This document shows positions 1 to 37,392 of a DNA stretch of 37,392 nt, piece by piece. The translations under genes and the position numbers were made by a program. How positions within the stretch are numbered: position 1 is the stretch's first letter; each line of letters starts with the position of its first letter. Below the pieces are notes generated by a model. It was not told where the DNA came from and did no database searches. It was given only the letters and a program-made list of their open reading frames with translations. Source of the stretch: an uncultured Alphaproteobacteria bacterium (GTDB taxonomy: Bacteria > Pseudomonadota > Alphaproteobacteria > Rhizobiales > Ancalomicrobiaceae); assembly GCA_937864925.1 (NCBI GenBank), contig CALMFH010000173.1:1-37392 (forward strand), given 5' to 3'.

Positions 1-542
1 TCGTGGGTGTGGCGGATGTGATCGACGTGCGGCAGCATCTGGCCGAACATCTTGCGGTTGCCGCCGATGCCGCCGACCGACATGCCGCCGAAGTTGACGC
101 CGTGGTAGCCACGTTCGCGGCCGATCAGGCGGGTCCGCTGCGCCTCGCCGCGCATACGGTGATAGGCGAGCGCCATCTTCAGCGCGGTGTCGACCGACTC
201 GGAGCCCGAGTTGGTGAAGAAGACGTGATCGAAGCCCTCCGGCGCCATCGCCACCAGACGGTTGGCGAATTCGAAGGCCTTGGGGTGACCCATCTGGAAG
301 GCGGGGGCATAGTCGAGTTCGCCGGCCTGGGCGCGGATCGCCTCGACGATCTTCGGCCGGTTGTGGCCGGCGTTGCAGCACCACAGGCCGGCGGTGCCGT
401 CGAGGACGGTGCGGCCGTCGTCGGTGCGGTAGCGCATCCGATCGGCGGCGACGAACATGCGCGGCGCCTTCTTGAACTGCCGGTTGGCGGTGAAGGGCAT
501 CCAGAAGGAGGCGAGATCGTTGGGGCGGTGAGCGATGGTCAT
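1..542 (-). CDS. Omega-amino acid (beta-alanine):pyruvate aminotransferase, N-terminal part
   Basis: This is a class III, PLP-dependent aminotransferase that runs off the left edge, so only about 180 N-terminal residues are present. Reading begins at ATG 540-542 (MTIAHRPNDLASFWMPF). The segment GSESVDTALKMALAYHRMRG is the class III cofactor-phosphate region. It is followed by RGYHGVNFGGMSVGGIGGNR and then a KMFGQ...VDHIRHT stretch, very like beta-alanine:pyruvate transaminases of the BauA type. Family knowledge says such enzymes move the amino group of beta-alanine or other omega-amino acids to pyruvate in the cytoplasm. The PLP lysine lies beyond the window. The gene diverges from an XRE-cupin regulator, the usual layout for a polyamine or omega-amino acid catabolic gene and its control protein. 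The exact substrate is inferred. Confidence 0.85.
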   Translation of the reverse strand, partial: MTIAHRPNDLASFWMPFTANRQFKKAPRMFVAADRMRYRTDDGRTVLDGTAGLWCCNAGHNRPKIVEAIRAQAGELDYAPAFQMGHPKAFEFANRLVAMAPEGFDHVFFTNSGSESVDTALKMALAYHRMRGEAQRTRLIGRERGYHGVNFGGMSVGGIGGNRKMFGQMLPHVDHIRHTH

Positions 543-624
543 GAACGGGCCTTCGGCAGGGGCCGCATCACCGGCCCGGTCGGAATGTCGAACGTTACGG
601 AGGAGCGGCGGCAGGGACAATCCC

Positions 625-658
625 TCGACGCCGTTCGCCGTGTTCCGTATTCTGAACA
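625..658 (+). promoter_or_regulatory. Candidate leaderless promoter with overlapping palindromic operator of the first XRE-cupin gene
   Basis: TGTTC (641-645) and GAACA (654-658) form an inverted repeat with an 8-nt centre, ending one base before the start codon at 660. The centre contains a -10-like TATTCT (648-653). A weak -35-like TCGACG sits at 625-630, 17 nt upstream. The start codon is only 6 nt from the -10 box and has no Shine-Dalgarno sequence, so the mRNA may be leaderless. Autoregulation by the encoded repressor is inferred. Confidence 0.45.
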
Positions 659-659
659 G

Positions 660-1241
660 ATGAACACGACCATCACCGCGATCGCCGCAACGTCCGACGT
701 CGACGTCGGCGCCCGCCTCAAGGCACTGCGCCTGGCGCACGGGCTCTCTCAACGCGAACTCGCGCGCCGCGCCGGTGTCTCCAACGCCACGGTGTCGATG
801 ATCGAGGCCAACCGAGTGAGCCCGTCGGTGGCGGCGCTGAAACAGATCCTCGCGGGATTCCCGATCGGCATCTCCGCCTTCTTCGCCGCTGCCGACGACG
901 AGCGCGAGAAGGTGGTATGGCGGGCGAGTGAACTGACCGAGATCGCCGGCGGGGCGATCTCCTATCGACAGGTCGGCGGCGATCTCACCGGCCGGTCGCT
1001 GCAGATGCTGCACGAGCGCTACCGACCCGGCGCCGATTCCGGCCGGCCGACGATCTCGCATCAGGGCGAGGAGGCGGGGTTGGTGATCCGCGGCCTGCTC
1101 GAATTGGAGGTCGCCGGCGTGCGTCACGAACTGCGGCCGGGCGACGCCTATTTCTTCGACAGCCGCAAGCCGCACGCCTTCCGCAACATCGGCGACACCG
1201 ACCTCGTCATCGTCTCGGCCTGCACGCCGCCGAGCTTCTGA
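660..1241 (+). CDS. XRE-family regulator with C-terminal cupin domain (PuuR-like)
   Basis: A 193-residue transcription regulator. Residues about 18-72 are a Cro/C1-type helix-turn-helix (RLKALRLAHGLSQRELA, then VSNATVSMIE). The C-terminal half is a cupin beta-barrel with the typical EGEEAGLVIRG-like region, PGDAYFFDS and KPHAFRN motifs, which probably binds a small effector. This architecture is that of PuuR and related regulators of putrescine and omega-amino acid catabolism. It diverges from the aminotransferase gene at the left edge, so that gene is its likely target. ATG 660 was chosen because the helix-turn-helix starts soon after it and a palindrome abuts it; the reading frame stays open further upstream, but that part is antisense to the aminotransferase. 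The effector is not known. Confidence 0.85.
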   Translation: MNTTITAIAATSDVDVGARLKALRLAHGLSQRELARRAGVSNATVSMIEANRVSPSVAALKQILAGFPIGISAFFAAADDEREKVVWRASELTEIAGGAISYRQVGGDLTGRSLQMLHERYRPGADSGRPTISHQGEEAGLVIRGLLELEVAGVRHELRPGDAYFFDSRKPHAFRNIGDTDLVIVSACTPPSF

Positions 1242-1254
1242 TCGGCACGCCCGC

Positions 1255-2268
1255 TCACAGCGGGAAGCCGGCCTGGCGGGCGAGGTCGACGAGGTCGCGC
1301 TGCGAGCGAGCGCCGACATGGCCGATGATCTCGGCGGCGAGCAGGCCACCGAGTTCGGCGCAGGCGGCATAGTCGAAGTCGTGGGTGAGGCCGTAGAGGA
1401 AGCCGCTCGCGTAGAGATCGCCGGCGCCGGTGGTGTCGACCAGAGTCTCCACCGGGGCGGCGGGGACGGCCGTCACCTTCTCGGCGGTGACCACCAGCGA
1501 GCCCTGGTCGGACAGGGTGACGGCGGCGAGGCGGACGTCGCCCCTGAGCGCGGCGATGCCGCTGTCGAGATCGGCGGTCTCGTAGAGCGCCTTGACCTCG
1601 GCCTGGTTGGCGAAGACGAGATCGACCACGCCGGAGCGCATCAGCTCGAGGAATTCCGGGCGCCAACGGTCGACACAGAAGCTGTCGGAGAGGGTGAGGG
1701 CGACGCGACGGCCGTGGGCGTGGGCGATGGCGGAGGCCCGACGGAACGCCTCCTTGGCCGCCGGCGGATCCCACAGGTATCCCTCGAGATAGACGACGGC
1801 GGCATCGGCGACGACATCGGCTTCGATGTCGTCGGGGGTCAGATGGGTGCAGGCGCCGAGGAAGGTGTTCATGGTGCGCTCGCCGTCGGGCGTCACGAGG
1901 ATCATCGAGCGGGCGGTCGGCGCCCAGTCGGCGGCACCGATGTGCAGCGGCGCGGTCTCGAAATGCACGCCGACGCTGCGGATGTCGTGACGGAAGATGG
2001 TGCCGAGATGATCCTCGGCGACCTTGCCGAAATAGGCGGCGCGGGCGCCGAGCCCGGCGAGCGCGGCGATGGTGTTGCCGGCCGAACCGCCGGAGATCTC
2101 CTTGGCCGGACCCATGTGGTCGTAGAGGCGTTCGGCCTCGGCAGCATCGATCAGCCGCATCGATCCCTTGGCCAACCCCTCGCGCACCAGGAAATCGTCC
2201 TCGGTGCGGGCGATGACGTCGACGATGGCGTTGCCGATACCGAGGACGTCGAAACGGGAGTGGGTCAT
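1255..2268 (-). CDS. PfkB-family carbohydrate/nucleoside kinase (adenosine kinase-like)
   Basis: A 337-residue ribokinase-fold kinase. The N-terminal FDVLGIGNAIVDVIAR and the glycine-rich ISGGSAGNTIAALAGLG motif bind the sugar or nucleoside. DTTGAGDLYASGFLYG near the C terminus is the PfkB signature 2, with the catalytic Asp in GAGD. Length and the N-terminal motif fit the adenosine kinase-like group common in alphaproteobacteria, which would phosphorylate adenosine with ATP for purine salvage; other sugars cannot be excluded. The chosen ATG (2266-2268) precedes the conserved MTHSRFDVLGIGN start; the longer frame to 2340 lacks family resemblance. The gene ends just beyond the end of the regulator that reads toward it (tail to tail, 13 nt apart). 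Confidence 0.85.
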   Translation of the reverse strand: MTHSRFDVLGIGNAIVDVIARTEDDFLVREGLAKGSMRLIDAAEAERLYDHMGPAKEISGGSAGNTIAALAGLGARAAYFGKVAEDHLGTIFRHDIRSVGVHFETAPLHIGAADWAPTARSMILVTPDGERTMNTFLGACTHLTPDDIEADVVADAAVVYLEGYLWDPPAAKEAFRRASAIAHAHGRRVALTLSDSFCVDRWRPEFLELMRSGVVDLVFANQAEVKALYETADLDSGIAALRGDVRLAAVTLSDQGSLVVTAEKVTAVPAAPVETLVDTTGAGDLYASGFLYGLTHDFDYAACAELGGLLAAEIIGHVGARSQRDLVDLARQAGFPL

Positions 2269-2346
2269 GGCGGGTCTCGTCGGTTCGAGGTGGCCGGCGG
2301 TGCGGTCGCAGGTCGCGAACGCACACTCATCGGCGATCACCGGCCG

Positions 2347-2374
2347 GGTATAAGGATTTCCGGCGCCGGTTCAA
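2347..2374 (-). promoter_or_regulatory. Candidate promoter of the PfkB kinase gene
   Basis: On the minus strand TTGAAC (2374-2369) and TATACC (2352-2347) are separated by 16 nt, close to a sigma-70 pattern, and lie about 80 nt upstream of the kinase start. The rest of the 2269-2537 gap shows no further clear signal. This is a by-eye match only. Confidence 0.35.
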
Positions 2375-2537
2375 GGCGAGCCGCGGCGATGGCGGCCGTG
2401 TGATCGCGTCGCGCCCCGTTGCGACGACGACGACGGCATCCCATCTGCGGGGGCGAAGTCGGTGGCGTCGTCGGGGCGGGCGACCCGGGTCCGCGCCGAT
2501 CGACCACCCCTGCCCTCACCGAGAACACGGCCGCACC

Positions 2538-3272
2538 ATGACCGAGACGTCGTCCCCCGCCCTCGTCGCCGCCGCGATCGGCGACGGCCTCGCCGATCTC
2601 GCGACCCCGCCGTTCCGCGGCGTGGCGGGCCGCTCGCTCGCCGTGACACTCGTGATCGTGGCGGTGATCTGGGCGATCGGGACGCGGGCGGCCACGGGCA
2701 CCGCGGTCGATCTCGCCGCCGCCCATCCGCTCGACCTGCCCCACTGGCTCGTCGCGGTGCGCTGGCTCGCCGGCCTCCTCTCCGGCGCCATGCTGGTGGT
2801 GGTGCTCGGTTTTCTGATCGCACCGATCACCACCGGTGTGGCCGGGCTGTTCCTCGACGAAGTCGCCGCGGCGGTGGAGGGCAGCCGCTATCCGGCCGAT
2901 CCGCCGGGGCGGGCGCTCGCCTTCGGGCCGAGCCTCGTCACCGCGGCGCGCTTCACCGTCCTGTCGATCGCCGTCAATCTCGTCGCCCTGCCGCTGGTGC
3001 TCTTCGCCGGTTTCGGTCTGGTGGTCTTCACCCTGGCCAACGGCTGGCTGATCGGTCGCGAGTATTTCGAGTTCGCCGCCGCCCGCGCCGTCGGGGTGGC
3101 GGAGGCGCGTCGGCTGCGCCGCGCCCACGCCGGCACCGTCTTCCTCGCCGGCATCGCCGCGGCGGTGGTCCTGTCGATTCCGCTGGTCAATCTCCTCACG
3201 CCGCTCTTCGCCACGGCCACGATGGTGCACCTGGCCAAGCGGGTGACCGGGTCGCGACCGCTGCCGGGATGA
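2538..3272 (+). CDS. EI24-domain (CysZ-like) integral membrane protein
   Basis: A 244-residue polytopic inner-membrane protein. Hydrophobic segments are visible at about residues 30-50, 75-100 (LAGLLSGAMLVVVLGFLIAP), 140-175 and 200-225. The overall layout matches the EI24/CysZ family; the enterobacterial member CysZ helps sulfate uptake. The second ATG at 2538 was chosen because the preceding 46 residues of open frame are arginine-rich, low-complexity and not conserved-looking, while METS...ALVAAAIGDGLADL-type starts are usual for the family. No sulfate-assimilation genes are nearby, so transport of sulfate is an extrapolation. A structured repeat begins 8 nt after the stop. Confidence 0.7.
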   Translation: MTETSSPALVAAAIGDGLADLATPPFRGVAGRSLAVTLVIVAVIWAIGTRAATGTAVDLAAAHPLDLPHWLVAVRWLAGLLSGAMLVVVLGFLIAPITTGVAGLFLDEVAAAVEGSRYPADPPGRALAFGPSLVTAARFTVLSIAVNLVALPLVLFAGFGLVVFTLANGWLIGREYFEFAAARAVGVAEARRLRRAHAGTVFLAGIAAAVVLSIPLVNLLTPLFATATMVHLAKRVTGSRPLPG

Positions 3273-3279
3273 TCCCGAG

Positions 3280-3357
3280 CCGATGACGTTCCGACCTGTT
3301 CGGAACGCCATCGGTGAAGACGAGCCCGAACGGACGTCGGCCGGTCGGGCCGCGACG
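3280..3357. repeat. Structured intergenic repeat, copy A
   Basis: A hairpin with 15-nt arms (CCGATGACGTTCCGA at 3280-3294 and TCGGAACGCCATCGG at 3300-3314, one mismatch) closes on the loop CCTGT. It is followed by a 41-nt core (3317-3357) that is identical at 38 positions to the core of copy B (16512-16552). Within the core GCCCGAACGGGC-like and GGCC-rich segments can fold again. The right-hand hairpin found in copy B is missing here. It lies between the EI24 gene and the MarR gene and may double as a terminator-like structure, although no T-run follows. Confidence 0.75.
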
Positions 3358-3489
3358 CCCACGGATCGAAGAGAGCGCCGCCGGCACGTTGGCGTTCACC
3401 ACGTCCTGCGATCGCGCCGCACCCGACGTTGTCGGCGCGTCGGACGGGGCGTACTATTCCGCCTCCGAAACGAAAAGGGACGTGAGGCG

Positions 3490-3840
3490 GTGCCGGTCGA
3501 ACTTCGACCTTCCCAGGCGCTGAAACTGTGGCACGACGTGACGCTCGACCTCGTCCGCGACGGCGAGACCGATCTCACGGCGCGGCAGATGACGATCCTG
3601 CTCACCGTCTACCTCGAACCGCCGCCGCACACGGTGCGCGGCCTCGCCACCAAGCTCGGCGTCACCAAGCCGGCGATCACCCGTGCCCTCGACACCATGG
3701 GCGAACGCGGCCTGGTCGATCGTCGCCGCGACGAGCGCGACCGCCGCAACGTCCTGATCCAGCGCACCGTCGCCGGGGCATTGTGGGTGGAAAAGCTCGG
3801 CGACGACATCGTGCTGCGGGCGAAACATCTGCCGCGCTGA
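3490..3840 (+). CDS. MarR-family winged-helix regulator
   Basis: A compact 116-residue protein with a winged helix-turn-helix: LTARQMTILLTVYLEPPPHT, then VRGLATKLGVTKPAITRALD (recognition helix) and the wing GLVDRRRDERDRRNV. It lacks the long dimerisation helices of full MarR proteins at its C terminus and resembles short MarR-type regulators of alphaproteobacteria. The start is a GTG at 3490 preceded by AAAAGGGA; the longer frame from 3283 runs through the intergenic repeat and is not protein-like. No obvious target or ligand can be read from the neighbours. Confidence 0.75.
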   Translation: MPVELRPSQALKLWHDVTLDLVRDGETDLTARQMTILLTVYLEPPPHTVRGLATKLGVTKPAITRALDTMGERGLVDRRRDERDRRNVLIQRTVAGALWVEKLGDDIVLRAKHLPR

Positions 3841-3976
3841 GGCAAGGGCGCAGGGTGCGGTGGGCCGCAGGCGCACGGCACCGCAGGCGTCCGTCGAAGC
3901 GACGCGAGCGCCTTCGCGACGCCGGACCGACATCCCCCTCCGCCTCGACCCCCGTCTTCGCTTCCGTTTCGCCGCC

Positions 3977-4504
3977 TTACGGCGCCGATGCGAGGCGCTT
4001 CCAGTAGAGCAGCGTGCCGGTCAGGCCGCCGTGCGGCTTCAGCGCATAGTCGGGGATCTCGCCGGCCAGGGTATAGCCGTGCCTCTCGTAGAGGCCGGCG
4101 GCGCCTTCGTCGGTCGCCGTGTCGAGGACGATCAGCCAGCGGCCACGCGCCACCGCGTCGCGCTCCGCTGCCGTGATCAGCGCCGAAGCGAGGCCGCGGC
4201 CGCGGTGCGACGGCCGGGTCATCATCTTGGCGAGCTCGGCGCGGTGCGGCTGGTTGGGTGGACAGTCGAGGAGCAGCGTCAGGGTGGCGACCAGATCGTC
4301 GCCGTCGAAGGCACCGAAGACGATGCGTTCGTCACGCGCTGCGGCGGCGAGCGATCGCGTCCAGAAGGCCGCCGCCTCGGCCGGGTCGAGCGGATGCATG
4401 AAGCTCACCGAGCCGCCGGCCGCCACGGTTTCGACCAGCAGGCCGGCGAGCGCCGCGACGGTCTCGGGCGTGGCGGTGAGGGGGCGGACGTCGACGTCGG
4501 TCAT
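3977..4504 (-). CDS. GNAT-family N-acetyltransferase
   Basis: A 175-residue acyl-CoA-dependent acetyltransferase. Motif A, which binds the pyrophosphate of acetyl-CoA, is visible as HRGRGLASALITAAE at about residue 110, and motif B as GAAGLYERHGY near the C terminus. The start at ATG 4504 leaves 22 nt to the upstream XRE-cupin gene, so the two are very likely one transcript, with the regulator controlling the acetyltransferase. The substrate is unknown; similar regulator-acetyltransferase pairs are common and often act on amino acids, amines or antibiotics-like compounds. Confidence 0.8.
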   Translation of the reverse strand: MTDVDVRPLTATPETVAALAGLLVETVAAGGSVSFMHPLDPAEAAAFWTRSLAAAARDERIVFGAFDGDDLVATLTLLLDCPPNQPHRAELAKMMTRPSHRGRGLASALITAAERDAVARGRWLIVLDTATDEGAAGLYERHGYTLAGEIPDYALKPHGGLTGTLLYWKRLASAP

Positions 4505-4526
4505 CGGGGCCTCCGGATCACGGGTA

Positions 4527-5093
4527 TCAGGTGCGCGCCAGCGCCACGACATAGGTGCAGGCGGCATCGTCCTCGGCGGCGAAGGTGACCTCGGCGGGCG
4601 GGCCGAAGCCGAGGCAGTCGCCGGACTCGAGCCGATGGGTGACGCCGCCCTCGACGATGGTCAGCCGTCCGGCGCGGAGCCACACCAATTGGCGGATGTG
4701 GGCATAGGACGAGGCCGGCAGGGTGACGCGTGCGCCGGCCGGCAATTCGACCTCGACCAGTTCGACCGGATGGTCGGGCCGAGCATGGACCTGTCGTCGC
4801 CGGTAGCCGGTCTCCGGGTCCCGCCACACCGGCTGATCGTCGGCGCGGACCAGCCGAACGCCGCCGCTCTCCGCCCGCAGCAGCAACCCGGCGAGCGTCA
4901 GATCGAAGGCGGCGGCGAGTCGCACCAGGAGTGCCGCGGTCGGGCTCACCTCGTCGCGCTCGATCTTGCTGATCGCCGCCTTGGACACCCCCGAGCGCTC
5001 GGCGAGATCCGCCAGCGACCAGCCCCGCGCCTCGCGTTCGAGCCGGATGCGACGGGCGAGACGGGCGGAGGGGTCGTCGGTCTCATCGGTCAT
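4527..5093 (-). CDS. XRE-family regulator with cupin domain, partner of GNAT acetyltransferase
   Basis: A 188-residue regulator. Residues 11-65 form a Cro/C1-type helix-turn-helix (RLEREARGWSLADLAERSG, then VSKAAISKIERDEVSPT). The C-terminal part is a single cupin barrel (HPVELVEVELPAGARVTLPA and LRAGRLTIVEGGVTHRLESG) for effector sensing. It is the first gene of a two-gene leftward unit with the GNAT acetyltransferase. The start ATG at 5093 has no Shine-Dalgarno sequence and is abutted by a 20-nt palindrome containing the -10 box, so leaderless translation and autoregulation are likely. The effector is not known. Confidence 0.85.
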   Translation of the reverse strand: MTDETDDPSARLARRIRLEREARGWSLADLAERSGVSKAAISKIERDEVSPTAALLVRLAAAFDLTLAGLLLRAESGGVRLVRADDQPVWRDPETGYRRRQVHARPDHPVELVEVELPAGARVTLPASSYAHIRQLVWLRAGRLTIVEGGVTHRLESGDCLGFGPPAEVTFAAEDDAACTYVVALART

Positions 5094-5128
5094 TTGTCTA
5101 TGATAGTAGACAATCGGATCGAATACAA
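5094..5128 (-). promoter_or_regulatory. Leaderless sigma-70-type promoter with palindromic operator of the XRE-cupin/GNAT unit
   Basis: On the minus strand TTGTAT (5128-5123), a 17-nt spacer and TATCAT (5105-5100) form a good promoter, with the start codon A only 6 nt after the -10 box. TTGTCTA (5094-5100) and TAGACAA (5107-5113) form a perfect 7-nt inverted repeat with a 6-nt centre that covers the -10 box and start site, the expected position of a repressor operator. The arrangement mirrors that at 625-658. Confidence 0.6.
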
Positions 5129-5213
5129 GACGAATGGGGGGGTGACGGGCGTGTCCGGGGGACGGTCGGACGTCCCGACGCCCGCTCCGTGAGCCGCCTC
5201 CGGGTGCCGTGTC

Positions 5214-5966
5214 TCAATAATCCACCTTCACCAGCGTCAGTCCGGCGGCCGGGGCGACGGGGCCGCAGGCGGTGCGGTCGGCGGCGGCGAGGGCGGTGGT
5301 GAGGTCGTCGGCGCTCCAGCGACCGTCGCCGACCAGCTTCAGCGAACCGACCATCGAGCGGACCTGATTGTGCAGGAACGAGCGGGCCGAAGCGCGGATC
5401 TCGACGACGTCGCCGGCACGGGTGACGTCCAACCGATCCAGCGTCTTCATCGGCGACTTCGCCTGACAATTGGCGGCGCGGAAGGTGGTGAAGTCGTGGG
5501 TGCCGAGCAGGCGCTTCGCCGCCGCATCCATCGCCGCGACGTCGAGGCGGGTCCGGACGTGCCAGGCCCGGTACCGCTCCAGCGCCAGCGGGGCGCGGCG
5601 ATCGATGATCCGGTAGAGGTAGTGCCGGGCCTTGGCCGAGAAGCGGGCATCGAAGTCGTCGCCGACGATCTCGACCGAGAGGATCGCGATCGGCTGGGGG
5701 CCGGCGGCGGCGTGTTTCAGATGGGCGTTGAGCGCGTCCATCAGTTTCTCCGCCGGCCAGTCGCGCGGGAAATCGACGTGGGCGACCTGCCCGGTGGCGT
5801 GGACGCCGGTATCGGTGCGCCCTGCCCCTTTGACCACGATGCGGCCACCCTCGAGCCTCAGGAAGGCGGCTTCGATGGCACTCTGCACCGAGGGTCCGTT
5901 CGCCTGGGCCTGCCAACCGACGTAGGGCGTGCCGTCGTATTCGATGGTGAGCCGGTAGCGCGCCAT
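5214..5966 (-). CDS. truA: tRNA pseudouridine(38-40) synthase TruA
   Basis: A full-length 250-residue TruA, which isomerises uridines 38, 39 and 40 in the tRNA anticodon arm. The catalytic Asp is D52 in [39 protein letters not shown] is the typical N terminus and [15 protein letters not shown] the conserved C-terminal motif. It lies 4 nt downstream of fmt on the same strand, the classic alphaproteobacterial fmt-truA pair, so the two are surely co-transcribed. Nothing unusual was seen. Confidence 0.97.
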
Positions 5967-5970
5967 GGCA

Positions 5971-6903
5971 TCACGCCAAACGGTCGCCGGGCGCCAGACC
6001 CGCGCCGCGGCGGAAGGCTGTCGCCTCGACCGGCTTGCCGCCGGCCCGCTGCACCTGGACGAGGCGGAGTGCGCCGGTACCGCAGGCGATGGTCAGGGCG
6101 TCGTCGAGGATCGTCCCCGGCTCGCCGGAGCCGGTCGCGAGCGTGGTGCGCAGGATCTTGAGCCGCTCGGCCTTGCCGCCGATCGTCGCCTCGCACCACG
6201 CACCGGGAAAGGGCGAGAGGCCACGGATTGTGTCGTGGATGGCCTTCGCCGCGCCCGACCAGTCGACGCGGGCTTCCGTCTTGTCGATCTTCCGGGCGTA
6301 GGTGACGCCCACCTCCGGCTGGGGGGTGCAGCCGAGGATGCCGGCCTCGAGACGACCGAGCGCCTCCACCATCAATGCCGCACCGAGGGTCGCCAAGCGG
6401 TCGTGGAGGTCGCCGGTGGTCTCGTCGACGCCGATCGGCGTGCCGGCGGAGAGGCAGACGGGGCCGGTGTCGAGGCCCTTCTCCATACGCATCACCTCGA
6501 CCGCGGTCTCGTCGTCGCCGGCCATGATCGCCCGCTGGATCGGCGCGGCGCCGCGCCACCGGGGCAGCTTCGAGCCGTGCAGATTGAGGCAGCCGTGGTG
6601 CGGGGCGGCGAGGATCGCCTCGGGCAGCAACAGGCCGTAGGCGACCACCACGGCGACGTCGGCCGCGTGCGCCCGGAAGGCGGCGGTCGCTTCCTCGCCC
6701 TTGAGGCTCGTCGGATGGAAGACCGGGATGGCGAAGCCCTCCGCCGTCGCCTGGACGGGTGAGGGGGTGAGCGCCATGCCGCGACCGGCCGGCCGCGGCG
6801 GCTGCGAATAGACCGCGACGATCTCGTGGCCGGCGGCGTGGATCGCACGCAACGTCGGCACCGAGAAATCGGGCGTTCCCATGAAGACGACGCGGAGCGG
6901 CAT
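5971..6903 (-). CDS. fmt: Methionyl-tRNA formyltransferase
   Basis: A 310-residue enzyme that formylates the initiator Met-tRNA using 10-formyl-tetrahydrofolate. The N-terminal catalytic domain opens with [16 protein letters not shown]. The active-site residues correspond to N107, H109 and D145 (in [20 protein letters not shown] and [10 protein letters not shown]), matching N108/H110/D146 of the E. coli enzyme. The SKL within the normally SLL loop is a minor oddity. The C-terminal tRNA-binding barrel follows from about residue 205. Peptide deformylase (def), often just upstream of fmt, is not here; an FAH-family gene takes that place. Confidence 0.97.
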
Positions 6904-7005
6904 GAACGGGGTTCTCCCGGGGCGGAATGGTTCGCCGGAGAGCGATGCCCCCTCGCCGCGCCTCGGTCAAGGGTCACGCCGGACGTGACGGATGTGGCGG
7001 CTCGC

Positions 7006-7854
7006 TCAGATCGGCGGCGCCACCGTCTGGCGCTGGTCGCCGAGCCCGTCGATGCCGAGCCGCATCACCTGACCGGCCTTCAGATAGACCGGCTCGGGCT
7101 TCATCCCCATCCCGACGCCGGGCGGTGTGCCGGTGGTGATGATGTCGCCGGGCTGCAGGCTCATGAACTGCGACACGTAGGAGACGAGTTCGTCGACGGG
7201 GAAGATCATGGTGGCGGTCGAGCCGTTCTGGCGCATCACCCCGTCGACCGACAGCCACATCTTCAGCCCCTGCGGATCGGCGATCTCGTCGCGGGTGACG
7301 AGCCAGGGACCGATCGGACCGAACGTGTCGCAGCCCTTGCCCTTGTCCCAGGTGCCGCCGCGCTCGGCCTGGAAGGCGCGCTCGGAGACGTCGTTGACGA
7401 CGCAGAAGCCGGCGACGTGGTCGAGGGCCGACTCGCGGGTGACATAGCGCGCCTCGGTGCCGATGACGACGCCGAGTTCCACCTCCCAGTCGGTCTTCAC
7501 CGAACCGCGCGGCAACACCACGTCGTCGTTCGGGCCGACGATGCAGCTCGTCGCCTTCAGGAAGACGATCGGCTCTTTCGGCAGCGGCAGCCCCGCCTCG
7601 GCGGCGTGGTCGGCGTAGTTGAGGCCGATCGCCACGAACTTGCCGATACGGCCGACGCAAGGGCCGATGCGGCTGCCTTCGGGCGCGAACGGCAGGCTCG
7701 CCGGATCGCGAGCGGCGAGCCGGGCGAGGCCGTCGGGCGACAGCGCCGCTCCGGCGACGTCGTCGATCACGCCGGATAGGTCGCGGATGCGGCCCTCGGC
7801 GTCGAGAAGGCCGGGCTTTTCCGCCCCCTTGGGGCCGAAGCGGAGGAGTTTCAT
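7006..7854 (-). CDS. Fumarylacetoacetate hydrolase (FAH) family protein
   Basis: A 282-residue enzyme of the FAH superfamily, which includes ureidoglycolate lyase-type and 2-hydroxyhepta-2,4-diene-1,7-dioate isomerase-type members. The N-terminal KLLRFGPKGAEKPGLLD, the VAIGLNYADHAAEAG motif, metal-ligand region TDWEVELGVVIG, and C-terminal GDIITTGTPPGVGMGM are diagnostic. It acts on the C-C or C-N bonds of small acids with a divalent metal. The start at ATG 7854 matches the conserved MKLLRFG N terminus; a longer frame to 7890 is less likely. It diverges from a dehydrogenase of the 3-hydroxyisobutyrate family, and the two could serve one catabolic route. Substrate not determined. Confidence 0.85.
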   Translation of the reverse strand: MKLLRFGPKGAEKPGLLDAEGRIRDLSGVIDDVAGAALSPDGLARLAARDPASLPFAPEGSRIGPCVGRIGKFVAIGLNYADHAAEAGLPLPKEPIVFLKATSCIVGPNDDVVLPRGSVKTDWEVELGVVIGTEARYVTRESALDHVAGFCVVNDVSERAFQAERGGTWDKGKGCDTFGPIGPWLVTRDEIADPQGLKMWLSVDGVMRQNGSTATMIFPVDELVSYVSQFMSLQPGDIITTGTPPGVGMGMKPEPVYLKAGQVMRLGIDGLGDQRQTVAPPI

Positions 7855-8035
7855 CGGGCGGTCCTCGTCTCTGTCCGATCGAACCGGCAATCCAGCACGG
7901 TTCGGCCGTGATCACCAGAGCGAACCGCCATCCATCCGGGGACGACGGGGACGGTGCGCCGACCGGGGTGTGGTGACGGGGCGACGCCGGGCGTGGCAGA
8001 GTGCGGACGACGACGATCGCGAAGGGGAGGGACCC

Positions 8036-8938
8036 ATGGCCGCGGCGGAGACGATCGCATTCCTCGGCATCGGCATCATGGGGTTCCACATGGCGCGGCG
8101 TCTCGCCGATGCAGGACATCCGGTCGTCGCCTGGAATCGCAGCCGCGACAAGGCCGAGCGTCTCGCGCCCTTCGGTGTGACCGTCGCCGGGACCGCGGCA
8201 GAGGCGGTGCGTGGCGCTTCCACCGTGGTGGTGATGCTGAGTTCCGGGCCGGTCTGCGAAGAGGTGCTTCTCGCCGGCGGCGTCTACGACGGGCTCGCGC
8301 CCGGTGCGCGGGTGATCGTCATGAGCTCGATCCCGGTCGCCACCGCCGAACGGCTCGCGCAGGAAGCGGAGGCGCGCGGCCTCGCCTTCCTCGACGCGCC
8401 GGTCTCCGGCGGCGAGCGCGGTGCGGCGGCGGGGACGCTGACGGTGATGGCCGGCGGGCGGGCCGAGGTCTTCGCTGCGGCGGCGCCGATCTTCGCGGTC
8501 TTCGGCCGCCCCACGCGGATCGGACCGGCCGGCACCGGAGAACTGGCCAAACTGGTCAATCAGATGCTGGTCGGCTCGACCATCGCGGCGGTGGCGGAAG
8601 GCCTGGTGCTCGCCGAGCGTGGCGGCGCCGATCCGGCCAAGGTGCGCGAGGCGCTGATCGGTGGCTTCGCCGACAGTACCATCCTGCGCCAGCACGGCGA
8701 GCGCATGGTGACCAACGACTGGAAGCCCGGTGCCATGTCGACGGTGCAGCTGAAGGACACTTCGACGGCCTTGGCCCAGGCCGCGGCCCTCGGTCTCGAT
8801 CTGCCGCTGATCACCCTGGTCGACGGCCTCTATGGCGACCTCGTCGCCCACGGCGACGGCGCCCTCGATCACGCCGCGCTCGTTCGCGAGATCCGCCGCC
8901 GCAATCACCTGCCGGCCGATCGTGAGATGGAGGGATGA
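8036..8938 (+). CDS. NAD(P)-dependent 3-hydroxyisobutyrate dehydrogenase-family oxidoreductase
   Basis: A 300-residue beta-hydroxyacid dehydrogenase. The Rossmann motif is IAFLGIGIMGFHMARRLADA at the N terminus. The substrate-binding signature appears as FLDAPVSGGERGAAAGTLTV at about residue 120. The catalytic lysine lies in GELAKLVNQMLVGSTIA around residue 170. ATG 8036 follows GAAGGGGAGG at good spacing, which fixes the start. Family members oxidise 3-hydroxyisobutyrate, or reduce tartronate semialdehyde or similar acids; specificity cannot be read here. It diverges from the FAH-family gene. Confidence 0.88.
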   Translation: MAAAETIAFLGIGIMGFHMARRLADAGHPVVAWNRSRDKAERLAPFGVTVAGTAAEAVRGASTVVVMLSSGPVCEEVLLAGGVYDGLAPGARVIVMSSIPVATAERLAQEAEARGLAFLDAPVSGGERGAAAGTLTVMAGGRAEVFAAAAPIFAVFGRPTRIGPAGTGELAKLVNQMLVGSTIAAVAEGLVLAERGGADPAKVREALIGGFADSTILRQHGERMVTNDWKPGAMSTVQLKDTSTALAQAAALGLDLPLITLVDGLYGDLVAHGDGALDHAALVREIRRRNHLPADREMEG

Positions 8939-9012
8939 CGCGGCCGCCGCCCGACGGGCGGGGATCGCGTCGATCATACGTCGCCGTCGCCGGACCGCGG
9001 CGATCGCACCGC

Positions 9013-9243
9013 TCAGGGCGAGGTCGAGGTGCGGCTCTCCAAGGTCCGCATGTGGTCGTCGGCGGCGACGATCCCGAGTTCGAGGCAATAGACGAGAAAT
9101 TCGGCGTCCAGCACCCGCGCTTCCTCGCGGCAGAATCCGATCATCATCCGTAACGCATGCCAACGCTCGATCTGTTCGGTCGTCAACGACCGCTTCGGTT
9201 CGTCGCCGGCCGTCTCCGTCGATGCGTACGTCCGATGCGTCAT
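9013..9243 (-). CDS. Small hypothetical protein
   Basis: A 76-residue protein not recognised. It starts with MTHRTYASTETAGDEPKRSL and holds an amphipathic helical middle (RWHALRMMIGFCREEARVL) with one Cys. It has no signal peptide or membrane segment. ATG 9243 is preceded by GGAG at suitable spacing; a GTG at 9255 is an alternative. Codon usage looks like the neighbours and the composition is not that of an antisense shadow, so it is probably real. It may be controlled from the same intergenic region as the SARP-like regulator that reads away from it. Confidence 0.5.
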   Translation of the reverse strand: MTHRTYASTETAGDEPKRSLTTEQIERWHALRMMIGFCREEARVLDAEFLVYCLELGIVAADDHMRTLESRTSTSP

Positions 9244-9621
9244 GACCGCCTCCACTCCGGATCGACGACGAGTGTAGGCGATACCGCGTCACGAATTCGC
9301 CCCTCGGTGCCGCTGCCACGGCTCGCGCCGTGGCGATCGGGGGCGAAGCGAGCCGCAGCGTGTATCCAGATACCGCGCAGCCTCCGAGGGAAGCCATCAA
9401 GCCTTTGTTCGGTTTGCGAAATCGACGATGTCGCCGGCCTTCGACGTCGTCGGAGCGTCACAGAAAGGCGTCACAGAAAGGCGTCACAGAAACGATCTTT
9501 CGCGGAACGTGTGTAATTGCTCAAATCGCCCCTTTCGATAGGCTGTGACGGGTCCTATACTATCGGAGCGCGTCACGGCCGTGACGCCACACGCGACGAG
9601 AGCAGAACCGAGGAGGCACCG
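9244..9621. promoter_or_regulatory. Regulatory region upstream of the RiPP cluster: tandem GTCAC motifs, palindrome and promoter
   Basis: A 378-nt gap between two divergent genes. Three consecutive 13-nt units GCGTCACAGAAAG lie at 9455-9467, 9468-9480 and 9481-9493 (last base differs). An inverted copy (CTGTGACG, 9543-9550) and the perfect 18-nt palindrome GCGTCACGGCCGTGACGC (9570-9587) follow. A -10-like TATACT (9556-9561) sits between them with only a poor -35, as expected for an activator-dependent promoter. The strong AGGAGG at 9611 serves the GTG at 9622. A further hairpin (8-nt arms GCCACGGC at 9315-9322 and GCCGTGGC at 9327-9334) lies on the left side. Binding by the SARP-like protein is inferred. 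Confidence 0.6.
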
Positions 9622-11577
9622 GTGCCCCTGCGCCTGTCCCTGACGGGGCGACCAGGTCTGACCGACGAGAACGGGCGGAGCATCCGGCTTCCTCGCAAGG
9701 CCTTCGTATTGGCCGCGTATCTGTTGATCGACTCCCCCAAGGGGCCTCTGCCGCGCGAGCGGGCCGCCCGTCTGCTGTGGGAGGACGCGGATCCGTCGCG
9801 ACGGGCCGGGAACCTGCGCCAGTTGCTGGCCCGGCTGAAGGAGACCCAGGCGGCGCACGGCATCTCTCTCTTCGTCATCGGACCCGACCATGTCGCGATC
9901 GACACGGACGCGATCGTCGCCGACGTGACGGTGCTGCTCGGTGTACGCGCCGAGGCGGCCGGCCGGCGGCTGGTCGAGATCGGCAAGGCCTACGGCGGCG
10001 ACCTGCTGCTCGGACTGGACGAAGGCGGTGAGGACTTCACCCGGTGGCTCTGGACCCAGCGGGCGATGCTGCGTCAGCAGTTCATCGCCGCGGTCGCGGC
10101 CGACATCGAGGCCGCCGTCGGCGTGCTCGATCCGGAGGAGGTCGTCTTCGTCGCACGTCGGCTGCTCGACGCCGATCAGTATCAGGAGGCGGCCTATCGG
10201 GTGTTGATGCGGACCCACGCGGCGCGCGGTGAATTCGACGCCGCCTTCCGCGTCCATCGCCGCCTGACCGATCTGTTGCGCGAGACCGGAGGGCGGCCGG
10301 GCAGCGCCACCGTGTCGCTCCTCGCCGACATCTCGGCACGGGCTCGGCCGCGGTCACGTTCCGACGTCGGGGCGGTGACGGAAGCGGAGCCGGAGGCGGA
10401 GCAGGCGCCGCAGATGCCGGCCGTCGACCGATCGATGCGGTTGCCCCGTCTGGCACTGAATTTCCCCGGTCTCGCCTCCCTCACCGGTGAAGAACGCGAA
10501 TGGGCCGAAGCCTTCTTCGACGATACCGCGATCCAACTGTGGCGAACGCGCGCCTTCGCGGTGACCCGACCGATCGACCTCCGGCCGCGGCCGATCGACC
10601 TGATCGATCGCAGCCGTCGCGAGCCCTGTGATTACGTCGTCGACTTCCGTGTCATGCCGCGCGACGGCGAACGGCTGTTGACCGCCAGCGTGATCTGCTC
10701 GTCGAGCGGCGAGATCCTGTGGATTCATCGGTATGCCTTCGGCGAACCCCTGGGCAGCGCGGTTCGCGAACTGTTGGTCAACTGCGTCCATCAGGTCGAG
10801 CAGAACGAACTGCGCGCCCTCGCCGACGGTCCGGAAAGTACGACGGCCTATCGCCTCACCATCCAGGGAAACCGGCTGCTGCGGACCATCGATCTGCCCT
10901 CGATCCGCCGTGCCCGCCAGGTTTTTCGGGCCGCCCTCGCGGTCGCTCCGCAACACGCTCCGACCCTGGCCGCGGTTTCCAAGGCCTATCGCCTGGAGTG
11001 GCTGTTGCTCGCCCGAGCCGACCACAGGGAGCTCGATCTCGCCATCGACTTCGCCCGTCAATCGATCGCCGCCGGTCCGGACGGTGTTCACGGCCTGCAT
11101 CAGTTCGGGATCTGCAACATCTACAAGAAGGATTACGAGCGGGGGATCTCGGCGCTCGAACGGGCGGAGAAACACTTCCCCTTCCAGGTCGACGTGATCG
11201 CCGAACATGCGGACGGGCTCGTCTGCTACGGCGATCTGCGGAGTGGTCTGGAGAAGCTCGCACCCATTCTCGACGACGAAGTCCTGGTGAACGACCCGGT
11301 CCTGTGGAACGCGGCCTGCGGCAACTATCTGGCGGGAAATTACCGCGAAACTCTCGACCTCATCGCACGGATGTCGACCGACGAACCGGTCCATCATCTG
11401 AAGGCGGCGTGTCTCGCCATGGTCGGGGATGTCGACGAAGCGCGCCGGCAGGTGGCCAAGTTGCGGGAGGTCCTGCCGGACTTCTCCATCGCGAAACGAT
11501 TGGCGATGGCCCCGTTACGGCGCCGCGAAGATCTCGAACACTACGAGTTCGGCCTGAAATTGGCCGGCTTCGACTGA
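9622..11577 (+). CDS. SARP-like transcriptional regulator (winged helix + BTAD + TolB-like + TPR)
   Basis: A 651-residue regulator. Residues about 10-80 form a winged helix of the AfsR/DnrI type (IRLPRKAFVLAAYLLIDS, then PLPRERAARLLWEDADPSRR). The BTAD follows at about 90-245 (ARRLLDADQYQEAAYRVLMR and FDAAFRVHRRLTDLLRETG). Residues about 275-400 resemble the TolB N-terminal-like domain of adenylate cyclase/CadC-type regulators (CDYVVDFRV then SSGEILWIHRYAFGE). The rest is TPR-like helical repeats. There is no NB-ARC ATPase and no membrane segment. The GTG start has a perfect AGGAGG. It lies 31 nt upstream of the repeat peptide gene on the same strand, so it is probably the cluster-specific activator, transcribed with its targets. 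SARPs are best known from Streptomyces antibiotic clusters. Confidence 0.85.
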   Translation: MPLRLSLTGRPGLTDENGRSIRLPRKAFVLAAYLLIDSPKGPLPRERAARLLWEDADPSRRAGNLRQLLARLKETQAAHGISLFVIGPDHVAIDTDAIVADVTVLLGVRAEAAGRRLVEIGKAYGGDLLLGLDEGGEDFTRWLWTQRAMLRQQFIAAVAADIEAAVGVLDPEEVVFVARRLLDADQYQEAAYRVLMRTHAARGEFDAAFRVHRRLTDLLRETGGRPGSATVSLLADISARARPRSRSDVGAVTEAEPEAEQAPQMPAVDRSMRLPRLALNFPGLASLTGEEREWAEAFFDDTAIQLWRTRAFAVTRPIDLRPRPIDLIDRSRREPCDYVVDFRVMPRDGERLLTASVICSSSGEILWIHRYAFGEPLGSAVRELLVNCVHQVEQNELRALADGPESTTAYRLTIQGNRLLRTIDLPSIRRARQVFRAALAVAPQHAPTLAAVSKAYRLEWLLLARADHRELDLAIDFARQSIAAGPDGVHGLHQFGICNIYKKDYERGISALERAEKHFPFQVDVIAEHADGLVCYGDLRSGLEKLAPILDDEVLVNDPVLWNAACGNYLAGNYRETLDLIARMSTDEPVHHLKAACLAMVGDVDEARRQVAKLREVLPDFSIAKRLAMAPLRRREDLEHYEFGLKLAGFD

Positions 11578-11608
11578 TGGCGGTCGGAGAACTGAGGGAG
11601 AAGCCCAT

Positions 11609-12112
11609 ATGGCGAAGATGATCTTGTTGAAAGTGACCGGCGACGATCGGGTCTTCATGGTGAATCTCGATTCGCTCACCGTCGAAGCGGTGGAGGGGGT
11701 CGAGCTCGACGTCGCCGGGACCAGCGCCTCGGACATCGACCTCGCGATGACCGCCGACACCCGCTCGGACGCCGCCTCGCACATCTTCTACGGGGTCGAC
11801 CGGGCGGTCGCCGCCGACACCCGCTCGGACGCCGCCTCGCACATCTTCTACGGGGTCGATCGGGCGGTCGCCGCCGACACCCGCTCGGACGCCGCCTCGC
11901 ACATCTTCTACGGGGTCGATCGGGCGGTCGCCGCCGACACCCGCTCGGACGCCGCCTCCCACATCTTCTACGGAGTCGACCGGGCGGTCGCCGCCGACAC
12001 TCGCTCGGACGCCGCCTCGCACATCTTCTACGGCAATGATCGAGCGGTCGCCGCCGACACCCGTTCGGATGTCGCACCGCACGCGCTCTTCGGCACCGAA
12101 GGACGCGCATGA
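11609..12112 (+). CDS. Candidate RiPP precursor peptide with six tandem 20-residue repeats
   Basis: A 167-residue peptide not recognised as any described family. A leader-like part spans about residues 1-48 (MAKMILLKVTGDDRVFMVNL, then an acidic stretch). Residues 49-167 are six head-to-tail copies of ADTRSDAASHIFYGVDRAVA: four identical, the fifth with V to N, the sixth degenerate (ADTRSDVAPHALFGTEGRA). There is no cysteine, so any azoline would have to come from Ser/Thr, or the change is to the backbone. The ATG follows GAGGGAG, and the stop overlaps the ATG of the YcaO gene (ATGA), which ties the peptide to that enzyme. Multi-core precursors are known for YcaO-TfuA thioamide RiPPs such as thiovarsolins. 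No protease or exporter is encoded nearby. The role as precursor is inferred from context. Confidence 0.8.
   Translation: MAKMILLKVTGDDRVFMVNLDSLTVEAVEGVELDVAGTSASDIDLAMTADTRSDAASHIFYGVDRAVAADTRSDAASHIFYGVDRAVAADTRSDAASHIFYGVDRAVAADTRSDAASHIFYGVDRAVAADTRSDAASHIFYGNDRAVAADTRSDVAPHALFGTEGRA
11753..12109 (+). repeat. Tandem 60-nt repeats inside the precursor gene
   Basis: Six units of exactly 60 nt in register with the reading frame. Units in 11821-11880 and 11881-11940 are identical, the one before differs at one base, the next at three. Most differences are silent. The last unit diverges strongly. Such homogeneity points to recent amplification or gene conversion, and copy number may vary between strains. 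Confidence 0.95.
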
Positions 12113-13362
12113 TCCCGGCCGCACGTCTCGCATCCCTGTTGGCGTCCAACGTCGCCGAGATGGAGGCGCGCGGCTTCGGATCTCTCTACTTCGACCGCAT
12201 GCGACCGCCCGATGACACGGTGCGGGCCATGCGGCCGAAGTTCGGGGAATTCGGCATCACCCGGCTCTCGTGCCTCACCGGCCTCGATGCCATCGGCATC
12301 CCGGTCTGGGCTGCCACGCGGCCCAACGCCCGTACCCTGGCAGTGTCGCAGGGCAAGGGCCTCGACGACGGTGCAGCGCGGGCGTCGGCCGTCATGGAGG
12401 CGATCGAAGTCGCGACCGCGGAACGCCCGGATCGCGCCGGCATGCTCGCCACGACGGCACAACTGCGCGCCGCCGGACGCCGCCATCAACGCCTCGACAT
12501 GCTGTTGCGTCGAGGCGTGCCGCCGCCGGCCGACGACGAGCTCTTCCCCTGGATCGAAGGCCTCGATCTGGTGTCCGGCGATAGCGTCTTCGTGCCGCTC
12601 GAGGCCGCCGTGCTCTCCGACGGTCGTGTGGCGACGCGCTGGTGGCAGTCGACCGACGGTCTCGCCTCCGGCAACGTCTTCTGGGAGGCGACGCTGCACG
12701 GGCTCAGCGAGCGCATCGAGCGCGACGCCATGACGTTGTGGACGCTGCGTGACGACACCGCGGTGGATGCCGCCTGCGTCGACGTCGCCGCTTTCGGCGA
12801 TCCCGAACTCACCCGACTCGATCGGGTGATCACCGGTGCCGGCTTTCTCCTGCGCCTCTTCGACGTCACCTCCGATCTCGGTATTCCGGTGATCTTCGCG
12901 GTGGTGTCGCCGGTACCGAACGGCCACGAGGACAAGTGGAAACACTTCGACCTGACGGCGGGGTCGGGCTGCCATCCCGAGCCGGCGCGCGCCGCCATCC
13001 GGGCCGTCACCGAGGCCGCCCAATCGCGCCTGACCACCATCGCCGCCGCTCGCGACGACTTCGAGCCGGCGCGGTATTCCGCCAGATTGAAGAGCGATCT
13101 CCTCGCCTATGTCCGGGCCCGGCCGCGTCCGACGGTTCGAACCCGCGCCGCGCCCCTCGGGCCGCGTATCGGCTGGATCGACGCCATGGTCGCGCGCTTG
13201 GCGCGCGGCGGTGTGCGCGAGGTCATCGTCGTGCCGCTGGAGACCGGAGAGAACGACTTCGCCGTCGCCAAGGTCTTCGCCCCCGACCTCGAGAATCCAC
13301 CCGGTGATCGCGCTCGCACCTTCGGTCCTCGCGCCGTCCGCGCCATGATGGGGCTCGCATGA
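12109..13362 (+). CDS. YcaO-domain cyclodehydratase/thioamide synthetase-like enzyme
   Basis: A 417-residue YcaO protein, an ATP-dependent enzyme that activates a peptide backbone amide by phosphorylation. The ATP/Mg motifs are visible: SAVMEAIE (S93, E97, E100), TDGLASGNVFWEA with E193, ERIERDA (E201, E204), and GSGCHPEP...TEAAQSR (285-307). The C terminus lacks the PxPxP end of azoline-forming YcaO enzymes. No partner E1-like/ocin-ThiF protein is encoded; instead TfuA follows at once. In known systems YcaO with TfuA installs thioamides (thioglycine of methanogen McrA, thiovarsolins). The gene overlaps the precursor stop by ATGA and its own stop overlaps the TfuA start. Modification of the 20-residue repeats is inferred. 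Confidence 0.93.
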   Translation: MIPAARLASLLASNVAEMEARGFGSLYFDRMRPPDDTVRAMRPKFGEFGITRLSCLTGLDAIGIPVWAATRPNARTLAVSQGKGLDDGAARASAVMEAIEVATAERPDRAGMLATTAQLRAAGRRHQRLDMLLRRGVPPPADDELFPWIEGLDLVSGDSVFVPLEAAVLSDGRVATRWWQSTDGLASGNVFWEATLHGLSERIERDAMTLWTLRDDTAVDAACVDVAAFGDPELTRLDRVITGAGFLLRLFDVTSDLGIPVIFAVVSPVPNGHEDKWKHFDLTAGSGCHPEPARAAIRAVTEAAQSRLTTIAAARDDFEPARYSARLKSDLLAYVRARPRPTVRTRAAPLGPRIGWIDAMVARLARGGVREVIVVPLETGENDFAVAKVFAPDLENPPGDRARTFGPRAVRAMMGLA

Positions 13363-14105
13363 AGGTTCTGTTCGTCGGCCCCACCCTCTCCGGCCTCGTC
13401 GTCGACGGACGGCTCGCCGCCTATCCCGAGATCGTCTGCCGCGGTCCGGCGGCTCAAGGCGACATCGCCCGCGCCGTGTTCGAGGGAGCGACCGTCGTCG
13501 GCCTCGTCGACGGCCGCTACGAGGACGTCGCCGCGCCCTGGCACAAGGAGATCCTGTGGGCGCTGGCCAACGGTGTCACCGTGCTCGGCGCCGGCAGTCT
13601 CGGGGCGCTCCGCGCCGCCGAATGCACCGCCTACGGCATGATCGGCCTCGGCGAGATCTACGAACGCTACATGCGCGGCGAGCTCTACGACGATGCCGAC
13701 GTCGCTCAGTTGCACGGGCCGGCGGAGGTCGATCATCTGCCGCTCACCGAAGCGCTGGTCAACGTCGAGGCGACGCTGCGGCGGATGCGCGCCGAGGGCG
13801 TGATCGACGACGCCCTGGTCGCCGCCGCCATGGCCGCCGCCCGCGCGATCTTCTTCAAGGATCTGAGCTTCGAAACGGTCGCGGAACGGCTCGGGCTCGA
13901 CGACGCGCAGCGACGCGACTTCACCGCCGCGGCCCGCGCCCATCGTGTCGACCAGAAACGGACGGATGCGATGGTCCTGGTCGCCCGTATGGCCGAGCTG
14001 CCCGACGCCCGGAGCGTGCCACCGCCGTGGCGCATGGCCGAACCGATACGGTGGCTCGCGTTCCTGCGCGACCTGATCGCCGAGCGCGCTGCCGCCGAGG
14101 CCTGA
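13359..14105 (+). CDS. tfuA: TfuA-like protein, YcaO partner
   Basis: A 248-residue TfuA-domain protein. The hallmark motifs are all present: LFVGPTLSG at the N terminus, GDIARAV (34-40), DGRYEDVAAPWHKEIL (51-66), GAGSLGALRAAE (77-88) and YGMIGLGEIYERY (92-104). TfuA was named from the trifolitoxin locus of Rhizobium and is the usual partner of YcaO enzymes in peptide thioamidation, where it is thought to help deliver sulfur or to assist the YcaO. The start is the ATGA overlap with the YcaO stop codon. The protein ends the cluster: the next gene begins 153 nt later and has no evident link. Confidence 0.93.
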   Translation: MKVLFVGPTLSGLVVDGRLAAYPEIVCRGPAAQGDIARAVFEGATVVGLVDGRYEDVAAPWHKEILWALANGVTVLGAGSLGALRAAECTAYGMIGLGEIYERYMRGELYDDADVAQLHGPAEVDHLPLTEALVNVEATLRRMRAEGVIDDALVAAAMAAARAIFFKDLSFETVAERLGLDDAQRRDFTAAARAHRVDQKRTDAMVLVARMAELPDARSVPPPWRMAEPIRWLAFLRDLIAERAAAEA

Positions 14106-14258
14106 TACTCTCGCATGACGTTCCGACGGGGCCGAGCTTCGTGCACCCGCCACGAATGCGGCGGGCGCGTGGTGGTTCGCCGTTTCATCGGTCCGTCACG
14201 AAACCGGTCTCGAATGGCCCGATCGCCGTTCTCGGCACGATCAGGGTAGTCTGCGAAC

Positions 14259-16217
14259 ATGACCGAACCGACCCATACCGCTTACGTCGAAGGCGCCGGC
14301 GACGACGCGCCGACCAACACATCCGGGAACACGCCTTTTGCCGTGGTGGCCGAACGCGCCCTGTCGCGACGCCTCTTCCTCGGCGGTTCCGCGGCGCTCG
14401 CCGCCTCCACCGCACTGGTCGGCTCGGTCGGCTCGATGGTCTTCGCCAAGAACGCCCAGGCCGCTTCGATCGGTACGCTGACCTTCGAGGCCCTGCCGCA
14501 CGGCTACGACGGCACCCACCACGTCGCCGAGGGCTACGATGCCGAGGTGCTGATCCGTTGGGGCGACGCGGTGGTGACGGGTGCGCCGGGCTTCGATCCG
14601 CGGAACCAGTCGGCCACGGCGCAGGCGCAGCAGTTCGGCTACAACAACGACTTCGTCGGCTGGACGCCGCTGCCCTACGGTTCGGCGAACCCGGCGCGCG
14701 GGCTGCTCTGCGTCAACCACGAGTACGTCGACCGCGAACTGATGTTCCCGAACGCCGCCGACCGCGACCCGAAGACCCAATCGAAGGCGATGGTGGACGT
14801 CGAGATGGCGGCGCACGGCCACTCGGTGATCGAGATCGCCCGCGACGCCACGGGCAGGTGGTCGGTCGTCACCGGCAGCCCCTACGCGCGGCGGATCCAC
14901 GTCGGCACCGAGATTCGGATCTCCGGCCCGGCCGCCGGCCACGACCGGCTGAAGACCTCGGCAGACCCGACCGGCCGAACGGTGTTCGGCACCCTCAACA
15001 ACTGCGCCGGATCGATCACCCCCTGGGGCACGGTGCTGATGGCGGAGGAGAACTTCAACACCTACTTCGCCGGTGACATCACCAAGACCAAGGAGGCCCG
15101 CGGTCACAAGCGCCTCGGTATCGCCGGCGACGTCGGCTACGGCTGGTCTCGCTTCCACGACCGTTTCGACGTCGAGAAGGAGCCGAACGAACCGAACCGC
15201 TTCGGCTGGATGGTCGAGTTCGACCCCTACGATCCGATCTCGGTGCCGGTGAAGCGCACGGCGCTGGGCCGCTTCAAGCACGAGGGCGCCCATGCACTCG
15301 TCGACAAGTCGGGCCACGTCGTCTGCTATTCCGGCGACGACCAACAGTTCGACTACGTCTACAAATTCGTCTCGAGCCGCAAGTACGATCCCAAGGATCG
15401 CAAGGCGAACTTGGGCATCCTCGACGAGGGCACGCTCCACGTCGCCCGCTTCAACGACGACAGGACGCTCGACTGGCTGCCGCTCGTCTTCGGCGAGGGG
15501 CCGCTGACCCCGGCCAACGACTTCCATTCCCAGGCCGACGTGGCGATCGAGACCCGCCGCGCCGCCGACCTGCTCGGCGCCACGCCGATGGACCGGCCCG
15601 AGGACATCGAGCCGAACCTCGTCACCGGTGTCGTCTATGCGGTGATGACCAACAACACCAAGCGCAAGAAGGACCAGACGACCGCGGTCAATCCGCGCGC
15701 CGGGAACGAGCACGGCCACATCGTCGAGATGATCCCGCCGGGCGGCCGCGGCGCCGACAAGGACCATACCGCGACGCAGTTCACCTGGGATCTGTTCCTG
15801 CTCGGCGGCGATCCGTCCAAGCCGGAACAGGGCGCCAAGTATCACCCGGCGGTCGGCGCCGGCGACTGGCTCTCCTGCCCGGACAACGTCGCGGTCGACG
15901 GCAAGGGCCGGCTGTGGATCGCCACCGATGGCGCGCCCAAGGCCGGCATCGCCGACGGCGTCTGGGCGACCGACACCGAGGGCGACGGTCGGGCGTTGGT
16001 CAAGTTGTTCTTCTCGACGCCGCGCGGCGCCGAACTGTGCGGTCCGTCGTTCAACTCGGACGACAGCGCCTATTTCGCGGCGATCCAGCATCCGGGCGAC
16101 GAGAAGGGCTCGAGCTTCGACAAGCCGTCGACCCGATGGCCCGACTTCCAACCCGACATGCCACCGCGTCCCTCGGTGATGGTGATCACCAAGCAGGGCG
16201 GCGGGGCGATCGGCTGA
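14259..16217 (+). CDS. phoX: PhoX-family alkaline phosphatase, Tat-exported
   Basis: A 652-residue DUF839/PhoX protein. A twin-arginine signal is visible at about residues 34-70 (LSRRLFLGGSAALAAS, then a hydrophobic run ending at AKNAQAAS). The mature part shows the family motifs GFDPRNQSATAQAQQFGYNN, LLCVNHEYVDREL, WGTVLMAEENFNTYF and DNVAVDGKGRLWIATDG. PhoX enzymes are periplasmic, calcium/iron-dependent phosphatases that release phosphate from organic esters. The ATG is at 14259, 153 nt after tfuA; the gap shows a weak hairpin (14143-14168) but no clear promoter or Pho box. I see no functional tie to the RiPP genes, though co-location could matter. Confidence 0.9.
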   Translation: MTEPTHTAYVEGAGDDAPTNTSGNTPFAVVAERALSRRLFLGGSAALAASTALVGSVGSMVFAKNAQAASIGTLTFEALPHGYDGTHHVAEGYDAEVLIRWGDAVVTGAPGFDPRNQSATAQAQQFGYNNDFVGWTPLPYGSANPARGLLCVNHEYVDRELMFPNAADRDPKTQSKAMVDVEMAAHGHSVIEIARDATGRWSVVTGSPYARRIHVGTEIRISGPAAGHDRLKTSADPTGRTVFGTLNNCAGSITPWGTVLMAEENFNTYFAGDITKTKEARGHKRLGIAGDVGYGWSRFHDRFDVEKEPNEPNRFGWMVEFDPYDPISVPVKRTALGRFKHEGAHALVDKSGHVVCYSGDDQQFDYVYKFVSSRKYDPKDRKANLGILDEGTLHVARFNDDRTLDWLPLVFGEGPLTPANDFHSQADVAIETRRAADLLGATPMDRPEDIEPNLVTGVVYAVMTNNTKRKKDQTTAVNPRAGNEHGHIVEMIPPGGRGADKDHTATQFTWDLFLLGGDPSKPEQGAKYHPAVGAGDWLSCPDNVAVDGKGRLWIATDGAPKAGIADGVWATDTEGDGRALVKLFFSTPRGAELCGPSFNSDDSAYFAAIQHPGDEKGSSFDKPSTRWPDFQPDMPPRPSVMVITKQGGGAIG

Positions 16218-16303
16218 GCGGAGATTCCGTGGCAGCGGAAGGCGGTCCCGACGCCGGCCTCCGAGGTGCCGGCGGGAGCGAGCGGCTGGCCACGCCGGGG
16301 GCG

Positions 16304-16400
16304 TGGCGGAAGAGAGTGGGAGTCGAACCCACCAGAGACCGTCGCGCGGCCTCTCCCGGATTTGAAGTCCGGACGCCCCACCGGGGAACGCTTCTCTTCC
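16304..16400 (-). tRNA. selC: tRNA-Sec (anticodon UCA)
   Basis: A 97-nt selenocysteine tRNA with encoded CCA. Its acceptor arm GGAAGAGA pairs with TCTCTTCC (8 bp, longer than usual). The anticodon loop CTTCAAA carries TCA at 16365-16363, flanked by the stem GTCCGGA/TCCGG as in E. coli selC. A long variable arm (GAGAGGCCG...CGGTCTC) and the T-arm GGTTCGACTCCC follow. It lies downstream of selB on the same strand, after the structured repeat. The hairpin CCACGCC-GGCGTGG (16288-16306 region) directly after the 3' end could stop transcription. Confidence 0.97.
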
Positions 16401-16473
16401 CTGAGCCCACCGGCCGGCCGGTGGGACGGATCCGGCATCCCCGCGCGGTCCGCCGGACATCGTCTCATACCGA

Positions 16474-16587
16474 GTTCACGAAGTTTCGACCTGTTCGAAA
16501 CTTCGTGAACGAAGGCGAGCCCGAACGGGCGTCGGCCGGTCGGGCCGCAACGCTCGTGAAATTCGGACGAGTCCGAATTTCACGAGC
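16474..16587. repeat. Structured intergenic repeat, copy B
   Basis: Left hairpin: perfect 16-nt arms GTTCACGAAGTTTCGA (16474-16489) and its complement (16495-16510), with loop CCTGT as in copy A. A 41-nt core (16512-16552) follows, 38 of 41 identical to copy A. Right hairpin: perfect 17-nt arms (GCTCGTGAAATTCGGAC, 16552-16568; complement 16571-16587) around a GA centre. The stems differ from copy A but remain paired. It sits in the 227-nt gap between selB and selC; nothing else was seen in this gap. Confidence 0.85.
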
Positions 16588-16627
16588 CCGGTCTCACATC
16601 GTGCCGGTTCGCTCCGGCATCGTCGCT

Positions 16628-18586
16628 TCAGACCTCGTCCTCGCGATCCTTAGCGGCTTCCGCCGCCGGGCGGAAGAGGTCGAGGCGATGCGGGTTCACC
16701 CGCCTGAGATCGCCGCGACGCAGGGTGATACCGTGGCGATCGAAGAACTCCAGGATCTGGATCGCCACCTTGCGGCCGTTCTCGACCCGGTCGCGGAAGG
16801 CGGCGGCGGTGAACTGCCCGTCCGTGGCGATCGCGCCGAGATCGGCGGCGATGTCGACCATCTCACCGACGGTCTCGCGCAGGAAGAAGTGATCGTGCGC
16901 CACCTCGTCGACCCGGCCGAGACGGGCGAGGAGTTTCATCAGACGACGCACCTCCTCCTCCGGCTCTTCGAGGGTGCCGGCGAGGTCGCGCACGCGCGGC
17001 GGGCGGAAGCGTTCGGTGCCGCCGAGGAGATCGCGGATCTCGCTCCAGGTCGCCTCGTCGCGGTCGGTGAGGCGGACGGTGTGGTCGGCGAGCCGCACCC
17101 AGGCACCCTCCAGCGCCACGATGCGACGCTTGGCGAACCCCTGCAGCACCGCCCGGAAGACCGGCGCCGGCAGGCGCGGCGCCACGTCGAGCCGCAACCG
17201 TTCGAGACCCTGGCCGGGCAGGTCGGGATTCTGGTCGTGGTGAAGCCGCAGACGGGCGGAGACGGTGCGGGCGAGGCTCTCCCAGGTGGCGGCGGCCATC
17301 ACCTGATCGACACCGCGAACCGCGAACCGTTCCAGCCGCATCCGACCGGCGATCGCACCGGCTTCCTCGGTGGTCATCGCCCGATCGCGGGCGAAGGCGT
17401 CGAGATCCACCGCCGCGGCGACGGCGAGAAGGGCGGCGAGAGCGGCGGCCGGGTCGTCGATCGCCTGCGCCGCGAGTTCGGTGCGGCGTTCGGGGGTGCG
17501 ACGCTTGCGCGCCGGGGCGCGCAGGTCGAGGAAACGGCCACCGCCGAGGGTCCTCCGCGCCGAGGTGTCGCGCAGCACGAAGCGGTCGCCACGCGCCGCC
17601 GCGATCGGACGGTCGAGGACGAGTTGGACGAGACCGGTATCGCCCGGGGCGATCGGTGCGTCGGCGAGGAGGACGACGCGAGCGCCGACCTCCGATGCGC
17701 CGTGGTGGAGGTGAACCGGCAGCCACTGGCCGACGGCCTTCTTCTCGGTGGCGAGGACCCGGAGTTCGGCGTCGATGCGCGCGGTCGGAGCGTGGAGGGC
17801 GGGATCGCCGACCACGTCACCGCGCCGGATCGCCTCCTTGGTGACGCCGTCACCGGCGAGATTGAGAGCGCAGCGATCACCGGCGCGGCCGATCTCGGCC
17901 TTGCGGTTCTGGGCATGGATGCCACGGACCCGCGCGGCGAGGCCCGAGGGCGACACCACGACGCGGTCGCCGACCGCGACCGAGCCGGAGAGCACCGTCC
18001 CGGTCACCACGGTGCCGGCACCGGAGAGGGTGAAGGAGCGGTCGACGGCGAGGCGGAAGCGACCGCCGTCGCGCCGTGCCGCCAGCGCTTCGGCGGCGTC
18101 GAAGAGTCGGGCGCGCAGGTCGTCGATGCCTTCGCCGGTCGCCGCCGAGACGGCGAGGACGGGAGCACCCGCGAGGGAGGTGCCGGCGAGGGCCGCCTCG
18201 ACCTCGATCTCGGTCGCCGTCCGTCGGTCGGCATCGGCGAGATCGGCCTTGGTGAGGACGACGAGGCCGTGGGAGAGGCCGAGCAGGTCGACGATGGCGA
18301 GATGCTCGCGGGTCTGCGGCTTGACGCCCTCGGCGGCGTCGACGACCAGCAGGACGAAATCGATGCCGGTCGCCCCGGCGAGCATGTTGTGGACGAACTT
18401 CTCGTGGCCGGGCACGTCGACGAAGCCGATCACCCGGCCGTCGGGGGCCGGCAGATAGGCGAAGCCGAGATCGATGGTGATGCCGCGCGCCTTCTCCTCG
18501 GCCAGCCGATCGGTGTCGACGCCGGTCAAGGCGCCGACCAGCGTCGTCTTGCCGTGGTCGATGTGGCCGGCGGTGCCGACGATCAT
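16628..18586 (-). CDS. selB: Selenocysteine-specific elongation factor SelB
   Basis: A 652-residue GTPase that brings Sec-tRNA to in-frame UGA codons. The N-terminal EF-Tu-like domain has [13 protein letters not shown] (P-loop), [24 protein letters not shown] and [11 protein letters not shown]. The beta-barrel domains II/III follow to about residue 350. Four C-terminal winged helices bind the mRNA hairpin (SECIS); the last ends in [20 protein letters not shown]. It starts 4 nt inside the selA end (ATG 18586 overlapping the selA stop), so it is co-translated with selA. Confidence 0.97.
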
Positions 18587-19974
18587 GGCGCGGCCCCGAG
18601 GGCGGAAAGATCGGCGAGGAAGCCGGCCTCGTCGTCGAGGCAGCGCAGATCGAGGATCAGGGCGCCGTCGTCGAGACGGCCGACGACCGGGACCGGCAGG
18701 GCGCGCAGGCGGCCGGCGAGATCGGCGAGCGCCTTGCCGCCGCCCTTGCCGGACGGACGGATCGCCAGCCCGGCGGAGGGTATCGTCTTCTGCGGCAGGG
18801 CACCGGAACCGATCTGGCTCGAACAGTCCGATACTTCGACGGCGAAGGATGGTCCGACCATCGCCGCGACGGGTGCGGCGAGGCGGGCCGCGACAGCGGC
18901 GATCTCGGCTTTCGGCCGTGCCAGATGGCGCAGCGTCGGCAGGCGGGCGGCGAGGCGATCGGGGTCGCGATAGAGCGCCAGCGTCGCCTCGATGGCGGCG
19001 AGACGGATCTTGTCGACGCGTAGCGTCCGCTTCAGCGGATTGCGGTTCACTCGAGCGATCAGCTCGCGGCGGCCGACGATGAAGCCGGCCTGGGGACCGC
19101 CGAGCAGCTTGTCGCCGGAGAAGGTGACGAGATCGGCGCCTTCGGCCACCGCTTCGGCGACCGTCGGTTCGTGGCCGAGGCCATAGGCACGCAGATCGAC
19201 CAGGGTACCGGAGCCGAGATCGTTGACGAGGGGCACGCCGCGGGCATGGGCGATCGTCGCCAGTTCACGGCCCCCGACCTCCTTGGTGAAGCCCTCGATG
19301 CGGTAGTTCGAGGTGTGGACCTTCATCACCACGCCGGTCTTCGCGCCGATGGCGGCCTCGTAGTCCTTGGCGTGGGTGCGGTTGGTGGTGCCGACCTCGA
19401 CCAGTTTCGCCCCGGCCCGCGCCATGATGTCGGGCATACGGAAAGCGCCGCCGATCTCGATCAGTTCGCCGCGCGACACCACCGCCTCGCGGCGCTTGGC
19501 CAGCGTGTCGAGGACGAGCAGCACCGCGGCGGCGTTGTTGTTGACGACGGTGGCGTCTTCGGCGCCGGTCAGCTCGCAGAGCAGGTCGCGGACGAGACCG
19601 TCGCGCTCGCCGCGCTTGCCGCCGGCGAGGTCGAACTCCAGCGCCATGGCGCGGCGCATGGCGAGCGTCGCCGCCTCCACCGCCGCTTCCGCCAACACCG
19701 CTCGGCCTAGATTGGTGTGCAGCACCGTGCCGGTGAGATTGTGGACGGCGCGGAGCTTCGGCCTCGTCTCGCGCTCGACCCGCGCGGCGGCGCCAGAGGC
19801 CAGCGTGTCGACGTCGACCACCGCGGCGCCGTGGCGCATCGCCTCGCGCGCGGCGGCGAGTTCGGCGCGCACCGCCTCGATCGTCTTCGCCCGACCGTGG
19901 ACGTCGCTCGCGGCGCGGACGACCTCGCACTTCGATACCTCGTCGACCGAGGGGAGGCGGCGGAGATCGCTCAT
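18583..19974 (-). CDS. selA: L-seryl-tRNA(Sec) selenium transferase
   Basis: A 463-residue PLP enzyme that converts Ser-tRNA(Sec) to Sec-tRNA(Sec) with selenophosphate. The cofactor lysine is K289 in [19 protein letters not shown]. The N terminus [13 protein letters not shown] is typical. ATG 19974 was chosen because GAGGG precedes it; a GTG at 19986 overlapping the fdhE stop (GTGA) is possible and would add four residues. It sits between fdhE and selB in the leftward fdo-sel operon. Confidence 0.97.
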
Positions 19975-19982
19975 CGCCGCCC

Positions 19983-20900
19983 TCACCAGCCGATCAGGAA
20001 CGGGTCGACGCCACCACGGCGGATGCCCTCGTCGCGCATCTTGATGTCGAGCGCCAGGGTGGCGACGTCGTCGGCCACGGGATCGAGATCGGGATCCTTC
20101 ACCTGATACAGAATCTTGACCTGGGCGGCACAGGCCTCGCAGACCTCGGCCTTGACCACGCCGTCGCCGCCTTCGATCTCACGGTAGGAGATGCCCTTGG
20201 TCTCGCCGCACAGGCAGCACTTCACCCGGACGTGGTTCCACGCCGTCCGACAGGTCGAACAGACGCAGAAACGATTGCCGTGGGCGCCGGGCCAGCCGAC
20301 CACCATCGAGGAGACCGGCGGGCCGCCGCAGGCGGGGCAGGCACCTTCGCCGACCGGCACCAACCGGGTGGCGTCGAGCGCGGCGGCGAGGCGGGCGAAA
20401 TGGACCTGGACGGCGGCGGCGGCGAAGACGTGTTCGGCGAGAGCCTCGACCGGGATGCGGTTCGCCACCACCGCCTCGGCCATGGCGACGCGGGCCGTGG
20501 CATCGGCGTCGGCGACACGGGCGAGCGCGGCGCGAGCCGCGTCCGGCATGTCGACCTCGCGGGCGCGGGCGACGAGGCGGTCGAAGATCGCCATGAAGCT
20601 TTCGTCCGCCACCGCGGCGGTGCGGTCGATCGGCGGCATGGCATGGGCCTTGGCGCGGGCGATCACCTCGGGGGGCGGCGGCGGAACGTCGGGAAGACCG
20701 TCCTGCACGGCGTCCTGGACGTCGCAGAGACGACCGAGAAAGTCGAGATAGGGGCCGAGGTCGGCACCCTTCGCCAGCGTCCGGAATCGGTCGGCGCGGC
20801 GGGCGAAGAGCGTCTCGGGATCCGGCAGGCGGGCGAAAGGCGGGGTCGAGGTGTCGCCGATGGCCGTCGGATCGGGGCTCGGCACGCCGAAGTCACTCAT
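19983..20900 (-). CDS. fdhE: Formate dehydrogenase accessory protein FdhE
   Basis: A 305-residue cytoplasmic iron-binding protein needed for maturation of Tat-exported formate dehydrogenase. Four zinc-ribbon-like CxxC motifs are visible in the second half: CPACGG, CSTCRTAW, CCLCGETKG and CEACAAQVK. PFARLPDPETLFARRADRFR is the typical N-terminal helix. The ATG 20900 start (MSDFGVPSPDPTAIGD) was preferred to a frame reaching 20966. It lies between fdoI and selA; a 211-nt gap with a strong hairpin separates it from fdoI. Confidence 0.93.
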   Translation of the reverse strand: MSDFGVPSPDPTAIGDTSTPPFARLPDPETLFARRADRFRTLAKGADLGPYLDFLGRLCDVQDAVQDGLPDVPPPPPEVIARAKAHAMPPIDRTAAVADESFMAIFDRLVARAREVDMPDAARAALARVADADATARVAMAEAVVANRIPVEALAEHVFAAAAVQVHFARLAAALDATRLVPVGEGACPACGGPPVSSMVVGWPGAHGNRFCVCSTCRTAWNHVRVKCCLCGETKGISYREIEGGDGVVKAEVCEACAAQVKILYQVKDPDLDPVADDVATLALDIKMRDEGIRRGGVDPFLIGW

Positions 20901-21052
20901 GTCTGATCCTCGTTCGCCCTCGTGGCGACGGCGAGGAACGCGAGCGCATTCGGCCGTCGAAGACACGGGGCCTTCTCGTGTGCATCCCGGACGCGAGACG
21001 GTCGCGCCGGGTCCGCCATCGATCGTCGTCGATGGTCGACGATATCATGGAC

Positions 21053-21088
21053 GGGGCGCGAGAGCGCTTCACGCGCACCTCGCGCCCC
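21053..21088 (-). other. Strong stem-loop in the fdoI-fdhE intercistronic gap
   Basis: GGGGCGCGAG (21053-21062) and CTCGCGCCCC (21079-21088) are perfect 10-nt arms, with a further GCGC/GCGC pairing inside. No T-run follows on either strand, so it is not a standard terminator. In an operon gap it could stabilise the upstream fdo mRNA or attenuate fdhE-selA-selB expression. The rest of 20901-21111 shows only a smaller hairpin (ATCGTCG/CGACGAT). Confidence 0.55.
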
Positions 21089-21111
21089 GAAGAGTCGGAC
21101 GGAACCCGGCG

Positions 21112-21792
21112 TCATTCCGCCGGTGTCACGTTGCCTCCGTCGGCAGACTTGCCGCCGATCGATTCTCTCAGCCACCGCCGGTGGTGCCTCCAGGCCCATC
21201 CGCCGGTGACGCTGCCCTTGGTCATGGCGTCCATGGTGCCACGCACCCAGATCGCCGCATAGAGGTGGATGATCCACACGCAGATCGCCACGATCGCCGC
21301 GATGGCGTGCGCCAACACGGCAATGCGCTTGGTGTCGATCGACGTGTACTGGAAGAAGTACTCGTCCCAGATGGCCAGACCGGAGGCGATCAGCACGAGG
21401 ATCAGCGCCGACATCGACCAGAACACGAGTTTCTGGCCGGCGTTGTAGCGACCGATCTCGGTCAGGTTCTCCTCGTGGCCGCCGAGAACGGCACCACCGC
21501 TCTTCAGCCATTCGCCGTCACCCTTTTCCGGCAGGTTGGCCTTCCAGAAGCGGAAGAACAGGCCGAAGAAGCCGAAGAACAGCACCACGCCGATCCACGG
21601 ATGGATCTCCCGGGCCATGGCTCCGCCACCGAACAGGCCGGTGAGGAAGAACAGGCTCGGGTGGAACAGCGCCATGCCGGAGACGGCGAGGAGCACGAGG
21701 CTCGCCGCCGTCACCATGTGGTTGAGCCGGGCGGCCGTGGTGTAGCGCGTGACCCGGTAGGACGCCTCGGGCGTCGGACCTGCGTTCGACAT
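21112..21792 (-). CDS. fdoI: Formate dehydrogenase gamma subunit (cytochrome b556)
   Basis: A 226-residue integral membrane di-heme cytochrome b that passes electrons from formate oxidation to quinone. Four transmembrane helices are visible, including VTAASLVLLAVSGMALF, WIGVVLFFGFFGLFF and ALILVLIASGLAIW. Heme-ligand histidines are plausible in TTAARLNHMV, AREIHPWIG and WIIHLYAAIW. The ATG 21792 overlaps the fdoH stop by one base (TGATG); a GTG three bases earlier is an alternative. Confidence 0.93.
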   Translation of the reverse strand: MSNAGPTPEASYRVTRYTTAARLNHMVTAASLVLLAVSGMALFHPSLFFLTGLFGGGAMAREIHPWIGVVLFFGFFGLFFRFWKANLPEKGDGEWLKSGGAVLGGHEENLTEIGRYNAGQKLVFWSMSALILVLIASGLAIWDEYFFQYTSIDTKRIAVLAHAIAAIVAICVWIIHLYAAIWVRGTMDAMTKGSVTGGWAWRHHRRWLRESIGGKSADGGNVTPAE

Positions 21793-22685
21793 CACGCCTT
21801 CTCCTTCAGCTTGGCGGCGTTCTCTTCGTCCTCACGCGTCACCCGGTTGGCACCGGCGACGAGGTGATGGACGAAGCCGGCGGCGGCGGCGAGGCCGACG
21901 ACGGCGAGACCGGCGTACTTGGTCGCCCCCTTCCAGACCTCGACGACCGCGGAGATCGCCGGGTTCTTCGGCAGGCCGGCGTAGATCTCCGGCTGGTCGG
22001 CGTGGTGCAGCACGTACATGACGTGGGTGCCGCCGACGCCCGCGGGATCATAGAGGCCCGCTTGGGCGAAACCGCGCGACTTCAGGTCGGCGATGCGCTT
22101 GTCGGCGTGCTTCTTCATGTCCTCCTTGGTGCCGAAGACGATCGCCTGGGTCGGACAGGACTTGGCGCAGGCGGGGCCCTGACCGTTGGAGACACGGTCG
22201 GAGCACAGCGTGCACTTGTAGGCCTTCTCGTCGACCTTGGAGATGCGCGGGATGTTGAACGGACATCCCTTCACGCAGTAGCCGCAGCCGATGCAGTTCT
22301 CGTGGACGAAGTCGACGATGCCGTTGGAGTACTGGACGATGGCACCCGGCGCCGGGCAGGCCTTGAGGCAGCCCGGGTCGGAGCAGTGCATGCAGCCGTC
22401 CTTGCGGATCAGCCATTCGAGGTTCCCCGTCGCGGGATTGTCCCACTCGGTGAACTTCATCAACGTCCAGGTGTCGGGGGAGAGATCGGGCGGGTTCTGA
22501 TAGGACCCGGAGTTCTCGCCCACCGCCGGCTTCAGATCGTTCCACTCGATGCAGGCCGACTGGCAGGCCTTGCAGCCGATGCACTTGGAGACGTCGATCA
22601 GCTTGGCGACTTCCGGCAACTTGGTCGCCGGAGCCGGGACGCTCGAGGCCGAGCGCCGGATCAGATCGTCGGAGGTCAGAGCCAT
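21792..22685 (-). CDS. fdoH: Formate dehydrogenase beta subunit (iron-sulfur)
   Basis: A 297-residue protein with four ferredoxin-like [4Fe-4S] motifs: [50 protein letters not shown] and CTLCSDRV...CAKSCP. A C-terminal transmembrane helix ([19 protein letters not shown]) anchors it on the periplasmic face. It links the catalytic alpha subunit to the cytochrome b. It starts 15 nt after the fdoG stop. Confidence 0.96.
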
Positions 22686-22699
22686 GGTTCCTTCCTCCT

Positions 22700-25600
22700 T
22701 CAGACCGTCGGACCGGCGAGCGGTTCGATGTTGACCAGGAACGCCTTGAATTCCGGCGTCTCGATGTTGGCGTCACCGACGAAGGGCGTCAGCGCATTGG
22801 GGCCGAAGCCCTTCTTGGCCGCGCCGGTGAAGCCCCAGTGCAGCGGGATGCCGACGACGTGGACGGGCTTGCCGTCGCAGATCAGCGGCTTGATCCGCTT
22901 GGTCACCACCGCCTTGGCCTTGACCGAGCCACGCTTCGACCACACCCGGACCCGGCCGCCGTTGACGATCCCCTTCTCCTTGGCGAGCTCGTGCGAGATC
23001 TCGACGAAGAACTCCGGTTGCAGCGCCGCGTTGACCGAGACGTGCTTGGTCCAGAAGTGGAAGTGCTCGGTCAGTCGGTAGGAGGTCGCCGCGTAGGGGA
23101 ACTCCGCCGAGGTGCCGAACTGCTCGATGTCGCCCTTGAACAGGCGCGCCACCGGGTTGCCGCGGATCTTCGGTGCCACGACGTTGGTCACCGGCGATTC
23201 GAACGGCTCGTAGTGCACCGGGAACGGGCCGTCGCGCATCATTCCCCTCGTGAACAGGCGCGAGACGCCTTCCGGGTTCATGATGAACGGCATCACCGTG
23301 TCCGGCTTGGCCGTCGGGGCGATGTCGGGCACGTCGTAGCCGGCCCACTTCGATCCGTCCCACTCGATCAACTTGCGCGACGGATCCCAGGCCTTGCCCT
23401 GGACGTCGGCCGAGGCGCGGTTGTAGAGGATGCGGCGATTGACCGGCCAGGCGAACGACCACTTGAGATAGGCGCCGGTGTCGTCCGGGTCGGAGGTGTC
23501 GCGACGGGCCATGTTGTTGCCCGCCTCGTTGAAGCAGCCGGAGTAGATCCAGCAGCCGCAGGCCGTCTTGCCGTCGTCGCGCAGGGCGGCGAAGGAGACC
23601 ACCTGCTTGCCCTTGGCGAGCGCCACCTTGGTCGGATCGGTCGCGTCGGGAATGTCCTCGACGGCATAGCCGTTGAGTTCCTTGGCGAGTTCCTCCGGCG
23701 TCGGGTCGGCGGGGTTCTTGTAGGGCCAGTGCAGGTTGAGGATCGGGTCGGCGAAGGCGCCGCCTTCCTTGGCGTAGAGCGCCTTCAGACGCTGATGGAT
23801 CTGCGCCATGATCCAGATGTCGGTCTTCGCCTCGCCCGGCGGGGTGCCGGCCGCCCAGTGCCACTGGATCCAGCGGCCCGAGTTGGTCAGCGAGCCCTCG
23901 TCCTCGGCGAAGCAGGTGGTCGGCAACTGGATCACTTCCGTCTGGATCTTCGACGGATCGACGTCGTTGTACTCGCCGTGGTTCTCCCAGAACCGCGCCG
24001 TCTCCGTCTCCAGCGGATCCATGACGACGAGGAACTTGAGCTTGGAGAGCGCGGCGATCGACTTCGCCTTGTTGGGGAACGACTGCAGCGGGTTGAAGCC
24101 CTGGCAGACGTAGCCGTTCATCTTGCCCTGGTGCATCAGCTCGAAGGCCCGCAGGATGTCGTAGGCGGGGACGTCGAGCTTGGGCAGCCAGTCGTAGGCG
24201 AAGTCGTTCTCCGGCGTCGCCGCTGCTCCCCACATCGCCTTCTGGAACGAGACGAAGAACTTCTTGTAGTTCTGCCAGTAGCTCATCTGGCCGGGCCGCA
24301 GCGGCTTGAAGCCGCGGCTCGACATGTAGGTGGCGAAGTCCTTCTCACGCTCGGCCGGGATGTTGAGATAGCCCGGCAGCAGGTTGGACATCAGACCGAT
24401 GTCGGTCAGGCCCTGGATGTTCGAGTGACCACGCAGCGCGTTCATGCCGCCGCCACGGACGCCGATGTTGCCGAGGATCAGCTGCAACATCGCCATGCCG
24501 CGGATGTTCTGCGACCCCTTGGAGTGCTGGGTCCAGCCGAGCGCATACATCGACGTCATGGTCTTCTGCGGCGACGAGGTCTCGGCGATCATCTCGCACA
24601 CCTTCAGGAACTTGTCCTTGGGCGTGCCACAGATGCGCTCGACCATTTCCGGCGTGTAGGTCGCGACGTGGGCCTTGAGGAGATTCCAGACGCAGCGCGG
24701 ATGCTGGAGCGTCTCGTCCACCACGGCGAAGCCGTCGGGGCCGATCTCGTAGTCCCAGGACGAGCGATCGTAGTCGCGCTTGCCCTCGTCGTAGCCGGTG
24801 AACAGGCCGTCGGCGTAACCGAAGCCCTCCTTGACGATGTAGGAGGCGTTGGTGAACGCCTTGGTGTACTCCCACTGCACCTTGTCCTTGGAGATGCAGT
24901 AGTTGATCACGCCCATCAGGAAGGCGATGTCGGAGCCCTGACGGATCGGGGCATAGAGGTCGGCGACCGAGGCCGACCGGGTGAAGCGCGGATCGACGAC
25001 GATGAGCTTGGCGCCCCGGTTGGCCTTGGCCTCCGTGACCCACTTGAATCCGCAAGGGTGTGCTTCGGCGGCATTGCCGCCCATGATCACGACGAGATCC
25101 GTGTTCCGAATGTCGGTCCACGAGTTGGTCATCGCACCACGGCCGAAAGTCGGGCCCAAACTGGACACCGTGGGGCCGTGTCAGACACGCGCCTGGTTGT
25201 CGAACACCAGGATGCCGGCGCTTCGCACCACCTTGTAGGTGGCGAAGGCGGTCTCGTTCGTCGTGGCGGACGCGGCCAGGAACCCGGTCGTGGTCCAGCG
25301 GTTGACGGTGACGCCGTCCTTGTTCTTGGCGACGAAGTTGGCGTCGCGGTCCGCCTTCATGTGGCGGACGACGCGATCGAGGGCCTCGTCCCAGGAGATG
25401 CGTTCGAACTTGTCGGATCCGGCCTTGCGGATGCGTGGGGACTGGAGGCGGGTCTCGGCGCGCACCATGTCGAGCAACGCCGCGCCCTTCGGGCAGAGCG
25501 TGCCGCGGTTGGTGGGATGGTCCGGATCGCCTTCGACGTGGATGATCTCGGCCTTCTCGCCCTTGGCCAAGCTGCCCTTGGAATAGAGCAGGATACCGCA

Positions 25601-25780
25601 GGCGACCGAACAGTAGGTGCAGGTGTTGCGGGTCTCGGTGGTGGCGGCGAGCTTGAACGGCCGGATGGCCGCCGCATGCGCCTCTTCCACCTCGCCGAAG
25701 CCGAGCGCGCCGAGGCTCGTTCCGGCCAATCCCGCCCCCGCCGTGCGCAGAAATGCGCGCCGCGAGAGGTCCATGTTCAT
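22700..25780 (-). CDS. fdoG: Formate dehydrogenase alpha subunit, selenoprotein (in-frame UGA = Sec200)
   Basis: A 1026-residue molybdenum/tungsten bis-MGD enzyme that oxidises formate to CO2 in the periplasm. It starts at ATG 25780 after AGGAGGAGG with a twin-arginine signal ([13 protein letters not shown]). A [4Fe-4S] cluster is bound by C54, C57, C61 and C96 ([16 protein letters not shown]). The reading frame is interrupted only by TGA at 25183-25181, in [28 protein letters not shown]. This is exactly the position of Sec in E. coli FdnG (VUHG), and the frame continues without shift. The whole Sec machinery is encoded next door. A conventional annotation would split it in two. Fdo/Fdn-type naming is by similarity. 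Confidence 0.95.
25138..25183 (-). promoter_or_regulatory. Sec codon and candidate bacterial SECIS hairpin in fdoG
   Basis: The UGA (25183-25181) is followed at once by CACGGCC (25180-25174), which pairs perfectly with GGCCGTG (25144-25138). Inner CCCA/TGGG pairing narrows the loop. Bacterial SECIS elements are hairpins of this size directly after the UGA and are read by the SelB C-terminal domain. Confidence 0.75.
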
Positions 25781-25873
25781 CTCGACCCTCCTCCTTGCAT
25801 CGTCGTCGTTTCCTCGTCTCGTCGACCCTTGGCCGGGTCTCTCTCCGGATCGCGCCGATTCCTCTGGGCAGAA

Positions 25874-25920
25874 TTCCGGATTATCCGGAAAGGTTATAAG
25901 TCGGGGATTCGACCTGTCAA
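25874..25920 (-). promoter_or_regulatory. Promoter of the fdo-sel operon with palindrome over the start site
   Basis: On the minus strand TTGACA (25920-25915), a 16-nt spacer and TATAAC (25898-25893) are near-perfect sigma-70 boxes. The predicted start near 25886 falls inside the almost perfect palindrome TTCCGGATTATCCGGAA (25874-25890), a likely repressor operator. The leader to the ATG would be about 105 nt. The regulator is not identified. Confidence 0.7.
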
Positions 25921-26369
25921 ATCCAACAGCCGCTCGTGGCAAGATCTTCTGACCAGATTTTGCTCGATCGGAGCGTGGCCTCGAGGAAAGAACCACTTTC
26001 TGCATGTATATATTCGTATATTAGAATGGTTCGATGCAGCATTTTTCTCGGAACACGCATGAATTCCTACTGCGCTGCACCATGGTGGGGCGCGGGCCGC
26101 CGACTGCTCGGGAATGACGTGGCGGTGATCGACCGGGGCGGCGAAGTGTGATTGACCGCGGCGTGGCGACCGTTGCAGATTGCGCGGGTGATCACGTTCG
26201 ACGCTCCCGAGGTTCGGGGCACGACCATCGCTTGCCGGTCGCCGCGGCTCGGATCCCCGAGGCCGCCGGACGGGAACGTCCGCCGATCACATCCCCTCCC
26301 CGAGACGCCGTCGACCCCCGCCTCCCGCGGAACCGGTGCGTTCGCCCCCACCCGACCGAGGATGCCGCC
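25921..26369. other. Intergenic region between the fdo operon promoter and selD
   Basis: About 450 nt without a credible gene. Positions 25990-26060 are unusually AT-rich for this genome and hold TATATT and TAGAAT boxes (26017-26027) that could be the -10 of a rightward selD promoter, without a good -35. Nothing else was recognised; an open frame through 26148-26369 joins selD but is not protein-like. Confidence 0.4.
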
Positions 26370-27425
26370 ATGAACGCGCCCACCGTCCGCCTGACCTCGC
26401 TCGCCCACGGCGGCGGCTGCGGCTGCAAACTGGCGCCGTCGGTGCTCAGGCAGTTGCTCGCCGGACAACCGACGGGTGGGCCGTTCGAGCGGCTGCTGGT
26501 CGGCACCGAGACCGGCGACGACGCAGCGGTGTGGCAGGTCGACGACGCGACCTGCGTCATCGCCACCACCGACTTCTTCATGCCGATGGTCGACGACCCA
26601 CGCGATTTCGGCCGGATCGCCGCCACCAACGCCATCTCCGACGTCTACGCCATGGGCGGACGGCCGATCATGGCGCTGGCCATCCTCGGCATGCCGATCG
26701 ACAAGATCCCGGCCGAGATGGTGCGCGACATCCTCGCCGGTGGAGCCGAAGTCTGCGGGCGGGCCGGCATCCCGGTGGCCGGCGGTCACTCGATCGACAG
26801 TCCCGAGCCGATCTACGGTCTGGCGGTGATCGGCACCTGCCGGCCGGAGGAGGTGCGGCGCAATTCGAGCGCGCGGCCCGGCGACGCGCTGATCCTGACC
26901 AAGGGGATCGGCGTCGGCATCTATTCCTCGGCGATCAAGAAGGGGAAGCTCGACGGCGAGGGTTACGCCGAGATGATCGCCACCACGACGCTGCTCAACC
27001 GCATCGGTGCCGACCTCGCTCGCGACGCCGACGTCCACGCGATCACCGACGTCACCGGCTTCGGACTCGCCGGCCACGGGCTGGAGATCGCCCGCGGCTC
27101 CGGCCTCGGCGTGGTCGTCGACATCGCGGCGGTGCCGTTGCTCGCCCGCGCCGAGGAACTGGCGGCGGCCGGCTGTGTCACCGGGGCGTCGCATCGCAAT
27201 TGGGCGAGCTACGGCGAGGAGGTCGACCTGCCGGCCGATCTCGACGAGGTGCGGCGCCACCTCCTCACCGATCCGCAGACCTCCGGCGGCCTGCTCGTCG
27301 CCTGCGCGCCCGAGCGGGCCGAGGAGATCGCCGCGACGATCCGTGCCGCCGGCTATCCCGCGGCCCGGTGCATCGGCCGGGCGGAGGCGGGACCGCCGCG
27401 CCTACGCTTCACCCACGGCGGATGA
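26370..27425 (+). CDS. selD: Selenide, water dikinase (selenophosphate synthetase)
   Basis: A 351-residue enzyme that makes selenophosphate from selenide and ATP, the selenium donor for SelA. The active-site loop is [16 protein letters not shown] with Cys17, the same number as in E. coli SelD, and K20; it is a Cys form, not a selenoprotein. [25 protein letters not shown] and [18 protein letters not shown] are conserved ATP-binding motifs. ATG 26370 was chosen from the family N terminus. It diverges from the fdo-sel operon and completes the Sec pathway. Confidence 0.96.
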
Positions 27426-27445
27426 AGCGCGGCCGACCCGCGGCC

Positions 27446-27937
27446 TCACCGGCTCGCCGCCGGCAGGGGCAGCGGGCCGTCGGTCTTGTGGCTGCGCATG
27501 GCGAAGGAAGTGCGGATGTCGGCGATCGCCGGCAGCGACAGGAGCCGGCGCAGCACCGTCGATTCGTAGCTCGCCATGTCGGGCACCACCACCTCGACCA
27601 GGTAGTCGATGTCGCCCGAAGTCAAATGACAGGCGACCACTTCCGGCATGTCGAGCACCGCCGCGACGAAGGCTTCGGCGTTCTCCTGGGAATGGCGGGC
27701 GACGCGGACCCCGGCGAAGACCGTCAGGCCGAGGCCGACCGCGGCGCGATCGAGGACGGCGCGATAGGCGGTGACGACGCCGGCCCGTTCGAGCAGCTTC
27801 ACTCGGCGCGAGCAGGGTGACGGCGACAGGCCGACCTTCTCGGCGAGCACGATGTTGGGGATGCGGGCGTCGGCCTGGAGCTCGCGGAGAATCCGCAGGT
27901 CGATCTCGTCCAGGGCGAGTTTGGCACGATCACTCAT
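27446..27937 (-). CDS. Lrp/AsnC-family regulator
   Basis: A 163-residue feast/famine regulator. The N-terminal helix-turn-helix is LDEIDLRILRELQADARIPN, then LAEKVGLSPSPCSRRVKLLE. The C-terminal ligand-binding (RAM) domain includes VVACHLTSGDIDYLVEVVVPD. The start has GGAGG. It diverges from methionine gamma-lyase, so it very probably controls that gene in response to methionine or a related amino acid. It ends 20 nt from selD, tail to tail. Confidence 0.93.
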   Translation of the reverse strand: MSDRAKLALDEIDLRILRELQADARIPNIVLAEKVGLSPSPCSRRVKLLERAGVVTAYRAVLDRAAVGLGLTVFAGVRVARHSQENAEAFVAAVLDMPEVVACHLTSGDIDYLVEVVVPDMASYESTVLRRLLSLPAIADIRTSFAMRSHKTDGPLPLPAASR

Positions 27938-28048
27938 ATTAAACCTCCATGAACGGTGATCCTGCCACTGTTATAGCCCATTTCGAGTGACTTCGGCATG
28001 ATCGAACGGAGCGAATGGGGTAATCTTCGCGGTAGAGGAGATCCACCC
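27938..28048. promoter_or_regulatory. Divergent promoter region between the Lrp regulator and methionine gamma-lyase
   Basis: This 111-nt gap must hold both promoters and the Lrp sites. A TATAAC box on the minus strand (27975-27970) could serve the regulator, and GAGGAG at 28037 is the ribosome site of the lyase gene. No clear operator palindrome was seen. Confidence 0.4.
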
Positions 28049-29248
28049 ATGTCGGACACGTCGCTCTTTCGCGGCTTCGCCACCCGCGCCATCCACCACG
28101 GCTACGATCCGTTCGAACATCAGGGGGCGCTCAACCCGCCGGTGTTCCTGACCTCGACCTATGCCTTCGACAGCGTCGCCACCGGCGCCGCCCGCTTCGC
28201 CGGGACGGCGGAGGGCTACATCTACAGCCGGGTCGGCAACCCGACCGTCACGGTGCTGGAGAAGCGGCTCGCCGATCTCGAGGAGGGCGAGGCGGGGCTC
28301 GCCACCTCGTCCGGCATGGGGGCCCTGACGGCGGTGTTGTGGACGCTGCTTTCCGCCGGTGACGAGGTCGTCGCCGACAGGACGCTCTACGGCTGCACCT
28401 TCGGGCTGCTCGAACATCACATGCCGAAGTTCGGGGTGACGACCCGCTTCGTCGACCTGACCGACGTCGCCGCTCTCGATGCGGCGATCGGGCCGAAGAC
28501 ACGGGTGGTGATCACCGAGACACCGTCCAACCCCAACATGCGGGTGATCGACATCGCCGCCGTCGCCGCGGTCTGCCGCGCCGCCGGTGTCACCTTCGTC
28601 GTCGACAACACCTATTGCACGCCCTATCTGCAGCGGCCGCTGACGCTGGGCGCCGACGTGGTGGTCCATTCGGCGACCAAATATCTCGGCGGTCACGGCG
28701 ATCTCCTCGCCGGGGCGGTGGTCGCCTCGAAGGAACTGGTCGATCGCTTCCGTTTCGTCGGCATCAAGGAGCTGAACGGTGCCTGCATCTCCGCCCTCGA
28801 TGCCTTCCTGGTGTTGCGCGGGCTGAAGACGCTGACCCTGCGCATGGACCGCCACAGCGACACCGCCGGCCGTCTCGCCCGCGAACTCGAAGCCCATCCG
28901 GCGGTGGCGCGGGTCTACTATCCCGGCCTCGACAGCCATCCGCAGAAGGCGCTCGCGGCAAGGCAGATGCGGGCGATGGGTGGCATGATCGCGCTCGAAC
29001 TGAAGGGTGGGCTCGAGGCCGGCCGTCGCTTCATGGACGCGGTGGCGCTGGCCACCCGGGCGGTGAGCCTCGGCGACGCCGAGACCCTGGTGCAGCACCC
29101 GGCGAGCATGACCCACTCGACCTATGCGCCGGAGGAACGGGCGAAGCACGGCTTCACCGACGGTCTCGTCCGCCTGTCGGTCGGGCTCGAGGACCACGCC
29201 GACATCCGCGACGACCTCGTCCGGGCGCTCGACCGCGCCGGGCGGTAG
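28049..29248 (+). CDS. megL: L-methionine gamma-lyase
   Basis: A 399-residue PLP enzyme of the Cys/Met metabolism family. It splits methionine into methanethiol, ammonia and 2-oxobutyrate. The key residues fall at the same numbers as in the Pseudomonas putida enzyme: Y114 and C116 (TLYGCTFGL) and PLP lysine K211 (HSATKYLGGHGD). Cys116 distinguishes methionine gamma-lyase from cystathionine enzymes. LNPPVFLTSTYAF and the C-terminal SLGDAETLVQHPASMTHS are conserved. It is preceded by GAGGAG and diverges from an Lrp-type regulator. Confidence 0.92.
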   Translation: MSDTSLFRGFATRAIHHGYDPFEHQGALNPPVFLTSTYAFDSVATGAARFAGTAEGYIYSRVGNPTVTVLEKRLADLEEGEAGLATSSGMGALTAVLWTLLSAGDEVVADRTLYGCTFGLLEHHMPKFGVTTRFVDLTDVAALDAAIGPKTRVVITETPSNPNMRVIDIAAVAAVCRAAGVTFVVDNTYCTPYLQRPLTLGADVVVHSATKYLGGHGDLLAGAVVASKELVDRFRFVGIKELNGACISALDAFLVLRGLKTLTLRMDRHSDTAGRLARELEAHPAVARVYYPGLDSHPQKALAARQMRAMGGMIALELKGGLEAGRRFMDAVALATRAVSLGDAETLVQHPASMTHSTYAPEERAKHGFTDGLVRLSVGLEDHADIRDDLVRALDRAGR

Positions 29249-29294
29249 ACCGAGGACGGACGACGGCGCCTGCGGTCGGCGTCTCCGGGATCTT

Positions 29295-30152
29295 TCACAC
29301 CTCGATCTCCATCAGATCATGGGCGAGGACGATGCGGCCGGAGAAGTCGCGGGCGACGTCTTCGGCGATCTCGGCGCGGGCGCGGGCGTCGGCCTCGTCC
29401 AGGCGCGGGCGATGATGGGTGAGGACGAGGGTCTTCACTCCGGCTTTCGCGGCGATCCTGCCCACCGTGTCGGCGCAGGCGAGGGTGTGTTCGGCGAGCC
29501 GCTCGAAATGGGCGCCGCGGATCTCGGAGCGGGCGAGGAAGCACACCTGGACGAGCACGTCGGCGCCGGTCGCCAGCCGATCGAGGCCGTCGCAGGCGAC
29601 GGTGTCGCCGGAGATCGCGACCACCTTGCCCTCCGCCTCGAGCCGGTAGCCGAGGCAGGTCCAGCGCGCCAGGAAGGCCGGCGGCAGGCCGAGCCCGTCG
29701 CCGTGGCGGACGACCTCGGCGGAGACTTTCCAGCGACCGGTATCGACGACCGGCCCGGCGACGACGTCGTGGACCTCGATCGGTTTCCAGCCGCCGAAGG
29801 TCGGCTCGCCGAGCGAGCGCCAGGCGATGTCCTTGTCGTAGACCCGACCGGTGAGCGCCTCGACGATGCGGCCGGTCTCCGGCGGGCCGTAGATGGACAG
29901 CGGGACCTTTCGTCCGGCGATCCACGAGTTGAGCATGACGTCGTAGAGGTCGCCGATGTGGTCGAAGTGGTGATGGGTGACGAAGACCGGGCCGATGCGG
30001 TCGAGCGGCACACCGGCGCGCACCAGCTGCACCATGACGCCGCGTCCGGCGTCGAACAGGAGGTGGTCGTCGCCGACGGTGACCAGAGTCGCCGCCGCCA
30101 TCCGGTTCGGGTCCGGTCGCGGTCCGCCGGTTCCGAGGAGGGTGATCTTCAC
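29295..30152 (-). CDS. MBL-fold metallo-hydrolase (RNase Z-like)
   Basis: A 285-residue metallo-beta-lactamase-fold hydrolase. The zinc motif FVTHHHFDHIGDLYDV (HxHxDH) is present, with further ligands in AISGDTVACDGL and LVLTHHRPRL. MKITLLGTGGPRPDPNRMA at the N terminus is typical of the RNase Z/arylsulfatase-like branch. Substrate unknown. It lies 70 nt downstream of the NikR-like gene on the same strand and may be the last gene of the nickel operon by read-through. Confidence 0.85.
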   Translation of the reverse strand: MKITLLGTGGPRPDPNRMAAATLVTVGDDHLLFDAGRGVMVQLVRAGVPLDRIGPVFVTHHHFDHIGDLYDVMLNSWIAGRKVPLSIYGPPETGRIVEALTGRVYDKDIAWRSLGEPTFGGWKPIEVHDVVAGPVVDTGRWKVSAEVVRHGDGLGLPPAFLARWTCLGYRLEAEGKVVAISGDTVACDGLDRLATGADVLVQVCFLARSEIRGAHFERLAEHTLACADTVGRIAAKAGVKTLVLTHHRPRLDEADARARAEIAEDVARDFSGRIVLAHDLMEIEV

Positions 30153-30222
30153 GGGGTCGGCTCCTGGTTGCGCCGTGGGTCGTCCACGGGGCGGGTACGG
30201 TGGTGCGGAGCGCGTCGCGCGG

Positions 30223-30636
30223 TCAATCCGCCGCGGCGCTCACCGGCACCACCACGGCGCGGCCATGGCGGACGCCGCGTTCGGCCTGGACCGCCTCGAC
30301 GAAGGCGCGCACCGCCGGGGTCGGCCCCTCGAGCAGTGCCACCTCCAGCACTTCGCCGCCGGGAAGCGGCCGTTGCAGGCGGGTGGCGCCGAGACCGGGC
30401 CGATCGCGGAAGGCGGCGGCGAGCCGTTTCGACAGCTCGCGTGTCTCGGGATCGAAGACGTAGGTGAGGGTGGCGACGCAGTCGCGCGTCTCACCCACCG
30501 CCTCGATGCCGTGGACGAGGCCGGCGCGGGCGAGATCGCGCACCGCCTCGGAACGGTTGGAATAGCCACGCGATTCCATGAAGCGGTCGATCTCCGCCAT
30601 CAGGTCGTCGTCGAAGGTCAGAGTGACGCGCTGCAA
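30223..30636 (-). CDS. nikR: NikR-like ribbon-helix-helix regulator lacking the nickel ligands
   Basis: A 137-residue NikR homologue. The N-terminal ribbon-helix-helix (MQRVTLTFDDDLMAEIDRFM, then GYSNRSEAVRDLARAGL) is intact, as is the ACT-like C-terminal end (AFVEAVQAERGVRHGRAVVV). The four high-affinity Ni ligands of E. coli NikR (H76, H87, H89, C95) align by the conserved LE(I/V)A(V/L)L(K/E)G strand to R77, Q88, P90 and V96, so the metal site is gone. It lies downstream of an ECF-type metal transporter operon, which it presumably represses. What it senses is unknown. The symbol marks homology, not function. Confidence 0.85.
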   Translation of the reverse strand: MQRVTLTFDDDLMAEIDRFMESRGYSNRSEAVRDLARAGLVHGIEAVGETRDCVATLTYVFDPETRELSKRLAAAFRDRPGLGATRLQRPLPGGEVLEVALLEGPTPAVRAFVEAVQAERGVRHGRAVVVPVSAAAD

Positions 30637-30747
30637 GGGGCATTCTCCGGGCGGTGCGGGCGGGTGCGCCCGATCCTACGCCGGTCGGCGAAGGAGAGAA
30701 GTCCGGATGTGGCTCGGCCGTCGGACGAAGACCGGCCGTACCGCGTC

Positions 30748-31488
30748 TCACCTCTCCGGCCCGTCGTGGACATGGCCGTGATCGGGATCGAGGCCGTGGA
30801 TGTGGACATGGTCGTGGACGTGGACGTGGCGGTGCAGGCTCGCCGGGGCGAGGCGGCCGTCCTTCAGCAGCAGAGCGCGGGTGGCGAGCTTCTCGAGGAA
30901 CAACCGGTCGTGAGAGACGATCACCATCGCCACGTCGAGGGCGGCGAGGATCTCGACGAGACGGTCGCGGTGGACGTCGTCGAGGGCGTTGGTCGGCTCG
31001 TCGAGCAGCAGCGCCTGCGGCCCCATGGCGAGCACCCCGGCGAGACTCACCAACCGTTTCTCGCCCCCCGACAAGCGGTGGGTGACGCGCATCGCCAGGC
31101 CCGCCAGACCGAGCCGGTCGAGGGTGGCGAGCGCCCGGGCCTTCGCCGTCGCCGGATCGAGACCGAGATTGAGCGGGCCGAAGGCGACGTCCTCGATCAC
31201 CGTCGGGGAGAACAGCTGGTCGTCGGGGTCCTGGAAGAGGAAGCCGGCGCGGGCTCGCACCTCGTGGAAATCCGCCTCGCCGCGGCGCTCGCGGCCGAAG
31301 GCGACGAGGCGGCCGGCGGTCGGACGCTCGAGCCCGACGAGAGTGCGCAGCAGGGTCGTCTTACCCGCCCCGTTGGCCCCGACCAGCGCCAGCCGCTCGC
31401 CGGCGGCGAGCGTCATCGACACCGCGGTGAGGACCGGGCGGCCGGCGCGGCCGACGGCGACGTCGAGGAGGTCGAAGAGGGCGGTCAC
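30748..31488 (-). CDS. cbiO: Nickel/cobalt ECF transporter ATPase (CbiO/NikO)
   Basis: A 246-residue ABC ATPase that powers ECF-type metal uptake. Walker A is [15 protein letters not shown], the signature [14 protein letters not shown], Walker [14 protein letters not shown], and the Q-loop [11 protein letters not shown]. The tail [14 protein letters not shown]...HGHVHD contains ten histidines and probably binds nickel or cobalt. The start is a GTG at 31488 that overlaps the cbiQ stop (GTGA); the long open frame beyond it is antisense noise. Confidence 0.95.
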
Positions 31489-32249
31489 GTCAGCCGATCC
31501 GTCACAACGAGTGCGAGGAGGACGAGCCCCAGTCCGGCGGCGAAGCGGCGATCCACCGGACCGAAGCAGGTGTCGTCGACGAGGGCGAAACGTCCTGCGA
31601 AGGCGCGGCAGCGCATCGCCTCGCCGACCCGTTCGGCGCGCTCGACGGCATCGACGACCAGCCGGCCGACGAGATGGGCGAGGGTGCGCAGGGTGTGGAG
31701 CGAGGTGCGACGGCGGAAGGCGCGGGCGCGCAGCGTGTCGAGACGGCGCGCCGCCGCCTCGCGCGAAAGGGCGACGAAACGGGCGGTGAAAAGCAGCAGA
31801 TGGACGAGTTTGCGCGGCAGACCGAGCCGGGCGAGGGCATGGCCGAGGCGCACCGGCTCGAGCCCGCCGAGGAGTCCGAGGATCACCGCCGCCGCGACGT
31901 TGACGCGCAAGAGGATCATCACGGCACGGTCGATACCGGGTTGGGACAGGGTGAGCGGGCCGACGACGAGCCACGCCGGTCCGGGCACGGTGAGCGGCAG
32001 TAGAGCCACCAGGGCGAGGAGGAAGCCCTCGACGTGGACGAGCCGGCGGCCGAGGTCGGCGGCGGTGGTACCGGCGGAGAGGGCGAGCAGGACGGCGAAG
32101 GGCAGCGCGGCGGCGAGGACGAGGGGCGAGCGCAGCGCCACCACCACCGCCACCGCCACCGTCGCGGCGAGGATCCGGGTGCGCGGATCGAGTCGATCGA
32201 GCCGTGGTCGCGGGGTGAGATCGGCGGCAGGAAGGAAGGTCTCGCTCAT
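31485..32249 (-). CDS. cbiQ: Nickel/cobalt ECF transporter transmembrane protein (CbiQ/NikQ)
   Basis: A 254-residue membrane protein that couples the ATPase to the substrate component. Several transmembrane helices are clear ([62 protein letters not shown]). The cytoplasmic coupling helices with A-R-A motifs appear as [10 protein letters not shown] and [13 protein letters not shown] 32249 overlaps the preceding gene's stop (ATGA). Confidence 0.92.
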
Positions 32250-32881
32250 GTGATCTCGCCTTTCTCGCCCCTCTCGGCGCGCCGGCGCGCCGTCGCCCAC
32301 AGGGCGGCGCCGGCCAGCCCGGCGATCATGCCGACACCGCCCATCACGTCGTTGAAGCGCAGCCGGCTCTCGGCCTGATCGTAGGCCTCCATCAGCGGCC
32401 GCAGCCGCCGCTCCAGCGCCGCGTCGACGCGGGCCTCGACCAGTCGGGCGAGGGCGTCGCGATCGATCGGCGCCGCGACCGGCATCTCGGCCGACAGCAC
32501 GACCGGTGTCGGTTCGACCGGCGGCGGCGGCGGCGCGGCGGCGTTCGCCCCGGCGAGACGGTCGGCGGTGATGCCGGCGGTGGCACGGTGACCGTCGCCG
32601 GTGTCGATCGACACGACGTAGTCGGCCGCCACCGGCGGGCGCCAGCGGAAGCCGCCGTGCTCGTCGGTACGACCTCGATGAACCGTGTGACCCGCCGCAT
32701 CTTCGACGACGACCTCGACCCCGTCCGGACGACCGCCACCGACGAAGAAGCCGTAGCCGGTGATCTCGCCGACCTCGCTGGCGACGAAGAGCTTGAGGCG
32801 ATGCGCCGCCGCAGGTCCGGCGGTCCCGGCGACGAAGACGGCGGCGAGCAGGGCCGCGGCGCGGCGGCGCGACGTGATCAT
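32246..32881 (-). CDS. NikL/CbiL-like periplasmic accessory protein of the metal transporter
   Basis: A 211-residue protein with a signal peptide ([23 protein letters not shown]) leaving an N-terminal His-Arg-Leu start on the mature chain. A small beta domain ([20 protein letters not shown]) is followed by a proline-rich linker, a helical region and a C-terminal transmembrane helix ([18 protein letters not shown]). This is the layout of NikL/CbiL-type additional components that replace CbiN in Ni transporters. It overlaps cbiQ and cbiM by ATGA. Confidence 0.8.
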
Positions 32882-33501
32882 CCGAGCACCTCCCTGGGCG
32901 GGGCGGCGAGGATCTCGGGCTTCACCTGCTTCAGATAGGCGACGACGACCCCGGTGACGATCGCCTCGACCACCGCGAGCGGCACATAGGTGAGGGCGAT
33001 CACCGTCAGGCTCGGCACGTAGTCGGTGGAAGAGAGGGCGAGGGCGAGGGAAACGCAGCCCGCCGTGGCGATGACCGCCGCAGCGGCGACCGCAGCGGCG
33101 ACGAAGCCGGCGACGACACCACCGGTGCGGGCGAGGAGCGGCGCGGCGAACCCACCGAGGATCACACCGGGGAAGGCGATGTCGACGACGTCGACGCCGA
33201 GCGAGGTGAGGCCGCCGAAGCCGAAGAGTACCGCCTGCAGCAGCAGGCCGACGAAGATCGCCGGGATCGCCGCGAGCCCGAGGACGATGCCGATCAGCCC
33301 GGAGAGGAGCAGGTGGACACTCGACGGGCCGATCGGCACGGCGACGAGCGAGACGACGAAGAAGACCGCGGCGAGGATCGCGGTCTTCGGAATGTCGCGC
33401 TCATCGAGCCTGGAAACGGCGAGAGCGAGGCCGCCGACGGCGAGGAGACCGCCGCCGAGCAGCACCGGAAGCGACAGGATGCCGTCGGGGATGTGGGCCA
33501 T
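32878..33501 (-). CDS. cbiM: Nickel/cobalt ECF transporter substrate component (CbiM/NikM)
   Basis: A 207-residue membrane protein that captures the metal ion. The N-terminal MAHIPDGILSLPVLLGG carries the metal-binding His just after the start; in most CbiM/NikM proteins it is residue 2, here residue 3. Conserved IGPSSVHLLLSGLIGIVLG contains the other His ligand. The start is ATG 33501 rather than the ATG at 33507, because GAGGAG lies six bases before it. The gene is 10 nt downstream of the DUF4198 gene. Confidence 0.92.
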   Translation of the reverse strand: MAHIPDGILSLPVLLGGGLLAVGGLALAVSRLDERDIPKTAILAAVFFVVSLVAVPIGPSSVHLLLSGLIGIVLGLAAIPAIFVGLLLQAVLFGFGGLTSLGVDVVDIAFPGVILGGFAAPLLARTGGVVAGFVAAAVAAAAVIATAGCVSLALALSSTDYVPSLTVIALTYVPLAVVEAIVTGVVVAYLKQVKPEILAAPPREVLG

Positions 33502-33511
33502 CGCCATCTCC

Positions 33512-34288
33512 TCACCGCGACGCAGCCGCCGGGCCGCCCATGTCGGTCGCCTTGACCCAGACGAGACCACCGAGTTCGGTCGGCGCCGGGCGACCGTCGG
33601 GTCCGGGCGCCTCGGGTCCGTCGACCAGGGCGGCGAAGCCCCACCACCCGGCGCGCGGCATGGCATAGGCGAAGGTGCCGTTCTGGTCGGCTCGGATCGC
33701 CTGGGTGACGAAGGCCTCGTTCGGTGCCGTCACCGAGCCGTCGTTCAGCCATTCGACCTCGATCTCGGCGAAGGGCACCGGCTCGCCATCGCGTCTGACG
33801 ACGCCGCGGAAGAGGTTACCGGTCCACAGGCCGGTCGGCCGCGCCAGCGGCTCGATCTCGATCGGCAGACCGACGGGCTTGGCCCAACCCTCGCCCGAGG
33901 CGAAGGCGTCGACGACGACCTTGGCGTAGTGGACGATCCATTTCTTCTCGGCCGGCTCCCAATAGGGTCGCGGTTCGACGAAGAACACGGCGGCGCCGGG
34001 CTCGACGAGTTTCGTCGCCAGCGTCCAGGCCGTCCTGCCGTCGATGCGGTTCTCGACCAGCGCGCCGGTCAGATCCGTGGTGCGACCGCGATGAACCATG
34101 CCGACCCGTTTCGGCTTGGTCATCTCCATCACCGGGCCGCGTTCCATCGGATGGGTGAAGAGGAGATCGAGCCGCACCTCACCACCTTCCGGCAGCACGT
34201 CGGCGGACGGGACGATCTCCTGGAAATGGGCGGCTGCGGGCGGCGCGGTGAGGGCGGCGAGAAACGTGGCGATCGCGGACCGGCGCAT
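33512..34288 (-). CDS. nikK: DUF4198 nickel uptake accessory protein (NikK-like)
   Basis: A 258-residue exported protein of the DUF4198/NikK family, found in front of NikMLQO-type transporters. The signal peptide is RRSAIATFLAALTAPPAAAH and the mature protein begins with HFQEIVPSADVLPEGGE, with the N-terminal His typical of metal-binding forms. FTHPMERGPVMEM and a C-terminal carboxypeptidase-like beta domain (FRADQNGTFAYAMPRAGWWG type) follow. The start ATG 34288 precedes the signal peptide. First gene of the leftward nickel operon. Confidence 0.85.
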   Translation of the reverse strand: MRRSAIATFLAALTAPPAAAHFQEIVPSADVLPEGGEVRLDLLFTHPMERGPVMEMTKPKRVGMVHRGRTTDLTGALVENRIDGRTAWTLATKLVEPGAAVFFVEPRPYWEPAEKKWIVHYAKVVVDAFASGEGWAKPVGLPIEIEPLARPTGLWTGNLFRGVVRRDGEPVPFAEIEVEWLNDGSVTAPNEAFVTQAIRADQNGTFAYAMPRAGWWGFAALVDGPEAPGPDGRPAPTELGGLVWVKATDMGGPAAASR

Positions 34289-34591
34289 GTCGAACCCCTC
34301 GGAGACGGCGACGATCAACACGATAGGATGATTTTCGAAAAATTGCATACTCGAAAATGCGGAACCGATGCCTCGTTTTCGGGCGACGTCGGCCGGGCTT
34401 CGTCGGCGGGAGACGGCCGCAGGCCGGGCAGAGGACGGCGCCACGACGTGTCGACCGGCCGCGAGCCGGGTCTCACCGCTTCGCCGTCACCGCGGGCACG
34501 CCGCCGAAGGTGGGCCATGGCGGGCGCGGGGCCGCCCGCGACGGCACGGCAGGGCGATACGACGGGACGGGCGGCGGCGCCGACCTCGCAC
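34289..34591 (-). promoter_or_regulatory. Upstream region of the nickel operon with a candidate operator
   Basis: ATTTTCGA (34331-34338) and TCGAAAAT (34351-34358) are perfect 8-nt inverted arms with a 12-nt centre. They contain the 10-nt palindrome TTTTCGAAAA (34332-34341) in an AT-rich stretch, the only one in this gap, about 45-70 nt before nikK. This does not fit the GTATGA-N16-TCATAC operator of E. coli NikR. It is a good candidate operator for the altered NikR or another repressor. The remainder, toward 34591, is GC-rich and shows nothing clear. Confidence 0.5.
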
Positions 34592-35596
34592 TCAGCCGTA
34601 GCGCTCGACGTGGAGCCATTGGGAGGGGCTGTAACGATCGCCGGCGGCGAACCCCGGCGGCAGCAGGCGTTCGAGTTCGGCGAGACGCTCCGCCGTCAGC
34701 TCGATCGCCGCGGCGTGCGCGTCGTCCTCGAGGTGGGCGGCGGTGCGCGTTCCCGGGATGGGGACGATGTGGCGCCCCTTGGCCAGCGTCCAGGCGACGG
34801 CGAGTGCGGCGGGCGAGACGCCCCAGGCAGCCGCGAGATCGAGATAGCTCCGGAGGTGCGCGCGGTTGCGCTGCCAGTTGACCCCTTCGAAGCGCGGGTT
34901 GGCACGGCGGAAGTCGCTCGGTTCGAGCGTCCGCGGATCGTCGAGGAGACCGCCGAAGAAGCCGCGGCCGAGCGGTGAGAAGGCGACGAAGAGCGCCCCG
35001 AGCTCGGCGCACGCGTCGATCAGGCCGAACTCGGGGGTGCGCGTCCACAGCGAATATTCCGACTGGACGGCGGCGATCGGGTGGACGCTCACGGCGCGGC
35101 GCAGGGTGTCGGGCGAGACCTCGGAGAGGCCGATGGCGCCGATGCGGCCGGCCTTCACCTCCTCGGCCAGGGCCGCGATCGTCTCCTCGATCGGCACGGC
35201 GGGGTCGTAGCGGTGGACGTAGTAGAGATCGACATGGTCGGTGCGCAGGCGCTGCAGCGAGGCGGTGAGCGCCTCGCGCATGTGGCTCGCGCTGTTGTCG
35301 ACCACCCGCTTGCCGTCCGCCGACTTGGTGATGGCGAATTTGGTGGCGAGGATGACGCGTTCGCGGCTGCCGGGATGGTCGGCGAGGAAGCGGCCGATGA
35401 ATTCTTCGGAGACACCCTCGCCGTAGATGTTGGCGGTGTCCCAGAAGCGAACGCCGATGTCGACGGCGCGGGCGAGGGTGGCGCGGCTGGTCGCCTCGTC
35501 GGTCGGCCCGTACATGCCGCCGAAGCTCATGCAGCCGAGGCCGACGGGCGAGAGACCGCGGGCGCGGTCGGCGAAGAAGCGGTCGACGAGGGTCAT
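34592..35596 (-). CDS. Aldo/keto reductase
   Basis: A 334-residue NADPH-dependent aldo/keto reductase of the YhdN/Tas-like branch. The catalytic tetrad is visible: Asp and Tyr in VRFWDTANIYGEG, Lys in VILATKFAI, His in VDLYYVHRYD. SEYSLWTRTPEFGL and IVPIPGTRTAAHLEDD are conserved cofactor and substrate regions. The start ATG 35596 (MTLVDRFFADRARGLSPVGLG) is supported by homology; the upstream frame is not. Substrate unknown. Confidence 0.9.
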   Translation of the reverse strand: MTLVDRFFADRARGLSPVGLGCMSFGGMYGPTDEATSRATLARAVDIGVRFWDTANIYGEGVSEEFIGRFLADHPGSRERVILATKFAITKSADGKRVVDNSASHMREALTASLQRLRTDHVDLYYVHRYDPAVPIEETIAALAEEVKAGRIGAIGLSEVSPDTLRRAVSVHPIAAVQSEYSLWTRTPEFGLIDACAELGALFVAFSPLGRGFFGGLLDDPRTLEPSDFRRANPRFEGVNWQRNRAHLRSYLDLAAAWGVSPAALAVAWTLAKGRHIVPIPGTRTAAHLEDDAHAAAIELTAERLAELERLLPPGFAAGDRYSPSQWLHVERYG

Positions 35597-35803
35597 GGGC
35601 GGGTCCGGGAGAGAGTCGGTCGGATCGGCGGCGATCATGGCCGAGGGTCGGCGACAGCGCCAGTCCTCCGCTTCGACCGATCGGCACGGCGATGAAGAAA
35701 CCACGGCGATCCGCGAGGCCGTCGAGGGACGCGAGGCGCCGGAGTTCACGAGACCGCATCCGCCGGTGTGCGGTATAGGACACGAGGTATGCTCGCCACC
35801 CGT

Positions 35804-35850
35804 CGACGGCTCGGGACGAGCGCCGGAACCGGGGAGCCGTCGGCCTTTTT
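35804..35850 (+). terminator. Rho-independent terminator-like hairpin upstream of the PQQ-type dehydrogenase
   Basis: CGACGGCTC (35804-35812) and GAGCCGTCG (35834-35842) are perfect 9-nt arms, followed by GCCTTTTT (to 35850). No rightward gene ends before it: the left neighbour starts at 35596 and reads leftward. It therefore ends a small RNA, or attenuates a leader of the downstream gene at 35927. The rest of the 35597-35926 gap shows no credible gene. Confidence 0.65.
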
Positions 35851-35926
35851 ACTTTCGAGGCAGAGCGGAGATCGCTCGAGCCACACGAGTCGGCTGGAGA
35901 TCCGACCGTGATCCACGGAGCCCGAC

Positions 35927-37204
35927 ATGGCGCCTTCTCGTCTCACCCGTCGTTTCGCGCTCGAGACCCGCTCCGCGTCCCACCGGACGGGGTCCGCCAC
36001 AGGTGGCCGCTCTGTCCGCCGATCGGGAACGGCGGCGCTCCTCGGCGTCCTGATCGCCGCTGCGCCGGTCGACGCGCAGGATTTCAACACGACCCCACCC
36101 GATGCCGCCGATCAGCGGCCCGCGTTCGGCGGTCAGACCCGGGCCCCGGTGATCGACGACCGGGTCGATCTCGAGGCGACGATCGTCGCGCAGGGCCTGG
36201 TCCACCCCTGGGGCATGGCGCAGCTGCCGGACGGACGCTGGCTCGTCACCGAACGGCCGGGACGGATGCGTCTGATCGGACCCGACGGACGGGTCTCGCC
36301 CCCGGTTCGCGGTGTGCCGGAGGTGGATGCCCGCGGACAGGGCGGCCTGCTCGACGTGGTGATCCGGCCGGATTTCGACCGCACTCGCCGCATCTGGTGG
36401 AGCTATGCCGAGCCGCGCGGCGACGGCGCCAACGGGACCTCGGTCGCGACCGGCGTATTGTCTCCCGACGCGAGCGAGATCACCGCCGTCCGTGTGGTCT
36501 TCCGCCAGCAGCCGGCGTGGCGTTCGACCCTTCATTTCGGCTCGCGGCTGGTCTTCGATCGGTCGGGAGCGCTCTTCGTGACGACCGGCGAGCGGTCGTT
36601 GCCCGAGGCACGCGGCTCGGCCCAGGACGTCGGCACGCATCTGGGGAAGATTCTGCGCATCGATCCCGACGGTGGGCCGGCGGCGGGAAACCCGACGATC
36701 GCGGGCGGGCTCCCGGAGATCTGGTCCTACGGACACCGCAATGTCCAGGCCGCGACACTCGACGCCGACGGTGCGCTCTGGACGGTCGAACACGGCCCCC
36801 GCGGCGGCGACGAGCTCAACCGGCCCGCGCCCGGCCGAAACCACGGCTGGCCGATCATCACCTACGGTGAGGACTACAGCGGCCGGCCGATCGGCGCGGG
36901 CCTGACGGCGCGAACCGGTCTGGAACAACCGATCTACTACTGGGATCCCGTGATCGCTCCGAGCGGGATGGCCTTCTACGACGGAGCCATGTTCCCGACG
37001 TGGCGCGGAAGCTTCCTGATCGGCGGTCTCGCCGGTCGGGCTCTGGTTCGGTTGACGACGGACGGCGACCGCGTGACCGGCGAGGCGCGCCATCTTCGCG
37101 GCATCTGGCGTATCCGCGACGTCGACGTCGCCTCCGACGGCGCGGTCATGATCCTGACCGATGCGCCGAGCGGCGCGTTGGTTCGGTTGACACCGAAGCG
37201 CTGA
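35927..37204 (+). CDS. PQQ-dependent sugar dehydrogenase-type protein, exported
   Basis: A 425-residue soluble aldose sugar dehydrogenase (GDH-B/YliI type), a six-bladed beta-propeller that holds PQQ and calcium in the periplasm. A long N-terminal signal with RRSGTAALLGVLIAAAPVDA (cleavage likely before QD) is present. Propeller motifs include GLVHPWGMAQLPDGRWLVTE, RPGRMRLIGPDG, GGLLDVVIRPDF, IWSYGHRNVQAATLD, WTVEHGPRGGDELN and ITYGEDYSG. Sugar specificity is not clear. PQQ synthesis genes are not in the window. Confidence 0.9.
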   Translation: MAPSRLTRRFALETRSASHRTGSATGGRSVRRSGTAALLGVLIAAAPVDAQDFNTTPPDAADQRPAFGGQTRAPVIDDRVDLEATIVAQGLVHPWGMAQLPDGRWLVTERPGRMRLIGPDGRVSPPVRGVPEVDARGQGGLLDVVIRPDFDRTRRIWWSYAEPRGDGANGTSVATGVLSPDASEITAVRVVFRQQPAWRSTLHFGSRLVFDRSGALFVTTGERSLPEARGSAQDVGTHLGKILRIDPDGGPAAGNPTIAGGLPEIWSYGHRNVQAATLDADGALWTVEHGPRGGDELNRPAPGRNHGWPIITYGEDYSGRPIGAGLTARTGLEQPIYYWDPVIAPSGMAFYDGAMFPTWRGSFLIGGLAGRALVRLTTDGDRVTGEARHLRGIWRIRDVDVASDGAVMILTDAPSGALVRLTPKR

Positions 37205-37295
37205 GGGTCGGCTGCGGTCGCTATCGCGAAGTCCGCGGAGGAGGCGCCCGAGGCGATGGTCGAACCGGCGGGAAAATTCGGCCGCGAAAAGCAAA

Positions 37296-37319
37296 GAAGC
37301 CGCGGAAATCCGCGGCTTC
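37296..37319 (-). terminator. Hairpin, probable terminator for leftward transcription
   Basis: GAAGCCGCGG (37296-37305) and CCGCGGCTTC (37310-37319) are perfect arms with a 4-nt loop. On the minus strand the stem is followed by TTTGCTTTTC, so it may end a leftward transcript entering from beyond the right edge. Confidence 0.6.
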
Positions 37320-37339
37320 GTTCAGAGAATTGGTGGAGC

Positions 37340-37380
37340 CAAGGGGATTTTCGATTTTAGACGAAATTCCCCTTGTTTTT
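37340..37380 (+). terminator. Rho-independent terminator, rightward; resembles a tRNA 3' end on the other strand
   Basis: CAAGGGGATTTTCG (37340-37353) and CGAAATTCCCCTTG (37362-37375) pair with one mismatch and are followed by TTTTT, a good terminator for the dehydrogenase gene. Read on the minus strand, the left arm ends in CCCCTTGGCTCCACCA, which looks like the acceptor and CCA end of a tRNA or tmRNA, but the T-loop is absent, so no intact RNA gene is claimed. Confidence 0.7.
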
Positions 37381-37392
37381 CAACGATCAGAC

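Follow-up and report, generated by a model that had tools for sequence, protein, structure and literature searches.

Ligand-less homologues of the nickel regulator NikR in Ancalomicrobiaceae and their association with nickel transporters

A NikR homologue at the end of a nikKMLQO operon

The window, that is, the whole stretch of 37,392 nucleotides that was analysed (contig CALMFH010000173.1 of assembly GCA_937864925.1, from an uncultured alphaproteobacterium of the family Ancalomicrobiaceae), carries six genes read in one direction in the order nikK, nikM, nikL, nikQ, nikO and nikR (Table 1). Pfam and NCBIfam domain matches identify an ECF transporter of the NikKMLQO type, in line with the nickel/cobalt transporter that had been recognized earlier from the letters alone (hereinafter, the sequence-only reading). 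The nikR homologue is the last gene, separated by 111 bases from the end of nikO at 30748 and followed, after another 70 bases, by a gene for a metallo-beta-lactamase-fold protein. Prediction over 30150-34600 gave neither a sigma-70 promoter nor a terminator, a result of little weight in a genome of this kind. The window also contains a selenocysteine set, in which the formate dehydrogenase-like gene is read in two open reading frames around the SECIS element.

Table 1. Features of the window and their positions
Feature	Positions	Strand	Details
nikR homologue without nickel ligands (class I)	30223..30636	-	TTG start at 30636, 137 aa
nikO, CbiO-type ATPase, His-rich C-terminal tail	30748..31491	-	Pfam and NCBIfam matches
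nikQ, CbiQ-type T component	31485..32300	-	Pfam and NCBIfam matches
nikL, NikL family nickel/cobalt ECF subunit	32246..32881	-	NF058648
nikM, CbiM-type substrate subunit	32878..33507	-	Pfam and NCBIfam matches
nikK (DUF4198), first gene of the operon	33512..34288	-	ATG at 34288
Candidate NikR-type operator GTATGC-N16-TCCTAT	34323..34350	-	34 bases before the nikK ATG
tRNA-Sec	16308-16401	-	selenocysteine set
SECIS_3 match	25128-25186	-	selenocysteine set
SelD-like gene	26370-27425	+	selenocysteine set
Formate dehydrogenase-like gene	22700-26005	-	selenocysteine set

The predicted fold is that of NikR and the known nickel site is gone

NikR is a textbook example of a ribbon-helix-helix repressor that is ordered by its metal, and its sensor domain is ACT-like. 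Both domains are present in the window protein, namely, the N-terminal ribbon-helix-helix domain (RHH_1 of Pfam, 27.2 bits against a cut-off of 20.5) and the C-terminal ACT-like domain (NikR_C, 48.5 bits against 22). The protein also scores 131.8 with the NCBIfam NikR model NF002815, above its cut-off of 83, and 121.8 with TIGR02793 (nikR), below its cut-off of 175.45. The alignment with E. coli NikR (1q5v) spans residues 1 to 131 (E 1.5e-22) and places R77, Q88, P90 and V96 of the window protein at the positions of H76, H87, H89 and C95, exactly the replacement that the sequence-only reading had claimed; these four residues (E. coli numbers) are what we take to be the square-planar nickel site of E. 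coli NikR.

The structural model of the window protein, built from an alignment of 49 sequences (pLDDT 88.0, pTM 0.63) as a monomer without metal, in which the inter-subunit nickel site cannot appear, has E. coli NikR as its best structural match (2hza, Z 15.3, rmsd 6.2 over 131). The sensor domain of the model fits E. coli 1q5y with Z 15.1 and rmsd 1.4 over 84 residues, and ACT domains with Z of 9 to 10.5. Thus, the domain matches, the ligand alignment and the model comparison indicate that the fold is kept and the nickel site is gone; the retention of the DNA-binding domain and the C-terminal fold had likewise been proposed from the letters alone. The window protein is the sole NikR homologue found in its genome (one match at E<=10); a second, canonical NikR was looked for and not found.

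Ligand loss is shared across Ancalomicrobiaceae

A NikR_C match is present in 10 of the 15 Ancalomicrobiaceae genomes and in none of the remaining five. Seven of the ten NikR homologues, including the window protein, lack the ligands (hereinafter class I), and three retain the complete set (HHHC, after the residues in the ligand columns). The class I genomes include those of Siculibacillus, Siculibacillus lacustris SA-279 and Pinisolibacter aquiterrae B13, all from genera of this family. The ligand columns of class I read RQPV in five proteins, QAPR in one and LQPF in one, and all four of H76, H87, H89 and C95 are missing from each of the seven. Seven relatives from outside the family are five HHHC proteins, one HQHC and one RHHT; no relatives were found on viral contigs.

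The change extends beyond the ligands themselves. In the 132 HHHC sequences (E. coli included), three flanking histidines are nearly invariant (H62, 100%; H78, 95%; H79, 91%). All seven class I proteins instead have Pro for H62 and Arg for H78, with Pro, Arg or Ala in place of H79; P63, R79 and P90 are new class-wide residues around the old nickel site. Since the flanking histidines are gone as well, and the same loss is found in six more genomes of the family, the loss goes beyond chance. All seven class I genes are open reading frames.

The sequence-only reading had named equivalent ligands supplied by other residues as the finding that would speak against it; no equivalent set is visible in the alignment of class I. 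The search for alternative ligands among invariant His, Cys, Asp and Glu gave no His at all among the seven proteins; C53, the sole invariant Cys, is just as common among the HHHC sequences (78%), and most of the acidic residues are shared with HHHC proteins. These include E30 and D34, present in all seven class I proteins and invariant in the HHHC set too. E30 is part of the potassium (low-affinity) site of NikR. D34 is assigned to this site in PMC7055735. Class I thus resembles E. coli NikR (1q5v, 2hza, 2hzv) in domain composition, predicted fold, the R3/T5/T7 strand and E30/D34 and differs from it in lacking H76, H87, H89, C95, H62, H78 and H79.

Nickel uptake and possible replacement sensors in class I genomes

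The nikR gene directly follows nikO in G000, G002, G010 and G013, is not next to the transporter genes in G004 or G008, and in G001 is found on one contig, with nikK and its site on another. In five of the seven class I genomes nikM adjoins nikK; the remaining two nikK genes are at contig ends. Nickel matters to these bacteria because all seven genomes yield strong matches to the [NiFe]-hydrogenase large subunit and six of the seven encode urease alpha (absent from G000). G000 also has a separate CbiM, accompanied by a cobalamin riboswitch, which points to cobalt uptake being handled elsewhere; nikKMLQO is therefore probably a nickel transporter.

An RcnR-like replacement sensor in G000 was considered and rejected: the sole CsoR-family match adjoins (by eye) a formaldehyde dehydrogenase-like gene and is more likely FrmR than RcnR. 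Among the CsoR-family matches of the class I genomes, inspected by eye, only G001 has an RcnR/RcnA-like pair, and no other known nickel sensor was noticed. The His-rich tail of nikO (11 His in the last 60 residues), present also in G002, G004, G010 and G013, is a possible nickel control point within the transporter. As a class I-specific replacement sensor it was ruled out, given that such a tail is found in the HHHC genome G005 and in Roseomonas and is nearly absent in G008. Separately, a gene for a His-rich protein is convergent with nikR in G011 (L026:9501-9782), and a similar one is perhaps present, less surely, in G004 (L021:9492-9809, opposite strand).

A candidate operator upstream of nikK

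A 28-bp NikR-like site lies upstream of nikK in all seven class I genomes. The left half (GTATGC, ATATGA or GTATGA), the N16 spacing and the span are kept throughout, whereas the right half, canonically TCATAC, is TCCTAT in five genomes, CCTTAT in G008 and TCTTAT in G004. When compared with GTATGA-N16-TCATAC, the class I regions match 9-10 of the 12 half-site bases; a score of 9 is attained in 47 of 2100 dinucleotide-shuffled versions of the regions. The pattern RTATGMN16TCCTAT has one match in the window and none in 100 shuffles. The pattern RTATGMN16TCHTAY has a single match in the 4.15-Mb genome of the window (34350-34323) and nine across eight genomes, seven of these upstream of nikK and two elsewhere; the same pattern read backwards, as a control, gives three matches, in three of the eight genomes. 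The strict pattern is present in six of the seven class I genomes and fails in G008.

The N13 register scores nearly the same as N16 (66 versus 65) because the right part of the site is TCATCCTAT, common to five of the seven class I sites, where the HHHC genome G005 has TCATCATAC. The enterobacterial NikR consensus, as given in PMC545781, is GTATGAT-N13/14-ATCATAC and hence has the same 27-28 bp span. The changed right half may serve as a -10 element. The palindrome near 34331 to which the sequence-only reading had drawn attention, ATTTTCGA-N12-TCGAAAAT, does exist, with 16 of 16 positions matching in the window, but it is the overlapping NikR-type site that the relatives share instead; the palindrome matches at 13, 11, 9, 10, 11 and 9 positions in the other class I genomes, counted with no control.

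As in E. coli, the candidate site lies upstream of a nickel importer and covers 28 bp; unlike in E. coli, its right half is changed, and the target is the ECF-type nikKMLQO rather than nikABCDE. The canonical alphaproteobacterial systems of G005, G043 and G046 have the same type of transporter and a NikR-type site upstream of nikK, and differ from class I in their NikR, which is HHHC in G005 and G043 and HQHC in G046. In G005, from the same family, nikR does not adjoin nikK, and the operator, at the same place upstream of nikK, is the perfect palindrome GTATGA-N16-TCATAC; in G043 and G046, nikR is divergent from nikK. Apart from the sites at nikK, an 11-of-12 NikR-like site in G001 (L019:3564-3591) directly precedes a cobalamin riboswitch (3592-3811) upstream of a second transporter set.

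Selective pressure on the two domains

The dN/dS ratios were estimated by the Nei-Gojobori method for pairs with moderate dS; the pairs overlap, as do the sets compared below, and the values are therefore given without p-values. In class I, the median is 0.43 for the sensor domain and 0.16 for the DNA-binding domain (20 of 21 pairs), compared with 0.49 and 0.38 for HHHC proteins (1723 pairs) and 0.24 and 0.21 for class II, a second ligand-less group described below (29 pairs). Measured as protein distance, the sensor domain diverges 2.13 times as much as the DNA-binding domain in class I and 0.94 times as much in class II pairs; across 62 overlapping sets of seven HHHC proteins, this ratio has a median of 1.05 and a maximum of 1.99. 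Taken together, the distance ratios and the dN/dS values indicate that class I guards the DNA-binding half, whereas class II guards both halves. A plainly relaxed sensor domain in class I was rejected as a description because dN/dS of the sensor is not above that of HHHC pairs, the increase being confined to the sensor measured relative to the DNA-binding domain. Given the faster divergence of the sensor, constitutive action or partial decay appears likelier for class I than a new specific sensor.

Proposed nickel-independent regulation and its alternatives

The sequence-only reading listed another signal, another metal site and constitutive action as options for a regulator of this kind. The list was a fair one; what it lacked was detail, in particular, the family-wide state of the ligand loss and the faster divergence of the sensor domain. 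From the comparison of sequences, class I NikR probably controls nickel uptake, but not through the known mode of nickel sensing. As the leading explanation, put forward tentatively and with substantial doubt, we propose that class I is a nickel-blind, DNA-competent NikR that exerts nickel-independent autoregulation of nikKMLQO. Under this proposal, a NikR paralogue or orthologue would no longer sense nickel at the known site but would retain the ribbon-helix-helix domain and the tetramer-forming ACT-like domain, with the potassium site docking one onto the other; the presumed tetramer would bind at the nikK promoter, to the 28-bp operator derived from that of NikR, and the product of nikR, encoded last in the operon, would limit the output of the operon through nickel-independent negative autoregulation. 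A published path to nickel-independent DNA binding exists: in PMC7949043 and PMC9860126, apo HpNikR is described as sampling DNA-competent states and as a weak DNA binder in the nickel-free form, with the binding of the apo protein tightened by several single mutations. Autoregulation cannot be general in class I, considering that in G004 and G008 nikR lies off the transporter and no site with at least 9 of 12 bases was found in the nikR locus, and that in G001 nikR and nikK are on different contigs.

With the sensor domain diverging about twice as fast as the DNA-binding domain, regulatory decay becomes a serious rival, although we consider it rather unlikely. Nickel control would in this case no longer be needed, and the protein and its site would be drifting remnants, perhaps with weak DNA binding; the divergence ratio above the HHHC maximum, the altered right half of the operator, the separation of nikR and the transporter genes in G004 and G008, and the five family genomes without any NikR match are all compatible with such drift. 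Decay is at odds, however, with the sensor dN/dS, which is not raised relative to HHHC pairs, with the DNA-binding domain being under tighter constraint than in HHHC proteins, with seven open genes that share the new residues P63, R79 and P90, and with the occurrence of TCATCCTAT in five sites.

Sensing of a metal elsewhere in the protein, through E30/D34, through C53 together with acidic residues or through a weak site for high nickel or cobalt, is unlikely. The invariance of E30, D34 and C53 in class I could point in this direction, but these residues are as common in HHHC proteins, and no His is invariant in class I. The importance of nickel to these bacteria, as judged from hydrogenase and urease, and the apparent lack of another known nickel sensor among the CsoR-family matches outside G001 would fit a metal-responsive protein, as would the binding of excess nickel to the low-affinity site of E. 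coli NikR with a Kd of about 29 nM (PMC7055735). A small-molecule ligand sensed by the ACT-like domain in place of nickel is improbable: the fit of the model to ACT domains and the newly invariant P63, R79 and P90 around the old site would agree with it, but the former is expected of any NikR sensor domain, no ligand or neighbouring enzyme points to a particular molecule, and the sensor is the faster-diverging half.

Class II and other ligand variants

The order-wide search covered 397 genomes, 114 of them with a match, and the scan of genome contigs 78 loci. The combined set, which includes E. coli NikR and the window protein and in which identical sequences were merged, is non-random, the contig scan having been limited to class-I-like peptides; its 175 rows comprise 132 HHHC, 7 class I, 22 class II, 8 partly changed (HQHC 4, HQRC 2, HQYC 1, QRPC 1) and 6 xHHT sequences. 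In a phylum-level sample of 398 genomes, 48 had a match, and of the 38 loci that were read, 29 encode HHHC proteins and 5 xHFS proteins, the other four being a class II protein (LSPA), a YHHT protein, an NLCR protein and a fragment. Departures from HHHC are thus a recurrent feature of NikR proteins. Among the minor variants, the xHHT group (L010, L217-L221), defined by NikR_C matches, has Q at position 30, with GTATTACGA palindromes near some of the loci; the xHFS group of NikR_C proteins (L325-L329) occurs in other Alphaproteobacteria, and L331, a lone NikR_C protein, has NLCR in the ligand columns. In L048, L054 and L082 (Methylocapsa, Beijerinckiaceae), H87 is replaced by Gln and, in two of the three, H89 by Arg, with H76 and C95 kept; these proteins are possible intermediates of ligand loss.

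The 22 distinct sequences of class II share S87 and P89; position 76 is occupied by Leu, His or Gln and position 95 by Ser or Ala, and H79, H92, H123 and histidines of the tail are invariant. Like class I, it has no nickel ligand set, has Pro in place of H89 and adjoins nickel transporters, with NikK, NikM, NikL or NikQ homologues in 15 of the 22 short loci; some of the remaining loci adjoin, by eye, a NikA-like binding-protein gene. Unlike class I, it forms a separate clade, keeps the histidines listed above, is equally constrained in its sensor and DNA-binding domains, and is found near the canonical operator: a perfect GTATGA-N16-TCATAC lies within 2.5 kb of 16 of the 22 genes, and a site of at least 10 is present at 18 of the 22, compared with 1 of 22 in the shifted control. 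For HHHC loci, the respective numbers are 40 and 74 of 131, with 2 of 131 in the control. In Roseomonas marmotae, the class II gene (WP_336512714.1) is plasmid-borne, divergent from nikKMLQO and adjacent to urease genes; the protein is annotated as nickel-responsive, and its own best site reaches only 10 of 12. When the class II profile was run against 385 genomes sampled across the bacterial class (E<=1e-30), it retrieved HHHC proteins only, from 13 genomes, so class II appears to be rare outside the order.

Given the canonical operator near most of the genes and the invariant histidines, the metal site of class II may have moved. The His-rich tail was rejected as a novelty of this class, since several HHHC proteins end likewise (13 of 13 read were HHHC); the tail is probably inherited, and only its invariance is particular. 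In the trees, class I and class II fall on separate sides of branches, among HHHC proteins, with SH-aLRT support of 99 for class I and 100 for class II from all columns, and of 90 and 100, respectively, once the ligand and flanking columns are removed. The trees thus speak against a single origin of the two classes, but on the reduced columns a joint clade is compatible with the AU test (p 0.175); independent ligand loss is the favoured scenario.

Implications

We are aware of no report of ligand-less NikR homologues, of either class, in the open full-text literature, although an earlier mention is possible. The broader view that NikR has shed its nickel site more than once and kept its job at nickel transporters, with class I becoming an autoregulator blind to nickel, whose asymmetric operator changed along with it, and class II keeping the canonical operator unchanged and rebuilding metal sensing from H79, H92, H123 and the C-terminal HxH...HxH tail, is a possibility that we regard as doubtful in this complete form. 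The label of nickel-responsive NikR nevertheless reaches proteins without the ligands, as in the case of the window protein, which passes NF002815, and of the class II NikR from Roseomonas marmotae. Natural homologues that have the operator and the transporter but not the metal site are ready-made tests of the contribution of the nickel site; with the two classes, it can be tested whether ligand loss is compensated by DNA binding of the apo protein and whether sensing has been relocated within the fold.
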